Shown: one piece after another, positions 1 through 64,000 of the stretch
Layout of the letters: every line of letters starts with the position of its first letter
Position numbering within the stretch: position 1 is the first letter of the stretch
Assembly: GCA_016929525.1 (NCBI GenBank)
Contig: JAFGIP010000089.1
Location: 1 to 64,000, forward strand
Origin: Bacteroidales bacterium
GTDB lineage: Bacteria; Bacteroidota; Bacteroidia; Bacteroidales; UBA10428
Reading direction: 5' to 3'
DNA length: 64,000 nucleotides
The notes under the pieces: model-generated
Told to the model about the DNA's origin: nothing
The model's database searches: none
The model's input: only the letters and a program-made list of their open reading frames with translations
Position numbers and translations under genes: made by a program

Positions 1-81
1 GCGCTGTAAGTTTTTCTTTTTTTCATAACAACAAGTTTATTAAAAATCTAATTATACTTGTTGTCTAAATTTTGGGGCTAA

Positions 82-303
82 TTATAAATAAACGCTGTCT
101 GTAATTTGATAATTACTGTCAATAATTGATTCAACAATATCCAGCCCTCTGGTAAATCTTAATTTATAAGGATCGTTGGTACAAGTGATGGTTCCATTAT
201 TTATTCTGGATAACACGGTGGCTTCACAATCAAATTCTGAGGTTTCTTTATTGCAAGCAGATATAATAACTAATAAAACGGCAACTGGGATAATTTTTTT
301 CAT
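82..303 (-). CDS. small lipoprotein, function unknown
   Basis: A 73-residue protein. It has a lysine-rich N-terminus, a hydrophobic stretch and a lipobox ending I-S-A-C, with Cys17 as the probable lipidated residue, so it should be an exported lipoprotein. The mature part is about 56 residues, has two more cysteines (C26 and C41) and no recognisable domain. It lies 61 bp from the end of the upstream kinase gene on the same strand and may be co-transcribed with it. I do not recognise the family. The lipoprotein call rests on the signal sequence alone. Confidence 0.6.
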   Translation of the reverse strand: MKKIIPVAVLLVIISACNKETSEFDCEATVLSRINNGTITCTNDPYKLRFTRGLDIVESIIDSNYQITDSVYL

Positions 304-364
304 CCTGTGATTTTTTTACCAGATGATACAAGAGTATGTATGGTTGCGTAAGAAATATCTCTTT

Positions 365-2383
365 TTAACCCGGTTCCGGAGCTGTAATGAATTTTTCTGT
401 CATATTCCTGAGGATTTCCAGTGTAATAGGTTTTGAAATAAAATCATCGCAACCAACCGAAAATGCTTTAGCCCTGTCTTCTAATGATGAGTATGCTGTT
501 TGCGCTATTACAGGCAGTTCAGGTCTCAATTCTTTAATTAATCTGGTTGCCTCATGGCCATTCATTACAGGCATTTTAATATCCATAAATACCAGGCTGA
601 TATTTGAGTTTAATTTGCACATGGAGTATGCCTCCTGGCCGTTTTTGGCGTGAATTATACTGCAATTTGCATCAAACAATTCTTTCATAATTGTTTCGAG
701 ATACAGATAGTTCACTTCTTCATCTTCTACAATCAAAATATTCACATGATCCTTGTTTTCCTTTTCAGGTATTTTTATTCTTTTTGTAAGTTTTTTTGCG
801 GGTACATACGGAATGGTAAGGTAAAAAGTTGAACCCACACCTTTTTTTGATTCCAGTGTTACGTTACCACCAATTAATTCTGCATTTTCTTTCGCTATGG
901 ATAATCCAAGACCCAGTCCTCCTGATTTTGAAGCATCGTCTTTCTCTTCCTGTGAAAACCTGTCAAAAATGATCTCAAAGCTTTCAGGGTTAATGCCTAT
1001 ACCAGTATCTTTTACATAAATTACCAGGTTATTTTCTTTTATATAGTATCCGAATTCAATGTACCCCTCATTGGTAAATTTTAATGCATTCTCAATAAGA
1101 TTACTGATTATCTTAATCAGTTTTGATTCATCAGATAATATTGTACTCTCTTCATCGGACAGGACTCTTTTAAAATATAAAGGTGTTTTGTTTTCCTTGG
1201 CTTTAATATCGAAAACAGAAAATTGTTCTAAAAGGAGGTCATTTAAACAAACCTTCGTTTGATATGCCTTTATCTGTTTCGATCCGAGCTGTGAAATTTC
1301 AAGTATATCGTCAACAATACGCATCAATTGTGTACTGCTGTTCTGAATGATCTTAATATACTGATTTCTTGTTTTTTCTGTGATATCGGGTTGACTCAGA
1401 AATTTGGAGAATCCCAGGATACCATTCATTGGTGTTCTGATTTCGTGAGACATGTTATTCAGAAATTCAGTTTTTAAGCGGTTGCTCTCATCCGCTTTCC
1501 CTTTGGCAATGATCAGTTCTTTATTCTGCTTTTCATACTGTTCATTTAATGCAGCATATTCTTTATTCTGATCAATAAGTTCTTTGGTTCTTTTCTCAAC
1601 TTCTTTATCCAGTTCTACATTCAGATTTTTCAACCTTGATTCGCTTTCTTCGATTTTTTCTTTAGCAGCCTTAAGTGCATCAAGCTGGTTTATGATTTTA
1701 TGTTTGATAATAAAGAATGAAATGATCGATATGGTAGCAATTAATATTATTAACCCTATTATAAGGTACAGATAAAGGTTGCTTCTTGCGTTGTAATTTT
1801 TTACAATATTTTTAGTTCTTTGGTCGAGTAAATTAAAAAAAACATTAATAGGATTCATGATCTTTGCTTTATCGCTGTGGTATTTGTCATCGAACATAAT
1901 GGTACGTGCCAGTTCGGAATCAGGATCTTTTTTGACAGTAAAGTTACCGGTACCATCATCAAAAAAACCTTTCATAGCATTGAAAGCAACTCTTTCAGTC
2001 CAAACCAGTTCGTTCGAGTTCTTTTCTGCTATTTTTAATTTATCGAATTCGGCTTTAGTGAATCCTAACTTTTTCATACTATCCTGCAAAGCAATAGTTT
2101 TGCCATCAGGACGTGGTAATAAACCATTCCTTATATCGAGTACTTCCCAGTATTTCTTTTCCCAGATACCGTCACCAGTTAAAACATATGTTCTACAGTA
2201 ACGTGTAAGATCGTCTGAGCTGTGCCTGAGTTCGTCAGCAATAACAAACGACCTGTATCTTATTTCATGGCTTTGTACAAGTTTCTGTTGATTCTGAAAT
2301 ATGAGTAAAGCAACTACACCCATAATAATAAGAAGGATTATTAAAATAGAGTGAATTGTAATGAACAGTTCTTTTAATTTCAT
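365..2383 (-). CDS. hybrid sensor histidine kinase / response regulator
   Basis: This is a 672-residue membrane sensor kinase. The first membrane helix is at about residues 8-30, followed by an extracytoplasmic sensor of about 175 residues and a second helix at about 205-228. A coiled coil (about 235-300) leads into the HisKA domain, whose motif N-M-S-H-E-I-R-T-P carries the phosphorylatable His313. The ATPase domain has the N box, DTGIGI and GLGLGLS motifs. The C-terminal receiver is complete: acidic E-D-E pocket, aspartate in FMDIKMP, lysine in ISKPI. The kinase probably passes phosphate to its own receiver and then to a phosphotransfer partner. No output gene is adjacent. The ligand is unknown. 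Confidence 0.93.
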   Translation of the reverse strand: MKLKELFITIHSILIILLIIMGVVALLIFQNQQKLVQSHEIRYRSFVIADELRHSSDDLTRYCRTYVLTGDGIWEKKYWEVLDIRNGLLPRPDGKTIALQDSMKKLGFTKAEFDKLKIAEKNSNELVWTERVAFNAMKGFFDDGTGNFTVKKDPDSELARTIMFDDKYHSDKAKIMNPINVFFNLLDQRTKNIVKNYNARSNLYLYLIIGLIILIATISIISFFIIKHKIINQLDALKAAKEKIEESESRLKNLNVELDKEVEKRTKELIDQNKEYAALNEQYEKQNKELIIAKGKADESNRLKTEFLNNMSHEIRTPMNGILGFSKFLSQPDITEKTRNQYIKIIQNSSTQLMRIVDDILEISQLGSKQIKAYQTKVCLNDLLLEQFSVFDIKAKENKTPLYFKRVLSDEESTILSDESKLIKIISNLIENALKFTNEGYIEFGYYIKENNLVIYVKDTGIGINPESFEIIFDRFSQEEKDDASKSGGLGLGLSIAKENAELIGGNVTLESKKGVGSTFYLTIPYVPAKKLTKRIKIPEKENKDHVNILIVEDEEVNYLYLETIMKELFDANCSIIHAKNGQEAYSMCKLNSNISLVFMDIKMPVMNGHEATRLIKELRPELPVIAQTAYSSLEDRAKAFSVGCDDFISKPITLEILRNMTEKFITAPEPG

Positions 2384-2690
2384 CTCATCACCAATAAAGA
2401 ATCATTCTTTAAAACTCAATTGCAGCTGTTAATTGTTTATGTTGTGGAAGATTCTTATTACCCTATAACAGGTATGAATTAAACCTGCTTGAAATTGCTG
2501 CTAAACGTTCGCTGACTTATAATTTAAAGTTCAGGGTTGAGTGTATTTATCGATAGGGCCCCCGGTGTCATACCAACTCAGTTGCATATACACCTTAAAC
2601 AAATTTAAATAAATATTGTCAGAAACCAGAAAATAATAGAGATAAACCTATTGAATTTGGTGAACCGTTAAAAAGGCTTTTATGTCTTTA
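2384..2690. other. intergenic region, nothing identified
   Basis: About 300 bases lie between the hybrid kinase and the next - strand gene. I see no open frame of note, no RNA gene and no convincing hairpin followed by a T-tract. It presumably holds the kinase promoter, but I could not pick out a clear TTTG / TAnnTTTG pair. Confidence 0.4.
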
Positions 2691-3254
2691 TTATGGATGA
2701 ATTGCAGGTTGTTTAATGATGACTATAAAGTTTTCTTTCGGTATAAAATCTGTCATACTCCAGTAGTAATAATTGTTTTCTATTTTATCAGGTTTATATG
2801 AAACGCTTTCAATTATTACCGACTCATCAGGTGTAAGAGAATATTCAGCAAATTGTAAAGCATTTTTCCAGTACCTGGTAATAACAAGAATATATTCATT
2901 CTCGATTTCCGTCTTCTGAGAATATGAAATGTTCACTTTCAGTGTATCGAGTTGGGAAGCAAATATTTTAAAAGCGATTCCCTTTTCTTTTTGCTGGAAA
3001 TTAATATTCTTATTATATGACAGGTTGAATACCCGTTTTACATATACAGAATCAGCACTTGGTGGAAAGGGAAAATAAATGGACTGGTTTATATCATGAT
3101 CTGTATTATTCACAAATACATAAATACCATTTGTTGTAAACCTTGTGGGGTTGATAGTAAAATCGATATATTCACCTATAAATTCCAGCCTGCCGGTCTG
3201 TGAAAAAGCTGCAAGGGGTATTAATACCAAATCAATAACCTGCCACTTAATCAT
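2691..3254 (-). CDS. small exported protein, function unknown
   Basis: A protein of 187 residues when started at the ATG at 3254. That start gives a signal peptide (M-I-K-W, a hydrophobic run, then A-F-S-Q); an upstream in-frame start at 3281 would put nine extra residues before it. The chosen ATG overlaps the stop of the upstream gene by eight bases, in the pattern ATGATTAA, which suggests translational coupling. The mature protein is rich in aromatic and beta-prone segments and has no domain I recognise. The overlap links it to the T9SS-sorted protein upstream, so the two may act together at the cell surface. That link is inferred from position. Confidence 0.65.
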   Translation of the reverse strand: MIKWQVIDLVLIPLAAFSQTGRLEFIGEYIDFTINPTRFTTNGIYVFVNNTDHDINQSIYFPFPPSADSVYVKRVFNLSYNKNINFQQKEKGIAFKIFASQLDTLKVNISYSQKTEIENEYILVITRYWKNALQFAEYSLTPDESVIIESVSYKPDKIENNYYYWSMTDFIPKENFIVIIKQPAIHP

Positions 3255-4275
3255 TTTTAATAATAATTCGGTTAACTGCAATTAATTGATTATCCATTCG
3301 AACAGCTACCAGCACTATTCCTCTTATGTCAGGCAATTCTATTACACCCGTTGCAGATGTAATTTTTTTCGCCAATAATATTTTACCATCAATGTTAAGT
3401 ACTTCAAGTTGTAACTTTGAAGATCGAACAGGAAGATCAATTTCATAATATAAATTTTCGGAATGAGTCAAAGGATTTGGATATATTTTTACCGGATGAT
3501 TATTTATAAGAGCTGGATTAAAACCTGTTGCCAGTGTATCGATAAGTTGCATGTCCAATGTTATTACAGAGTCTGGTTCCATAATATAGCTGATATTCTC
3601 GATATCAACGTACTCGGTACTATACGGAGTAATATAGTGATAAATATGATGAAATTCTGATGGTTTTGAAAACCCTCTTGTTGAGTACCTGCCATCTTCT
3701 GAAGTTGTAAACCTGTAATCCAGACTGAATTCAACGTTGCTTACAGGTTCAGAATATTTATCGTATATATAACCTGTAACAGTGCCGCATATCCCCGTCG
3801 AATCATTAAATTCTCCGATACTTGGAGATTTATCCTTATCAAAATAACCTAAATATCTGCTTATTGATTGTTCTTCTCTTGGATAACTGATCACAGCACC
3901 ATCACAATTTCCGAATATTAAAACATCTTCGAAAGAATCATTAAAAACATAAAAAATTAATCTCAGGGTATCTCCTGATCTGTTAATTTCAAATTCAGAA
4001 TCAAGACTATCATTACGGAGTATGATGATTCCCGATTCATCTTCAAATTCAAATTCGGGCAACTTTACCGAATCGGTCGACGAACAAAGAAAGATACTAT
4101 CTATAATGGGGATTTCGGGATCGTCATAATAAAAATAAGCAAGTTCCAGGACCCATTCGTCCTGGGCTTCGAAGAATAACTCTGAGATTTCGATTGTTGG
4201 AAAGGGTAACGGATTTGCAATTGCTTTTAATCCGAAAAATATTGCCAGCAGCAGGATAAGGTATAATTTTTTCAT
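3247..4275 (-). CDS. secreted protein with carboxypeptidase-regulatory-like segment and T9SS sorting domain
   Basis: This 342-residue protein has a signal peptide (M-K-K-L-Y, hydrophobic core, cleavage near A-I-A-N). The middle, about residues 165-200, resembles a carboxypeptidase regulatory-like beta-sandwich (G-T-V-T-G-Y-I-Y-D, then S-E-D-G-R-Y). The last 80 or so residues form a type A T9SS C-terminal domain: K-I-Y-P-N-P followed by a strand-rich segment with L-E-V-L-N-I-D-G-K. It should cross the inner membrane by Sec and the outer membrane by T9SS, and be anchored or released by PorU, which is encoded in this window. Its function is unknown. Confidence 0.8.
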   Translation of the reverse strand: MKKLYLILLLAIFFGLKAIANPLPFPTIEISELFFEAQDEWVLELAYFYYDDPEIPIIDSIFLCSSTDSVKLPEFEFEDESGIIILRNDSLDSEFEINRSGDTLRLIFYVFNDSFEDVLIFGNCDGAVISYPREEQSISRYLGYFDKDKSPSIGEFNDSTGICGTVTGYIYDKYSEPVSNVEFSLDYRFTTSEDGRYSTRGFSKPSEFHHIYHYITPYSTEYVDIENISYIMEPDSVITLDMQLIDTLATGFNPALINNHPVKIYPNPLTHSENLYYEIDLPVRSSKLQLEVLNIDGKILLAKKITSATGVIELPDIRGIVLVAVRMDNQLIAVNRIIIKND

Positions 4276-4416
4276 AGCTCCAAAATTTGTTATATAGATG
4301 CTTTTCTGGTGTATAAGGTTGCTTTTAACTTATTTCTGAACATATTCCATTCATTAATAAAAAGAAGTTAGCTTCACTAAGCAGAATAAATCGTAAAAAA
4401 AAATTATTAATACCTG

Positions 4417-6081
4417 TTATTTTATAACAAGCTTTGCCATTTTTAACAGACGGGTACCAATTCTTCCGCCAACAAAATAAATTCCGGGGGTCATCAGGTT
4501 TGCTGGTATTTCAACAATACACGATCCTTCACAGCCGGTACTTTCAAAAACCAATTTCCCATATATATCGAATACATGAATAACAAAGTTATCTGTTGAA
4601 GAGGTATTCACCAATACATTGCAGTTATCATCGGCTGGATTTGGAAATAGAGATAAAATATCAACCTGATCCAATGAAGGATGAACAGCCACAATAGGTT
4701 CACTTCCAAACTGGATAGCTCCAACATCTGGTGGATCGTTCATAGGATTTCCGTAAAAATCGGTTGTTACCATGGGAATAACAACACCTGCTCCGCGTGC
4801 CGGGGATGTTTCCGTAATTCGATAATCGTGGCTTTCTCGATCTTCAAAATCATCATCGCTTGCCTGGTAATTTGTTTCACTAAGCAGTGCAGGTTCCTCA
4901 AGCACACCATAGAAAATGCAATTTCTCATATCGAATCCGCCTTCATTATAGCTGGTACGGCTGTCAAAGTAATCGTATCCATCCTGCTTATCGAATGTGC
5001 AATTATATATTTTTAATGAATCAATATCTGCTTCCGGCCACAGGGTTATTTGATTATCGTAAGCGATACAGTTAATCATTTTAGTATATGCGCCAATAAA
5101 ATCCCTTTCGGGGTTTCCTTCATGATCGTTTCCCCTTATTCTGAAGGCTATCCAGTTATCATAAGCAACACAATTTTTTAATGTTACGTCTACAGTTCTT
5201 TTAATATTAAATGAAGAATAGTTCAATGCCCTGTTAAATCCATGAACTGTTACATTTTCCAGGTAACAGTAACCCCTGTAATTTTCCAGATCACCTGTCA
5301 TAAATGAAATATCGATTGTCTTTGTGTCGAAAGCATTCTCACCTATGTATGTTCCTGCCGGAAGGCCGTTAATATCACTGTCCAGCGTTCCTGTGTGCAG
5401 GATGGTATTGTATACAAAAACAGAATCCCAGACTGGAGGTTCTTCGGGTGTGCCAATTTGAATGCAGTCACCTGTATGATGATGTATATCGCAGTTTTTT
5501 ACTGTTAATGTACCCCCACGCCTGAACATAATGCCGTGGGCATCGACCTGGTTCCCATCTTCATACCGAATGGAGAAGAATATTTCACATCCATCAAAAA
5601 GAATCTTATCACCATTTTCTATACTTACTGCATCCACACGATTTTCTTTAAGGATACAATTATTAAACCGGATGTTGCTTGCATTGTTCCTGATAATAAC
5701 AAGTTGATCTCCATGAAAATCGCCATCGAGTATAAGATTTTCGAACTTATAGTAATGGTCATTGTCTAGCAATATCAGTCTTGTATCGCTTGTTTTCTGC
5801 AGAACAGGTTTGTTACCGGGGTCATGTGCCTTAATGGTGAACCAGTTATCAGCATCGCCTGAATTATCAAAAGATAAAGCACCTGTCATGAGATAGGTAC
5901 CGGGTAATACATTCAGAAAGTCTCCCGGTTCCATATTATCTATGGCAGTACTCCAGTCGTTGAAAGGATCTTCCAGACTTCCGTCACCATTATTATCTTC
6001 GTTATCGATATACCAATTTGTTTGCGGAAGAGTAACTGAACACAAAAAAATAAAAACTGTAAAAAAGATGTAGTTTTTCAT
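4417..6081 (-). CDS. secreted parallel beta-helix protein with T9SS sorting domain
   Basis: A 554-residue exported protein. A signal peptide ends near L-P-Q-T. Residues of about 25-440 hold repeated N-x-I/V and C-x-I/V strand patterns of a right-handed parallel beta-helix (N-N-C-I-L-K, K-N-C-D-I-H, Y-N-C-T-F-D). A P-P-D-V-G-A-I-Q segment near 450 matches the choice-of-anchor Q pattern. The C-terminal 80 residues are a type A sorting domain (S-L-F-P-N-P-A-D-D). Such proteins are often polysaccharide lyases or surface adhesins, but I see no catalytic signature to choose. It is a tandem paralog of the next gene, sharing the Y-G-N / P-P-D-x-G-A-I-Q block. Confidence 0.82.
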   Translation of the reverse strand: MKNYIFFTVFIFLCSVTLPQTNWYIDNEDNNGDGSLEDPFNDWSTAIDNMEPGDFLNVLPGTYLMTGALSFDNSGDADNWFTIKAHDPGNKPVLQKTSDTRLILLDNDHYYKFENLILDGDFHGDQLVIIRNNASNIRFNNCILKENRVDAVSIENGDKILFDGCEIFFSIRYEDGNQVDAHGIMFRRGGTLTVKNCDIHHHTGDCIQIGTPEEPPVWDSVFVYNTILHTGTLDSDINGLPAGTYIGENAFDTKTIDISFMTGDLENYRGYCYLENVTVHGFNRALNYSSFNIKRTVDVTLKNCVAYDNWIAFRIRGNDHEGNPERDFIGAYTKMINCIAYDNQITLWPEADIDSLKIYNCTFDKQDGYDYFDSRTSYNEGGFDMRNCIFYGVLEEPALLSETNYQASDDDFEDRESHDYRITETSPARGAGVVIPMVTTDFYGNPMNDPPDVGAIQFGSEPIVAVHPSLDQVDILSLFPNPADDNCNVLVNTSSTDNFVIHVFDIYGKLVFESTGCEGSCIVEIPANLMTPGIYFVGGRIGTRLLKMAKLVIK

Positions 6082-6132
6082 TGTTAGTATGTTTTGGTAG
6101 CTATGTCAATAGTGATGATTGTAACCTTGATA

Positions 6133-8046
6133 TCATTGAATAATAAATTTATCAGTATTTGAATTTATGCCATCGTATATACAGATAAAATATATTCCTG
6201 GAATAAGCAAATTTGTTTCTATTGTAATATTATCTGATCCTGATTGTAATATATTTTTAAATATTCTTGCCCCTTGTGAGTTAAAAATCTGAACCGAATA
6301 AAATTCGGACGGTGAATCAGGAACAGAAACAGTTATGAAATCATTTGCCGGGTTAGGATAAATTATATATCGCAATACAGATGCTTCTGTATCAATCAAC
6401 CCTGCAACACTGCCGTATTGAATTGCGCCAATATCTGGCGGATTGTTCAAAGAATTTCCATAATAATCGGTTGTGAAGAAACCGGGAATTACAGCATTGC
6501 CTATTGCAGGAGAACCTTCGCTAAGTCCAAAATCATTTGGAGCATCTATAAAGAGCGGATCGGCAGGAGGAGGACTTTCCACATCAAAACCGGTATTGGT
6601 TGTGTACGCTTCCCATTCATCAGCTGCATATGATATACCTTCATCTACCCAGTGAATCCGGGTTCCCGGATCTGTGTGATAGTACAGGTTATTTTGTATG
6701 TCGAACATCTCCTGGTAACCATTTTCTATTTCCACGTCTCCCCAATGATTGTCTGCGGCGTTATTATAAAAAATGTTATTCTTTATTTCAACAGGTGCAG
6801 GTGTAGCTGACATGAAACAATGAGCCTGCCAGTTGGCCAATGTTGGATTGAAATTGTAAAATGTATTATTGTAAATGAATACATTACCTGCATCGCCTAT
6901 TTTAATAGAGCTTCCGTGTGCATAGGTGAAGATGTTGTTATAAAAATATAGATTTTGAACCGTGCCGGAACCATCGGACTGATCATCACAAAAAATATGG
7001 TTTGAATTAGGATTTACTCCATCGAGTTGAACAGTGGGATCGCCTTCTACAAGATTATTTCTGAAATAAATATTTTCAATTGTATGTCCGCCTGTTGTAC
7101 TGCAGTCGAGAGAAGTGGTATGCCAGCCATGATGAAAATGATTGTGCTCAATGACAATATTCGACTGTGTAATTGGTGTGGTTTCGTAAATTGTTAAAGA
7201 GATACCACGTCTTCCGCAGTTATGAATTTCATTGTAAGCATAATAAGCATCAGACTGATGCACAGACATTCCATACGCTGCACTGCCGTCTTTTTTTCCG
7301 ATATATGCTATTTCGCAGTTTGTAACTCTTAAACCGTGAAGTACTATCGTTGCATACTGGTCGTAAATGCCCTGATCAGCATAATATTTAATAGCCAAAC
7401 CATCTACTGTTATATAATTGTTATCCAGTAACATTATCCCTCGTTCCTGCTGCGGAACTTCAACAGCACTATATCTCGACCCGGGATCAGAAGAGGAGTA
7501 AACATAAATAGTATTATTATTCCATGTCCAGTGATACTCACTGGTTAAGGCTGAAAATACTGCATCGTAACTTTGGTGAATGCCCCATGATACGGATCCA
7601 TCATTTTCTTCGAAAAATATTTCCGGTCCGTCATAACCAATTTCCCATGGATCGGAAAGTACTGTTACATCTGATGCCCAGATATTTCCCAATAGGTTTG
7701 TCCAGCCGGTGACTTCTATTGAACCAAGTATTTCAGGCCTCTCACCGGAGCCATAAGCACCAAATACAATCTGGTTACCATTAGTTCCTGACGATGGTAT
7801 TCTAAGCGGTGTATCTCTCCAGGTGTCTCCCCTGCGAAAAAGAATTTGGTCGCCCGGCACAAAGGATTGCTCGTTAACATGACCAATAGTTTGCCATGCT
7901 GTTTCAGGACTGGTACCGTTGGCATCGTCATTTCCCGAGTTGCTAACATAGTACGTTGCAGCCATTTTCTTTATATTCAAAATGACCATCAGCACTGCTA
8001 AAAATGTAAAAATGAAATTTTCTTTTCGGATTTTAGTTAGTTTCAT
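6133..8046 (-). CDS. secreted parallel beta-helix protein with T9SS sorting domain
   Basis: A 637-residue exported protein organised like its downstream neighbour. After a signal sequence the mature region begins Y-Y-V-S-N-S-G-N-D-D, a common opening of secreted beta-helix proteins in Bacteroidota. Right-handed beta-helix repeats (for example N-N-I-F, N-N-T-F, N-N-L-Y) fill about residues 210-490. P-P-D-I-G-A-I-Q-Y near 545 and a C-terminal sorting domain beginning I-I-Y-P-N-P-A-N-D follow. The 51-bp gap to the paralog suggests one transcript and a local duplication. The substrate is unknown; polysaccharide binding or cleavage is possible. Confidence 0.83.
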   Translation of the reverse strand: MKLTKIRKENFIFTFLAVLMVILNIKKMAATYYVSNSGNDDANGTSPETAWQTIGHVNEQSFVPGDQILFRRGDTWRDTPLRIPSSGTNGNQIVFGAYGSGERPEILGSIEVTGWTNLLGNIWASDVTVLSDPWEIGYDGPEIFFEENDGSVSWGIHQSYDAVFSALTSEYHWTWNNNTIYVYSSSDPGSRYSAVEVPQQERGIMLLDNNYITVDGLAIKYYADQGIYDQYATIVLHGLRVTNCEIAYIGKKDGSAAYGMSVHQSDAYYAYNEIHNCGRRGISLTIYETTPITQSNIVIEHNHFHHGWHTTSLDCSTTGGHTIENIYFRNNLVEGDPTVQLDGVNPNSNHIFCDDQSDGSGTVQNLYFYNNIFTYAHGSSIKIGDAGNVFIYNNTFYNFNPTLANWQAHCFMSATPAPVEIKNNIFYNNAADNHWGDVEIENGYQEMFDIQNNLYYHTDPGTRIHWVDEGISYAADEWEAYTTNTGFDVESPPPADPLFIDAPNDFGLSEGSPAIGNAVIPGFFTTDYYGNSLNNPPDIGAIQYGSVAGLIDTEASVLRYIIYPNPANDFITVSVPDSPSEFYSVQIFNSQGARIFKNILQSGSDNITIETNLLIPGIYFICIYDGINSNTDKFIIQ

Positions 8047-8294
8047 GAAATATAGTTATGTGTTTATGTTTGGTTTATTTTGCCCTTCTTCTATATATAC
8101 CCAAACTTTGACAGAAAATTGAACTCAGAACAAATTATTTAATTGTTCACTCATATTAAAATCTCCTATCCACAGCCAATATATACGAATTTTTCGGCAA
8201 GAAGTTGTTTTAAACATTACCCGAAAAAAATAAGTAATAAATTATGATCTGACTACTGAAAGTAATCCTGCTTTTTGGATTTTATAAACAATAT

Positions 8295-9020
8295 CTAAAA
8301 TGAAAACTTTTTACCCTTCGACAATCTTTCCAAAACGGTTTCCCAGTTGACAATGTTCCAGAATGCCTCAACATATTCTGCCCTTCGATTCTGGTATTTC
8401 AGGTAATATGCATGCTCCCAGACATCAATCCCCAACAGAGGAAATCCTCTTTCTTTTGATGGCAGGGTATCCATAAACGGACTATCCTGATTTAGGGTAG
8501 TGGTAATTTGCAGTTTATTTTTTTGCAATATCAACCAGGCCCAACCTGAGCCAAAATGTGTTTTAGCGGCTGTTGATAGTTTATCTTTAAAATTTCCGAA
8601 TGATCCAAAATCCCGAACAATAATATCTTTTAAGTCGCCTTGTGGTTCTCCTCCTCCGTTTGGTGATAAGAATTTCCAGAAAAGTTTATGATTAAAATAT
8701 CCACCACCATTGTTTACCAATGCACTATCATATAGTGATGCATTAATAAGAACATCACGGGCAGTTTTTATATCCAGCCCCTGTTTCTGCAACGCATCAT
8801 TAAATTTTCTTGTATATCCTGCATGATGCATGGAGTGGTGTATTTCCATTGTTTCTTTATCGATATACGGCTCTAGTGCATCGTAATCGTATGGTAATGA
8901 TGGTATTTCAAATGTGCGAATATTCGAAAAGAGATTTACTTTACTTCCTTTTGCCATCGATACCGATGCTATTCCGGCCGCACCAATAAATCCTGTTTTA
9001 AGAAATTCTCTTTTATTCAT
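8295..9020 (-). CDS. superoxide dismutase (Mn/Fe family), probably exported
   Basis: A 241-residue member of the Fe/Mn superoxide dismutase family, which converts superoxide to oxygen and hydrogen peroxide. The predicted metal ligands are all present: His61 (M-E-I-H-H), His111 (Y-F-N-H), Asp199 and His203 (D-V-W-E-H). The N-Q-D-S-P segment and a glycine-rich G-G-G-Y-F-N-H look more Mn-type than Fe-type. Unlike cytoplasmic enzymes it has about 33 extra N-terminal residues. They begin K-R-E-F-L-K-T-G and run into G-F-I-G-A-A-G-I-A-S, like a Tat signal with K-R in place of R-R. Periplasmic location is therefore likely but not certain. Confidence 0.93.
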   Translation of the reverse strand: MNKREFLKTGFIGAAGIASVSMAKGSKVNLFSNIRTFEIPSLPYDYDALEPYIDKETMEIHHSMHHAGYTRKFNDALQKQGLDIKTARDVLINASLYDSALVNNGGGYFNHKLFWKFLSPNGGGEPQGDLKDIIVRDFGSFGNFKDKLSTAAKTHFGSGWAWLILQKNKLQITTTLNQDSPFMDTLPSKERGFPLLGIDVWEHAYYLKYQNRRAEYVEAFWNIVNWETVLERLSKGKKFSF

Positions 9021-9127
9021 AATAATGATATATTACTTCAATTCCTGATAATGATTTTCGCTAAATAAACAATCTCTAATACACTTATATAACAAACTTA
9101 ACAAAATATTGTTGAACAAAAAATGTT

Positions 9128-10510
9128 CTAACTCAATGTCTTTACAAGTTCATCCTCTGAAACTTGTTTCTGATCTCCGGTTAACATGTTTTTAAGCGAA
9201 TATTGTCCGGTTTTAATTTCTTCTTCCCCAATAATAACAACATACGGAATATTTTTTATATTGGCATAACTCATTTTCTTTTTAAGCTTTGCATCGTCGG
9301 GGTATATTTCTGCACTGATGTTATTTTTCCTGAGTTTTTTTAATAGCTTCAGAGCGAATAATTCTTCTTTTTCACCAAAATTAATCAGCAGTACTTTTGT
9401 TGCCGACTGTAACTCCGCAGGATAAAGTTTCAGCTGATTCATCACATCATATATTCTGTCGGCACCGAAAGATATACCAACTCCCGATACACCGGGCAGA
9501 CCAAAAATACCGGTAAGGTCATCGTATCTTCCCCCTCCGCATATACTGCCTATCTGAACTTTGTTTGCTTTAACTTCAATAATAGTTCCTGTGTAATAAT
9601 TCAGTCCACGTGCCAGAGTAAGATCTACATCTATATTCACTGTGTTTTTAGTTTCATTTAATAATGACAGAATTTCCTCAATTTCTAAGATTCCTTTATT
9701 TCCAATTTCAGAATCAATTAACCACTTTCTCAAGAAATTAATTTTATCATCATTTGAATAGTCCTTACTGAATACACTAACATTTTCAACAAAAATATAG
9801 CTGCAAAGTTCCTCAATAGAAGAGTCTCTAATGTTCTTTTTTTGAAGCTCTTTAATAAAGCCATCCTTCCCAATCTTTTCAATTTTATCCATCGCAACGG
9901 TTATATCAATCAACTTTTCAGGTTCTTCTACAACTTCAGCAATACCTGCCAATATCTTCCTGTTATTTAGTTTTACAGTTACATTAATTCTAAGTTTGCC
10001 AAAAACCTCTTCAATAATCTGAATTAATTCCAATTCGTTTAGTAATGAATTGCTTCCGATAACGTCAGCATCGCACTGATAAAATTCACGATATCTTCCT
10101 TTTTGTGGGCGATCAGCTCTCCAGACAGGTTGTATCTGGTAACGCTTAAAAGGGAAAGTGATCTCATTTCGGTTTTGTACAACAAAGCGTGCAAATGGCA
10201 CAGTCAGGTCGTAGCGTAATCCTTTTTCACTAATATCCAGTGAAAGTTTATTTGAATCTTTTGCTTCCAGGGCCTTTTCATCGGCTTTCGATAAATAATC
10301 ACCGGAATTTAAAATTCTGAAAAGCAGTTTATCACCCTCTTCACCATATTTCCCCAGAAGCGATGAAAGATTTTCCATCGCAGGTGTTTCAATCGGGGCA
10401 TAGCCATACTTCTTAAAAACACTTTTTATGGTTTCAAAAATGTATTCCCTGCGTATCATTTCATCAGGAGTGAAATCGCGCGTACCCTTTGGTATTGAAG
10501 GTTTTTGCAT
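9128..10510 (-). CDS. hisS: histidyl-tRNA synthetase
   Basis: This 460-residue class II aminoacyl-tRNA synthetase charges tRNA-His with histidine. The N-terminus P-K-G-T-R-D-F is typical. Motif 2 lies at about residues 131-147 (R-A-D-R-P then F-Y-Q-C-D). The histidine-specific signature [10 protein letters not shown] is near residue 305, and motif 3 ([10 protein letters not shown]) is near 350. An anticodon-binding domain fills the last 90 residues. Length and order are normal for the family. A well-formed promoter precedes it at 10535-10565, and it appears to be transcribed alone. Confidence 0.97.
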
Positions 10511-10534
10511 CGTAAGAATTTAAATTTGATGGCA

Positions 10535-10565
10535 CAAAGGTAGCATATTCACCTGAGGTCGCAAA
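10535..10565 (-). promoter_or_regulatory. Bacteroidota-type promoter for hisS
   Basis: Read on the - strand there is a TTTG (-33) box, a 19-base spacer and TACCTTTG, an exact match to the TAnnTTTG -7 consensus. Transcription should start about 6-8 bases further on, leaving a leader of roughly 18 bases before the hisS ATG. The pattern is seen directly; the consensus comes from work on Bacteroides primary sigma factor promoters. Confidence 0.75.
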
Positions 10566-10589
10566 TTTGGAATTTTGATTTGCAAAATA

Positions 10590-11063
10590 TCAGTATCCAA
10601 TTTTCTTCAATGTTGTTTGCAGGTATTCCCTGCAACCCGGTTCATTTTCTTTTGGCGCCCATGGTGCAAAATGTTTGTCATCCTCGGGTGAATATGGTCC
10701 GTCTTTTACTTCGTACAAAACACAGTTATCTTCCAGTGCTATAAGTGAATGCCATGTTTTTTCCGGTATCTCAATTCCGAAATTACCTTTACTGTGATCG
10801 AGAATGAAATGATTAATAACCTGACCGTAGTCGTTATACTCAACAGCAGCTACTTTCCCTTTTAAAACAATAAATACCTCACGCTTATCGGGGTCTTCAT
10901 GTTTGTGTGGTTGTATATATGTACCGGCATTCAGAATATGCAGCATCCTTTGCAACAGATCATCAGGGTTTTTATGAAAATTATAATTCAACCTTTTTCG
11001 GGGAGAATATTTGCTTTCGGATTCCAGTTTCTTTAAATCTTCGTTGTTAATGGTTATGAACAT
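10590..11063 (-). CDS. WbuC-family cupin protein
   Basis: A 157-residue single-domain cupin. The metal-binding patterns are P-H-K-H-E-D-P-D-K-R-E (about residues 52-62) and a later W-H (about 103-104). The R-x-N-Y-N-F-H near residue 25 and the tail F-A-P-W-A-P-K-E match the WbuC family, which often lies in O-antigen or surface polysaccharide loci. No such locus is present here: the upstream neighbours are an MFS transporter (9 bp away) and an outer membrane barrel protein. The three are probably one operon. The reaction is not known. Confidence 0.8.
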   Translation of the reverse strand: MFITINNEDLKKLESESKYSPRKRLNYNFHKNPDDLLQRMLHILNAGTYIQPHKHEDPDKREVFIVLKGKVAAVEYNDYGQVINHFILDHSKGNFGIEIPEKTWHSLIALEDNCVLYEVKDGPYSPEDDKHFAPWAPKENEPGCREYLQTTLKKIGY

Positions 11064-11072
11064 TATTTGGGG

Positions 11073-12326
11073 TTATTTTCTTAAATACACTAATGGTAAT
11101 GAAATTATCAGTGAACCTGAAATAACAGCTATGCCAAAACCGGCACCATAATTATCAGCCAGCATTCCTAATAAAAGACTAAAAAGTGCGCCGGTTACAG
11201 AACTAAATTGCGATTCGAATGAAAGTACCGAGGCGTGCACTTTTGGATTAAATGAATCGGAAATTACTGCAACACATGCCGGACGACGAAGATTCTGTAT
11301 TACCAGCACTGCAATAAAAAGAAATACGGCAATCAGCATCAATTCTTCACGATAGAATATACCTGAAATTACACCTCCGGCTGCACCCACTATATATAAA
11401 ATATTCAGATATCCCCGGACAGTGGTGAAGCGAGAGCTTAAATTCCCGGCATTTCTTGCAGCTGCTGCAGTTAAGAAATACATCGCAAAATATACCAATC
11501 CGATAATAATAATCTCTCTGTTACTCTGCACATTTACGAAATCGTAATCAAGTTTGAAAACACTTGCCGACTTACTGAGAATAATTTGAAGATAGTCCTT
11601 AATAGCCAAGTAGAATCCGCTAAAAAATGCTACATTAAGTAATAATTTGATACTGGAAGAATGCTTCATGGAATTAAACGAAATTTTTATTACGTCAAGG
11701 GATTCTTTTATTCCTATAGTTTTCAGGGAGAATCTTTTAATGTTGCCATTTAAATACCGGGGGTAAGTAGCCAGCATAATAAAACCTATCGAGTAAGGGA
11801 TAATTGAATAGAGGAATACATTATTATAATTGTTCTCTATCAGAAGAAGCCCGGCAGCAATTATCGCAGACAGTGCAGATCCTAACTGCGACCATGAACG
11901 TGTGTGTCCATAATAATCTACTTTGAAATCGCTCATCTTGTTTTGCTTCAGATACTCAAATATCATTGCTTTATGTGTACCGGTTCTGAAGGCGTCACCT
12001 GATGCAAACAATACTGTGGAAATAATCAGGGGCAGGAAGGAATCGGAATAAAAATAACCTGCAAATGAAAGGATATAGAATGCATAGGAGAACAGCATCG
12101 TTCCTTTTCGGCCCATAGCATCGGCCATAATACCGCTGGGGATCTCAAGCAAAGATCTGACAATGAATCTTACCGAGTATAACACTCCTATTTGGGTATA
12201 ACTAAGTTCTTTTACATAAAGAAAAATAAGTAACAGGAAAGGTTCAAAAAATCTGAGGTTCTTTAAAAAGCCATACAAACAAAATTTAAAATACTGTATG
12301 TCTTTTTTAAATCCACTCATTATCAA
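11073..12326 (-). CDS. MFS transporter
   Basis: A 417-residue inner membrane protein with about 12 hydrophobic helices and a major-facilitator loop 2-3 signature (G-I-M-A-D-A-M-G-R-K-G, about residues 65-75). The substrate cannot be read from the sequence. It starts 5 bases after the stop of the upstream barrel gene and ends 9 bases before the cupin gene, so an operon is likely. Two ATG codons a few bases apart (M-I-M-S) make the exact start uncertain by two codons. Confidence 0.85.
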   Translation of the reverse strand: MIMSGFKKDIQYFKFCLYGFLKNLRFFEPFLLLIFLYVKELSYTQIGVLYSVRFIVRSLLEIPSGIMADAMGRKGTMLFSYAFYILSFAGYFYSDSFLPLIISTVLFASGDAFRTGTHKAMIFEYLKQNKMSDFKVDYYGHTRSWSQLGSALSAIIAAGLLLIENNYNNVFLYSIIPYSIGFIMLATYPRYLNGNIKRFSLKTIGIKESLDVIKISFNSMKHSSSIKLLLNVAFFSGFYLAIKDYLQIILSKSASVFKLDYDFVNVQSNREIIIIGLVYFAMYFLTAAAARNAGNLSSRFTTVRGYLNILYIVGAAGGVISGIFYREELMLIAVFLFIAVLVIQNLRRPACVAVISDSFNPKVHASVLSFESQFSSVTGALFSLLLGMLADNYGAGFGIAVISGSLIISLPLVYLRK

Positions 12327-12331
12327 TTATA

Positions 12332-13684
12332 CTAAAAAAGCCAGTTGAGATTAATATAAAATCCTTGCTTGCCGTCACGTTTATCTGCTGCAAGTCCGTA
12401 ATTAAATGCAACAATAAAATTTTGGTTCAGGGCAACATGAAATCCTGTTCCATAACTGATATGTAATTTTTCTTTATCATCGGGGAACATATCCTGATAT
12501 TCCTGGTCCGGCGGAACACTGGAAGTGTCGATCTTATATTTTTGTGTAACCATACCCATATCAGAAAAGAAATTCAATGCCAGGTAAATATTCTGGTTAA
12601 AAACAACTGCTTTAAAAAATTTCCACCTGAACTCAAAATTTCCAAAAAGATAATCTTCACCAACAATCCTGTTTCTTAATATTCCCCGAAGTGTCTTTGC
12701 ACCACCGAGGCCGTCTCGATCGAGGGAGTTACCCCCGTTAAAAATGAAGGGCAGCATGTAATATGGCATTTTGCCGGTTAGTTTATCCTGGTATGCTATC
12801 CTGTATACAAATGATAACCTGTCGGGAAATATGGTAAAATATTGTCTGTGGACTATAGATAACTTGGTGAATGAATAACTATTGCTTCCAAGGAACCCCG
12901 GTGATACAAATAAAATGATTTCACTCCACACACCACGCATTGGGTTGGGTTCATTGTCACGAGTATCATATACAAGTCCAATTTTAATAAGAGTGCTGCT
13001 GCCACCATAAATCTGGTCTTCCGGTATAACATTCCAGCCGACATATTGTCCATATAAGCCACCACCTGCAGGCGGCAATTTTTCATCTTCAGGTGTCCCG
13101 CGGTTTAATAATTTAATATCAATCGTATCTGTTTTAATATTGTAGTGTGTAACACCGGCAAGCCATCGGAATTTATCGTTAAAGAACCTGCCCTGGAAAT
13201 CGGCTCTCAGCCGCAACATTTTACGCTCCTGCCTGTAGTAAAGTCTTGATATGTAATTCGCCGTATCCGAATCATCTTCAAATGCCGCATTGTAGTATGA
13301 TTCATAACCGTTAAAGCCATAAAAATCAAGAGCCCGTTCGGTTAAATAACTTGCTTCGGCAGTTATCCTTATTCCGGGTATTAGATACTCCGAATCGTAC
13401 ATAAACTGGTTAATACCGCTTCCTTTAGTTGTGCGAGACCACTCAAAAAATAATGAATGTTTATATTCGGGATATATTGTCCCATCGCCATAATCGTAAA
13501 AATTGACAACACCTCCGTATTTAAATCCGATATCTGTATCATATGCAATTGCAGGCACAGCTCCAAATGACCAGCCTTTTCTTACACGCTCTTTCTTTTT
13601 TGAAAGTGTGTCAGCAGTCTGTGCTTGTATATTTTGAGATATAACAAAGAAAAGGATAGTAATAAAAAGCAGAACTCTTTTCAT
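12332..13684 (-). CDS. BamA/TamA-like outer membrane barrel protein
   Basis: A 450-residue protein with a signal peptide ending near I-Q-A-Q. The mature part looks like the C-terminal 16-stranded barrel of the surface antigen D15/Omp85 superfamily: alternating aromatic strands, N-E-P-N-P-M-R-G-V-W near residue 245, and the GGxxxLRG-like motif G-G-A-K-T-L-R-G near 325. The terminal residue is Phe, as usual for outer membrane barrels. It lacks POTRA domains, so it is unlikely to be BamA itself. Its role may be transport or lipid/protein insertion at the outer membrane. It leads the three-gene run with the MFS and cupin genes. Confidence 0.82.
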   Translation of the reverse strand: MKRVLLFITILFFVISQNIQAQTADTLSKKKERVRKGWSFGAVPAIAYDTDIGFKYGGVVNFYDYGDGTIYPEYKHSLFFEWSRTTKGSGINQFMYDSEYLIPGIRITAEASYLTERALDFYGFNGYESYYNAAFEDDSDTANYISRLYYRQERKMLRLRADFQGRFFNDKFRWLAGVTHYNIKTDTIDIKLLNRGTPEDEKLPPAGGGLYGQYVGWNVIPEDQIYGGSSTLIKIGLVYDTRDNEPNPMRGVWSEIILFVSPGFLGSNSYSFTKLSIVHRQYFTIFPDRLSFVYRIAYQDKLTGKMPYYMLPFIFNGGNSLDRDGLGGAKTLRGILRNRIVGEDYLFGNFEFRWKFFKAVVFNQNIYLALNFFSDMGMVTQKYKIDTSSVPPDQEYQDMFPDDKEKLHISYGTGFHVALNQNFIVAFNYGLAADKRDGKQGFYINLNWLF

Positions 13685-13747
13685 AGATGCAGGTATAAGT
13701 TCGGATTTGAAATTTATAATAATTTTAGCAACAAACCATAAATTTAA

Positions 13748-14164
13748 TTGTACAGCTTGGTAACCCGTTTTATTAATAATAGGCTTTATATAGAAAAAAA
13801 TGATACATTCTCAGTTTATTTGATTTCAATTTTACTGTTTACGGATATTGCATTAACACAGGATATATATATACACTGTAATATCAAACGAGCTATTGCA
13901 AAAGAAACACATGCAGATGAGGGCATTCCGGGGCCAAAGTATTTTCAGAATAGCACTTTTTATTCCATGAAGGTTAAGTTTGATCCTGATTCAGAAAAAC
14001 TATATGGAGAAACAGCGCATCATAAATTTTTACCGGATATTTGGGAAAACAACAATGTTTATATTTTTAAACTTCGAGTTGGAGACGGTGTATCGAAAAT
14101 AGATCCGGGCAATACTGATATTACTGATAAAAATAAATCTGACAAATTTTATACATTCGAATAA
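13748..14164 (+). pseudogene. probable remnant of an M1-family metallopeptidase gene
   Basis: The frame encodes up to 138 residues from a TTG. Its middle (about residues 47-92: R-A-I-A-K-E-T, then P-G-P-K-Y-F-Q-N-S-T-F-Y, then D-P-D-S-E-K-L-Y-G-E) resembles the extreme N-terminal beta domain of M1 aminopeptidase-like proteins, which are usually well over 500 residues. Nothing resembling the HExxH zinc site follows, and the frame stops 20 bases before the next gene. There is no good start codon or complete signal peptide in frame; a nearby ATG at 13800 is in another frame. I infer a gene reduced by deletion and perhaps a frameshift. It could instead be a small novel protein. Confidence 0.45.
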
Positions 14165-14184
14165 AACCTTTAATCATATCCAAC

Positions 14185-16569
14185 ATGAAAATCCTTAAAA
14201 AGATTCTGATCGTTTTTCTGCTAGTAATTGCAGCAGTGTTAATAATAGCTTTTATTATTACAAATAAAATATCAAAAAGAGGATTACCCGATTATTCATC
14301 CGATATTCAGATAGAAAACCTTAATGACACAGTGTTTGTTTATCGCGACTCATACGGGATACCTCATATTTATGCTACCAATGAGCAAGATCTTTATAAA
14401 GCAACCGGTTATATATTAGCTCAGGACAGAATGTGGCAAATGGACCTTCTTCGCAGGGTCACGTTAGGCAGGTTATCAGAAATATTTGGAGATGATTATA
14501 TTGAGATCGATGTCTTGCTGCGCTCTTTACGTTACAGCGAAAAATCATATCAGATATTGAAGGATTCAGAGCAGGAGATAGTAGAATCACTTATTGCTTT
14601 TTCGGAAGGTATTAACCAATATATCAGGAATTACAAAGGCAATTATCCTCTGGAGTTTAAGATTTTAGGCTATGAACCGGAATTATGGGAACCGTATCAG
14701 TCTCTTAATCTGATAGGATACATGGCTTGGGATCTAAAAGCAGGCTGGAATGAAATTTTTCTTGAGGAAATTAAAAAGAAGGTTGATTCGGCACGTTTTA
14801 TTGAACTTCTACCAAATATGGATTTTCATAAGTCAGTGGTATATCATCAGGATAGTCATGGTTTGATGCAATACTGCAAATTAAAAGAGCTGTCAAAGCT
14901 GGGATCATTAGGAGTTGATATATTGTTCGGAAGCAACAACTGGGCAATTTCGCCGGTAAAAAGTAAAACAGGGGCTGCTTTACTGGCCAATGATATGCAC
15001 CTTGAATTAAACATTCCCGGAATCTGGTATCAGATACACCAGGTTATTGAAGGCAAGTTAAATGTTAGCGGATTGATCTTACCGGGACAGCCTCTTGTAA
15101 TTGTCGGTCACAATGATTCCATTGCCTGGGGAATGACCAACACTTATGCAGATAATCTGGACTTTTATGAAGAAAAAATAAACCCGAAAAATGCTAAGCA
15201 GTATTATTTGGATGGTAAATGGGAAACCTTTAAAACGCATAATGTTACTATTGTAAGTAAAGGTAAAGAGCATAAAAAGGAGTTTCTGACAAATCATCGT
15301 GGCCCGGTTGTATCTTCTGCAAAGAAAATTACTGATCGGGTGCTTACCATTCACTGGCTGGGCGATGAAAAAAGTAATGAAATAAGAAGTATCTATAAAG
15401 TGAACAGGGCGAATAACTGGGATGATTTTATAGATGCTTTCGCCGATTTCAAATCAATAAGCCAGAATATAGTATATGCTGACAGGTCTGGTAATATAGG
15501 CATGAAAACCTGTGCAGGAGTTCCTATACGAAAAAGGGACCTGCCTTTTGGCCCTTTGCCCGGTGAAACCGGCGAATACGAATGGCAGGGGCTGGTTCCC
15601 TATAAAGAACTACCATGTGAATTTAATCCTGAAAGGGGTTATGTGTCTTCGGCAAATAACCGGACAGTGGATTTTGCTTATCCATACCATATAGGAACGT
15701 GGTATTCCATGCCTTACAGGATTGATCGTATCAGAGAGATGCTCAATTCCGAAGATAAAACAGATGTGGATTATTTCATGAAAATGCAAAATGATTTTCA
15801 TTCTGAATTTTCGAAACTGTTTTTACAAAAAGCGTTACCTGAACTTGATACTACTGTTGACTGGAATAAAGCAGAAAGTAAGGCAATCGGGTTGTTAAAA
15901 AAGTGGGATTATGAGATGTCAACTTCAAGTGTTGCCGCAACAATTTGCGAGGCCTGGGCATATTATTGTATAATGAATCTGTTTAAGGATGAAATGGGTG
16001 AGGATTTGTTTTTTAATTTCATGAAAATATCAAAGCTTGCCAAGATCGGATTATTTAACGTACTGAATTCAAATAGTTCTGTATGGGTTGATGATATTAC
16101 AACTGAAAAAAAGGAAACCTTTAAGGAAATTGCTATTACTGCTTTTAAGCAAACAATTGAAAATATATCAAAGAATAACGGGGATGATCCTGAGAACTGG
16201 CAATGGGGTAATATACATAAAATCACTCTGAAACATCCGATTGGCAAAGTAGATGCATTAAATAAGATTTTTAAACTGAATAGGGGACCATATAGTGTTG
16301 GAGGAAGTTATCATACAGTTTCCCCATACTCTTTCCCGTTTTTCAAACCCGATGAGGTTCATCATGGTGCGTCGCACAGGAGTATTTACGATCTGAGTAA
16401 CTGGAACAACTGTGTGTCGGTAATACCAACAGGCATCTCAGGAGTTCCTTCAAGCAATTATTATTGTAATCAGACGAAGATGTATATTTCGGGGCTTTAC
16501 CACATCGATTTATTTTCTAAGGATCTTGTTATTCAGGAAGCTAAAACCGAAATGAAATTTATTCCATAA
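14185..16569 (+). CDS. penicillin acylase family protein (Ntn hydrolase)
   Basis: A 794-residue member of the penicillin acylase / acyl-homoserine-lactone acylase superfamily, which cleaves amide bonds after self-processing. An N-terminal membrane anchor or signal (about residues 5-27) is followed by the alpha chain with Y-G-I-P-H-I-Y-A and Q-D-R-M-W-Q-M-D. The predicted beta chain begins at Ser250 in G-S-N-N-W, the autocatalytic nucleophile. H-N-D-S-I-A-W-G-M-T-N follows near residue 310, as expected. It acts in the periplasm or at the membrane. The substrate is unknown. The gene directly abuts the convergent kinase gene. Confidence 0.92.
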   Translation: MKILKKILIVFLLVIAAVLIIAFIITNKISKRGLPDYSSDIQIENLNDTVFVYRDSYGIPHIYATNEQDLYKATGYILAQDRMWQMDLLRRVTLGRLSEIFGDDYIEIDVLLRSLRYSEKSYQILKDSEQEIVESLIAFSEGINQYIRNYKGNYPLEFKILGYEPELWEPYQSLNLIGYMAWDLKAGWNEIFLEEIKKKVDSARFIELLPNMDFHKSVVYHQDSHGLMQYCKLKELSKLGSLGVDILFGSNNWAISPVKSKTGAALLANDMHLELNIPGIWYQIHQVIEGKLNVSGLILPGQPLVIVGHNDSIAWGMTNTYADNLDFYEEKINPKNAKQYYLDGKWETFKTHNVTIVSKGKEHKKEFLTNHRGPVVSSAKKITDRVLTIHWLGDEKSNEIRSIYKVNRANNWDDFIDAFADFKSISQNIVYADRSGNIGMKTCAGVPIRKRDLPFGPLPGETGEYEWQGLVPYKELPCEFNPERGYVSSANNRTVDFAYPYHIGTWYSMPYRIDRIREMLNSEDKTDVDYFMKMQNDFHSEFSKLFLQKALPELDTTVDWNKAESKAIGLLKKWDYEMSTSSVAATICEAWAYYCIMNLFKDEMGEDLFFNFMKISKLAKIGLFNVLNSNSSVWVDDITTEKKETFKEIAITAFKQTIENISKNNGDDPENWQWGNIHKITLKHPIGKVDALNKIFKLNRGPYSVGGSYHTVSPYSFPFFKPDEVHHGASHRSIYDLSNWNNCVSVIPTGISGVPSSNYYCNQTKMYISGLYHIDLFSKDLVIQEAKTEMKFIP

Positions 16570-18471
16570 TCAATCGTTGAGTAACTGGTTTAACTGAATG
16601 ATCAGAAGTTGAATATTTACAGGAGCTGTATAAACCAGCTTGCATCCGGCCTTAATAATTTTAATTTTTTCCTCGTTATCTTCAACAGCTGCAATGATTA
16701 TGGATTTGCTGAAGTGATTAACTGTATTACCGATTAAATTACGGAGACCCTTATGACCCGGAAGATCGAATAGAATAATTCTGGGGTTAAAATCAAGGCT
16801 CTCTGGAGAAAAAGTGTCAACCGCCAGAAGTCTTATATCCGGTTTATAATATCTTATGATATCTGTGATAATACTATCCGGGGCATCTTCACTTCCGGTA
16901 ATTATGACATCATGGTTATTTAAAATGTCAAAACTGTTCTTTGTTATCTGCTTAATTAATGGCAGGTGAAAATTCTCTGTGGGTAATGAAAAGCAGAATC
17001 TTGCACCTTTTTTATAAGTCAGGTCAACCCATATATGACCGTTGAGCAATTCAATCATTCCTTTTGAAATAGAGAGGCCGATACCTGTTCCTCCGTAACT
17101 TCTCGAGATCGATTCCTCACCCTGTCGAAAACGTTCAAAGATCATCTCACTTTGTTCAGGTGCAATACCTATTCCTGTGTCTTCAACATAAATCATTGCC
17201 AATCCATCATCAACTTTTCCTCCGAATCTGATATTGCCTTGCCTGGTAAATTTTGTTGCATTGCTTAGTAAATTATATAATACCTGTTGTATCCTTAATG
17301 GATCGGAGTTTACCCTGTCACTGGAGTTTTCCGGGAATCCATCATTAATTACCCGGATATTACTTTTATCAGATTTTTGGAGTTCGTTTAAGAAAAAAAC
17401 TTGTGCATCAGGGAGGATATGATTCAGTCTGAAACTTACCAAATTGACTTTTAACTGGTTCGATTCGATCATCGAAATATCCATGATGTCATCAATAATC
17501 TTGAGAAGCTGTTGCCCGTTTGCATTTATTATTTCAAGGTATCTTGATCTTTTCTGATTGGATAATTCATTATTTAATAAAAGCTCTCCAAAACCAAGGA
17601 TTCCGTTAAGAGGTGTCCGGATTTCGTGGCTCATATTGGCAAGAAATACCGATTTTAGTCTGTCTGCTTCCTGTGCCTTTTTCTTTTCTGTCTGAAGGCC
17701 TTTTTCATATTGTTTTCTTTCCTTGATTTCTTCCACAAGCTTGATATTGGCTTTTCTTAATTCTTCGGTACGTTCCTTAACTTTTACATCAAGACTATAC
17801 TTAGCCAGTTCAACATCCTTTTTAGCTTTGAAGGATTTCATTCTTGTATTGAATAACACGGCAGATGTTATCCATGCCAGAAATACAAGTATTACATTGG
17901 CCATATACTGGGTGACAATCTCCTGGAATGATATGCCAATATAAAACAGGCCCGAATATAAACATATCAGGCTTATTGTTAATAAAATGAGAAATTTCCA
18001 ATCACGCAATATATATATTGTTGCTGCCGAGTATACTCCAACCAGATATGTAGGTACACCATTTGCATTGACCGATTCAATAATTGATATGGCTGTTGAC
18101 CATATTAAATGAAACATAACAACTACCAATGTGAATATACCATGCCATGGTCTGATATTTTCGGATTTTTCAGGATTAAATATATGAGTGATTATGATGA
18201 TAGTAATACCAACAAAAAATAACGCTGTATCAAGTAACATGAAATTGCTAACCTGATATGTTTCCCAAAAACCTCCCAGTGAAAAGTCGAAATAGAGTGA
18301 ATAGGCGGCAAGAACCAACATAAAATAACCTATAACCCTTACCCTGTTAAGATTGATATAGCTAACTTCCTGATAAAATTCTTTCCGGGACACCGGATCG
18401 GATAGAACTGTCCTGTAACGGAACGGATTAATAATCCGAAAAACGTTTTTTATTTTAGATAACCCTCTCAC
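16570..18471 (-). CDS. sensor histidine kinase with degenerate C-terminal receiver
   Basis: A 633-residue membrane kinase. About six hydrophobic helices occupy residues 45-205 with almost no extracytoplasmic domain, so it may sense the membrane. A coiled coil (about 215-270) leads to HisKA (N-M-S-H-E-I-R-T-P, His282) and a complete ATPase domain (D-T-G-I-G-I, G-G-T-G-I-G-L-S). The last 120 residues look like a receiver fold, but the acidic pair is replaced (V-I-I-T-G-S-E-D) and the conserved lysine is absent (Y-T-A-P-V). Only the F-D-L-P-G aspartate position is kept. That domain is unlikely to be phosphorylated normally. Confidence 0.9.
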   Translation of the reverse strand: MRGLSKIKNVFRIINPFRYRTVLSDPVSRKEFYQEVSYINLNRVRVIGYFMLVLAAYSLYFDFSLGGFWETYQVSNFMLLDTALFFVGITIIIITHIFNPEKSENIRPWHGIFTLVVVMFHLIWSTAISIIESVNANGVPTYLVGVYSAATIYILRDWKFLILLTISLICLYSGLFYIGISFQEIVTQYMANVILVFLAWITSAVLFNTRMKSFKAKKDVELAKYSLDVKVKERTEELRKANIKLVEEIKERKQYEKGLQTEKKKAQEADRLKSVFLANMSHEIRTPLNGILGFGELLLNNELSNQKRSRYLEIINANGQQLLKIIDDIMDISMIESNQLKVNLVSFRLNHILPDAQVFFLNELQKSDKSNIRVINDGFPENSSDRVNSDPLRIQQVLYNLLSNATKFTRQGNIRFGGKVDDGLAMIYVEDTGIGIAPEQSEMIFERFRQGEESISRSYGGTGIGLSISKGMIELLNGHIWVDLTYKKGARFCFSLPTENFHLPLIKQITKNSFDILNNHDVIITGSEDAPDSIITDIIRYYKPDIRLLAVDTFSPESLDFNPRIILFDLPGHKGLRNLIGNTVNHFSKSIIIAAVEDNEEKIKIIKAGCKLVYTAPVNIQLLIIQLNQLLND

Positions 18472-18546
18472 TTTTATTAAAAATACAAATTAAAAACCGT
18501 ATTTCAATAAGTGAGATGAGAAAAACTATCCGGCGGTTTTAATTAT

Positions 18547-19773
18547 CTAATCAACTGCTTTAATCCAGGCTTCGGGATTTTGCTCTGCCTGTATTTTTCT
18601 CATCATCCGGTCGGCTTCATTTTTACTTGAAAAAACATCATAACTTACGGCGTGCAGCTTTCCTATTTTGCCGAATTTTTCAGCCTTGTAACCTTTCGAT
18701 CTCAGATCAATGACAAGATTATCGGCATTTGTTTCATTACTAAATACGCCGGCAACAACGTAATATTTAGTGCCTTGAATTACAGGAGCAGGTTCTTTAG
18801 TTACGGGCTTCTGTGATACTTCTTGAATTGCTTCTGGTTTGTCAATATCTGATTCAATATCCTGTTCTGGTAATTCTTGTTCATCATGTAACGGTTCGGG
18901 ACTAAGAATTTCTGTCTCATTTCGGTTCTTTTTAAATATTCCGGCAAGTTCTTCACTTTTAATAAAATAGGTTACAATCAATCCATTTACTACAATAATG
19001 ACAATTAACCAGATTATAATATTTCTTTTTCGGTTTGACCGTGTTGGTTCTGTATATCTAAACTGTGAGTCTGTAGATGTAATTTCACTCACTGGTTTAT
19101 TAACTGTTTCTTCTTTCTTTGGTTGTTCTTCAGCTAACGGTTGAGTAACAGGTTCTTTTTTTTCTTCAGCAGGTTTTTCATTAGGTCTTATCTCTTCTTT
19201 TTCTTTTGTTTCAGGAACAACAGGCTCTCTCCTTCCGGTTTCTTCAAAATCTTTACTTAGTTCAATTTCTTTAGATTTGCCAACAACTTCTTTGCTTTTT
19301 GCAGCTTTTTCATTCACAGTGATAACCTTTTTTTCTTCTTTTTTAATTTCAGGTGCGGAAGTTTCTTTTTCAGGTTCCGACTTTTTAATTTTCTGATCAG
19401 TTTTCTTTGTTTCCTGTGTAGTTTTTTTCTGCTGAGGTTCAGATTTAGGTTGAACAGCTTCGGTACTTGATTCCAGAGAAATCTTTCCGGTTGAACTTTT
19501 TACCAGGGTTCCCAAGCCACTGAGAACATACTTTTCACCCTTATTCAGTGTTTCTTTAACAACTGTAACAAAATCATCCAGCTCTTTTTTTGCTGCATCG
19601 CGGTTAATTTCATTCTTCTTTGAAATGGCACCAACAAGCATACCATCGTTATATTGAAGGAATTCATTAAAAACAACAGTAAACGGTTTTCTTTGTTTAA
19701 CAATCAAAGCGCCGAATTCGGGAATAATTACCCGATTGTTTTTTTCCAGAATATCAAGAATATATTCTTCCAT
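18547..19773 (-). CDS. HU-CCDC81 and SPOR domain protein
   Basis: A 408-residue membrane protein of a type typical of Bacteroidota. Residues of about 1-100 form an HU-like (CCDC81-type) domain (N-N-R-V-I-I-P-E-F-G-A-L-I-V). A long Lys/Glu/Pro-rich disordered linker follows (about 105-245). One membrane helix lies at about 252-273, and the last 75 residues are a SPOR domain (Y-Y-V-V-A-G-V-F-S), which binds denuded glycan strands of peptidoglycan. The HU-like part is cytoplasmic and the SPOR part periplasmic, so the protein may link the septum to a cytoplasmic partner or DNA. The function is inferred from domains. Confidence 0.88.
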   Translation of the reverse strand: MEEYILDILEKNNRVIIPEFGALIVKQRKPFTVVFNEFLQYNDGMLVGAISKKNEINRDAAKKELDDFVTVVKETLNKGEKYVLSGLGTLVKSSTGKISLESSTEAVQPKSEPQQKKTTQETKKTDQKIKKSEPEKETSAPEIKKEEKKVITVNEKAAKSKEVVGKSKEIELSKDFEETGRREPVVPETKEKEEIRPNEKPAEEKKEPVTQPLAEEQPKKEETVNKPVSEITSTDSQFRYTEPTRSNRKRNIIIWLIVIIVVNGLIVTYFIKSEELAGIFKKNRNETEILSPEPLHDEQELPEQDIESDIDKPEAIQEVSQKPVTKEPAPVIQGTKYYVVAGVFSNETNADNLVIDLRSKGYKAEKFGKIGKLHAVSYDVFSSKNEADRMMRKIQAEQNPEAWIKAVD

Positions 19774-19883
19774 AACGAAATATTTTGACTTAATTTTATA
19801 CTGTTGGCTAAGTTAATAAAAACCTATTCTATCGTCCATTGAAATTTTAACAATTAATTGTCAAGTACTTTTTTATAAAAACG

Positions 19884-19913
19884 TTTGGTTTTTTAATGAA
19901 ATTACTTTCTTTG
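19884..19913 (+). promoter_or_regulatory. Bacteroidota-type promoter for the polyphosphate glucokinase gene
   Basis: TTTG (-33), an 18-base spacer and TTTCTTTG, which matches TAnnTTTG at all but one position. The predicted start near 19920 gives a leader of about 20 bases before the ATG at 19942. Confidence 0.55.
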
Positions 19914-19941
19914 TCATTTTATTTCAGAAAATTGTATTAAA

Positions 19942-20712
19942 ATGAAGTTTAGGTATATTCTGGGGATTGATTTTGGGGGTTCGGGAATAAAAGGAGCTCC
20001 TGTTGATACAAAAAACGGGAAATTAATAGAAGCGCGATTCAGAATACCAACTCCTATTCCGGCAGCGCCAGATGATGTTTCAGAAGTCATAAGACAAATA
20101 GTTAAACATTTTAAGTGGGAAGGTCCTTTAGGTGTTACTTTTCCTGCGGTGGTTCAGAATGGTGTTGTTAAAACTGCATCGAATATCGATAAGAGTTGGA
20201 TCGGTAAAAATGCCGCCAATCTGATAGGTAATGTTACCGGGTTGCCGGTATTTATTGTCAACGATGCCGATGCAGCAGGTTTGGCCGAAATGAAGTTTGG
20301 AGCGGGGAAGAAGTCGAAAGGTTCTGTGATACTTATTACGGTCGGTACAGGTTTAGGCACAGTGTTGTTTACACGTGGGAAACTTGTTCCAAATACTGAA
20401 TTAGGGCATATTTATTTGAAGAATGGTTTGGAAGCGGAGTCTTTTACTTCAGATGCCATAAGAAAAAAAGAAGGATTGGAATGGGATGAATGGGCAAGAA
20501 GATTCAATATGTACCTTCAGGAAATAGAAAAATTATTGTGGCCCGAAAAGATAATAATTGGTGGGGGAATAAGTAAAAAACAGGAAAAGTTTATTGACTT
20601 TATAACAATTGAATCGGAGATTGTAATGGCTAAAACCCGCAATGAAGCCGGAATTATTGGAGCAGCATTAGCTGCACGTTATAACCGTAATTTACTTAAG
20701 GAAATGATTTAG
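19942..20712 (+). CDS. ppgK: polyphosphate glucokinase (ROK family)
   Basis: A 256-residue ROK-family sugar kinase of the polyphosphate-glucose phosphotransferase type, which makes glucose 6-phosphate using inorganic polyphosphate and often also ATP. The phosphate-binding loop is at residues 8-18 (G-I-D-F-G-G-S-G-I-K-G). The catalytic aspartate is Asp108 in V-N-D-A-D-A-A-G. G-T-G-L-G-T is at 135-140, and G-L-E-A-E-S replaces the zinc cysteine cluster of other ROK proteins, as is usual in this subgroup. Length fits the family. The polyphosphate kinase gene lies about 14 kb downstream. Confidence 0.9.
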   Translation: MKFRYILGIDFGGSGIKGAPVDTKNGKLIEARFRIPTPIPAAPDDVSEVIRQIVKHFKWEGPLGVTFPAVVQNGVVKTASNIDKSWIGKNAANLIGNVTGLPVFIVNDADAAGLAEMKFGAGKKSKGSVILITVGTGLGTVLFTRGKLVPNTELGHIYLKNGLEAESFTSDAIRKKEGLEWDEWARRFNMYLQEIEKLLWPEKIIIGGGISKKQEKFIDFITIESEIVMAKTRNEAGIIGAALAARYNRNLLKEMI

Positions 20713-20719
20713 ATGGTTT

Positions 20720-21337
20720 TTATTTGCTTTCGAAGGGAGTCCTATTAATGATTGAACGACCCAGAGTTACCTCATCAGTATATTCAAGCTCGTCACCAAA
20801 AGATACACCACGGGCAATAACTGATAACTTTATATTAAAATCTTTCAACTTTTTATATAAATAGAAATTAGTTGTATCTCCCTCCATTGTTGCACTTAAT
20901 GCCAGAATGATTTCTTTCACCGAACCTACCTTAACTCGCTTTATTAAGGAGCCTATTTCCAAATCGATTGGACTAATACCTTCCATTGGTGAGATAATTC
21001 CACCCAGTACATGAAACAGACCTTTATACTGGTGAGTTTGCTCAATGGCCATTACATCCTTAACATTCTCAACAACACATATTATTGATTTATCACGGTT
21101 TTTAGAAGCACAAATGTCACATGTTTTACTATCGGAAATATTATGACAGGTTTGGCAAAACTGAATGTTTTCAATAAAGTCATTAATAATTGTTCCGAAA
21201 CTTAAGGCTTCTTCCTTTTTTAATCGTAACAGGAATAATGCTAATCGAAGAGCTGTGCGCTCACCGATACCCGGCAGTTTAGCAAACTGCTCAACTGCAT
21301 CTGACAGATATTTTGAAGGGTACTTATCTTTAAGCAT
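20720..21337 (-). CDS. recR: recombination mediator RecR
   Basis: RecR, 205 residues from the chosen start, acts with RecO (and RecF) to load RecA on gapped DNA. A helix-hairpin-helix (L-P-G-I-G-E-R-T-A), a four-cysteine zinc finger (C-Q-T-C then C-D-I-C) and a Toprim domain (V-V-E-N-V-K-D, then G-G-I-I-S-P-M-E-G) occur in the expected order. The frame is open to 21370, but homologs begin near the L-K-D-K-Y-P-S segment. A -7 box lies inside the extension at 21343-21350, so the ATG at 21337 is preferred. It converges on ppgK with only seven bases between. Confidence 0.95.
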   Translation of the reverse strand: MLKDKYPSKYLSDAVEQFAKLPGIGERTALRLALFLLRLKKEEALSFGTIINDFIENIQFCQTCHNISDSKTCDICASKNRDKSIICVVENVKDVMAIEQTHQYKGLFHVLGGIISPMEGISPIDLEIGSLIKRVKVGSVKEIILALSATMEGDTTNFYLYKKLKDFNIKLSVIARGVSFGDELEYTDEVTLGRSIINRTPFESK

Positions 21338-21342
21338 AGATA

Positions 21343-21350
21343 CAAACTTA
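21343..21350 (-). promoter_or_regulatory. -7 box for recR, close to the start codon
   Basis: Read on the - strand this is TAAGTTTG, an exact match to TAnnTTTG. Only five bases separate it from the recR ATG at 21337, so the transcript would be leaderless or nearly so. The -33 element is poor (TGTG at 17 bases). Confidence 0.45.
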
Positions 21351-21444
21351 AGAAAATATGAATTAGACACATTTTTATTATGAGATCATATTTTTTAATA
21401 ATACACGAAAAGGAACTATCCTTGTATTTGTTTCAGTTAAAGTT

Positions 21445-22923
21445 ATGAATCCGTATAAAATTCTTTTAGTAATTCTGGCCTATTTTTCAGTTTTACTGCT
21501 GATCAGTATTATTACATCACGTAAGGCAGACAGCCGCAGTTTTTTCATAGGAAACCGGCAATCGGAGTGGTATCTTGTTGCCATTGGAATGATAGGTGCT
21601 TCGTTATCAGGTATAACTTTTATTTCAGTTCCCGGATGGGTAATTACCAGTAAGTTCTACTACATGCAGATGGTGCTTGGATATTTGCTGGGTTACGCAG
21701 CTATCGTTTATATATTGCTGCCATTATATTACAGACTTAATTTAACTTCAATCTATACATATCTTAACGACAGATTTGGGAGAATATCCTATAAAACCGG
21801 AGCGGTATTTTTTCTGATTTCAAGAATTATAGGGGCATCATTCCGATTATACATTGTGGCTAGTGTATTACAGGTTTCTGTATTTGATAAATTACAGGTC
21901 CCTTTCGTTTTGACTATTTGTTTAACCCTGGCATTTATTTATGTATACACATTTAGGGGCGGTATAAAAACCATTGTGTGGACTGATACCCTGCAGACTC
22001 TGTTTATGCTTGCTGCAGTTACCGGAACAATAATTTTCATAGCCAGGTCTTTAGATTTCAATTTTAGTGCTATGGTATCGGCTATTTCAAGTGATGAGCA
22101 TAGTGCAATATTTAATTTTACTGAATGGAAAAAAGCAAACTTTTTCGTAAAACAATTCTTAAGCGGGGCTTTTATTACGATCGTCATGACCGGCTTAGAT
22201 CAGGATATGATGCAAAAAAACCTTAGCTGCCGGAGTTTAGAAGATGCTCAGAAAAATATGAGATGGTATAGTTTGATGCTGGTGCCCGTTAATCTGTTAT
22301 TTCTTTCACTGGGGATATTGCTCATTATTTATGCCTCAGTCAATGCAGTTCCGATTCCTGAAAAATCAGACGATCTTTACCCTGTGCTTGCAACAGGCGG
22401 ATATTTACCAATATGGGTTGGCTTGATTTTTATATTAGGGCTTATTGCTGCAGCTTATTCAAGTGCAGATTCGGCGTTGACTGCCCTTACAACTTCAGTG
22501 ACCATCGATATTTTTGAAGCCACAGATTTACCGGAAAAAAAAATTAAAAAACTTCGATGGAAAGTACACATTACAATGTCTCTGATATTGGGGTTAGTGA
22601 TTTTTATCTTCAGACTGGTTAGCAATGAGGCAGTAATAAGTTCTCTTTTTAAGGCTGCAGGATATACTTATGGGCCATTATTAGGGCTTTTTGCATTTGG
22701 TCTTTTTACACGATGGAGTATTAAAGATAAGTGGGTTCCGTTAGTTGCAATTCTGGCACCACTGTTTTCATATCTTATAAAAATATTTCTTGAAACAAAT
22801 ATCAATACTTATAAAGCCGGTTATGAAATTCTTGTGGTAAACGGATTTATTACTTTTATTGGTTTACTTATTTTAATTAATGAAAAAAAATTAAGTAAAA
22901 CTGATGGTTTAAAAAAAGGATAA
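21445..22923 (+). CDS. sodium:solute symporter
   Basis: A 492-residue inner membrane transporter of the solute/sodium symporter family (SSS), with about 13 hydrophobic helices. Helices 1-2 carry the family pattern (S-R-K-A-D-S-R-S-F-F-I-G-N-R, then W-Y-L-V-A-I-G-M-I-G-A-S-L-S-G). Y-S-S-A-D-S-A-L-T-A-L near residue 340 is the typical helix 8 segment near the sodium site. The substrate is unknown; sugars, amino acids and organic acids are all possible. It is divergent from recR across a 107-bp gap. Confidence 0.9.
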   Translation: MNPYKILLVILAYFSVLLLISIITSRKADSRSFFIGNRQSEWYLVAIGMIGASLSGITFISVPGWVITSKFYYMQMVLGYLLGYAAIVYILLPLYYRLNLTSIYTYLNDRFGRISYKTGAVFFLISRIIGASFRLYIVASVLQVSVFDKLQVPFVLTICLTLAFIYVYTFRGGIKTIVWTDTLQTLFMLAAVTGTIIFIARSLDFNFSAMVSAISSDEHSAIFNFTEWKKANFFVKQFLSGAFITIVMTGLDQDMMQKNLSCRSLEDAQKNMRWYSLMLVPVNLLFLSLGILLIIYASVNAVPIPEKSDDLYPVLATGGYLPIWVGLIFILGLIAAAYSSADSALTALTTSVTIDIFEATDLPEKKIKKLRWKVHITMSLILGLVIFIFRLVSNEAVISSLFKAAGYTYGPLLGLFAFGLFTRWSIKDKWVPLVAILAPLFSYLIKIFLETNINTYKAGYEILVVNGFITFIGLLILINEKKLSKTDGLKKG

Positions 22924-23017
22924 ATTGTGCAACCTTCACATTATTTTGAATAAAATTGTGTGATTAAATTTTCTTATCTTGGCGTTCATTCATTTATAAT
23001 TGAATTACATAACTACT

Positions 23018-24337
23018 ATGGATAATTTAAATGTTGCAATACTGGGTTGCGGAACTGTTGGTGGCGGAGTAGCCAGAATTCTGTTGGATATGCAGGATGA
23101 GTTAACCACCAGAGCAGGAAAACATATCAGATTAGTAAAAATCGTTGAGTTATCCCCGGAAATTTCTGCAAAACGATTTAATATTCCGCTAGACCTTTTT
23201 TGCGGAAAAGGAAGTGAATTATCTAAAGAAGAAAGTAATAATTACATAAGAGAAATTATACAATCAGATGAAATTGATCTGATTGTTGAAACCATTGGCG
23301 GGAGTAATGATTTCGTTGAACAACTTGCAATTGATATTTGTAAATCAGGTAAACACCTGATAACGGCAAATAAAGCATTATTAGCTGAAAGGGGAGATAA
23401 AATTTTTGGAGCTGCAAAGGAATCAGGTTCATTTATTGGTTATGAGGCAGCGGTCTGTGGTGCAATACCTGTTATCAAAACCATTAAAGAAAGTTTTACC
23501 GGCGATCGTATCAGAACTATATCCGGAATTATGAACGGAACCAGTAATTATATCCTGTCAATGATGCATAATGAGCGTATGGAATTTAAAGATGCACTCA
23601 AACTTGCTCAGGAAAATGGTTATGCCGAATCGGACCCGACACTCGATATTAATGGATATGATGCAGGACATAAACTTGTAATATTAATTCGTCTGGCATT
23701 TGGAGTTAACCTGCCGATGTATAAAATACCGATTCAGGGCATAGAAAATATTCAGAAAGAAGATATTGAATTTGCGGAAGAGATAGGTGCGAAAATCAAA
23801 CTCATCTGTTTCGCCCATAAGATTGACGGTAAGATATATGCAACAGTTTGTCCCATGATGGTTAAGAACAGTAATTTTCTTGCTGAAGTCAACGGTGCAA
23901 CAAATGCAGTAAAATTTATCAATGAATATTCGGGTAAGCACATTTTGGTTGGAGCCGGAGCAGGATCATCAGAAACAGCAAGTTCTATAGTTGCAGATAT
24001 AGTATTTGGGGCTAAACATCAGGGAAAATTAGAAAGTGAGATTAACAGCAACGAAATAGAATTTACAGACGCAAAACATTACCAGTTACCCTATATCATT
24101 ACCTTTGAAACGGGTGACATACCTGGCATAACCGGCCTGGTTACCACATCGATAGGACATCAAAATATTAATATTGATACAGTAAGCCATAACAGGCATA
24201 AAAGAAACTGTGCAACATTCTTTATTGCAACTATGCCCTGCACCTTGCAGCAAGTTGAAGATGCAATTCAGGAAATAAGGAAATCAAATCCTGAAATTCT
24301 CCTGAGTATACCTAAGATTATTCCTATACTGAACTAG
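23018..24337 (+). CDS. hom: homoserine dehydrogenase with ACT domain
   Basis: A 439-residue monofunctional homoserine dehydrogenase, which reduces aspartate semialdehyde to homoserine for threonine and methionine synthesis. An N-terminal NAD(P)-binding fold (G-C-G-T-V-G-G-G, about residues 9-16) leads to the catalytic domain (G-I-M-N-G-T-S-N-Y, then D-P-T-L-D-I-N-G-Y-D-A). A C-terminal ACT domain (G-D-I-P-G-I-T-G-L) probably senses an amino acid end product. A TTG at 23000 is in frame, but the ATG at 23018 places the Rossmann motif at the usual distance. Many Bacteroidota use an aspartokinase fusion instead. Confidence 0.95.
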   Translation: MDNLNVAILGCGTVGGGVARILLDMQDELTTRAGKHIRLVKIVELSPEISAKRFNIPLDLFCGKGSELSKEESNNYIREIIQSDEIDLIVETIGGSNDFVEQLAIDICKSGKHLITANKALLAERGDKIFGAAKESGSFIGYEAAVCGAIPVIKTIKESFTGDRIRTISGIMNGTSNYILSMMHNERMEFKDALKLAQENGYAESDPTLDINGYDAGHKLVILIRLAFGVNLPMYKIPIQGIENIQKEDIEFAEEIGAKIKLICFAHKIDGKIYATVCPMMVKNSNFLAEVNGATNAVKFINEYSGKHILVGAGAGSSETASSIVADIVFGAKHQGKLESEINSNEIEFTDAKHYQLPYIITFETGDIPGITGLVTTSIGHQNINIDTVSHNRHKRNCATFFIATMPCTLQQVEDAIQEIRKSNPEILLSIPKIIPILN

Positions 24338-24365
24338 GTGACAAATAAATTCCGAACAGTATACT

Positions 24366-24379
24366 ATTCTGATCAGAAT
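24366..24379. repeat. 14-bp perfect palindrome downstream of hom
   Basis: ATTCTGATCAGAAT is a perfect palindrome 28 bases after the hom stop. It could be a protein-binding site or part of a 3' structure. No T-tract follows. It is a sequence observation only. Confidence 0.4.
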
Positions 24380-24402
24380 TTATTAAATAACATTTTAAAT
24401 TT

Positions 24403-24435
24403 TCAATCGCAAAAGTATGTTTCAGATGCGATTGA
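24403..24435. repeat. 9-bp inverted repeat between hom and the DUF2934 gene
   Basis: TCAATCGCA and TGCGATTGA are perfect inverted arms around a 15-base loop, between the convergent hom and DUF2934 genes. No T-tract flanks it, so it is a possible transcript-end hairpin rather than a clear intrinsic terminator. Confidence 0.4.
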
Positions 24436-24473
24436 ACTATATAACTGCTGTACTGTAAATTATAACCACAGAA

Positions 24474-24683
24474 TTATTTAACTCCGTTTAATTGTTTTTC
24501 GGCTTCCAGCCAGTCTGATAATTCATCTCCGTGCTTTCCTGAGTTTAGTCTTTCCAGATAGATTTCTTCAGCTTTACGTCTAATAGTTTCAGCACTGATT
24601 TTTGCTTTTTTTGCAACTGGTTTTTTTGCACTTGCCGAAGCACTTTTTGCAGTTGTCTTTTTTGTCGATGCTTTTGTTGCCAT
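24474..24683 (-). CDS. small basic protein with DUF2934-like C-terminus
   Basis: A 69-residue protein. The first 30 residues are almost entirely Lys, Ala, Ser and Thr, like a histone H1 tail. The rest (about residues 31-65: I-R-R-K-A-E-E-I-Y-L-E-R, then D-W-L-E-A-E-K-Q-L) resembles DUF2934. The tail suggests nucleic acid binding, but the function is not established. A second small basic protein is encoded 29 bases upstream on the same strand, so the two may form an operon. Confidence 0.7.
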   Translation of the reverse strand: MATKASTKKTTAKSASASAKKPVAKKAKISAETIRRKAEEIYLERLNSGKHGDELSDWLEAEKQLNGVK

Positions 24684-24712
24684 CTAAATTTAATTAATAG
24701 GTTGAATTTTAG

Positions 24713-24853
24713 TTATTCTTCGTAATACTCATCTTCTTCAATGAGCCCGGATTTTGCTTTGCTCCTGAAAGAGCCCTTAGCCTTTTTATTATCCGTTTTA
24801 ACTCTGCGTATTTTATCTTCCTTAGTGTGTTTTTTAAATGTTCGTCCCATCAT
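24713..24853 (-). CDS. 46-residue basic protein, function unknown
   Basis: A small frame from an ATG-ATG pair, encoding 46 residues. The first 35 are strongly basic (R-T-F-K-K-H-T-K-E-D-K-I-R-R) and the tail is acidic (E-E-D-E-Y-Y-E-E). Segregation of charge and the neighbouring basic DUF2934 protein argue for a real gene, perhaps one that binds nucleic acid or ribosomes. I do not recognise the family. The start may be either ATG (24853 or 24850). Confidence 0.55.
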   Translation of the reverse strand: MMGRTFKKHTKEDKIRRVKTDNKKAKGSFRSKAKSGLIEEDEYYEE

Positions 24854-25089
24854 TAATAAAACATGTTGGTAAAACAATATTTAAGTTAATACATTTAGTA
24901 CAAAAATGTAAATGATTTATTGTATTTTCTCTAATAGATATCAACTTTTTTGGTAATAATTAATAAAAATTTTCATGATAAAATATCCTGCCATTATGTT
25001 ATATATAATAACTGATATTGGCGTGATTTGTTTTATACTTTTTTGTTTAAGATATCGATACTCTTGAGTTTATTGTAAGATTCAAATAT

Positions 25090-28000
25090 TCAGTTGCTGG
25101 CGTGTTTGCCCTTTCTTGGTAAGCTAAAAGTAAAAATACTCCCTATATTTATTTTACTTGTAACCCAAATTCTTCCTTTGTGATCTTCGATGAATTCTTT
25201 GCATAAGACCAGTCCGAAACCTGTACTTGTTTCATAATTGGTACCCTGCCTGGTGTACTTGTTGTCAATATCAAATAACTTTGGAATTGCTTCTGCATCT
25301 ATGCCAATTCCTTCATCTTTAACTGAGACTTCAATATTATCACCTTTATCAACAAGAATAAGTTCTATATGTTTATTTTGTTCAGTAAATTTTACTGCAT
25401 TTGAAAGTAAATTACGGACTACCGTTTCAATCATTTTCATATCGGCACTTACTATGATATTATCTTTATCAGGTTGAAATGCTATTTCGATTTTCTTTGA
25501 TGTAGCCTGTGGTTCAATGTGTGAGATAACCTGTTTAATTAAATCATTTAAATTGAAATCATTGTAGTTTAGTTCAAGTACTCCGCGCTGTGAACGTGAC
25601 CACTGCAACAAGTTTTCAAGCAATGAATATACATTTTGAGATGATTCTCTGATTAACTTTATAATATTTATCTTTTTTTCGTCAGGCCACTGCTTAAATT
25701 TAATTTCAAGGAGTTCAATAAAGCCGAGGACTGAGTTAAATGGATTTTTCAGATCATGGGCAATAATGGAGAAAAACTTATCTTTCATTGCATTGGCTTC
25801 AGCCAGGCTTTCATTACTGCTTTTCAACTCTTCAGACTGTTCCTCAATTCGTTGTTGTCTTTCTTCCAGTAAAGAATTTACTTCATTCAGATTATCTGTT
25901 TGAGTCTTAAGCAAATCATTCTTATTACTTAATTCTTCGGTTCGGCTTTGAACTTGTCTTTCCAGTTCTTCATTTTGCAGGCGGATGCTTCTTGTTCTTA
26001 GATAAAAAATCAGGACAATTATTAATATTAGTATTATTACGGTAATGGCTTTGAACAAAAATGTCTTCCAAAATGGTGGTAAGATGGTCAATTTGATGAA
26101 GTCACCATCATTATTCCATATTCCATCACTGTTTGAAGCAATTACTCTGAATACGTATTCACCTCCCGGTAAATTTGTATATGTTGCCGACCGTGATTTA
26201 CCATTTGTAAAAAACCAATCTTTATCAAAGTTTTCTAACTTGTAACGATATTGGTTTTTAATCGGGTCGTTATATGAAAAGGCCGAGAATTCAAATGAAA
26301 TAGTATTTTCCCGGTAACTTAGGGTAATATGATCTGTATTGAATATTGGCTGATCGAGTATTTTTTTTTCATTTACAATGTCTCCGGGGTGTATTTCCTT
26401 ATTAAGAATTTTAAGTTTGGTAATTGCTACCTTAGGTTTTTGCAGATTTGGCTTTAGTTCAGCAGGATCAAATAAATTGAATCCATTATTTCCTCCAAAA
26501 GCAAGCATTCCGTTTTTTAGCTTAATACACGAGTTAAAAATAAACTCATTAGCCTGCAAACCATCTTTACGGGTATAGTTGGTAAATATTGATTTTTCTT
26601 GATCAAATCTGGCCAACCCTCCTTCTGTGCCAATCCAAATGTTATTTTGGTTATCTTCAACAATACCTACAACAGTATTGTTGGGTATGCCGTTCAGAAT
26701 GGTATATGTTTCAGTTTCTTTGGTGTAGGGATTGATTTTTATTAATCCGGACCCTCCTGTTCCAAGCCAGAAGGTGCCATTATTATTAATATAGAAGCAT
26801 AATAAATTATAGTTTACTTCATTTATAAACGTGTCTTTTTCTGCAATATATTTTAATAAACCTTCTGCTGACGCCAGCCAAATATTGTTTTCCTTATCTG
26901 TTCTAATAGTATTGATAGAACTAAGTGCCGCATTTTTACCTGGCAAATATTTTTTAAATACTGCATTTCTCGAATCTGATTTTAAACTTTCATTATATTC
27001 CAGAACATTTACGCAATTCCCAAAAATTGAGATCCACATATTACCATCGTTGTCTTCATGAAGAGCATATACAGACCTATAGCCAATGCTGTTCTCATTT
27101 GAAGGATCATTTTGGTATAATATATAGTTACCGTTGTCAGGATTATATTTAATTAATCCATCTGCAGTCCCGATCCAAATCCTTCCGGCTTTGTCCTGTA
27201 GTATTGATGCAACGTTATTTGTCAATCCTTTTTCTTGAAATTTAATGTATCTGAATTTGTCCGTATCCAGATCAAGAACATTAACTCCACCGCCAACTGT
27301 GCCTATCCATAGTTTATTATCGATTTCACAGAAAGAAGAAACTTCATTACTATTTAGATTATTAGTTGACTTACCTGTTTTATTATAGTGTCTAAATTTT
27401 TGTTTGTTAATATCAAAAAAACTTACACCATTGCCATAGGTCCCCAGCCAAAGTACATCAGAATTGTCAATATTAACGCACCATATTTTATTGTTGCTGA
27501 TACTGTAATAGTCAGAAGGATCATGCTCATAACGTGTTATTTTATTCTTCTGTACGTTTAATTTATTCAACCCACCTCCATAAGCTGCAATCCAAAGAAT
27601 GCCATCCTTGTCCTGTATTATATCCCGGATTGTGTTGTGTGAAAGACTATTAATATTGTTAGGATCATTTTTAAAATCAATGACTTCGTTGGTCTCAGTA
27701 TTGTAACATAATAGTCCCTGAAACCAACTGCAAAACCATATTCTACCGTTACTGTCTTCAAAAATGTTATTAATTATATAAGCTGTACTTAACAGACCAA
27801 GGTCTTTTGTTTTATACAGATTATTGAATTCTTCTTTTTCACGGTTAAAAATTGAGATACCCCCACCTTCTGATCCTACCCAAAAAGTATTTTTACTATC
27901 AATAAAAATCGTGTTAACTCTGTCACTTGTAAGGCTACCGGGATCTTCCCTATCTGATTTAAAACAATGAAATTCCCCAGTTTTTTTATTAAAACTGTTA

Positions 28001-28494
28001 ATTCCGCCACCATACGTTGCAATCCAGAGTAAGCTATCATTATCTTCAATTATTTTGCGGACATTATTATTACTTATGCTATTAGCATTGGGATTATGAA
28101 TAAACCTTACGAAAGAATGCGTTGCCCCATTATATTTATTTAATCCGCTTAACGTTCCAACCCAAATATCTCCACCGCTATCCTCAAAAACACAGAATAT
28201 GGCTGAATGGCTAAGAGATGTACTATCATTTTCAATGTAAATAAATTTTTCGAATTCATATCCGTCATATCTATTTAAACCCATATAAGTTGCAATCCAT
28301 AAGAATCCTTTACTATCCTGAAATATTGCATTAACATGACTATTTGATAGCCCCTGCTCAATAGAGAGGTTTTGGAAATTTATGTTACCATTAAATTGAC
28401 CATAACAAATACAACATGATATAATCAAAGTTATTACCATGCTGCACTTTTTGTAAATAGATAAATGTATTGAGATTTCCTGTTTCGAAAACAT
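25090..28494 (-). CDS. two-component regulator propeller sensor histidine kinase
   Basis: A 1134-residue sensor of the reg_prop/Y_Y_Y class. After a signal or anchor (about residues 19-32; an alternative start is Met19 at 28440) comes a periplasmic pair of seven-bladed propellers. These are built of about 14 repeats resembling D-x-x-G-x-x-W-I-G-T-x-G-G-G-L (about 45-715). A Y_Y_Y domain (about 745-805), one membrane helix (about 815-833) and a long coiled coil follow. HisKA carries His913 in I-I-A-H-D-L-K-N-P-F, and a complete ATPase domain ends the protein. There is no receiver or AraC output domain, unlike the hybrid glycan sensors of Bacteroides, so a separate regulator is needed. The ligand is unknown. 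Confidence 0.93.
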   Translation of the reverse strand: MFSKQEISIHLSIYKKCSMVITLIISCCICYGQFNGNINFQNLSIEQGLSNSHVNAIFQDSKGFLWIATYMGLNRYDGYEFEKFIYIENDSTSLSHSAIFCVFEDSGGDIWVGTLSGLNKYNGATHSFVRFIHNPNANSISNNNVRKIIEDNDSLLWIATYGGGINSFNKKTGEFHCFKSDREDPGSLTSDRVNTIFIDSKNTFWVGSEGGGISIFNREKEEFNNLYKTKDLGLLSTAYIINNIFEDSNGRIWFCSWFQGLLCYNTETNEVIDFKNDPNNINSLSHNTIRDIIQDKDGILWIAAYGGGLNKLNVQKNKITRYEHDPSDYYSISNNKIWCVNIDNSDVLWLGTYGNGVSFFDINKQKFRHYNKTGKSTNNLNSNEVSSFCEIDNKLWIGTVGGGVNVLDLDTDKFRYIKFQEKGLTNNVASILQDKAGRIWIGTADGLIKYNPDNGNYILYQNDPSNENSIGYRSVYALHEDNDGNMWISIFGNCVNVLEYNESLKSDSRNAVFKKYLPGKNAALSSINTIRTDKENNIWLASAEGLLKYIAEKDTFINEVNYNLLCFYINNNGTFWLGTGGSGLIKINPYTKETETYTILNGIPNNTVVGIVEDNQNNIWIGTEGGLARFDQEKSIFTNYTRKDGLQANEFIFNSCIKLKNGMLAFGGNNGFNLFDPAELKPNLQKPKVAITKLKILNKEIHPGDIVNEKKILDQPIFNTDHITLSYRENTISFEFSAFSYNDPIKNQYRYKLENFDKDWFFTNGKSRSATYTNLPGGEYVFRVIASNSDGIWNNDGDFIKLTILPPFWKTFLFKAITVIILILIIVLIFYLRTRSIRLQNEELERQVQSRTEELSNKNDLLKTQTDNLNEVNSLLEERQQRIEEQSEELKSSNESLAEANAMKDKFFSIIAHDLKNPFNSVLGFIELLEIKFKQWPDEKKINIIKLIRESSQNVYSLLENLLQWSRSQRGVLELNYNDFNLNDLIKQVISHIEPQATSKKIEIAFQPDKDNIIVSADMKMIETVVRNLLSNAVKFTEQNKHIELILVDKGDNIEVSVKDEGIGIDAEAIPKLFDIDNKYTRQGTNYETSTGFGLVLCKEFIEDHKGRIWVTSKINIGSIFTFSLPRKGKHASN

Positions 28495-28651
28495 TGATCA
28501 TTTAATATGAACCTAAAAAATCAGAATAACTTTTTCTATCTACAATTTAATCATTTTATTGTTAAGATTATCTTTATTAAAATAAAATACTAAATGTTTT
28601 AAAGTGGATATTTTAAAGATGATGCAGGGTGCGAAAGGCAGAAATCAGATA

Positions 28652-29047
28652 TTATGCAACAAGAAAATTTTGATTTCTGGCTTCTGATAAGCAGACGTAT
28701 ATGAATTTAGTCCTCTCAAGTTTTTCTTCAAAAAATTGGCCGGTTTCGTAATGATCTTCATCATCTTCTTCAAAGTACCAAATCACCTCAAGATTTTTAA
28801 TTTTAGAATTTTCATCTAGTATCTTAAGCATAACAAACATTTGCATAGAAGCACTTGTATTCAGATATTCCAGGTTAATTTCAACCTTTACTTTTGGGCA
28901 TGATATATTAGAAATTCACTCTATTAAAGGTCTGAAAGTAACAACGGCATTATCAGGAAATGCACGTCCTTCAATTTTAAGAAGCCCTTTTGTACTAAAC
29001 ATTATGGCAGGAGAAGTTATAGTCCCTTCAATATTTAAATACCCCAT
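28652..29047 (-). pseudogene. SiaC-like (DUF1987) gene interrupted by an in-frame TGA
   Basis: Read on the - strand from an ATG at 29047, one frame encodes a SiaC/DUF1987-like protein of about 131 residues with a single stop at codon 44 (TGA, 28916-28918). Before it: G-Y-L-N-I-E-G-T, then I-E-G-R-A-F-P-D-N and R-P-L-I-E. After it: V-E-I-N-L-E-Y-L-N-T-S-A-S and V-I-W-Y-F-E-E-D-D-E-D. Family members usually have Trp after P-L-I-E, so a TGG to TGA change is the simplest explanation. SiaC is a phosphorylatable partner in SiaABCD signalling. A 64-residue frame from an internal ATG at 28846 remains open, but it lacks the probable phosphoacceptor Thr in L-N-T-S. Confidence 0.75.
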
Positions 29048-29263
29048 TGTTTTTATATTCTCTGCACTTTTAGTGTTATTCGTTTAATTTGTCTGATTAT
29101 ATTTACGCTTTGAAATTAATAATGATTCGGACTATTGATTAATAGTTATAAAGTGGCGACAGAAATACTGAAGCAATAAATAAAAGACTTTAATGTCTTA
29201 AATGCAAAATAATTAAATCATAATTGACTGACTAATTTATATGTTAACCAAAAATTATTAGTT

Positions 29264-29728
29264 GTGAGTAAAGTTGTAATAAGCGGATACAATGAGCTTG
29301 AAGCATTTCTTGGGAAGGAGATTGGTGTCTCTGAGTACCACACGATAACACAGGAACAAATTAATCAGTTCGCCGATGCTACTTCAGATCATCAGTGGAT
29401 TCATGTAAATGTTGAGCGGGCAAAAAAAGAATCACCGTTTAAATCAACAATAGCTCATGGTTATCTTACTCTTTCGCTATTAACTTATTTATGGCTGCAA
29501 ATTGTTGAAGTACGCAATGTAAAGCTTATGGTAAATTATGGAATTGAAAACCTGAAATTTAACCAAAGTGTAACTGTTAACAGCCGTGTAAGGTTAAGGG
29601 CACAATTGGAATCGATCAAAGACCTGCGGGGTGTTACCAGAGCGCACATGAAAGCTACTTTGGAAGTTGAAGGAAGTGAGAAACCAGCTTATACAGCCAT
29701 AATAGTATTTTTATATCATTTTATATAA
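29264..29728 (+). CDS. MaoC-like dehydratase
   Basis: A 154-residue hot-dog-fold protein of the MaoC / (R)-specific enoyl-CoA hydratase family, which hydrates trans-2-enoyl-CoA. The signature F-A-D-A-T-S-D-H-Q-W-I-H supplies the catalytic Asp42 and His47, followed by I-A-H-G-Y-L-T-L-S-L. The start is a GTG at 29264. It stands alone, so the physiological acyl substrate cannot be named from context. Confidence 0.88.
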   Translation: MSKVVISGYNELEAFLGKEIGVSEYHTITQEQINQFADATSDHQWIHVNVERAKKESPFKSTIAHGYLTLSLLTYLWLQIVEVRNVKLMVNYGIENLKFNQSVTVNSRVRLRAQLESIKDLRGVTRAHMKATLEVEGSEKPAYTAIIVFLYHFI

Positions 29729-29867
29729 AACTATAAGTGGTTTTTTGAGTGAATTGACGGTTCTTACATTTCCAGGGTGTTTTATCAGGAGTGGTTATTA
29801 ATTTATCAGATTAATTTTCAGAAATTGAATACATTTATATAGACATTCTATTATAATACATTTATTT

Positions 29868-30569
29868 ATGAATTCAGTTTTCCGGAGCAGAAACAGAAGG
29901 TTGCCCAACTTATTTTTAATACACATGATATTTATGCTTGGAGCCTGCGCTCCGGCATATATTCCAAATACTGTAAATACACCTCTTTTTAGTAATAAAG
30001 GTGAATTTCAGATATCTGTATATAAAGGTCTTGCCGGCACAGATCCCCAGTTTGCATGTGCGATAACCGATAATATAGGGCTGATGTTAAACGGAAGTTT
30101 TGCCAACAGAACCAATGATACTACCAACAATTATCATAAACATCAGTTTTTGGAACTCGGTATTGGTTATTATAGTGGCATAGGAGAGAAAGGAAGGTTT
30201 GAAGTATATACAGGTTACGGTTTTGGTAAGTTAAGTGCAAATTATGAAAGCGGAATTTTTTCTGACAGGGCCAATGTGAATACATCACGCATTTTCCTAC
30301 AACCTGCAATCGGAGTGAGTTCTGATGTTTATGACGGGAGTTTTGCAACACGTTTTGTAGCAGTAAACTTAACCGGCGAAACAGAAAACAGTCTTGGTTT
30401 TTTTGTTGAACCGGTATTTACTTCTAAAATTGGTTACAGGTATGTTAAGGGGGTTATACAATTTGGAATGTCATTTCCTTTCGAAGAAGATCAAATTGAA
30501 TTTAACTATCAGCCATTCATTTTTTCAATTGGAGTGCAGGCAAATATTGGAAGAATTTATGATGAATAA
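29868..30569 (+). CDS. predicted outer membrane beta-barrel lipoprotein
   Basis: A 233-residue protein. The N-terminus ends in a lipobox-like L-G-A-C (Cys27). The rest alternates short strands and turns rich in Gly and aromatics (G-I-G-Y-Y-S-G, V-Y-T-G-Y-G-F-G-K-L) and ends in a strand with S-I-G-V-Q-A-N-I-G. This fits a small eight- to ten-strand outer membrane barrel. I do not recognise the family. An alternative start at Met20 would shorten the signal; the 26-residue leader before the cysteine is acceptable. Confidence 0.65.
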   Translation: MNSVFRSRNRRLPNLFLIHMIFMLGACAPAYIPNTVNTPLFSNKGEFQISVYKGLAGTDPQFACAITDNIGLMLNGSFANRTNDTTNNYHKHQFLELGIGYYSGIGEKGRFEVYTGYGFGKLSANYESGIFSDRANVNTSRIFLQPAIGVSSDVYDGSFATRFVAVNLTGETENSLGFFVEPVFTSKIGYRYVKGVIQFGMSFPFEEDQIEFNYQPFIFSIGVQANIGRIYDE

Positions 30570-30704
30570 TCTACAATAAACTTATGGGTTTAGAATATAA
30601 TTCTCACAGGGATTTTTAATTCTTTCTGAATTTAGTTTTCAGGCAGTAAAATCATTTATAAAGATATCTGCACTGTATTCAAATACAAAAAACACACAAA
30701 ACCT

Positions 30705-30734
30705 TTTGAATTCATTAAAAGACTATTATATTTG
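30705..30734 (+). promoter_or_regulatory. promoter of the tRNA-Val gene
   Basis: TTTG (-33), an 18-base spacer and TATATTTG, an exact match to the TAnnTTTG -7 element. The predicted start is about 6-8 bases upstream of the mature tRNA 5' end at 30748. Confidence 0.7.
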
Positions 30735-30747
30735 CACCGCTTTTTAA

Positions 30748-30822
30748 GGGCGCTTAGCTCAGCTGGTTCAGAGCACCTGCCTTACAAGCAGGGGGTCACT
30801 GGTTCGAATCCAGTAGTGCCCA
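30748..30822 (+). tRNA. tRNA-Val (anticodon TAC)
   Basis: A 75-base cloverleaf. The acceptor stem pairs GGGCGCT with AGTGCCC, with one G-T pair and discriminator A. The D arm contains AGCTCAGCTGG. The anticodon stem CCTGC/GCAGG encloses CTTACAA with anticodon TAC at 30783-30785. The T arm is CTGG-TTCGAAT-CCAG. CCA is not encoded. TAC reads valine codons GUA and others by wobble. Confidence 0.96.
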
Positions 30823-30826
30823 CGCA

Positions 30827-30866
30827 ACTGGTTCGTTCCGATAGTTATTGGAACCAGTAATGCCCA
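30827..30866 (+). repeat. degenerate copy of the tRNA-Val 3' arm
   Basis: Just after the tRNA the nine bases ACTGGTTCG (tRNA 30798-30806) recur exactly at 30827-30835. The 13 bases CCAGTAGTGCCCA at the tRNA 3' end (30810-30822) recur with one change at 30854-30866. The copy also forms a hairpin (ACTGGTTC with GAACCAGT). This is a partial duplication of the T arm and acceptor strand. It could be a scar of tRNA-targeted integration or slippage. Confidence 0.55.
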
Positions 30867-30919
30867 AAAAAACAGTATGAGTGTCAGAGCATGAGTAATG
30901 ACAGTCACACTGTTTTTTT
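30866..30919 (+). terminator. hairpin with T-tract downstream of tRNA-Val
   Basis: An 11-base inverted repeat (AAAAAAACAGT with ACTGTTTTTTT) encloses a smaller TGTCA/TGACA pair, and the 3' arm ends in seven T. It is symmetrical enough to stop transcription in both directions, but its main role is probably to end the tRNA transcript. Confidence 0.65.
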
Positions 30920-31076
30920 CTCAATACTCGTTCACAAACTCATACTTGAAGTTCCTGAAGGAAAAGTATACGCTTAAGAGTTTATTAAAGATTATAACAC
31001 AGATTATTTAGATCCTTTCAATCAGGCAACAGTTTTAAGTATTCTTGACCGAATGCAGTTTGCAATTATCATTTAG
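30918..31076 (+). pseudogene. possible decayed coding fragment behind tRNA-Val
   Basis: One frame reads about 18 residues (I-L-V-H-K-L-I-L-E-V-P-E-G-K-V-Y-A), a TAA at 30975, then about 32 more (E-F-I-K-D-Y-N-T-D-Y-L-D-P-F-N-Q-A-T) to a stop at 31076. Composition looks protein-like on both sides of the stop, but there is no start codon and I do not recognise a family. It may be chance, or a remnant of DNA once inserted at the tRNA. Confidence 0.25.
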
Positions 31077-31128
31077 TCAGTAACCCTCAAAAAGTGTCGG
31101 AATTTTTATACCTGTAAAAAGGCATTTG

Positions 31129-31248
31129 TCATTTATATCTGCTTATATCACCTGACAATATGCCTCTTGGTTTGGTACCGGCATTTCCTCTTATTTTTAA
31201 CATTTCACCCGAACTTAAGTTTTTTACAATAATATTTTTCTTTTCCAT
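31129..31248 (-). CDS. possible 39-residue small protein
   Basis: A short frame from an ATG at 31248. The product begins M-E-K-K-N-I-I-V-K-N and continues with a Gly/Lys/Arg-rich segment (I-R-G-N-A-G-T-K-P-R-G). No family, promoter or conserved context supports it. It is listed because the 510-bp gap between the tRNA and folC otherwise holds no gene. Confidence 0.25.
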   Translation of the reverse strand: MEKKNIIVKNLSSGEMLKIRGNAGTKPRGILSGDISRYK

Positions 31249-31333
31249 AATTATTGATCTTAAAACAATTTTAGCATATTATGTTTATTTGGGTCATAAA
31301 TTACACATATTTTTTGCAATAATTAATGCTTTT

Positions 31334-32638
31334 TTATTTTATTTTAAATCGGAGAAAATCAGCCACAACAAAGGTACTTCCGCCAATATATATCAGATCT
31401 TCTTTTACAGCCTCCGACTGAGCTTTAATAAAAGCAGGATTAACCTTTTCAAAGGTGGTATAATTAAGGTTAAATTTCATTGCAGCCTTTTCTATATCTT
31501 CCAAACGAGCCGCTCTTGGAATATCAGGTTTGCAAAAATAGTATGAGGCATTTGCAGGGAAAAGACTAAATATTTCATCAAGGTTTTTATCATTAACAAA
31601 TCCCAGCACTAAATGCAGATCTTTATGCGCGGTATTTTGAATTTGAGCAAGGGTCTCTTTTAAACCATCAGCATTATGGGCAATATCACAAACTATCAGC
31701 GGATTAAACGAAATTACCTGCCAACGACCCATCAGACCGGTAGTTTTTATCACAGATCCAATTCCATTTCGTATGGAATCGTGCGTAATTTTTAATCCCT
31801 GGCTCTTTAGAATTCTCAGGGCTCCGATTGCAGTAACTATATTTTTTTTCTGATACATTCCACGTAAATCAGTAATGAGCTTATGAAAGCCCGGATTCAT
31901 GTCATCAGGAAAATAATGTGAGATGGTCCCGTCGGTATTCTGAAGTGAATTCACTATTTTAAAAATCTGGTCTGCATAATAGATGGAACTTCCTTTCTGA
32001 AAAGCTGTTTTTTCAAAGATCTTTTTTATCTCTGAAGATGCGTCTCCTATTATCACTGGTGTATTTGCTTTAATTATACCCGCCTTTTCAGCGGCTATTT
32101 TTTCAGTAGTATCTCCCAGTAACTGCATGTGGTCCATCCCTATGTTTGTAATTACACTCAGTTCCGGCGAGATAATGTTTGTAGTATCAAGCCTGCCGCC
32201 CAGTCCTGTTTCAATAACAGCAATATCAACGTTTTCGTGCGCAAAATATTCAAAAGCCATAAAAACTGTCATTTCAAAAAAGGAAGGTTTTATCCTTTTA
32301 AAAAAATTCATGTTTTGATTCGTAAATTGTGTTACGAACTTTTTAGATACAGGAATTCCGTTTACTTTGATTCTTTCCCTGAAATCCAGCAGATGAGGTG
32401 AAGTATAAAGGCCTGTTTTATACCCGCTGGCCTGTAAAACGGAGGCTAAAATATGACTGACTGACCCTTTCCCGTTTGTACCTGCAATATGGATTGCTTT
32501 ATAATTTCTATGAGGTTTGTTGAAATGAGCATCCATTAAATATGCATTCTCCAGATCGGCTTTATATGCGGCTATGCCGATTCGTTGATAAAACGGAAGA
32601 GAATTATAAAGGAAATCGATAGCCTGGTTATAATCCAT
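31334..32638 (-). CDS. folC: bifunctional folylpolyglutamate / dihydrofolate synthase
   Basis: A 434-residue Mur-ligase-type enzyme that joins glutamate to dihydropteroate and to folates. The P-loop is at residues 53-59 (G-T-N-G-K-G-S). S-P-H-L-L-D-F-R-E-R-I follows near 80, E-T-G-L-G-G-R-L-D-T-T-N near 143 and I-G-x-D-H near 167. The C-terminal Mur ligase domain contains D-I-A-H-N-A-D-G near 316. Length and order are typical. It starts 14 bases after the nitroreductase gene and is probably co-transcribed with it. Confidence 0.95.
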   Translation of the reverse strand: MDYNQAIDFLYNSLPFYQRIGIAAYKADLENAYLMDAHFNKPHRNYKAIHIAGTNGKGSVSHILASVLQASGYKTGLYTSPHLLDFRERIKVNGIPVSKKFVTQFTNQNMNFFKRIKPSFFEMTVFMAFEYFAHENVDIAVIETGLGGRLDTTNIISPELSVITNIGMDHMQLLGDTTEKIAAEKAGIIKANTPVIIGDASSEIKKIFEKTAFQKGSSIYYADQIFKIVNSLQNTDGTISHYFPDDMNPGFHKLITDLRGMYQKKNIVTAIGALRILKSQGLKITHDSIRNGIGSVIKTTGLMGRWQVISFNPLIVCDIAHNADGLKETLAQIQNTAHKDLHLVLGFVNDKNLDEIFSLFPANASYYFCKPDIPRAARLEDIEKAAMKFNLNYTTFEKVNPAFIKAQSEAVKEDLIYIGGSTFVVADFLRFKIK

Positions 32639-32652
32639 GAGTCAGATTTTCA

Positions 32653-33162
32653 TTACCAGTTTTCATAGTGAATACGATCTTCTTTATAGCGATCGGGAGT
32701 TACTTTTTGCTCTGCCGGATAACCTAAAGACACTATAGCAAGCGGAATAATATTATAGGGCAGATTAAAAATTTCAGACATACTTTTCATTCGGTTTTCT
32801 CTTGGGAATATGCCTATCCAGCAACTGCCAATTCCCAGATTGTGTGCCATGAGCAGCATATTCTGCGTTGCGGCAGAGCAGTCGAGTAATCCGTAACCGT
32901 CGTCATGCTGCAGATTTTCGTCAAAACATACCAATATTGCTACCGATGCATTCTCGAGCATAGAAGCATTTTTATGCACTTCTATAATTTTTCGGAATGT
33001 ACCGGAATCTTTAAAAATAATGAAATGCCAGGGTTGTTTATTTACTGCTGACGGGGCATACATCCCTGCCTTTATAATTTTATCAACTTTTTCATTTTCT
33101 ACATTTTTATTCGAATATCTTCTGATACTGCGTCTTGTGAAGATTGCTTCGGAAACTTCCAT
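32653..33162 (-). CDS. nitroreductase family flavoprotein
   Basis: A 169-residue FMN-dependent oxidoreductase of the nitroreductase family. The FMN-binding R-R-S-I-R-R-Y is at about residues 10-16. A-P-S-A-V-N-K-Q-P-W-H-F at 36-47 and G-I-G-S-C-W-I-G at about 110-117 are typical. The natural substrate cannot be told from sequence. It heads a two-gene unit with folC; a TAATTTTG box lies upstream. Confidence 0.9.
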   Translation of the reverse strand: MEVSEAIFTRRSIRRYSNKNVENEKVDKIIKAGMYAPSAVNKQPWHFIIFKDSGTFRKIIEVHKNASMLENASVAILVCFDENLQHDDGYGLLDCSAATQNMLLMAHNLGIGSCWIGIFPRENRMKSMSEIFNLPYNIIPLAIVSLGYPAEQKVTPDRYKEDRIHYENW

Positions 33163-33194
33163 GGCTTGTAGTGAATTAGTTCATGAATACCGGA

Positions 33195-33202
33195 CAAAAT
33201 TA
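33195..33202 (-). promoter_or_regulatory. -7 box upstream of the nitroreductase-folC unit
   Basis: TAATTTTG on the - strand matches TAnnTTTG exactly and would give a leader of about 26 bases before the ATG at 33162. I see no clear -33 TTTG at the right distance. Confidence 0.4.
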
Positions 33203-33253
33203 TAAGAATAAATTTCTAATTTTAGTGTTGTACATTAAATGAGGGTCAGATAA

Positions 33254-34585
33254 ATGGCAAAAAAGCAAAGTAAGATTTTTGTACTCGACACCAACGTTCT
33301 TTTACACGATTACAAATGTATTTACAACTTTCAGGAGAACAATGTTGTGATTCCCATCACTGTGCTCGAGGAGCTTGATAAGTTTAAAAAAGGGAATGAT
33401 CTGATCAATTATCATGCACGTGAATTTACACGTGAACTGGATAAACTATCAGGCGATGGTCTGTTTAACGGAGGTGTACCGCTGGGTAAAAAACTTGGCA
33501 ATCTTTCTATTGAAACCGGAAAACCTCTTTCGCAACAAATGATTGAGTCATTTCCTGAGAATACTCCCGATCATCGTATATTGGCTATTGCCGAATATGT
33601 TACTTTGAATAATAAAAACAAGCAGGTTATACTTATTACTAAAGATATTAATCTGCGAATGAAGGCAAAATCGATTGGTGTCATGGCAGGTGACTATGAG
33701 AGTGATAAAGTGCAGAATATCGATGAGATATATAAAGAAATTTATACACTGGATAATTTTGACGATGAACAAATTGCCAAAGTTTATAACGAAACAGAAG
33801 GTATACCGGTTGATCAGGTAAAGATCGATCCGCCTCCAACACCAAATCAGTATTTCATTCTAAAAGGTAATCGGTCAAGTGCTCTTGTGCATTTCGATCT
33901 TGCAAATAATGTACTGGGACGCGTTCTAAAACAAAAGGTTTATGGCATTGAACCCCGGAACGCAGAACAGACATTTGCTATTGATGCACTGCTTCGCGAT
34001 GAAATACCACTTGTAAGCATAACGGGTAAAGCAGGAACAGGTAAAACTTTACTTGCACTTGCCACTGCAATACAGCAAAGACAAAAATTCACGCAAATAT
34101 TCCTGGCAAGGCCAATTGTTCCTTTGTCAAACAGAGATATTGGTTTCCTTCCAGGTGATGTAAAAGAAAAAATAGGTCCTTATATGCAACCCCTTTTCGA
34201 TAACCTTGATGTGATTAAAAACAAGTTCAGTGCAACCAGCAAAGAATATCAAAAGATCGAGGAAATGCAAAAGGCTGAAAAACTAATTATAACTCCCCTT
34301 GCATACATTCGAGGCAGAAGTCTGTCGAGAGTGTTTTTTATTGTTGATGAGGCTCAGAATCTAACTCCTCACGAAATAAAGACTATTATTACAAGGGCCG
34401 GTGAAGGTACAAAAATGGTTTTTACAGGGGATATTGAACAGATTGATACTCCATATCTCGATAGTAAATCGAATGGTTTGTCGTATCTTACAGACAAAAT
34501 GATCGGACAGGAAGTTTTTGCACATATCAACCTTGTAAGGGGAGAGAGAAGTTATCTTGCCGAACTGGCTAGTAATCTTTTATAA
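33254..34585 (+). CDS. PhoH family protein with N-terminal PIN domain
   Basis: A 443-residue PhoH2-type protein. A PIN ribonuclease-like domain (residues of about 8-150) begins with the acidic V-L-D-T-N-V-L-L-H-D. A PhoH ATPase/helicase domain (about 215-440) has Walker A G-K-A-G-T-G-K-T at 258-265 and Walker B F-F-I-V-D-E-A-Q-N. Related proteins unwind and cleave RNA. It heads a + strand run with sixA-like and ppk1 genes; only ten bases separate it from the next gene. The name PhoH recalls phosphate-starvation control in E. coli, but this is not shown here. Confidence 0.92.
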   Translation: MAKKQSKIFVLDTNVLLHDYKCIYNFQENNVVIPITVLEELDKFKKGNDLINYHAREFTRELDKLSGDGLFNGGVPLGKKLGNLSIETGKPLSQQMIESFPENTPDHRILAIAEYVTLNNKNKQVILITKDINLRMKAKSIGVMAGDYESDKVQNIDEIYKEIYTLDNFDDEQIAKVYNETEGIPVDQVKIDPPPTPNQYFILKGNRSSALVHFDLANNVLGRVLKQKVYGIEPRNAEQTFAIDALLRDEIPLVSITGKAGTGKTLLALATAIQQRQKFTQIFLARPIVPLSNRDIGFLPGDVKEKIGPYMQPLFDNLDVIKNKFSATSKEYQKIEEMQKAEKLIITPLAYIRGRSLSRVFFIVDEAQNLTPHEIKTIITRAGEGTKMVFTGDIEQIDTPYLDSKSNGLSYLTDKMIGQEVFAHINLVRGERSYLAELASNLL

Positions 34586-34594
34586 TGAAGAAAT

Positions 34595-35095
34595 ATGTCT
34601 AATAAAAAAACATTATTCATTGTCAGACATGCTAAATCAAGTTGGGATTATGAAGGAATTGCTGATGTCGACCGGCCGTTAAAAATCAGAGGAATTAGTA
34701 ATGCTTATGAAATGGCAAGAAGGCTTAAAATTGCCAGAAACATTCCGGATACTTTTATAAGTAGTCCTGCAAATCGTGCATTACATACAGCAATGATTTT
34801 TATTAAAGTATTTGAGTTGAAATATGAGAGGCTTAAGATTGATAAACGGCTCTATTCACATGGCATTGATGATATTCTGCAACTTATTAAATTGCAGCCC
34901 GATAGCGTTAAAAAGTTGATGATATTTGGTCATAATCCTGATTTTTCAGATTTAGCTAGTATTTTTACAAAACAAAATTTTATCGATTTGCCAACTTGCG
35001 GTATGGTGATTTTTAGTTTTGATACCGCAAAGTGGGAAAATGTTAACAGGGAAAACGTTATTTCTGAAAATCTTGATTTCCCTAAAAAAGAATAA
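34595..35095 (+). CDS. SixA-like histidine phosphatase
   Basis: A 166-residue histidine phosphatase of the short SixA type, which removes phosphate from phosphohistidine in phosphorelay proteins in E. coli. The catalytic R-H-A-K-S-S-W motif is at residues 11-17 with His12 as nucleophile, and the second histidine is in F-G-H-N-P near 112. R-P-L-K-I-R-G follows the usual spacing. It stops 13 bases before the ppk1 ATG, so it is probably in the same operon. A SixA role fits the many kinases nearby, but other small-molecule substrates are possible. Confidence 0.87.
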   Translation: MSNKKTLFIVRHAKSSWDYEGIADVDRPLKIRGISNAYEMARRLKIARNIPDTFISSPANRALHTAMIFIKVFELKYERLKIDKRLYSHGIDDILQLIKLQPDSVKKLMIFGHNPDFSDLASIFTKQNFIDLPTCGMVIFSFDTAKWENVNRENVISENLDFPKKE

Positions 35096-35108
35096 ATGGA
35101 TTTCATTT

Positions 35109-37175
35109 ATGGCAAAACGTCAACAAAAAACTATTAACAGGGAATTAAGCTGGCTTTCATTTAACGACAGAGTACTTCAGGAAGCACAGGACAAAGCAAA
35201 TGTTCCTCTTATTGAACGTATTCATTTTCTGGGTATCTTTTCTAATAATCTTGATGAATTTTTTAAAGTACGTGTGGCTAGTGTAAAGCGCATGATCGAT
35301 ATTCAGGAAGGTAAGAAAAGGGTTGAAGGTGAGAAACCCAACCGCTTGATGAATAAGATTCAAAAAAAGGTTATTAAACTTCAGAATAAGTTTGAAACAA
35401 CATTTCATAACATAGTTGGTGAACTTGAAGCTCATAATATTTTTATAATAAACGAAAAGGAGCTGAACCCGGAACAGGAAACATACGCACGTAAGTATTT
35501 TAAGGAAAAGGTACTTCCGGTGATATCACCAATTATGCTTCAGAATGTATATTCGTTTCCTTACATGAAAGACAAATCGATCTACCTGGCTATGAAACTT
35601 ACCAGTGCCGATAAAAGCATACGAAATGAATATGCTTTACTGGAAATACCAACCGACACAGTTCCAAGGTTCATTAACCTTCCGTCCGATTCCGACAGAA
35701 AATTTATCATTCTGCTTGAGGATCTGATTCGATTTGCCGCCGATGATATTTTTGCAATTTTTCAGTTCGATAACTGTGAAGCATGGACTATAAAACTTAC
35801 ACGTGATGCTGAACTGGATATGGACAACGATGTTTCGCAAAGTTTTTTGGAGATGATCTCAAAGGGAGTGATGGGAAGAAGAACAGGACAGCCTGTTCGT
35901 TTTGTTTTTGATAATAGTATTGCCATAGATCTGCTGGAATATATTATTGATCAGCTGGGGCTTGATGAGGCAAGCAATAAAATACCCGGAGGGCGATATC
36001 ATAATTTCAAAGATTTTATAAAATTTCCCGATTTAGGCGGTTCAGAATTGGTCTATGAAAAAATATCTCCAGTTACCCATAAGATGATCAGGAACAATGA
36101 AAGTATAATAGATGTGATGAAACGGAAGGACTTCATGCTTCATGTGCCGTACCAGGATTTCAATATCTTTATAAGGTTACTTCAGGAAGCCGCAATCGAT
36201 CCTAAGGTTACCGAAATTTCTCTTACAGTATATCGTGTAGCAAATAATTCAAAGGTAATTAACGCACTTATGAATGCATGCAGGAATGGAAAGCAGGTTA
36301 ATGTGGTTATAGAACTGCAGGCAAGATTTGATGAAGAAGCTAATATATACTGGTCGAGAAGACTTGAAGAAGTCGGAGCAAATATTTTCTTTGGAATACC
36401 CCGTTTGAAGGTACATGCAAAACTTGTAAATATTACACGAACTGAAAACCGAAGAGAAGTTCTCTATTCATGTGTTAGTACCGGTAATTTCCATGAAGGA
36501 AATGCAGCAGTCTATTCTGATCTGATATTATTTACTGCTGATACCAGAATTACATATGAGGTAAAAAAGGTCTTTGAATTTTTTGCTCACACGTATAGAA
36601 ATCAGTCTTATAAACATTTAATTGCTTCTCCTTTATACATGCGGAGGAAATTTTACAGACTTATTGAGAATGAAATAAGAAATGCCAATGCCGGTAAGAA
36701 AGCGAAAATAATTCTGAAAATAAACAACCTTGTCGATAATGAAATTATTTACAAACTTTATAAGGCAAATAATGCAGGTGTAGAGATAATTCTAATTATC
36801 AGAGGAATTTGTTCGCTGATCCCGGGTATTGAAGGTATGAGTGAGAACATAAAAGCAATCAGTATTGTCGATAAATTTCTGGAGCATGCCCGTTTTATGA
36901 TATTCCATAATAATGGAAATGAATTGTACTTTATTTCATCAGCCGACTGGATGGGAAGAAATTTAGACAGACGTATAGAAATTGCATGTCCGATATATGA
37001 TAAAGACATACAAAAGGAAATAAAAGATATGGTCAATATCCAACTGCAGGATAATGTTAAAGCAAGAATCATAAATGAAGAGCAGGACAATACATATGTT
37101 GCCAGCAGCAGTAAGGAAAAAATAAGGTCGCAGTTTGTATTGCATGATTATTACAGAAGGAAACTTTTCGAGTAG
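35109..37175 (+). CDS. ppk1: polyphosphate kinase 1
   Basis: A 688-residue PPK1, which reversibly makes long-chain polyphosphate from ATP. The N-terminus N-R-E-L-S-W-L-S-F-N-D-R-V-L-Q-E-A is diagnostic. The autophosphorylated histidine is His436 in K-V-H-A-K, and the second active-site histidine is His593 in L-E-H-A-R-F; both match the positions known in E. coli PPK. The frame is open to 35019, but the ATG at 35109 removes an unlikely extension that overlaps the sixA-like gene. PpgK, encoded upstream, could use the product. Confidence 0.96.
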   Translation: MAKRQQKTINRELSWLSFNDRVLQEAQDKANVPLIERIHFLGIFSNNLDEFFKVRVASVKRMIDIQEGKKRVEGEKPNRLMNKIQKKVIKLQNKFETTFHNIVGELEAHNIFIINEKELNPEQETYARKYFKEKVLPVISPIMLQNVYSFPYMKDKSIYLAMKLTSADKSIRNEYALLEIPTDTVPRFINLPSDSDRKFIILLEDLIRFAADDIFAIFQFDNCEAWTIKLTRDAELDMDNDVSQSFLEMISKGVMGRRTGQPVRFVFDNSIAIDLLEYIIDQLGLDEASNKIPGGRYHNFKDFIKFPDLGGSELVYEKISPVTHKMIRNNESIIDVMKRKDFMLHVPYQDFNIFIRLLQEAAIDPKVTEISLTVYRVANNSKVINALMNACRNGKQVNVVIELQARFDEEANIYWSRRLEEVGANIFFGIPRLKVHAKLVNITRTENRREVLYSCVSTGNFHEGNAAVYSDLILFTADTRITYEVKKVFEFFAHTYRNQSYKHLIASPLYMRRKFYRLIENEIRNANAGKKAKIILKINNLVDNEIIYKLYKANNAGVEIILIIRGICSLIPGIEGMSENIKAISIVDKFLEHARFMIFHNNGNELYFISSADWMGRNLDRRIEIACPIYDKDIQKEIKDMVNIQLQDNVKARIINEEQDNTYVASSSKEKIRSQFVLHDYYRRKLFE

Positions 37176-37245
37176 ATACCCCGGCTTCACACATTTTTAT
37201 TATCATAATTATCACATTATCTTTGCGCCCGTTGAATTAAATCTG

Positions 37246-38037
37246 ATGAATTTAGAAACGATTTGTATAAAAGTTATTGAACTAACAAAGCAGGTAGCTT
37301 CATATATTAATGAAGAACGAAATAGATTTTCTGGTTTTAAGGTAGAAGCAAAAGGGAAACACAATTTTGTAACATATGTTGATAAGTGTGCTGAAGAAAG
37401 AATTGTAAAAGGACTAAAAAAAATAATTCCGGATTCAGGCTTCATCGCAGAGGAAGGAACGATAAGCAATGATGAGAAAAAATATACCTGGATTATTGAT
37501 CCCCTGGACGGAACAACGAACTATATCCATGGTGTTCCACCTTACGCGATTAGTATAGCACTGGTAAAAGAAAATGAAATAATTCTCGGAGTAGTATATG
37601 AGATGGTTATGGATGAATGTTTTTATAGCTATGAAGGAGCTGCAGCATTCATGAACCAAATACCGATTAGAGTATCAGATATTGAAACCGTTTCTGAATC
37701 ACTTATAGCAACCGGATTTCCTTATGAGAATTATGACAGGATGAGTTCATTTATGAAAACTCTTGATCATTTTTTTAACCACTCGCATGGGGTCAGAAGG
37801 TTAGGTTCAGCAGCTACTGATCTTGCATATGTTGCCTGTGGTCGCTATGATGCATTTTATGAATATAATTTAAATTCATGGGATGTTGCCGCAGGAGCAT
37901 TTATAGTGCAGCAGGCAGGGGGGAAGGTTTCTGATTTTTCGGGAGGCGACAATTTTATTTTTGGAAAAGAAATAATAGCTTCAAATAATTTTATTTTTCA
38001 TGAGTTCCGGAACCTGATCAGTCAATTTATGAATTAA
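37246..38037 (+). CDS. inositol monophosphatase family protein
   Basis: A 263-residue magnesium-dependent phosphatase of the IMPase/SuhB family. Metal ligands are visible: A-E-E-G (Glu69/Glu70), D-P-L-D-G-T (Asp85, Asp88) and W-D-V-A-A-G near the C-terminus. Substrates may include inositol phosphate, 3'-phosphoadenosine 5'-phosphate or other sugar phosphates. The frame extends upstream to 37135 inside ppk1, but the ATG at 37246 gives the normal length. It follows ppk1 by 70 bases and precedes a lipid A acyltransferase-like gene by nine. Confidence 0.9.
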   Translation: MNLETICIKVIELTKQVASYINEERNRFSGFKVEAKGKHNFVTYVDKCAEERIVKGLKKIIPDSGFIAEEGTISNDEKKYTWIIDPLDGTTNYIHGVPPYAISIALVKENEIILGVVYEMVMDECFYSYEGAAAFMNQIPIRVSDIETVSESLIATGFPYENYDRMSSFMKTLDHFFNHSHGVRRLGSAATDLAYVACGRYDAFYEYNLNSWDVAAGAFIVQQAGGKVSDFSGGDNFIFGKEIIASNNFIFHEFRNLISQFMN

Positions 38038-38046
38038 ACTTATTGC

Positions 38047-38952
38047 ATGAAAGGAATACTAACCTTTAAAGATAAAATAGTACTGGCTCCGCTATGGGCT
38101 CTCACACTGCTTCCGTTAAAAGTGCTCTACCCGATTTCAGATATTCTTTACTTTATAACTTATTACATTATTGGTTACAGGAAGAATGTAGTCTTTAGAA
38201 ATCTGGTAAACTCATTTCCAGATAAAGATGCATATGAGATTGAAAGAATTGCAAAAAATTTCTACCATCACCTGTGCGATTATTTCCTTGAAAGCATCTA
38301 CCTTATAAATATCAGTCTGGAAGAATGTAATCGCAGATATACCTTTTCGAATCTTGAAGTTCTCGAACGATTGAAAGACGAAGGTAAAAGGGTGTTTTAT
38401 TTAACGAGTCATTATGGCAACTGGGAATGGGCAATCAACCTTGACGTAAAAACGCCATACCATACCATTGGCATATACAAACACATACATAATGATACAT
38501 TTGACAGGCTTTTCCAGTATCTTCGTTCAAAATTCGGATGTGGTACTGTTTTAATGAACAAAACTCTCAAAACAATAATTGAGCTTAAAAGAAGAAATGT
38601 ACTATTTGCACTTTACAGTGTGGCAGATCAACGGCCAGGCAGGGAAGATCTCAATTTCTGGACTATATTTTTAAACCAGGATACACCTGTTATAACAGGA
38701 ACAGAAAAACTTGCCAGAAAATACGATATGCCGGTCGTATTTATGAACGTTAAAAGAATTAAGAGAGGCTATTATAATGCTACTTTCGAATTAATTTCAG
38801 ATAATCCTAAACAAACGAAAGGGCATGAGATAGCTGAAAAATATATACGTAAAGTAGAACAATTAATAATTAAAGAACCTGCCTATTGGTTATGGTCTCA
38901 TAAGCGCTGGAGATATGGTGCTGAAGAATTTAAACCAAAGGCTTCAAAATAA
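38047..38952 (+). CDS. LpxL/HtrB-like lipid A acyltransferase
   Basis: A 301-residue membrane-associated acyltransferase of the lysophospholipid/lipid A family, which adds a secondary acyl chain to lipid A at the inner membrane. The catalytic HX4E motif is His122-Y-G-N-W-Glu127. Hydrophobic segments near residues 12-42 anchor it. Its stop codon is directly followed by the ATG of the glycosyltransferase gene, so the two are surely translated from one message and may both serve surface glycolipid assembly. Confidence 0.88.
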   Translation: MKGILTFKDKIVLAPLWALTLLPLKVLYPISDILYFITYYIIGYRKNVVFRNLVNSFPDKDAYEIERIAKNFYHHLCDYFLESIYLINISLEECNRRYTFSNLEVLERLKDEGKRVFYLTSHYGNWEWAINLDVKTPYHTIGIYKHIHNDTFDRLFQYLRSKFGCGTVLMNKTLKTIIELKRRNVLFALYSVADQRPGREDLNFWTIFLNQDTPVITGTEKLARKYDMPVVFMNVKRIKRGYYNATFELISDNPKQTKGHEIAEKYIRKVEQLIIKEPAYWLWSHKRWRYGAEEFKPKASK

Positions 38953-39978
38953 ATGAAAACCAAAGTTGCAGTTGTTATATTAAATTGGAACGGAAGAAAC
39001 TATCTACAACAGTTTCTTCCAAAAGTTATTGGATGCAGCGACAAGCCGGAGTATAAAATTGTTATTGTCGATAACTGTTCAGCCGACGATTCAGTTGAAT
39101 ATGTAATAAAAAATTTTCCTGAAGTATCTGTCATTAACTTTTCTGTTAATCATGGTTTTGCAAGAGGTTATGCTTTGTCTTTACCACAGATTGAAGCTGA
39201 ATATTATGTTTTGTTGAATTCTGATGTTGAAGTATCGGAAAACTGGTTGGATCCGATTGTTCAGTTACTCGATAACAATCCTGATATAGCTGCTGTAATG
39301 CCGAAAATAAAATCTCAGTTAGCAAAGGAATATTTTGAATATGCAGGAGCAGGTGGAGGATTTATCGACAAATTCGGGTACCCCTTTTGTCAGGGTAGAA
39401 TACTTACCAGTATTGAAAAAGATACGGGACAATATGATGAACAGCGGGAAGTATTTTGGGCTTCGGGTGCCTGTATGGTTCTGAGATCTTCAGCTTATTC
39501 TAAAACAGGTGGGCTGGATGGCGAATTTTTTGCCCATATGGAGGAAATTGATCTTTGCTGGCGTCTTAAACGACTTGGATATAAAATATACTATTGTCCT
39601 AAATCGGTTGTATATCATGTCGGTGGAGGTACATTACCTAACGATAATCCAAGAAAATTGTATTATAATTACCGAAACAGCCTGTTTTTACTTTTTAAGA
39701 ATCTGAACAGGGGTCAGTTTATTACTATTTTTATTCCCCGGGTATTACTCGATATTATTTCATCGATACTTTATCTTTTACAGGGGAAATTTATATTCTG
39801 CATGTCTGTATTGAGGGCTCATATTCGTTTTTATTTAAGTCTGGGGATTCTGATCAACAAAAGAAGAATTTTTAATAAGATCATTGCCAAGAATTCTGTT
39901 GGTCAGATATACAATGGAAGTATAGTATATGATTTCTTTATCAGAAAAGTCAGAAAATTCAGCGATCTGAAATTTTAG
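38953..39978 (+). CDS. glycosyltransferase family 2
   Basis: A 341-residue GT-A-fold transferase. The N-terminal nucleotide-sugar domain has V-V-I-L-N-W-N-G-R, I-V-D-N-C-S-A-D-D-S and L-L-N-S-D-V-E, the last carrying the metal-binding acidic pair. W-A-S-G-A-C-M and E-E-I-D-L-C-W-R are typical of rhamnosyl- and related transferases. A C-terminal amphipathic or membrane region (about residues 258-300) suggests membrane association. The donor sugar is unknown. It starts immediately after the acyltransferase stop and ends overlapping the convergent gene by four bases. Confidence 0.9.
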   Translation: MKTKVAVVILNWNGRNYLQQFLPKVIGCSDKPEYKIVIVDNCSADDSVEYVIKNFPEVSVINFSVNHGFARGYALSLPQIEAEYYVLLNSDVEVSENWLDPIVQLLDNNPDIAAVMPKIKSQLAKEYFEYAGAGGGFIDKFGYPFCQGRILTSIEKDTGQYDEQREVFWASGACMVLRSSAYSKTGGLDGEFFAHMEEIDLCWRLKRLGYKIYYCPKSVVYHVGGGTLPNDNPRKLYYNYRNSLFLLFKNLNRGQFITIFIPRVLLDIISSILYLLQGKFIFCMSVLRAHIRFYLSLGILINKRRIFNKIIAKNSVGQIYNGSIVYDFFIRKVRKFSDLKF

Positions 39979-40991
39979 TTATCAGATTTTATTTTCTTTG
40001 AACCATTCAATGTTGAGTAAATTGTAAACAACTGGCTTACATCAAGCTTGTCTTCCAGGAAATGAATAGTAAACTGTACTTTACCTCTGATATTTTTATT
40101 ATTAAAAATGTACCAGACTAAATCGGTTCTGTTATAATAGTGAGCCCTGTAGAAATGATCACCTACAAATTGTTCCTGGCCCTGTCCCAAATAAAAAACA
40201 GAACGTACTCCTATCATTTTATACCTGGCATATATTTCCGATATGCTTCCATGTTTAAAATGAAAATCATAAACAGTTCGCAAATGATCGTATGACATTG
40301 TATAACCAGCACTTATAATAACAGAATCGAGTGGGAGTAATGTGGAAAGGTTTAATCCGACAGCTGCACAGAGGCCAATATTATCATGTATATGATCACC
40401 CGGTATATCAATTGCCGGCCCTGCAAAATGCGATATGATAAAATCATGGCGATAAAAAAAACTGCCGGCTTTTAATCTTCCTGTACCTCCAACCAAAAAT
40501 GATTCCCGATTCACATCGGTTTGTCTCGATGTCCAGTCGAGCCATATATTTTGTGATCCCCATGGTTTTGTGAATTCAAGATAAATACCTTCAACTTGTG
40601 GTCTGTAATATTGAAATGTATCTGTCTGTAAAACATTTGGAAGGTTTATGATATCTTTTCGCGGGAATGTACCAAAATACAGATTGGTTGTATTTTTATT
40701 ATGATGGTAGTACAGAACTGGTTTTAAATTTTTCGCCTGAATCGTTCCTCCAAATTCATAGAGTAGGTCGGCCCCCGCTAAAATATCGTTGTGTTTATTG
40801 ATAGCAAATCCAATTGTGCCGAATGTTCTTACCCCGAACATAGTTTGCGGTGCGACAAATTCGTTAAAGTATTCTCTGTTATCAAAAAATGTATAATTAC
40901 CCGCCTGCCAGATTAATGACTGTCCTAATATTGAAAATTTATTTCCAAGGATTAAGATAAGAATGAGAAATAAATATTTTTGTCCCTTCAT
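39975..40991 (-). CDS. predicted outer membrane beta-barrel protein
   Basis: A 338-residue exported protein. A signal peptide ends near I-L-G-Q. The mature protein alternates strands with aromatic girdle residues (for example Y-Y-H-H-N-K-N-T-T-N-L-Y-F-G-T-F, and S-A-G-Y-T-M-S-Y-D-H), as expected of a barrel of 14-16 strands. I do not recognise a family; a porin-like role is possible. It is transcribed toward the glycosyltransferase and shares the bases TTAG of the two stop codons. Confidence 0.6.
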   Translation of the reverse strand: MKGQKYLFLILILILGNKFSILGQSLIWQAGNYTFFDNREYFNEFVAPQTMFGVRTFGTIGFAINKHNDILAGADLLYEFGGTIQAKNLKPVLYYHHNKNTTNLYFGTFPRKDIINLPNVLQTDTFQYYRPQVEGIYLEFTKPWGSQNIWLDWTSRQTDVNRESFLVGGTGRLKAGSFFYRHDFIISHFAGPAIDIPGDHIHDNIGLCAAVGLNLSTLLPLDSVIISAGYTMSYDHLRTVYDFHFKHGSISEIYARYKMIGVRSVFYLGQGQEQFVGDHFYRAHYYNRTDLVWYIFNNKNIRGKVQFTIHFLEDKLDVSQLFTIYSTLNGSKKIKSDN

Positions 40992-41092
40992 ACTAATTAT
41001 TACCGGTTTTGAAATCAGATGATATCAATATTTTTAAATATATTATTTTTGGGTCAAAATATATTCAGCTGGACTGTTTTTATTACAAACAC

Positions 41093-42793
41093 ATGTTGCC
41101 GAATTTCATTAAAAATCTTAAACTTCAACTGGTTCATAATCGGAATTTATATTTTTTTTTAATAGTATGGTTTGTAATAAATCTTATTCAATCTGCATTT
41201 ACAGAGCTTGCTCACGATGAAGCATATTATTGGATGTACTCAAGGTATTTAGACTGGGGATACTTCGATCACCCGCCAATGATAGCAGTTTTGATCAAGT
41301 TTGGTTATTCTTTATTTAAAAATGAACTTGGAGTTAGGTTGTTAACCTCAGTAATGGGCACATTTACATTATTTATGCTATATCAGTTGATTGAAGTGAA
41401 TCGAAATCTGAAGGTATTTATTATGTTATGTGTTTCCATTGTTTTAATGCATAGTCATATTGCAGGTTTCCTGGCAATACCTGATCTACCGGTGATATTT
41501 TTTGCTACATTATTTTTTATTCTGATAAAAAAGTACATTGAAAAAGATAATATGATAACTGCATTATTGATTGGTATAACCTCTGCTTTAATGCTTTACA
41601 GTAAGTATCACGGAATTTTAATATTAACATTTACATTTAGCGCACATATTAAATTTATCAAGCGTAAGTCTTTCTGGATCATTCCTCTGGTGCTAATAGT
41701 TTTAATGATACCTCACTTGTCATGGCAAATTGAAAATCATTTTCCTTCATTTCAATATCATTTATATACACGTTCATCAATATATAAAATAGGGTATACC
41801 TGGAATTATATATACAGTCAGTTATTAATTGCCGGGCCATTAGTTTCGATTCTGATTTTCTATAATGCATTTACAGTAAAGGCTGAAAATATATTTAATA
41901 GAATATTAAAATTTAATCTGACAGGAATTTACTTGTTCTTTTTACTGATGAGCTTTAAAGGTCGGGTTGAAGCTCACTGGACAGCAATTGCATTTATTCC
42001 GCTAATTGTACTTTCTTATAAGAAGATTATTGAATCAAAACAATCAATTTTTTGGCTAAAGGCACTTTTTATACCAAGTATTATTGGATTTATTTTTATC
42101 AGAATCTGGATGGTTTATGAAATAATACCAGCGAAAATAAATCCTGCCAAAGAGTTGCACAACTGGGATAAATGGGCGTATGAGATCGATTCACTTTCAA
42201 ATGACAGAAAAGTAGTATTTGTAAATTCATTTCAAAGACCTTCTAAGTTCTGTTTTTACACAGGAGCAGAATTCAGTCATTCTTTAAATAACATTTATTA
42301 TCGCAAGAACCAATATGATATTTGGAATTTTGAAAATATTCTTCAACATGATAGTGTTTTTCTGGTTTCTAGTCGAACACCTGATGATTCAATTATCACA
42401 GTAGTTGGCGAGAAATATCGATTCGAATATATCGACAATTTCAAATCATACTGTAATCTTATTATAGAAATACCCGGTATTAAAAGTATTCGCGCAAAGC
42501 CCGGGGAGAAAAAAATACTTCATTTAAATATTATTAATCCCAGAAATCAGGATATAAGTTTTAGTAATGGAGATAAAATTGTAGCCACATTTCATGATGG
42601 TAAAAAATACCTCAAACGGGGCACACTAATGCAATTAAACGACATATTTATACCCGCGATGGGTTCAAAAAAATTTATGGTCGATTTGGAAATGCCACTA
42701 AAATCAGATGAATATAGCTTGTATATCTCCATAATGACAAGAAACCAATCTCCTGCTCTAAATGCCAATCTTATTGGGGTTTCTGTGGAATAG
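41093..42793 (+). CDS. glycosyltransferase family 39 (ArnT/PMT-like)
   Basis: A 566-residue integral membrane glycosyltransferase. After helix 1 comes the catalytic loop with H-D-E-A-Y-Y-W-M-Y, the Asp-Glu pair typical of ArnT and protein mannosyltransferases. Then Y-F-D-H-P-P-M-I follows, as in undecaprenyl-phosphate-sugar-dependent transferases, with about ten more helices. A periplasmic domain of about 200 residues ends the protein. It probably moves a sugar from a polyprenyl carrier to lipid A or protein in the periplasm. A TTG at 41009 is in frame, but the ATG at 41093 directly precedes the usual N-terminus. Confidence 0.88.
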   Translation: MLPNFIKNLKLQLVHNRNLYFFLIVWFVINLIQSAFTELAHDEAYYWMYSRYLDWGYFDHPPMIAVLIKFGYSLFKNELGVRLLTSVMGTFTLFMLYQLIEVNRNLKVFIMLCVSIVLMHSHIAGFLAIPDLPVIFFATLFFILIKKYIEKDNMITALLIGITSALMLYSKYHGILILTFTFSAHIKFIKRKSFWIIPLVLIVLMIPHLSWQIENHFPSFQYHLYTRSSIYKIGYTWNYIYSQLLIAGPLVSILIFYNAFTVKAENIFNRILKFNLTGIYLFFLLMSFKGRVEAHWTAIAFIPLIVLSYKKIIESKQSIFWLKALFIPSIIGFIFIRIWMVYEIIPAKINPAKELHNWDKWAYEIDSLSNDRKVVFVNSFQRPSKFCFYTGAEFSHSLNNIYYRKNQYDIWNFENILQHDSVFLVSSRTPDDSIITVVGEKYRFEYIDNFKSYCNLIIEIPGIKSIRAKPGEKKILHLNIINPRNQDISFSNGDKIVATFHDGKKYLKRGTLMQLNDIFIPAMGSKKFMVDLEMPLKSDEYSLYISIMTRNQSPALNANLIGVSVE

Positions 42794-42881
42794 TCATTTC
42801 TCGTAAAAAAGAATATGCTTCCCGGAGGGTTACTATTGGCTTATTTCTTGTATTAACGCATAAAGCCAAACTTTTTCAACC

Positions 42882-43334
42882 ATGTTTAAAGCATCACCTG
42901 TAGGAGCTGCGTTTAATTACAAAGAAGCATACAGAAATTTACCCAAGTCAAGTCTTAAAGGGATAAAGTTACTTTTTATTGACGATGATTATGTTAATTA
43001 CATTTATTTCCATGAGATGCTCAAACCCTCGGGAGTAATTGTTGAACGTGCAATAAGTTTACCGGAGGCAGTATACAAACTAAAAACCAGTTTTGATATT
43101 AGGATAGCGATTATTTCATTAACAGATATCAATAATTCAAATCAGGATATTATAAGGTCTGTTAAGGGTATGTTTCCTGAACTTCCTATACTGACAATAA
43201 CTGACAGGCAATATACTTTAAAACAAGATTATTTTACTGCCGGGTGCGACTCATATATTAATCGTCACACTGATTTTGATCAACTTGTCAATACCATTGA
43301 AGACTTATTGGAAGAGAAATCGATTGCAGGGTAA
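42882..43334 (+). CDS. stand-alone receiver-like protein lacking the phosphoacceptor
   Basis: A 150-residue protein with one receiver fold. The first acidic cluster is intact (F-I-D-D-D, about residues 33-37). At the phosphorylation strand the expected aspartate is replaced (A-I-I-S-L-T-D), and the conserved lysine is missing (Y-I-N-R-H-T). So it probably works without phosphorylation, for example as a binding partner or decoy. It lies directly upstream of an intact receiver gene. A structural call from the fold pattern; the function is unknown. Confidence 0.78.
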   Translation: MFKASPVGAAFNYKEAYRNLPKSSLKGIKLLFIDDDYVNYIYFHEMLKPSGVIVERAISLPEAVYKLKTSFDIRIAIISLTDINNSNQDIIRSVKGMFPELPILTITDRQYTLKQDYFTAGCDSYINRHTDFDQLVNTIEDLLEEKSIAG

Positions 43335-43350
43335 TCAAATATCAAATATT

Positions 43351-43767
43351 GTGAAAAGACCAGAACACAATTGGAAAAACGAAAAGATACTTATTGCCGA
43401 CGATGATATTTATAGTTATCTGTTGCTGGAAAAAGTATTAAAAAAAACCCACGCTAAAGTTATTTATGCAGCTAATGGTAAAGAGGCATTAGATTTTATC
43501 GATTCCGATTATTCTATAACTGTGGCAATTCTTGATATTATTATGCCAAAGCTGTCAGGGTTAGAAGTACTGGAGTTTGGGAAAAAGATCAGGCCGGATA
43601 TAATATATATTGCTTATACTGCTGATGCAATTGGTCAGGATAAAGCTGATTGCATAGCGAAAGGTTTTTTCAGATGTATAGTAAAACCAGCATTACCAGT
43701 TAAAATGCTAAAAATAATTAGTGATGCCGTTAGTATCCGTAAAGAAATATTAAACACTAATTCCTGA
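43351..43767 (+). CDS. single-domain response regulator
   Basis: A CheY-like receiver of about 138 residues. It has I-A-D-D-D, phosphoacceptor Asp62 in I-L-D-I-I-M-P and lysine in I-V-K-P. No output domain follows. The frame is open to 43276, inside the upstream gene. The GTG at 43351, 16 bases after that gene's stop, is the most economical start; a TTG at 43324 is another option. It may serve as a phosphate shuttle for hybrid kinases. The 3' end overlaps the convergent murF gene by 11 bases. Confidence 0.85.
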   Translation: MKRPEHNWKNEKILIADDDIYSYLLLEKVLKKTHAKVIYAANGKEALDFIDSDYSITVAILDIIMPKLSGLEVLEFGKKIRPDIIYIAYTADAIGQDKADCIAKGFFRCIVKPALPVKMLKIISDAVSIRKEILNTNS

Positions 43768-45055
43768 AAATGTTAATCACTTCTTCTAACCTGTTCGCGC
43801 GGGAACCTTTAATCAATATTAAGGAATCCTTTATATCCAGTTCTTTCAATTGACGTATTAAACTTTCGGTGTCTTCCATATTTATTGAATTAGCGATATT
43901 TACTGATTTAAATTCATCACCTACAAGAAAAGTCTGTGTTGCATTTGATTTCCGGGCAATCTCTCCAATAGCAAGGTGTTCATTATGTGAGTAAGGTCCC
44001 AACTCCTTCATACTCCCAAGGATTAGAATTTTATTCTTACCAGGTATTGAAGAAAAATTTTCTATCGCAACTTTCATACTTGTTGGATTAGCATTATAAC
44101 AATCAAGTATTATCGTATTCGTCCCGATTCTGACAATTTGAGATCTTTGGTTTGACGGATTATAATTCTCTATTCCTTTTTTTATGTTTGACAGTGAAAT
44201 TCCAAGATCGATTCCAATACATGATGCTGCTAATATATTATCCAGGTTATAATTCCCAAACAAATTTGTTTTGACCTGGATTCTATTTTGATAAAAATCT
44301 TTAATCTCAACGCTTAATTCCTCTGTGTCATTTAATATCTTACCCTGACATAAGCCATCTGGAATATTATATGCAACCAAATTCTTATATCCAAAAATTA
44401 AATCTTTTAGAATTTTATCATCACCATTGTAAATTATTTTTCCTTTCTTTTTCTTAAGATATTCGTACAATTCAGATTTGGCCTTAATAACGTTTTCAAA
44501 GTTTCCAAATCCTTCAAGATGAGCTTTCCCGATATTGGTTATCAATCCAATGTCGGGATCACTTATTTTACACAGATTATCGATTTCACCGAGATGGTTT
44601 GCACCCATTTCAATAATAGCAATTTCAGTATTGAGAGGTACATTAAGCAAAGTCAGCGGTACGCCAATATGATTATTTAAATTTCCTTTTGTTGCGTCAC
44701 ATTTGTACTGGCTATCCAGGATAGCTTTTATAAGTTCTCTTGTTGTTGTTTTTCCATTTGACCCAGTCAAGCCAATCACTTTAAATTGTAAACTTTTTTT
44801 ATGGTGTAAAGCGAGATTTTGTAAAAATCTCAAACAGTTATCGATAAGAATAATTGAACTATCGCCGGCAAAATTTTCATCATCAATAACTGCAAGTTTT
44901 GCCCCTGCTATTAATGCGTCAGCTGCAAATTCATTACCGTTAAACCGTTCTCCTTTAATTGCAAAGAATATATCGTCTTTTTTAATCGATCTTGAATCGA
45001 TACAAGCTGATCCGGGAGTAAAATATTCCTGATAGAATTCTTTAACTGAAATCAT
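43757..45055 (-). CDS. murF: UDP-N-acetylmuramoyl-tripeptide--D-alanyl-D-alanine ligase
   Basis: A 432-residue Mur ligase that adds D-Ala-D-Ala to the UDP-MurNAc-tripeptide in the cytoplasm. The N-terminal domain has the MurF pattern D-S-R-S-I-K-K-D-D-I-F-F-A-I-K-G. The P-loop is at 98-104 (G-S-N-G-K-T-T), and E-M-G-A-N-H-L-G-E-I and I-L-D-C-Y-N-A-N-P-T-S follow. The frame is open to 45094, but that part lies in a terminator hairpin (45073-45102). The ATG at 45055 gives the normal N-terminus. Confidence 0.94.
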   Translation of the reverse strand: MISVKEFYQEYFTPGSACIDSRSIKKDDIFFAIKGERFNGNEFAADALIAGAKLAVIDDENFAGDSSIILIDNCLRFLQNLALHHKKSLQFKVIGLTGSNGKTTTRELIKAILDSQYKCDATKGNLNNHIGVPLTLLNVPLNTEIAIIEMGANHLGEIDNLCKISDPDIGLITNIGKAHLEGFGNFENVIKAKSELYEYLKKKKGKIIYNGDDKILKDLIFGYKNLVAYNIPDGLCQGKILNDTEELSVEIKDFYQNRIQVKTNLFGNYNLDNILAASCIGIDLGISLSNIKKGIENYNPSNQRSQIVRIGTNTIILDCYNANPTSMKVAIENFSSIPGKNKILILGSMKELGPYSHNEHLAIGEIARKSNATQTFLVGDEFKSVNIANSINMEDTESLIRQLKELDIKDSLILIKGSRANRLEEVINIFRN

Positions 45056-45072
45056 AAAGCAATAATACAAAA

Positions 45073-45102
45073 ACTGCCTCTTGAAATTCATCAAGAGGCA
45101 GT
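45073..45102 (-). terminator. rho-independent terminator of gldJ
   Basis: On the - strand, 12-base arms (ACTGCCTCTTGA and TCAAGAGGCAGT) enclose a six-base loop and run into TTTTTG. It lies 24 bases after the gldJ stop. It is the best terminator in the window and also decides the murF start, since no gene should begin inside it. Confidence 0.85.
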
Positions 45103-45126
45103 AAATATCTGTTATTTAATAATTCT

Positions 45127-46614
45127 TTATTTGCCTGCAGGGCTTCCGACCCTGATCATTGCACATCGAAACCCGATATCATCTCTTGACGAGGCTTCAT
45201 CAAGGTATCTTCTTGCACCGGGAGTCATCCAGTATGCCCGGTCTCTCCATGATCCGCCTTTATAAACTCTTGTATTATCTGATATCAATGAGCTTTCATC
45301 TCCAACATCTTTTTTATACATCCTATCAGAACCTCTTTCCTGTGTGCGTGCTCCGGCATTCCAGTCACCACCTTCAACAATGCTGGACTCATAGTCTCCG
45401 TCATTATAGTTCCTGTAATCGGCTTTTTTATAGTTCCAACGATTAATGGCTTCGTCAACACTAATTTCAACATATCTAAGTCTTCCTAAACTATCTTTTT
45501 CTGCAACATTTCCTTCTTCGTCAGTAGCAAGTTTTTTAAATATATTACCTCTGAACGGATTAAATTCATCAAAATCTTCAAAAGTCAGGGGGCGATATAC
45601 ATCCTGCACCCATTCGTTAACATTACCAGCCATACAATAAAGACCATAGTCGTTTGGCCAGTAAGAATCAACAGGAGCCGGTACAGAAGCGTTGTCGTTT
45701 AAGTCGCCTGCAACACCCATCATATCACCACGACCTCTTACAAAGTTGGCCCTCATAGAACCTCTGTCTGATTTTTCATCCTGACGTACATTGTGTCCGT
45801 CCCAGGGATAGATTCTACGCTCATAAACCCTTTCCTCATATGAATTTCCGATGAGAGCAAGTGCGGCATATTCCCATTCTGCTTCTGTTGGAAGTCGATA
45901 TCTTGGTAAAAGAATACCATCTTCTAAACGAACTCTTCTTGTATCTTTATTTGGATCAAGATCTGGTAGATTTTCACGTACCAAACCTTCATATTGACCA
46001 GCGAGATATGCTTCGGTATTGAAGTTTTCTTCATTAACCTGGTTGGGATCAGGATTTAGTATTCCTTCTTCAATAAGAACACCCTCATTAACCCTGTCAG
46101 TCCTCCAGGCACAATAATCTGTAGCTTGTAACCAGTTTACGCCGACTACAGGATACTCATTGTACGAAGGATGGCGGAAATAGTATTGTACATAAGGTTC
46201 ATTGTAAGCCATTGGCCTTCTCCACACCAAAGTGTCCGGTAAAGCATTACGGTATACTTCAGGATAATCAATAAATACACGACTTATCCAATGTAAATAT
46301 TCCCTGTAATCGACATTCCGAATTTCGGTTTCATCCATGTAGAACGAGCTTACAGTAACACGACGGGGAATGTTATTCCAGTCGTATAATACATCTTGTT
46401 CAACTCGGCCCATAGTAAAAGTACCACCTTCGATTAATACTAATCCGGGACCAGTTTCCTGTTCATAACCATATTTTACTTCAAAACCTCCGTTATCAGG
46501 GTCGTTATACTTCCAACCCGTAGTAGATGAGGCAGTTTTACCACCACCACCACAAGAAGCCAATATGAATGCTAAAATGACTAATTGTGCAATTGCAGAC
46601 AGCTTAAAATTCAT
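45127..46614 (-). CDS. gldJ: GldJ, T9SS/gliding lipoprotein
   Basis: A 495-residue lipoprotein (lipobox L-A-S-C, Cys21) with a formylglycine-generating-enzyme-like fold (G-G-T-F-T-M-G, V-N-W-L-Q-A-T-D-Y-C-A-W, R-L-P-T-E-A-E-W-E-Y, G-N-V-N-E-W, G-G-S-W). The N-terminal S-S-T-T-G-W-K-Y-N-D-P-D-N-G-G-F-E-V matches GldJ rather than GldK. In Flavobacterium johnsoniae GldJ is needed for gliding and for stability of the GldK/T9SS complex. Here it sits next to porP-, porU- and porV-type genes. Gliding itself is not shown. Confidence 0.9.
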   Translation of the reverse strand: MNFKLSAIAQLVILAFILASCGGGGKTASSTTGWKYNDPDNGGFEVKYGYEQETGPGLVLIEGGTFTMGRVEQDVLYDWNNIPRRVTVSSFYMDETEIRNVDYREYLHWISRVFIDYPEVYRNALPDTLVWRRPMAYNEPYVQYYFRHPSYNEYPVVGVNWLQATDYCAWRTDRVNEGVLIEEGILNPDPNQVNEENFNTEAYLAGQYEGLVRENLPDLDPNKDTRRVRLEDGILLPRYRLPTEAEWEYAALALIGNSYEERVYERRIYPWDGHNVRQDEKSDRGSMRANFVRGRGDMMGVAGDLNDNASVPAPVDSYWPNDYGLYCMAGNVNEWVQDVYRPLTFEDFDEFNPFRGNIFKKLATDEEGNVAEKDSLGRLRYVEISVDEAINRWNYKKADYRNYNDGDYESSIVEGGDWNAGARTQERGSDRMYKKDVGDESSLISDNTRVYKGGSWRDRAYWMTPGARRYLDEASSRDDIGFRCAMIRVGSPAGK

Positions 46615-46660
46615 GGTAACACGGTTTTATTAATTGATAATATAACTAATATACGATTTT

Positions 46661-46668
46661 CAAATGTA
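46661..46668 (-). promoter_or_regulatory. -7 box for gldJ
   Basis: TACATTTG on the - strand matches TAnnTTTG and lies about 45 bases upstream of the gldJ ATG, between porP and gldJ. No clear -33 TTTG was found. Confidence 0.4.
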
Positions 46669-46673
46669 ATAAA

Positions 46674-47612
46674 CTATATATCGGGGCATTTTATTGCCCC
46701 TTTTTTAATACTTTTCTTTTTATACTTAAAATTATATAAAAAAGTTACTTCATGGGCAGCTAATTTTGTAAACCTTGCATTAGCAGAAGACAAATTTATA
46801 TCATAAGTATAAAAAAATGATATATTCCCAAAGTGAGTTCCTAACAAAATAATTAATGCATCGAACTGAAATCTCAGATTTTGTCTTAAATACAGGCCTC
46901 CAATAATAAGGTTAAAATTAATTCGTCCGCCATAAATAAGCTCTGAATATGGATTCTGATAACTAAAAAGAATTAACGGTTCAGCTTCTAAACTGTTTCG
47001 ATAGAACTGACTGCCAAGTTTGTATTTACCTATGTAAGATATATTGTATTTTCGCTCCTTCAGTCCGTTTGGTCTTGTTATGTGCTCTACTGAAACGCCA
47101 AATTTACCGGATTCGTCGATATCCAATTCAACACCGATTGAAAAATCGAAATACCTCGCCCCATCTATACTGGCCGGAACTGTTCCATCTTCCAGTGTGA
47201 GTTGCGAGAAATTGGAATTCAAAATATTATATGCTCCGCTTAAACCTGCAGAAATACTGGTAAATTTGCCGATTCTTGTTTTGTATCCATACATTAGCGA
47301 GAAAGATGTATTCGTGAAAATTCCTCCTGCCTGATTATCCTGAAAAATTATTGCTCCCAATGAACTATTAAGCCTCTCAGATGTATATATAAAGGCACCA
47401 TTGTATGTTATAAAGTCGCTGCTGCCAGGCCATTGATTACGATAGCTAAGTTGAAATGCCAGTCTATCAATGTTGGTTATAAAGGCTGGATTAATGTTAA
47501 TCTGGTTTTCATGCATATTGGAATAATGAAAATCCTGGGCTAATACTGTAAGAATTTTACAGATTGCCGCGACAAAGTAAATGAATGAACGTATAAACTT
47601 ATTTCTTAGCAT
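46674..47612 (-). CDS. PorP/SprF family T9SS membrane protein
   Basis: A 312-residue outer membrane protein of the PorP/SprF family, which supports type IX secretion and attachment of the secreted adhesin or cargo. After a signal peptide the mature protein begins D-F-H-Y-S-N-M-H-E-N-Q-I-N-I-N-P-A-F, the family opening. A barrel with F-Q-D-N-Q-A-G-G-I and Y-G-Y-K-T-R-I-G follows. The C-terminus is extended and lysine-rich (K-K-K-S-I-K-K-G), running into a hairpin sequence. It may share a message with gldJ. Confidence 0.88.
   Translation of the reverse strand: MLRNKFIRSFIYFVAAICKILTVLAQDFHYSNMHENQININPAFITNIDRLAFQLSYRNQWPGSSDFITYNGAFIYTSERLNSSLGAIIFQDNQAGGIFTNTSFSLMYGYKTRIGKFTSISAGLSGAYNILNSNFSQLTLEDGTVPASIDGARYFDFSIGVELDIDESGKFGVSVEHITRPNGLKERKYNISYIGKYKLGSQFYRNSLEAEPLILFSYQNPYSELIYGGRINFNLIIGGLYLRQNLRFQFDALIILLGTHFGNISFFYTYDINLSSANARFTKLAAHEVTFLYNFKYKKKSIKKGAIKCPDI
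46683..46706 (+). terminator. terminator-like hairpin on the + strand, inside the 3' end of the porP-like gene
   Basis: GGGGCA, a six-base loop, TGCCCC and then six T, read on the + strand. This is a textbook intrinsic terminator, yet no + strand gene is upstream. On the - strand it has an A-tract before the stem and no T-tract after it. It may stop antisense transcription into gldJ-porP. Confidence 0.5.
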
Positions 47613-47695
47613 TGTAATAAAAACGTCACTTTAATAAATTAATTATCCCTATTTTAGGAGCAATAATAGATAATTCAACTCGTTTTTACATACTG

Positions 47696-47703
47696 TAATT
47701 TTG
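47696..47703 (+). promoter_or_regulatory. -7 box for porU
   Basis: TAATTTTG, an exact TAnnTTTG match, ten bases before the ATG at 47714. Transcription would begin almost at that ATG, which favours the in-frame ATG at 47729 as the real start. Confidence 0.4.
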
Positions 47704-47713
47704 AATTAAAGAA

Positions 47714-50700
47714 ATGAGAGTCTCAAAAATGATGATAAAGATTGTCTCTTCATTAACATTCATTTTGTTAATAATAAATGCCAGGGCACAGGAAGGGGTT
47801 TATAAAATTCGCTGGACAGAGAACGGAAGCAAAACATTCAGGGTTGATAAAGAAGTTATAAGAAAAAATTATTTAAAGTTTGAAGGTGCATTTTATGATA
47901 ATACGGACTTTATTCCTAAATATATTCATTCGGAAAAACTCCCGGGTGATAACCATAAGATATTTAGAATTAAAGAGATGGTTTTCGAACCGATACCGGA
48001 TAGTTTGCTTGCAGAAGTAGAATTACCGGATGATCTGGAATTTAAACAACCGGTGGTTGATATCTATAAATCGGGAGAAACTAAATTTCTGGATATTACA
48101 ATAAATACAATTCGTAAAAATCCGGAAAGTGGTAAAATCGAAAGACTTGTGCAATTCAATTTAGTTGCAGATCAAAATGATGTACAGCAGATAATTAAAA
48201 AAAATAATTACAAGGCTGCAGATCACTCTCTTCTTTCATCCGGGTATTGGTATAAGATAAAAGTCAAAAAGACAGGTATATATAAATTAACATACTCCGA
48301 CCTTGTATCAATGGGTTTCTCAAATATATCAAACATCAGAGTTTTCGGTTATGGAGGGAAGCAACTTAGTTATTACAACAGAGATCCCAGACCGGTAGAT
48401 ATGGCTGAATGCCCGATATATATGAATAAAGGTTCTGATGGTACTTTTAACTCAGGTGACTATATATTATTTTATGCAGAAGGTCCGTTGACATGGTCGT
48501 ATGACAACGTTGAGGAAGCTTTCAATCAAAATCTTCATGGCTACTCAGGATCAATATATTATTTTTTAACAACCGATCATGGGGAAGCGTCACAAATAAC
48601 AACGCAAAGCTGGCAGAATGAAGATCATGATCTGGTAATAAATACATATAACGACAGGGCATATTATGAAAAGAATCTGATGAACCTTATAAGATCCGGA
48701 AGGACCTGGTTCTCAAGAAACTATGATGTTCAGCCATACGATACAACGTTTACCTTTTCAAATATTAAATCAAATGCTGAAGTAAAAGTGAAAGCCAAGG
48801 TTGCCGGACGAAGCAGTACCGGAAGATATACATATCTTAAAGTAAACGGAACAACCGGAGACTCTCAGTTTATATCTTATGTTAGCTTTGCTGCAGATTA
48901 TTTTCCTTTTGCCAATAATGCAATTTTAGATTACGACTTTAATACCAGCAATAGTAACATAAGAGTTGAGCTTGAATATGAAAAGGTTGTTTTAAGTGAT
49001 GAAGCTTTTCTGGATTATGTAACAGTAAATGCTCAGTGTAATTTAAACGCAAACAGTACTCCTTTCTTTTTCAGAAACGCTGAAGCAGTTCATGAAGGTC
49101 AGGTAGCACGCTATGATATCAGCAATGTTTCAGGTAATATAAAAGTATGGGACATCAGTGATATTAACAACGTTCATGCTTTGGGTGGGGAACTTAACGG
49201 ATCTACATATTCATTTAAAGCACTGGTTGAGGATTTGAGAGAATATGTACTCGTCGATCTTAACTATGGATATCCTAAACCCATCATAAATGATTCAGAT
49301 GGAGATGTTGGAGAAGTACCTAACCAGAATATCCGAAATTATTCGACACACAACTATATTATAATAGCTCCCGAAGTTTTTATTCCTGAAGCAGAAAGAC
49401 TGGCAGAATTCTACAGATTCAGAAGTGATTTAAGTGTCTTGGTTGTAACACCTGAGGAGATCTATAATGAATTTTCATCCGGCACACCTGATGTATCGGC
49501 TATCAGAGATTTTGTAAGGAATCAGTACATTAATGGAAGCGGATCACAAACACTAAAATACCTGTTGCTGTTTGGTGATGGCTCTTATAATAACCATATG
49601 AATAAAAGTGGGAATACTAACTACATCCTTACTTATCAGTCAGAAAATTCGACACAACCTACTTATTCGCATGTCTCAGATGATTTTTTCGGGTTTCTTG
49701 ATGAAAATGAAGGAGCTACAACAGGTTACCTGGATATTGGTATAGGAAGATTCACGGTAAAAGCAACAAGCGGTGATATAGCTGAAGCCCGGCAGGTTGT
49801 AGACAAAGTAATTTCTTATTATGATTCTGAATTAGGTAGCTGGAGAAGGCAGTTATGTTTTATGGGTGATGACGGATACGACGGTTACGGTTCAGGTGAA
49901 GGCGTAACACATATGGATCATGCCAATCAGCTGGCAGAATATGTTAAAAACAACTATCCCGGGTTTAACATTAAAAAAATCTTTTTAGATGCATATCCGC
50001 AGGTAACATCGTCAACCGGCCCTTCTTACCCTGAGGCCAAGGAAGACCTGTTAAATTCTATTAATAAAGGCACTTTACTGCTGAGTTATAATGGCCATGG
50101 TGGAGAAAACGGGATAACAGCTGAAAAAACCTTACAGACTCAGGATATTCTTGCAATGGATAATTCCGATATGCTTCCTCTGTTTATAACTGCTACCTGT
50201 GAATTTAGCAGGTTTGATGATGTTATGATGGAAGGAAATTCTATTGATGCGGTTACCTCAGCAGGTGAATATGTTCTGTTAAATCCAGATGGTGGAGGTA
50301 TTGGTTTGCTATCAACTACCCGTGTTGTTTATGCCGATTCAAATCTTCAGTTGGCTAAGGAAGTATTTAGCCAAATATTCAGTAAAGATGAAAACGGTGA
50401 AAAGCAAAGAATGGGTGATATTGTTAGAAAAGCTAAGAATGCTTTACCAGCATCAAATACAAATAAATTAAATTTCTCACTTTTGGGTGACCCGGCTTTA
50501 ATGCTCGCTTTTCCTGAATACAAAGTCTTTACTGATAGTATTAATAATCATTCGGTATTGGAAGTTCAGGATACTCTTAAAGCTTTCAGCGAAGTTAAAG
50601 TTTCAGGATATGTAGCTTATGATGGCGGAAATGTGATCGAGAATTTTAACGGCTATATCTATCCAAATGTGTTTGATAAACCAGTTGAAGTAACAACACT

Positions 50701-51604
50701 TGGGAACGACGATGTTACACCATATCAGTATACCGACCAGACAAACCTTATTTATAAAGGGAAAGCCACGGTCCGTAACGGTCGGTTTACATTCAATTTT
50801 ATTGTACCTAAGGATATTTCATACAGCTATGGTCTGGGCATGATTAATTATTATGCTGAAAATTCAAAGATAGATGCAAAAGGTGAATTTAGAGATGTTT
50901 ACATAGGCGGGACCAATAATAATGCTGAATTTGATTATTCCGGACCTGATATTAAATTATTTATGAATAATGAACAATTTGTGGATGGTGGTATTACAAA
51001 TATGAACCCTTACATCTGCGCGGAATTATCAGACGAAAGCGGAATTAACACCACAGGAATTGGTATCGGACATGATATCGTTGCTGTTTTGGATTACGAT
51101 GATATAAATCCCTATGTGCTGAATGATTATTACGAAACTGAAATTAATGATTATACAAGTGGAATAGTAAATTATCAGTTAAGGGATCTGGAAGATGGAG
51201 AACATTATCTTATGCTGAAAGCATGGGATGTTTACAATAATTCATCGGAAGCGAATTTAAGCTTCGTTGTAAAAAGCTCCGACGGAATTATAGTTCAGGA
51301 ACTGATTAATTATCCAAATCCTGTCACACATGAAACTTCTTTTACTACAACTTTTCAATATTCACACAACCAGCCGGGAGAACAACACGAGGTGATACTT
51401 GAAATATTTGATCTTTCCGGAAGGCTGGTTTATCTGAAAAAATATTCTCACATGGAATCAGGTTTTGTTTCAACTCCCATAACATGGGATTTAAGGTCGA
51501 ATTCGGGCAACCCGCTCCAGTCAGGCATATACCCTTACCGATTAAAAGTTACTACTTCAGAAGGATTTGAATTCATGAATCAGAGATTAATAATAATAAG
51601 GTAA
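47714..51604 (+). CDS. porU: T9SS C-terminal signal peptidase PorU
   Basis: A 1296-residue PorU, the C25-like cysteine protease that removes the C-terminal domain of T9SS cargo at the cell surface and attaches it to the anchor lipid. A signal peptide ends near A-R-A-Q. The caspase-like domain carries His795 (Y-N-G-H-G-G) and Cys829 (A-T-C-E-F-S), the predicted catalytic pair. Its own T9SS-type domain begins N-Y-P-N-P-V near 1201. An alternative start is Met6 at 47729, which gives a cleaner signal peptide. The paired porV gene follows 55 bases later. Confidence 0.95.
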   Translation: MRVSKMMIKIVSSLTFILLIINARAQEGVYKIRWTENGSKTFRVDKEVIRKNYLKFEGAFYDNTDFIPKYIHSEKLPGDNHKIFRIKEMVFEPIPDSLLAEVELPDDLEFKQPVVDIYKSGETKFLDITINTIRKNPESGKIERLVQFNLVADQNDVQQIIKKNNYKAADHSLLSSGYWYKIKVKKTGIYKLTYSDLVSMGFSNISNIRVFGYGGKQLSYYNRDPRPVDMAECPIYMNKGSDGTFNSGDYILFYAEGPLTWSYDNVEEAFNQNLHGYSGSIYYFLTTDHGEASQITTQSWQNEDHDLVINTYNDRAYYEKNLMNLIRSGRTWFSRNYDVQPYDTTFTFSNIKSNAEVKVKAKVAGRSSTGRYTYLKVNGTTGDSQFISYVSFAADYFPFANNAILDYDFNTSNSNIRVELEYEKVVLSDEAFLDYVTVNAQCNLNANSTPFFFRNAEAVHEGQVARYDISNVSGNIKVWDISDINNVHALGGELNGSTYSFKALVEDLREYVLVDLNYGYPKPIINDSDGDVGEVPNQNIRNYSTHNYIIIAPEVFIPEAERLAEFYRFRSDLSVLVVTPEEIYNEFSSGTPDVSAIRDFVRNQYINGSGSQTLKYLLLFGDGSYNNHMNKSGNTNYILTYQSENSTQPTYSHVSDDFFGFLDENEGATTGYLDIGIGRFTVKATSGDIAEARQVVDKVISYYDSELGSWRRQLCFMGDDGYDGYGSGEGVTHMDHANQLAEYVKNNYPGFNIKKIFLDAYPQVTSSTGPSYPEAKEDLLNSINKGTLLLSYNGHGGENGITAEKTLQTQDILAMDNSDMLPLFITATCEFSRFDDVMMEGNSIDAVTSAGEYVLLNPDGGGIGLLSTTRVVYADSNLQLAKEVFSQIFSKDENGEKQRMGDIVRKAKNALPASNTNKLNFSLLGDPALMLAFPEYKVFTDSINNHSVLEVQDTLKAFSEVKVSGYVAYDGGNVIENFNGYIYPNVFDKPVEVTTLGNDDVTPYQYTDQTNLIYKGKATVRNGRFTFNFIVPKDISYSYGLGMINYYAENSKIDAKGEFRDVYIGGTNNNAEFDYSGPDIKLFMNNEQFVDGGITNMNPYICAELSDESGINTTGIGIGHDIVAVLDYDDINPYVLNDYYETEINDYTSGIVNYQLRDLEDGEHYLMLKAWDVYNNSSEANLSFVVKSSDGIIVQELINYPNPVTHETSFTTTFQYSHNQPGEQHEVILEIFDLSGRLVYLKKYSHMESGFVSTPITWDLRSNSGNPLQSGIYPYRLKVTTSEGFEFMNQRLIIIR

Positions 51605-51628
51605 ATGCTTCGTTATACAATTAATTTT

Positions 51629-51636
51629 TATATTTG
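51629..51636 (+). promoter_or_regulatory. -7 box for porV
   Basis: TATATTTG lies between the porU stop and the porV ATG and matches TAnnTTTG exactly. The predicted start near 51643 leaves a 17-base leader. The -33 element is weak (TTCG). porV may thus have its own promoter within the porU-porV operon. Confidence 0.45.
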
Positions 51637-51659
51637 CGGACTAATAAATTTTTCATAGG

Positions 51660-52796
51660 ATGATAAAAAAGGCAATTTTATTTCTATTCGCTATAAATCT
51701 TGTTTATATATCCGTTGCACAGGATGGTGATGAGCTAAGTGAAGCTCTTAACCCTATTAATATTACTGTACCTTTCCTGACTATTGCTTCCGATTCACGC
51801 GCAGGTGCCATGGGCGATGCTGGTGTTGCCACATCACCCGATCTGAGTTCTCAGCACTGGAATCCTGCCAAATATGTGTTTATGGAAGAAAGAATGGGAG
51901 GGGCTGTTTCGTATACACCCTGGTTAAAAAACCTGGGAGTTACAGATCTGCATTTACTATATGGAACTTTTTACTATAAGTTTGATGACAGACAGGCAGT
52001 AAGTGCAGGATTGCGATACTTTAACCTGGGCAGTATAACTTTTACTAACTATTCCGGAGGATATGTCAGAACGGCGAATCCACAGGAATGGGCTATTGAT
52101 GCTGCCTATTCTAGATTGTTTTCTGAATATTTCAGTGCAGCGCTTGCATTCCGTTTCATATTCTCGAATATTGCAGATGGGTATAATTCAACAGGTTTTG
52201 ATTATGCTCCAGGAAAATCATATGCGGCTGATCTGGCAGTATACTACCAGAGACCTTTAACTGTTGATAAAAAGGATGCAGAGATGGCACTGGGATTAAA
52301 CATCAGTAACATTGGTACCAAAATGGCTTATTCAAATAGTGAGGAAAAAGAATTTATACCTGCTAATCTGAGGCTGGGAGGAAGATTTACAATTGATCTT
52401 GATGAATACAATTCATTAAGTTTTGCAGTTGACCTTAACAAATTACTGGTACCAACACCGGACTCTGCAGATATTCTGGATTCAGTTGCAGCACCCGGAG
52501 TAATCCCCGGAATGATCCAGTCATTTTATGATGCACCGGGTGGTGGTAAAGAAGAATTACATGAGATCATGTATTCGGTTGGAGTTGAATACTGGTATCG
52601 TAATCAGTTTGCTATCAGAGCGGGATATTTCCATGAGCATGAAAGTAAGGGAAACAGGAAATATGCAACCCTTGGTATTGGTTTAAAGCTTAATATATTT
52701 TCAATAGACTACTCTTATCTGATCCCGACTTCCGGAGGCAGAAACAGTCCTTTGGCTAATACAATGAGATTTACACTGGGCTTTACGTTTGAATAA
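51660..52796 (+). CDS. porV: T9SS outer membrane protein PorV
   Basis: A 378-residue FadL-like outer membrane barrel that receives cargo from the Sov/SprA translocon and hands it to PorU. Signal peptide ending S-V-A-Q. The mature N-terminus has F-L-T-I-A-S-D-S-R-A-G-A-M-G-D-A-G-V-A, the hallmark of PorV/PorQ, followed by W-N-P-A-K. The C-terminal strand ends in L-G-F-T-F. Directly downstream of porU as in F. johnsoniae. Confidence 0.94.
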   Translation: MIKKAILFLFAINLVYISVAQDGDELSEALNPINITVPFLTIASDSRAGAMGDAGVATSPDLSSQHWNPAKYVFMEERMGGAVSYTPWLKNLGVTDLHLLYGTFYYKFDDRQAVSAGLRYFNLGSITFTNYSGGYVRTANPQEWAIDAAYSRLFSEYFSAALAFRFIFSNIADGYNSTGFDYAPGKSYAADLAVYYQRPLTVDKKDAEMALGLNISNIGTKMAYSNSEEKEFIPANLRLGGRFTIDLDEYNSLSFAVDLNKLLVPTPDSADILDSVAAPGVIPGMIQSFYDAPGGGKEELHEIMYSVGVEYWYRNQFAIRAGYFHEHESKGNRKYATLGIGLKLNIFSIDYSYLIPTSGGRNSPLANTMRFTLGFTFE

Positions 52797-52807
52797 AGAA
52801 ATTTAAA

Positions 52808-53290
52808 ATGGAATCCTTGCGTGTTGGTCTGGGCTATGATGTCCATCAGCTTGAAACGGGCCGAAGATTTACACTTGGAGGTATCCATATTCCTTTTGAT
52901 AAAGGACCTGTGGCGCATTCTGACGGGGATGTCCTTATTCATGCTATTTGCGATGCATTACTGGGAGCGGCAAATTTAGGCGATATTGGTGTGCATTTTC
53001 CTGATACTTCTGATGAATTCAAAGGTGTAGACAGCAAAGTACTTCTTAGAATTGTTGTTGAGAAACTGGAAGAAATTAACTATTCAGTCGTAAATCTTGA
53101 TACAATGGTTTCACTTCAAAGCCCGAAATTGAAAGAATACATACCCAGTATGAAAGATGTTCTTTCAAGGATAATGAAAATATCCACCAACGATGTAAGT
53201 ATTAAAGCAACTACTACAGAACATCTTGGATATATAGGCAGGGGTGAAGGAATAGCTGCACAGGCAGTGGTTCTAATAGGTAAAGAATAG
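52808..53290 (+). CDS. ispF: 2-C-methyl-D-erythritol 2,4-cyclodiphosphate synthase
   Basis: A 160-residue trimeric enzyme of the MEP isoprenoid pathway. It cyclises CDP-ME 2-phosphate to MEcPP with release of CMP. Zinc ligands are Asp11 and His13 (G-Y-D-V-H) and His45 (H-A-I-C-D-A). H-S-D-G-D-V, D-I-G-V-H-F-P-D-T and A-T-T-T-E-H-L-G follow. Length is normal. It starts 11 bases after porV and may be read from the same message. Confidence 0.96.
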   Translation: MESLRVGLGYDVHQLETGRRFTLGGIHIPFDKGPVAHSDGDVLIHAICDALLGAANLGDIGVHFPDTSDEFKGVDSKVLLRIVVEKLEEINYSVVNLDTMVSLQSPKLKEYIPSMKDVLSRIMKISTNDVSIKATTTEHLGYIGRGEGIAAQAVVLIGKE

Positions 53291-53399
53291 TATTTCAGCA
53301 CATTCTTCATTTAAATATTCTAACATTATTTCAGGTTTATTCCAAAAAAACCTGATGTACCGGGGTATTTTTTCTAAATTTAAGGAAAAGTAAAATTTC

Positions 53400-53759
53400 A
53401 TGGAAAATATCCTCGTGATAGGTGCAAGTCCAAATCCGTTACGATATTCTTATCAGGCAGTAAAGGCTCTGCTTAACAGAAATTTCAATGTTATTCCTCT
53501 GGGGATTAGAAAAGGAAATATTGTTAATACGAAAATAATATCGGGTAAACCCCAACTGAATAATATTAACACAATTGTATTGTACATTAATAAACAGACA
53601 CAGAACAGTTATAATGATTATATGCTTGATCTGTCACCAAAGCGAATTGTTTTTAATCCGGGTACAGAAAACCCTGAACTAATGAAGAAAGCAAAAGAGA
53701 AGGGTATAGATGTGGTTTATGATTGTGCATTAATATTAATACATTCCGAAAGATTTTAA
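53400..53759 (+). CDS. CoA-binding domain protein
   Basis: A 119-residue Rossmann-like CoA-binding domain protein. The opening I-L-V-I-G-A-S-P-N-P is typical, and F-N-P-G-T-E-N-P-E lies in the expected place near 81. Such small proteins are common and of unknown function; binding of CoA has been shown for some. The gene is followed after 13 bases by a VTT-like membrane protein gene. Confidence 0.85.
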   Translation: MENILVIGASPNPLRYSYQAVKALLNRNFNVIPLGIRKGNIVNTKIISGKPQLNNINTIVLYINKQTQNSYNDYMLDLSPKRIVFNPGTENPELMKKAKEKGIDVVYDCALILIHSERF

Positions 53760-53772
53760 AATAAAACCATAG

Positions 53773-54345
53773 ATGAGAAAAGCAAAAATTCAATATATTA
53801 TCAGAAATATATTAAAGGGACTGGCCTGGCTGGGACTTTTTGTAATATTATATATTTTAAGTAAAAAATACATTGATTTCAATTTTATAAAATGGCTTGA
53901 ACCAATATATGCCAATACAATACTGATGTATACAATCTTTCTTGTTTCAGAGATTATTGTAGGTATTATTCCTCCTGAGGTTTTTATTATTTGGGCATTG
54001 CGAAGTGAGGATATTCAAACCTTTGCTATTATGGTCTCTATTTTGGCTGTAATATCTTATTTAACAGGACTTCTGGGCTATTTGATAGGACATTATTTAA
54101 GCAGATCTTTATTTTACAGGTTCATGAAAAGAAAATTCTTAAAAAAGCTCGATTCAAGGTTACAGATATTCGGTATGTATTTGATCTTAATAGCAGCTTT
54201 GACTCCTGTCCCGTTTTCCGGAACAAGTATGCTTATAGGTTCAGTTAATTATCCTTTTAAACGATTTTCTTTTTTGGCATTAACACGTTTTTTACGTTTC
54301 GTAATTTATGCATTGGTATTTTGGGAACTTGGATTCATAAGTTAA
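53773..54345 (+). CDS. VTT/DedA-like small membrane protein
   Basis: A 190-residue inner membrane protein with about five hydrophobic segments. I-I-P-P-E-V-F-I-I-W-A and the later A-A-L-T-P-V-P-F-S-G-T resemble the paired re-entrant loops of SNARE-associated/VTT (DedA) proteins, which in other bacteria include undecaprenyl-phosphate and phospholipid flippases. The match is partial, so the family call is tentative. The stop codon overlaps that of the convergent stress gene (TTAA). Confidence 0.6.
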   Translation: MRKAKIQYIIRNILKGLAWLGLFVILYILSKKYIDFNFIKWLEPIYANTILMYTIFLVSEIIVGIIPPEVFIIWALRSEDIQTFAIMVSILAVISYLTGLLGYLIGHYLSRSLFYRFMKRKFLKKLDSRLQIFGMYLILIAALTPVPFSGTSMLIGSVNYPFKRFSFLALTRFLRFVIYALVFWELGFIS

Positions 54346-55232
54346 TTATGAAAAACAAAAAGAGGAATGTTCAAATTATGAAAAAGTCGTTTGGTTAAAC
54401 TGGGACTGAATAATTTTTCCAGAGCATTTCTCTTTCTTGATGTTAATGATAAAATGTTAATCGATTTCTTTTTTAGATATTGTTCCACGGAATGAACCAG
54501 ATCACCTTCTTTATCAATAACTTCGTATTCAATTTTGGAGAGAGGGTATGCGTAGGAGAAATAATTTTTTAATCCTTCCATCTTAGCTTTCTCAGATTTA
54601 TCGGCTGTATCTCCTATGTGAAGGCAATGTATTGAAGGTTCTAAATCTATAAAGTAACTCATTAACCTTTTTATGCTTACAAAATCAGATTCATCGAAAT
54701 CAGTAAGATATACAACCTCAGTACCAACTTCGCCTAATTTTGTATGATGCTCTTCAGGAACGGTTAGTAATGGGTATCTTAATTTCATTAAAGCATATTC
54801 AGTAACACTTCCCAAAATAGACTGATCTCGCTTATCAGTTCCTCTGGTTCCCATCACAACCAGGTTAGGTTTATAGACTGTACAGTATAAACTTATCTGG
54901 TCTTTTGCCAAACCGGGCTGAACCTCATAATGGATTTCTTCAATGTTATATTTTTCGCTTTGGCGAATTTTTTGGACAGTCTGAGCAAATTCATCCATCT
55001 TAACTTTTTCTTCGAGAAGCAATTTGTTTGTAAGTTCTTCTCGAAGTTTTTCCTGGGTTTCTTTATTCCCGGTAAGTTCAATCAAGTCGTATGCAGGGGA
55101 ATAAAATGAATGAAAAAGCATAATCTCAGCTCCGGCTTTATGCGCTATTCGTAAAGCATATTTTGCCGCCTGCAGGCTATATTCTGAATAGTCTACTGGA
55201 ACCAGGATCTTTTTTAATACTTTACTTTCCAT
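54342..55232 (-). CDS. tandem universal stress protein
   Basis: A 296-residue protein with two UspA-type domains. The first (about residues 6-159) has I-L-V-P-V-D-Y-S-E-Y-S, and its ATP-binding loop is G-T-R-G-T-D-K-R-D-Q-S-I-L-G-S-V-T near 130-146. The second (about 168-296) is degenerate, lacking a full G-x-x-G loop. Such proteins are cytoplasmic and induced by stress or starvation. The partner is unknown. Confidence 0.88.
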   Translation of the reverse strand: MESKVLKKILVPVDYSEYSLQAAKYALRIAHKAGAEIMLFHSFYSPAYDLIELTGNKETQEKLREELTNKLLLEEKVKMDEFAQTVQKIRQSEKYNIEEIHYEVQPGLAKDQISLYCTVYKPNLVVMGTRGTDKRDQSILGSVTEYALMKLRYPLLTVPEEHHTKLGEVGTEVVYLTDFDESDFVSIKRLMSYFIDLEPSIHCLHIGDTADKSEKAKMEGLKNYFSYAYPLSKIEYEVIDKEGDLVHSVEQYLKKKSINILSLTSRKRNALEKLFSPSLTKRLFHNLNIPLFVFHN

Positions 55233-55236
55233 TAGG

Positions 55237-55244
55237 CAAAATTA
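55237..55244 (-). promoter_or_regulatory. -7 box immediately upstream of the stress gene
   Basis: TAATTTTG on the - strand, an exact TAnnTTTG match, only four bases from the ATG at 55232. A TTG lies about 22 bases upstream. The transcript would begin at or within a base or two of the start codon. Confidence 0.4.
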
Positions 55245-55523
55245 AACTGCTTTTTTTGTTAATTTACAATTTTAAAATACCCTTGTCAAGTAGATTAATA
55301 AAAGGCATTATTTGAATAACTTCAATTAAATTTTTATAAACACTGTCAATCCTTATTTTAATTATCTGCAGTAATTCCATTTGCTACTTTAATAATGGAT
55401 ATCAAATGAAAGATTATTAGCGAAATCATTAGATCAAAGGCCTGTTATTTTATGGTTGTTATTATTCTTTTTTCTGAAATTATTCCAGTCAAAGCATGGA
55501 TATATACAGGAACTTAATTCTTA
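55245..55523. other. intergenic region between divergent stress and CapA-like genes
   Basis: About 280 bases between the two -7 boxes, AT-rich. It holds no open frame or RNA that I can identify. It probably carries upstream promoter elements for both genes. Confidence 0.4.
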
Positions 55524-55531
55524 TATCTTTG
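55524..55531 (+). promoter_or_regulatory. -7 box for the CapA-like gene
   Basis: TATCTTTG matches TAnnTTTG and gives a leader of about 42 bases before the ATG at 55580. No good -33 TTTG was found. Confidence 0.4.
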
Positions 55532-55579
55532 TTAATAATCCATATTCTGTAATATATTCGAAGTTAAAACCTAAATAGG

Positions 55580-56713
55580 ATGAATAAAAGTTATCTGTCA
55601 AGAATTTTTATTGCGTCTGTCTTCTTTATAATTAATAATACTCTAATTGCACAGGATAGTCTTCAAATAAGTGACACAAATCAGATTACAGTTATTTTTG
55701 CAGGAGATATTATGGGGCACGATGCACAAATTGAAGGGGCATATAATGAACAAAGCAAAAAATATGATTATGAACCTACTTTCAGATATATAAAAGAATA
55801 CATACAAAATGCAGGAATTGCTGTTGGAAATCTCGAGGTTACTCTTGCCGGGCCACCATTTAAAGGTTACCCACAGTTTTCGAGTCCCGATGAACTGTTA
55901 TTTTATGCACAGTCAGCAGGATTCGATGTATTACTAACTGCTAATAATCATGCATTGGACAGAGGAGACAAGGGATTTATACGGACTCTTGATATGCTGG
56001 ATAGTCTTGGTTTATATAGGGCAGGAACATATCGCGATTCAATTGAAAGGATGAAGTCTTATCCGCTTATCATTGAAAGAAATAATATTCTTATTGCTTT
56101 ACTTAATTATACGTATGGAACAAACGGACTTAATATTCAACCACCCCTTATTATTAACCGGATTGACACAGCACAAATTGACGTAGATATTGAAAAGGCT
56201 AAACTTATTGATCCGGATTTTATTATTGCCTGTATGCACTGGGGTATAGAGTATGAACGCATTGAGAATGAATCACAGAAGGAACTTGCAGAATTTCTTA
56301 TTGAGAAAGGGGTTGATATCATAATAGGATCGCATCCGCATGTTGTACAGCCTGTCAGGTATTTAACTAATGACTCCGATACCACATCCGGATATCCGGT
56401 GTTTTATTCCCTCGGTAATTTTGTATCGAATCAGCGTGCACAGTACAAAGACGGAGGAATAATTGCTGAAATTAAGCTTACCAAAATAGCAGATAGCACA
56501 TCTGTTAGTCAGATAGCATATTTACCTTATTGGGTTTGGAGAGAGGAGAGAAGCAAAGAAAAATTCAATTTTTATGTTTTGCCTGTTTCACTTTATGAGA
56601 CACAGGCTGACAGTATTAATTTATCGCCTGGCGATGAGTACAGGTTAAATAGATTTTCTGCAGATACGAGAAAGCACCTGGAAGACATTAAAGAGTCTGA
56701 TTTTTATAAATAA
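55580..56713 (+). CDS. CapA family protein (poly-gamma-glutamate capsule-type phosphoesterase fold)
   Basis: A 377-residue exported protein of the CapA/PGA_cap family, with a metallophosphoesterase-like fold. The signal peptide ends near L-I-A-Q. Metal-site motifs are F-A-G-D-I-M-G-H-D near residue 36, N-L-E-V-T, N-N-H-A-L-D-R-G near 130, M-H-W-G-I-E-Y and G-S-H-P-H-V-V-Q-P near 253. CapA works in poly-gamma-glutamate export in Bacillus, but no capBC genes are nearby, so the substrate here is unknown. Confidence 0.88.
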   Translation: MNKSYLSRIFIASVFFIINNTLIAQDSLQISDTNQITVIFAGDIMGHDAQIEGAYNEQSKKYDYEPTFRYIKEYIQNAGIAVGNLEVTLAGPPFKGYPQFSSPDELLFYAQSAGFDVLLTANNHALDRGDKGFIRTLDMLDSLGLYRAGTYRDSIERMKSYPLIIERNNILIALLNYTYGTNGLNIQPPLIINRIDTAQIDVDIEKAKLIDPDFIIACMHWGIEYERIENESQKELAEFLIEKGVDIIIGSHPHVVQPVRYLTNDSDTTSGYPVFYSLGNFVSNQRAQYKDGGIIAEIKLTKIADSTSVSQIAYLPYWVWREERSKEKFNFYVLPVSLYETQADSINLSPGDEYRLNRFSADTRKHLEDIKESDFYK

Positions 56714-56718
56714 AAAAA

Positions 56719-56743
56719 GCTGCTGTAAATTTCACACAGCAGC
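56719..56743. terminator. bidirectional terminator between convergent genes
   Basis: GCTGCTGT and ACAGCAGC form an eight-base stem with a nine-base loop, preceded by seven A and followed by CTTTTAT. It can end both the + strand CapA-like gene and the - strand zinc-ribbon gene. Confidence 0.75.
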
Positions 56744-56766
56744 CTTTTATATATTAATTCTTCAAT

Positions 56767-57546
56767 TTATTTCTCATTTTTCTTTACCTCGAGGATATCA
56801 CTATCTACCAGTATACGACCACAGTATTCACATACGATGATCTTTTTTCTTGATTTAATATCAAGCTGGCGTTGTGGTGGGATCTTATTAAAACAGCCAC
56901 CGCATGCATCGCGTTCAACCGTTACAACAGATAAACCGTTTCGGGCGTTCTTTCTTATCTTTTTGTACGCAGTGAGCAATCTTTCTTCAATTTTTGCCTC
57001 CAGTGAAGTAACTTGTTTTAGATAATCCTCTTCTTCTTTCCTGGTATCGCCAATTATTTCTTCCAGTTCTGATTTTTTGGCTTCAAGGTCACTTTTACGT
57101 TCTTCCAGGACATTAGTTGATTCTTCAATTATTACATTCTTATCCTTGATTTGAGCACCAAACTCCTTAATCCGTTTTTCACAAAGTTCAATCTCAAGGG
57201 TTTGATACTCGATTTCTTTTGATAAAGAATCGAACTCCCGGTTATTTCTGACATTGTTTTGCTGATCTTTATACTTTGTAATCAGTCCTTCTGCCTGAAC
57301 AATTTCATTCTTTTTTCCTGAGATGTTATGTTCAAGACTTTTGACTTCTTCTTTATATTTATCAACTCGGGTTTCCAGCCCTGCTATTTCATCTTCCAAA
57401 TCTTGCACCTCCAAAGGGAGTTCACCCCTTAGTGTTCGGATCTTATCTATATCGGAATTAACTTTCTGTAACTGAAATAATGTACGTAATTTTTCTTCAA
57501 CTGAAATATCAACTGTCTCTGCAGATTTTGTACTTGCTGTTGCCAT
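56767..57546 (-). CDS. coiled-coil protein with C4 zinc ribbon
   Basis: A 259-residue protein of the CT398/DUF164 type. A long coiled coil (about residues 15-195) is followed by a zinc ribbon with C-G-G-C near 215 and C-E-Y-C-G-R near 240. CT398 of Chlamydia binds sigma-54 and a secretion ATPase regulator, but the role here is unknown. The start codon lies next to the stop of the upstream Nif3-type gene, so they share an operon. Confidence 0.88.
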   Translation of the reverse strand: MATASTKSAETVDISVEEKLRTLFQLQKVNSDIDKIRTLRGELPLEVQDLEDEIAGLETRVDKYKEEVKSLEHNISGKKNEIVQAEGLITKYKDQQNNVRNNREFDSLSKEIEYQTLEIELCEKRIKEFGAQIKDKNVIIEESTNVLEERKSDLEAKKSELEEIIGDTRKEEEDYLKQVTSLEAKIEERLLTAYKKIRKNARNGLSVVTVERDACGGCFNKIPPQRQLDIKSRKKIIVCEYCGRILVDSDILEVKKNEK

Positions 57547-58643
57547 TATATGTGATATTTTATCGGATTTGTAACTACTCGAGATAAATGAACGGCAAAT
57601 TTACTACTTTTTTTTGTAAGTAGATTATAAAATATGTTACTCGTAAATTGTTCACTCTCATAGTGTCCAATATCGCATAACAGCAGTTTATTTTCTGCTT
57701 CGAAAAATTGATGATACTTGATATCTCCGGTTATAAAAGCATCTGCATTTTCATTAATGGCTCTGTCGATTAAAAAGCTGCCGGCACCTCCGCATACTGC
57801 TATCACCTGAATTTCTTTTTCAGAATTACCAGCGTATTTTATGACAGGAGTTCCGAATGATTCTTTTAATAGACCAAGCAAGGTTTTCGATGAAACAGGT
57901 TTATAAAGTCTGCCAATCATTCCTGAACCTGCAATCTGGAATTCATTTTCAAGAGGATAAATATCATAAGCAACTTCCTCATAAGGATGCGCTTTAATCA
58001 TTTCTTTCACTACAGAAGTTAAGTCACTTTTTGTAACAATCGATTCTATACGAACTTCCTTTTCGAAATGAAGTTTTTCCTTTTCACCCGCATAAGGGTT
58101 TGAACTTTCATTACCCCGAAAAGTACCATCTCCCAAGACGTTATAACTACAACTATCGTAATTACCAATATTTCCGGCACCTGCACCAAACAATGCTTCT
58201 CTTACTTTCTGAGCTTTTTTTTCAGGTACAAATGTTACAATTTTAAACAGATAGTTTTTTTTTGGGCTAAGAATCTTGCAATTTTTAAGTCCGAGTTTAT
58301 CGCAAATTGCTCTGTTAACTCCCTGTAGGATATTATCAAAATTAGTATGTCCGGCGTATATTGCAATGTCTTTTTTTATAGCCAGAACAATAGTCCGCTC
58401 GATTGAATTTTTTCCTGTTAAAGATTTAATACCATTAAAAATAATCGGATGGTGCGAAACAATAAGGTTTGCGTCAAGTTTCTCTGCTTCTTCAATAATT
58501 TCTTCTGTAGTGTCTATTGTACAAAGCACCCCTTTAACATTATTCTCTTTATTGCCAACGATAAGTCCGGAATTATCGTAAGTTTCCTGCAAGCTTGCCG
58601 GTGCAAATTCTTCTAACAATCTAATAACATCTTTGATCTTCAT
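57546..58643 (-). CDS. Nif3-like dinuclear metal centre protein
   Basis: A 365-residue Nif3/DUF34 protein, a hexameric protein with a two-metal site. The opening D-N-S-G-L-I-V-G-N, H-H-P-I-I-F near residue 64, H-T-N-F-D near 98 and the C-terminal G-D-I-K-Y-H and D-I-G-H-Y-E-S-E supply likely ligands. An insert in the middle (about 130-235) is a PII-like domain usual in the longer form. Some members are called GTP cyclohydrolase I type 2, but that activity is not general. It overlaps the zinc-ribbon gene by one base. Confidence 0.92.
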   Translation of the reverse strand: MKIKDVIRLLEEFAPASLQETYDNSGLIVGNKENNVKGVLCTIDTTEEIIEEAEKLDANLIVSHHPIIFNGIKSLTGKNSIERTIVLAIKKDIAIYAGHTNFDNILQGVNRAICDKLGLKNCKILSPKKNYLFKIVTFVPEKKAQKVREALFGAGAGNIGNYDSCSYNVLGDGTFRGNESSNPYAGEKEKLHFEKEVRIESIVTKSDLTSVVKEMIKAHPYEEVAYDIYPLENEFQIAGSGMIGRLYKPVSSKTLLGLLKESFGTPVIKYAGNSEKEIQVIAVCGGAGSFLIDRAINENADAFITGDIKYHQFFEAENKLLLCDIGHYESEQFTSNIFYNLLTKKSSKFAVHLSRVVTNPIKYHI

Positions 58644-58693
58644 GAACGAGAAAATTTATTAAGGCTGAAATTTATTAAATTAAAGATTCTATA

Positions 58694-59032
58694 CTAATTT
58701 AGGTTTTCCTTAATTTCAAGCAGCAGATTTTTGATTTCAGTTAACGATTTGATTATTTCGAAATTATTTGTTGTATCGTCCTTGTTTTCTTTAAGCTTCT
58801 TTTTAGCACCGTTAAGGGTCATACCTTTTTCTTTAACCAGGTGGTATATCAGGTGTAGGTTGTTGATGTCCTGTTTAGTAAAAAATCGATTCCCCTTTTT
58901 GTTTTTTTTAGGTTTAATAATGTCGAATTCCTTTTCCCAAAATCTGATTAGTGAAGTATTTACATTGAACATAGAAGCTACTTCACCAATGGAGTAATAT
59001 AGTTTTTCAACTCGCTTTTCTTTATAAGGCAT
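58694..59032 (-). CDS. MerR family transcriptional regulator
   Basis: A 112-residue regulator. An N-terminal winged helix of the MerR type (Y-Y-S-I-G-E-V-A-S-M-F-N-V, R-F-W-E-K-E-F, residues of about 10-75) is followed by a short coiled coil. No effector-binding domain or cysteine pair is present. In Bacteroidota it is often found near alaS and M23 peptidase genes, as here. Its target is unknown. Confidence 0.9.
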   Translation of the reverse strand: MPYKEKRVEKLYYSIGEVASMFNVNTSLIRFWEKEFDIIKPKKNKKGNRFFTKQDINNLHLIYHLVKEKGMTLNGAKKKLKENKDDTTNNFEIIKSLTEIKNLLLEIKENLN

Positions 59033-59053
59033 ACCTTGAATGTTTCACTCAAA

Positions 59054-59061
59054 CAAAGATA
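59054..59061 (-). promoter_or_regulatory. -7 box for the MerR gene
   Basis: TATCTTTG on the - strand matches TAnnTTTG and lies about 21 bases from the ATG at 59032. The -33 element is unclear. Confidence 0.45.
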
Positions 59062-59103
59062 TTCTTTTCTAATTTATGAAATAAAAGTAAATAAACCAAT
59101 ACT

Positions 59104-60585
59104 TTACAATTTCTTACCTAAACAATAAAAATAACCATCTCTTGATGCAATGTATATTTTACCATTGTGTACTATTGGTGTTGATTCGAATGGAGCCCTT
59201 AATCTGGCTATTTTTCTGAATTCCATATCCTTATTGTATCCAAACAGATAAATACCACCATAACCTGCTGCAATAATTTTATTTTCAAGTATCAAGGGTG
59301 TTGAAACAGATGCTCCGGTTTTATATTTAAAAAGAAGTTGTGGGGTCGGAAGAACGCTGATACTATCTGGTCCGAGCACAGTTTTGGAAGAATCGATTTT
59401 TGTATGATCAACAACATACAGGTAACCGTCAATTGCATTGAAAGCCGCCATGTATGGTGTATTACCCTTATTATATCTATCGTTTATTCCAATGGTTCCT
59501 ATTATTCCACCTTCCCAGCTCGCATATTCTGTATTTTCAGTGGGGAAATACCATATCACTGCATTTTCAGGGGCTTTTGCAGGATTTAATTTAAATGCAC
59601 CTCCCTGGCCTTTAATATATTGTTTTTCAACACTAACAAGCAGACAATTATCGCTGGTTACGACAACAGATCCATCCATATCTGAACCGATAAAGAAATC
59701 CCATACCAATTTTTTCTCTTTTAAGCTATAACCATATATATGCCCTGCTCCCGATGCGATATAAATTATACTATCAAGCAAGCTGGGAGAAGATTCTGTC
59801 ACACAGTTTAGTTTATGGTCGATGGCATCTTGCTTTGTAAACAGGGGAGTTTCCTGTATTATCTCAGGCTGGAGCATTCCGTTTTTTACCGATGCTTTAG
59901 AGGGAGAAGGATTCAATACTGTAAACAAGGAGTTTTCAAGGCCTATATAAACAGTATCATTTAGGATCAGTGCACTACCATCGGCATCACGGCTATAACT
60001 TTCTTTCATCCATTTAACATCAAGTCGCCAAAGCTCTTTGCCTGAAAAATATGAAATAGCACGATAACTGGGAATATATTTTGTGTCGAGATAATTGCCC
60101 ACACCCAGTCTGCTTCCCTGTAAGATTATAAGTCTGTTTTCGGGAGGGAAAGTGTCAGGAGTTGTCCAAATAGTTCCGGTGCCTTTTACTACATCATCAA
60201 ACTTGTATTGCCATACAAGTTCTCCGGTACGCGCATTAAGTTTTTTCAGGTGATGATCATAAGACCCCTGTATTAGATATAGCATACTATCTTCCCTTAC
60301 CAGAAGGGGTTGTCCTGTCCATCCGGCTCCGGCCCATATCCTTGAACCCAGTTTTCTTGAAATTATCGTCTCTCCTTTTCCAAGATAATGTTTCCAAATC
60401 ACCTCAAGGGTGTCCGGGGCATAATTTCCGTAGTAATTACGTTGTTCGTTACCAAGAAAGGTTGGAATAATAACTTCAAATTCTTTCGGAGATGATTTTA
60501 AAGAATCAGGAATTAAGTTTTGTCCGGATACAAAAAAAGTCACCAAAGTGTAATAAAACAGAAAAACACATCCGGTGACTTTCAT
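59104..60585 (-). CDS. secreted PQQ-like beta-propeller protein
   Basis: A 493-residue exported protein with a signal peptide ending near V-S-G-Q. The rest is built of propeller blades with the PQQ-like pattern (L-N-A-R-T-G-E-L-V-W, I-S-Y-F-S-G-K-E-L-W-R, Y-S-L-K-E-K-K-L-V-W). No catalytic dehydrogenase residues or haem motif (CxxCH) are seen, so it is more likely a scaffold or binding protein than a quinoprotein enzyme. Confidence 0.82.
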   Translation of the reverse strand: MKVTGCVFLFYYTLVTFFVSGQNLIPDSLKSSPKEFEVIIPTFLGNEQRNYYGNYAPDTLEVIWKHYLGKGETIISRKLGSRIWAGAGWTGQPLLVREDSMLYLIQGSYDHHLKKLNARTGELVWQYKFDDVVKGTGTIWTTPDTFPPENRLIILQGSRLGVGNYLDTKYIPSYRAISYFSGKELWRLDVKWMKESYSRDADGSALILNDTVYIGLENSLFTVLNPSPSKASVKNGMLQPEIIQETPLFTKQDAIDHKLNCVTESSPSLLDSIIYIASGAGHIYGYSLKEKKLVWDFFIGSDMDGSVVVTSDNCLLVSVEKQYIKGQGGAFKLNPAKAPENAVIWYFPTENTEYASWEGGIIGTIGINDRYNKGNTPYMAAFNAIDGYLYVVDHTKIDSSKTVLGPDSISVLPTPQLLFKYKTGASVSTPLILENKIIAAGYGGIYLFGYNKDMEFRKIARLRAPFESTPIVHNGKIYIASRDGYFYCLGKKL

Positions 60586-60604
60586 ATTATTTTATTGTGA
60601 AATT

Positions 60605-61588
60605 TTAATCGAATGTCTGACCTGATTTCAAAGATATTTCAATCATTCTTTCATATTCTTCAGGAGACAGGTCGTTGAAATAATAATTTACAGGATTAAC
60701 TTTTTTATTGTTAAGATGTACTTCATAATGTAAGTGAGGTGCAGTTGATAAACCGCTGTTCCCTACAAATCCGATAACATCGCCACGTTTAACCTTTTGT
60801 CCCTGCGCAACATTAAAGCCATTTAAATGGGCATATAAGGTTTTATAACCGAAGCCGTGATTTATTACTATTTTATTTCCATATCCTCTTTTTGAACTTT
60901 CTATAATTTCAACGGTACCATCACCTGTAGCATATATATCTGTTTCCATCGGAGCCGTAAAATCCATTCCATAATGAAATTTCCTGATTTTATATATCGG
61001 ATGTATTCTGTATCCCCAACCACTTGCTGTACGCTTTAGATCTTTATTGGAAATTGGTTGTATGGCCGGAATTGAAGCAAGCATTTCCTCTTTTCTGGTA
61101 GCCAGTTCAATTACCTCGTCATATGATGTAGACTGAACATACATTTTCTTTAGTATCTGATCGAGTCTTGATTTAACCCCGATTACCAGTTCAGAATTTT
61201 CGATATTTTCCAGTTCACGATAACTGATGTGTCCGCCTGTTCCTGCCTTACGTACAGAAGAATGTACAGGTTCGGCTTCAAAAATTGTTCTGTAAATATT
61301 ATCATCTCTCAGCTGCAGATCGGCCAAAATAGTCTCTATGCGATTAAGTTCATCATTAACTATTTCATAGTTAGCTTTTAGCTCGCTGATCTGCCGCTTA
61401 AGACCTTTATTCTTTGGTGAGTCAAAAAATATTGAGAATACAAAAAAATATAGTATTGAAAGAATAATACTGGCTAGAAAATAAGTAAAAAAGGCTAATA
61501 CTTTCTGCTGGGTAGTTTTAGTTACTTTCGTGTAACTTAGTGAGTCGTTGTCAAACTTATACCTATGCTTTGCCATTGTTGTATCCAA
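60605..61588 (-). CDS. M23 family metallopeptidase, membrane-anchored
   Basis: A 327-residue LytM-like endopeptidase of peptidoglycan. A membrane helix (about residues 33-53) and a coiled coil (about 58-95) precede the M23 domain. Zinc and catalytic motifs are H-Y-G-M-D-F near 204 and H-L-H-Y-E-V-H near 284. Its ATG follows the stop of the paralogous M23 gene directly. The two act in the periplasm, perhaps in cell division or wall remodelling; the conserved motif set suggests an active enzyme. Confidence 0.92.
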   Translation of the reverse strand: MDTTMAKHRYKFDNDSLSYTKVTKTTQQKVLAFFTYFLASIILSILYFFVFSIFFDSPKNKGLKRQISELKANYEIVNDELNRIETILADLQLRDDNIYRTIFEAEPVHSSVRKAGTGGHISYRELENIENSELVIGVKSRLDQILKKMYVQSTSYDEVIELATRKEEMLASIPAIQPISNKDLKRTASGWGYRIHPIYKIRKFHYGMDFTAPMETDIYATGDGTVEIIESSKRGYGNKIVINHGFGYKTLYAHLNGFNVAQGQKVKRGDVIGFVGNSGLSTAPHLHYEVHLNNKKVNPVNYYFNDLSPEEYERMIEISLKSGQTFD

Positions 61589-62545
61589 TTAATTGGACTT
61601 TTTAGTTAGTTTTTCAAATTCTGCCGGAGACAAATCATCAGCGAAAAAATGAATCGGATTAACAGGGGTGTTATCTATTCTCACTTCATAATGCAAGTGT
61701 GTTCCGGTAGATCTTCCTGTATTTCCCATCAGACCAATCTTTTGTCCCCTCTTTACATCCTGGCCTTCATCAACCAGGATTTTATTCAAATGTGCATATC
61801 TGGTGCTATATCCGTAACCATGATCTATAACAACCTCGTTCCCATAGCCTTTACGTGAATGTTTAACTAAGGTTACAGTTCCTTCTGCAGTAGCATAAAT
61901 ATTTGTATTACTCGGACCAACAAAGTCAATTCCCTTGTGTGTTCTCTTAATGAAAGTAAAAGGATCTTGACGACTACCGTAATATGAGCTGATCCATATG
62001 TATTTATCATAGTTTATAGGCGTTATAGCAGGGAAATGGCTAAGTAATTCTTTTTTTGATATGGCTGTTTTTAATATTTCATTATAAGAATCATTCTGTA
62101 TTTTGAGCTGTATTTTAAGCATGTCTACTTTTTGTAAAAGTTTAGAAAAAATTTCTGAGCCCATGCTTGAACTAAAGTTTAATAATGGTTCCGAACCACC
62201 CCTACCTGCATATCGAATATTACCTGGAAGGCTATCCATTTCCAGAATATTCCTAAATAATTGGTCATCGGTAAAATGAACTTTATGAAGAATACCTGCT
62301 ATACTGTCGGCCCTTTCTACAAGTAAAACGAAATCCTTATCATACTTATTGATCCTTGATGCGTGAAATTTTTCTACGGGTAAACTTGGAACACATATAA
62401 ATATATATAAAAACAGAATCGCTATTAAATTAGCGCATATAAAATGAACCAGGTATTGGAGGAATCTTTTTCCCGGTGAGATTTTAACTTCGACAAAATC
62501 AAGTGTCTCAGTATTGAACTTATATTGGCTTCGATGTGAAATCAA
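61589..62545 (-). CDS. M23 family metallopeptidase, membrane-anchored
   Basis: A 318-residue paralog of the downstream gene: N-terminal membrane helix (about residues 33-52), a periplasmic linker with coiled coil, and an M23 domain with H-K-G-I-D-F and H-L-H-Y-E-V-R. Both zinc motifs are intact. It is first in a two-gene unit with a strong promoter, divergent from alaS. The pair probably arose by duplication. Confidence 0.92.
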   Translation of the reverse strand: MISHRSQYKFNTETLDFVEVKISPGKRFLQYLVHFICANLIAILFLYIFICVPSLPVEKFHASRINKYDKDFVLLVERADSIAGILHKVHFTDDQLFRNILEMDSLPGNIRYAGRGGSEPLLNFSSSMGSEIFSKLLQKVDMLKIQLKIQNDSYNEILKTAISKKELLSHFPAITPINYDKYIWISSYYGSRQDPFTFIKRTHKGIDFVGPSNTNIYATAEGTVTLVKHSRKGYGNEVVIDHGYGYSTRYAHLNKILVDEGQDVKRGQKIGLMGNTGRSTGTHLHYEVRIDNTPVNPIHFFADDLSPAEFEKLTKKSN

Positions 62546-62586
62546 CTGATATATAGACTGTTTATAATATTTGATGCGAGTGTCAA

Positions 62587-62618
62587 CAAATCTATAAGAA
62601 AAAAATTAGTTTTACAAA
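62587..62618 (-). promoter_or_regulatory. Bacteroidota-type promoter for the M23 pair
   Basis: On the - strand: TTTG (-33), a 20-base spacer and TAGATTTG, an exact TAnnTTTG match. The predicted start near 62580 leaves a leader of about 35 bases before the ATG at 62545. Confidence 0.72.
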
Positions 62619-62682
62619 CCCTTTCTAGAAGGAATGTTGATAACTTCACGGATATTTTAATCAAATAAATGAAATATTTTAA

Positions 62683-64000
62683 ATGGATTCTAAATTAGTT
62701 CGTCAAAAATTCTTTCAATTCTTTGAAGCTCATAGTCACAGAATTGTTAATTCTGCCCCTATGGTTGTAAAGGATGATCCGACCCTGATGTTTACTAATG
62801 CCGGCATGAATCAGTTTAAGGATATTTTCCTGGGAAATGCAACTATTAATGATTTAAGGGTAGCAAATACACAAAAATGTTTAAGGGTATCAGGAAAACA
62901 TAACGACCTTGAAGAAGTAGGTCATGACACTTACCATCATACAATGTTTGAAATGTTAGGCAACTGGAGTTTCGGGGATTATTTTAAAGATGAAGCTGTT
63001 TCGTTGGCATGGGAATTTTTAACCGAAGTTGTTAATATCGATAAAGACAGAATATACGCTACCGTATTTGAAGGTGATAAAAAAGATAATATTGAAGAAG
63101 ATAGTGAAGCCTATTCATTTTGGAAAAGGTATTTAACGGAAGACAGAATATTAAAGTTTTCAAAAAAGGATAATTTCTGGGAAATGGGCGATACAGGGCC
63201 ATGTGGACCTTGTTCGGAAATACATTACGACCTCCGTCCTGAATCGGAGCGTGATCGAAAATCCGGGCGTGAACTTGTAAATAAAGGTCATCCAATGGTA
63301 ATTGAAATATGGAATCTTGTTTTCATTCAATATAATCGTAAATCGAATGGTAAACTGGTTGCATTACCAAAAAAACATATAGACACAGGAATGGGGTTTG
63401 AGAGATTGTGTATGGTAGTACAGGGGAAGACCTCTAATTATGATACGGATATTTTTCAGTCAATCATTTCTGAGATATCAAAAATATCAGGACAGAATTA
63501 CGGTGATGCTGAGAATACGGATGTAGCCATGAGAGTGATATCCGATCATTTAAGAGCAGTTTCTTTTGCAGTTGCAGACGGTCAGCTGCCTTCAAATATT
63601 AAAGCTGGGTATGTTATCAGAAGAATATTACGTCGTGCAATTCGATACGGTTATACTTTTTTAGATAAGAAAGAACCATTTATTTATCAACTGGTGCAAC
63701 CGCTTGTTGAAAATATGGGCGATACTTTTCCTGAACTTAAAAAGCAACAGAAATTAATTGTTAGTGTGTTGCTTGATGAAGAGAAGGCATTTCTGCGAAC
63801 TCTCGATTCAGGGATCAGGTTACTCGATGGGTTAATATCATCTGCAAAATCTGAAAACAAAAAGAGTATATCAGGTCGTAAAGCTTTTGAACTATATGAT
63901 ACATTCGGGTTTCCTCTCGATCTTACCCAGCTTATATTACGCGAGAACGGTCTGGGACTTAATATTGAAGAGTTTGAGGGTGAAATGCAGGCACAGAAAG
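62683..64000 (+). CDS. alaS: alanyl-tRNA synthetase, 5' part
   Basis: The first 439 codons of alaS; the gene runs out of the window. It charges tRNA-Ala. Class II motif 1 and the AlaRS signatures are visible: [10 protein letters not shown] near residue 38, [28 protein letters not shown] and T-G-M-G-F-E-R near 230. No frame break is seen. It is divergent from the M23 pair. Confidence 0.97.

Follow-up and report, generated by a model that had tools for sequence, protein, structure and literature searches.

SiaC proteins are known experimentally from one pathway of Pseudomonas aeruginosa, in which SiaC controls a diguanylate cyclase. In the literature searched, the term 'DUF1987' was found solely in work on P. 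aeruginosa, and no description of an expansion of SiaC was found there, including the available text of PMC8457831, PMC7647112 and PMC9239204; in its available text, PMC9239204 names only the P. aeruginosa pathway. The phosphorylated residue of P. aeruginosa SiaC is Thr68, with which the second long helix begins (PMC7647112).

In the 64,000-nucleotide stretch of Bacteroidales DNA analysed here (the window), we found a SiaC-family frame that is interrupted by a single TGA (Table 1). When read through this codon, the encoded protein resembles P. aeruginosa SiaC in three respects: its sequence matches over residues 2–108 (E 2e-8), with both the Trp and the N-T-S at Thr68 inside the match; its predicted fold matches PDB entries 6K4F, 6KKO, 6KKP and 7E6G with TM-scores (query) of 0.73–0.79; and a Thr again opens the second long helix. 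Unlike its P. aeruginosa counterpart, the window gene is interrupted; the two proteins are 24–26% identical, and the score of 55.3 bits against the NCBIfam equivalog NF038265 lies below the cut-off of 150 for the SiaC of SiaABCD. The locus also differs from SiaABCD, as no SiaA, SiaB or SiaD genes stand beside the window gene, which is flanked instead by a Reg_prop sensor kinase and a MaoC-domain gene. Furthermore, zero GGDEF matches were detected in the source genome in a search that was positive in 8 of 14 control genomes, and the output in this organism therefore cannot consist in activating a SiaD-like diguanylate cyclase.

Table 1. Features of the interrupted SiaC-family locus and its two neighbours (window positions)
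Feature	Position	Strand	Basis
SiaC-family (PF09345) coding frame with one TGA	28652..29047	−	Profile match and translation
In-frame TGA, codon 44	28916..28918	−	Trp in 87/97 homologues
43-residue product from the natural start	28916..29047	−	Translation, predicted structure
64-aa ORF after the TGA (read-through residues 68–131)	28652..28846	−	ORF list, Pfam
Thr64 codon, aligned to phosphorylated Thr68 of P. aeruginosa SiaC	28856..28858	−	Alignment
Reg_prop/Y_Y_Y/HisKA/HATPase_c sensor kinase, 157 bp downstream, same strand	25090..28494	−	Pfam
Divergent MaoC-domain gene	29264..29728	+	Pfam

The interrupted frame and its predicted product

The frame consists of 43 codons, the TGA, 87 further codons and a terminal stop, all in a single frame with no frameshift. 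The frame is open upstream as far as 29083, which points to the ATG at 29047 as the natural start codon. In the genome-wide search, the interrupted gene was recovered as one PF09345 match covering profile positions 1–115 with one TGA inside (79 bits, E 7e-22), whereas the other 16 PF09345 matches of the genome contain zero internal stops. The read-through protein scored 83.9 bits against PF09345 over residues 6–115 (cut-off 24.5), and an AlphaFold2 model, built from an alignment with 28 relatives, reached a pLDDT of 93; all eight PDB matches to this model at E≤0.001 were P. aeruginosa SiaC chains. The earlier note, made from the DNA letters alone, had described a SiaC/DUF1987-like gene split by one in-frame TGA, and both the family assignment and the position of the split are borne out by these searches and by the translation. 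As assembled, this member of the SiaC family lacks an intact reading frame and is broken.

The same note had proposed that the TGA replaces a Trp codon, and the alignment agrees with this proposal. Trp occupies the column in 87 of 97 homologues: 11 of 16 for the other copies in the source genome, 15 of 17 for sequences from related genomes and 61 of 64 for sequences from other public genomes. P. aeruginosa SiaC also has Trp at this site. The ten exceptions carry F (three), Y (one), A, K, R, S, I and Q, so that in about seven of the 97 the residue is none of W, F and Y; judged from this alignment, Trp at the position of codon 44 is not essential across the whole SiaC family. Within the clade to which the window gene belongs (see below), Trp is present in all nine intact members, and the homologues lacking it that would have spoken against the proposal are thus absent from the clade.

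The TGA falls in the last turn of the predicted first helix (residues 34–45). Translation of the gene as assembled would yield 43 residues and break off within the first helix of the STAS-like fold, and the product would comprise just the predicted strands 4–6, 14–18 and 22–29 and most of that helix. Thr64 is the first residue of the predicted helix 64–79, the second long helix, and is predicted to be a candidate phosphorylatable Ser/Thr site; Ser or Thr occupies its position in 95 of the 97 homologues and in all nine intact members of the clade. Two variants at this site were seen elsewhere: one of two tandem SiaC-family genes (L038:6961–7806) has Asp replacing the phosphorylatable Ser/Thr, and another SiaC copy (L042) has Ala. 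The intact relatives are most likely phospho-switch proteins, phosphorylated on Ser/Thr and binding a partner when unphosphorylated, by analogy with P. aeruginosa SiaC, the one member in which this has been tested. In the interrupted gene, the strand and the helix bearing the phosphorylatable Thr would not be made, and the product should therefore be inactive.

The 64-residue open reading frame after the TGA scored 30.8 bits against PF09345 on its own, above the Pfam cut-off of 24.5, as would be expected if it were a functional gene in its own right or if the protein were made in two pieces. Against this, intact homologues are about 124–135 aa long, which contradicts the idea that the shorter product is the normal gene. 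The first in-frame ATG past the TGA is codon 68, and the strand at residues 52–62 and Thr64 are absent from both the 43-residue piece and the 64-residue ORF, so loss of function is likely. We regard a functional 64-residue gene or a two-piece protein as having a negligible chance of being correct.

Recoding, consensus error or a recent stop

If UGA were read as Trp or selenocysteine, by recoding or by regulated read-through, a full-length SiaC would be made. The sequence past the TGA is under full constraint, as such decoding would predict, and the CCA anticodon has UGA as a near-cognate codon. TGA nevertheless acts as a terminator in this genome. Beyond the 17 long ORFs terminated by TGA, the number of codons until the next stop has a median of 8 and a maximum of 41, compared with medians of 8 after TAA-ended and 8.5 after TAG-ended ORFs; these 17 are part of 166 long ORFs, a proportion that is partly circular, the ORFs having been called with TGA as a stop. 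TGG occurs 694 times in 67,761 codons, and the 11 other copies in the source genome with Trp at the site have open frames, so that their Trp codon is necessarily TGG. Among the matches listed, the window gene alone carries a stop at the site. The sole Trp tRNA found carries the anticodon CCA, and no tRNA with a UCA anticodon was present among the 38 typed of 39 hits, the remaining hit lying untyped at a contig end in a tRNA set that the draft state of the genome leaves incomplete. SelA was not found in the genome in a search in which 2 of 14 control genomes were positive. On the basis of the stop behaviour, the tRNAs and the absence of SelA, recoding was rejected; it is very improbable here, in line with the earlier judgement. 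The sole tRNA gene in the window is a tRNA-Val (TAC) at 30748–30823 on the plus strand.

To place the gene among its relatives, we used a tree of 34 proteins, which assigns the window gene to a clade of ten members (support 100/99). The other nine members (L045–L052 and L056) come from related genomes, have open frames and are 42–57% identical to the read-through protein. Identity to the four nearest relatives is 44–53% before the TGA, compared with 44–58% for these relatives among themselves, and 57–61% after it, compared with 54–70%. At clade-invariant positions after the TGA, the window copy changes 1 of 20, while the nine intact members change 0–2 of 19–21; the terminal branch of the window gene is 0.51, within the clade range of 0.30–0.81. 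Apart from its stop, the gene thus shows no further decay, as had been supposed, and the stop is either recent or not real. Two genomes of the same genus each contain a homologue of the neighbouring MaoC protein (83–84% identity) close to the SiaC relative, at distances of 1.3 and 2.3 kb and with other genes between, which supports the orthology of the window SiaC gene with those two relatives.

The second of these two possibilities, namely, an error of consensus or assembly or a minority strain allele in the consensus of an organism whose gene is intact, deserves weight. The assembly is a draft of 122 contigs, the sole damage is one codon, and an error would explain the absence of decay no less well than a mutation would. 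We examined 105 domain matches in the source genome (17 SiaC, 5 DUF6272, 12 SpoIIE and 71 HATPase_c), and no internal stop was detected in any besides the interrupted SiaC, the uniqueness of which is also consistent with an error. An apparent second case of a TGA-interrupted gene, a HATPase_c match at C26:55560–55838, was dismissed, since on translation that gene proved to end naturally at the TGA. On the other side, the change is a single substitution with no obvious homopolymer around it, and substitutions of this kind outside homopolymers are an untypical pattern for assembly errors. A scan of public genome contigs, from which records of the source genome itself were possibly excluded, returned 64 relatives, none of this species and the best at 43% identity. 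The closest homologues in a protein-query search are 54–58% identical, and at such distances an assembly error and a recent mutation look alike. An error or a minority allele is a serious alternative, though less likely than a recent nonsense allele. Taken together, these results favour a SiaC-family phosphoprotein gene in which one nonsense codon has arisen very recently at the site of a conserved Trp, a reading to which we assign a probability of roughly 0.7; the recency of the stop is suggested by the absence of decay.

Genes beside the interrupted SiaC gene

The large sensor kinase next to the window gene had been proposed in the earlier note as a possible Sia-type signalling partner. This proposal was not supported, as the adjacency is not conserved in the clade. 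In a tblastn search with the window kinase, kinase domains were found near three of the nine other clade members (L046, L047 and L056), and L049–L051 are short or end near the SiaC gene and give no fair test of adjacency. At L046 and L047, SiaC lies directly in front of PAS hybrid kinases, unlike the kinase type of the window, and at L045 and L048 the next downstream gene is convergent with the SiaC relative. Within the source genome, a kinase is the next gene for 2 of the 17 SiaC copies (the window copy and one at 29.6 kb on C38) against about 0.7 by chance, a hand estimate from 71 HATPase_c matches in 4.06 Mb; these numbers give no evidence of partnership. With other kinase types at L046 and L047 and none at L045 and L048, the window kinase was set aside as a partner for want of support.

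Three further observations were made. A homologue of the window kinase with 35% identity (L031:3181–6576) also directly adjoins a SiaC copy, though in convergent orientation, possibly by chance. A 69-aa protein with a Lys/Ala-rich start, an acidic end and no Pfam match is encoded at 24474–24683 on the minus strand of the window. A promoter scan found 6 sites against 6.0 expected.

SiaC copies in the genome, the family and the order

The source genome contains, together with its 17 SiaC matches, five SiaB-type kinases (DUF6272). A check for siaA/B/D-like genes was negative beside the window gene; SiaB-type and PP2C-type genes were found beside five other copies. These five adjoin DUF6272 and/or SpoIIE (PP2C) genes on C115, C38 (at 93 kb), C99, C59 and C86, and the SiaB-type neighbour on C115 scored 173.6 bits against the NCBIfam SiaB-family cut-off of 85. 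The other 12 copies, including the window copy, have no SiaB-type or SpoIIE neighbour (the scan did not extend to the ORF directly adjoining the C28 copy); most of the genes next to them are unrelated, for example those for aconitase, carbamoyl-phosphate synthase and a KsgA-type protein. The SiaB-type and SpoIIE genes are located on contigs other than that of the window. Two SiaB–SiaC pairs (L029:3895–7984 and L030:5853–9962) adjoin large ABC transporter genes (approximately 1030 aa) with ABC-2 membrane domains, one of which also has a TerB domain.

The same abundance was observed across the bacterial family of the source. All 23 family genomes examined (the source genome and 22 relatives) contain SiaC, with 6–21 matches each and 308 in total, and all 23 contain DUF6272, with 2–6 each and 93 in total; SiaC matches outnumber SiaB-type matches in each of them, and a GGDEF match was detected in one of the 23. 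In an even sample of the phylum, SiaC was found in 16 of 295 other genomes, with 1–4 matches each; scoring in this search stopped at 14 candidates, and the source genome accordingly counted 14 matches in it. In a protein-query search of other families of the order, 5 of 12 genomes gave 3–13 matches and seven gave none; two other families in this list are likewise SiaC-rich, one genome having 13 matches, and the SiaC expansion is not confined to the bacterial family of the source.

We tentatively suggest, as one possible model, that the broken gene belonged, as one node, to an expanded network of SiaC phospho-switches, in which a few SiaA/SiaB-type enzymes may serve many stand-alone SiaC proteins, the outputs would not be c-di-GMP, and members come and go, the window copy having just been lost. 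The interruption by itself is an ordinary event of little weight, being one nonsense codon, or an error, in one paralogue. The expansion of the family without diguanylate cyclases is a better lead: a lineage with 6–21 SiaC matches per genome, in which GGDEF is nearly absent, is a place to ask what else SiaC switches.
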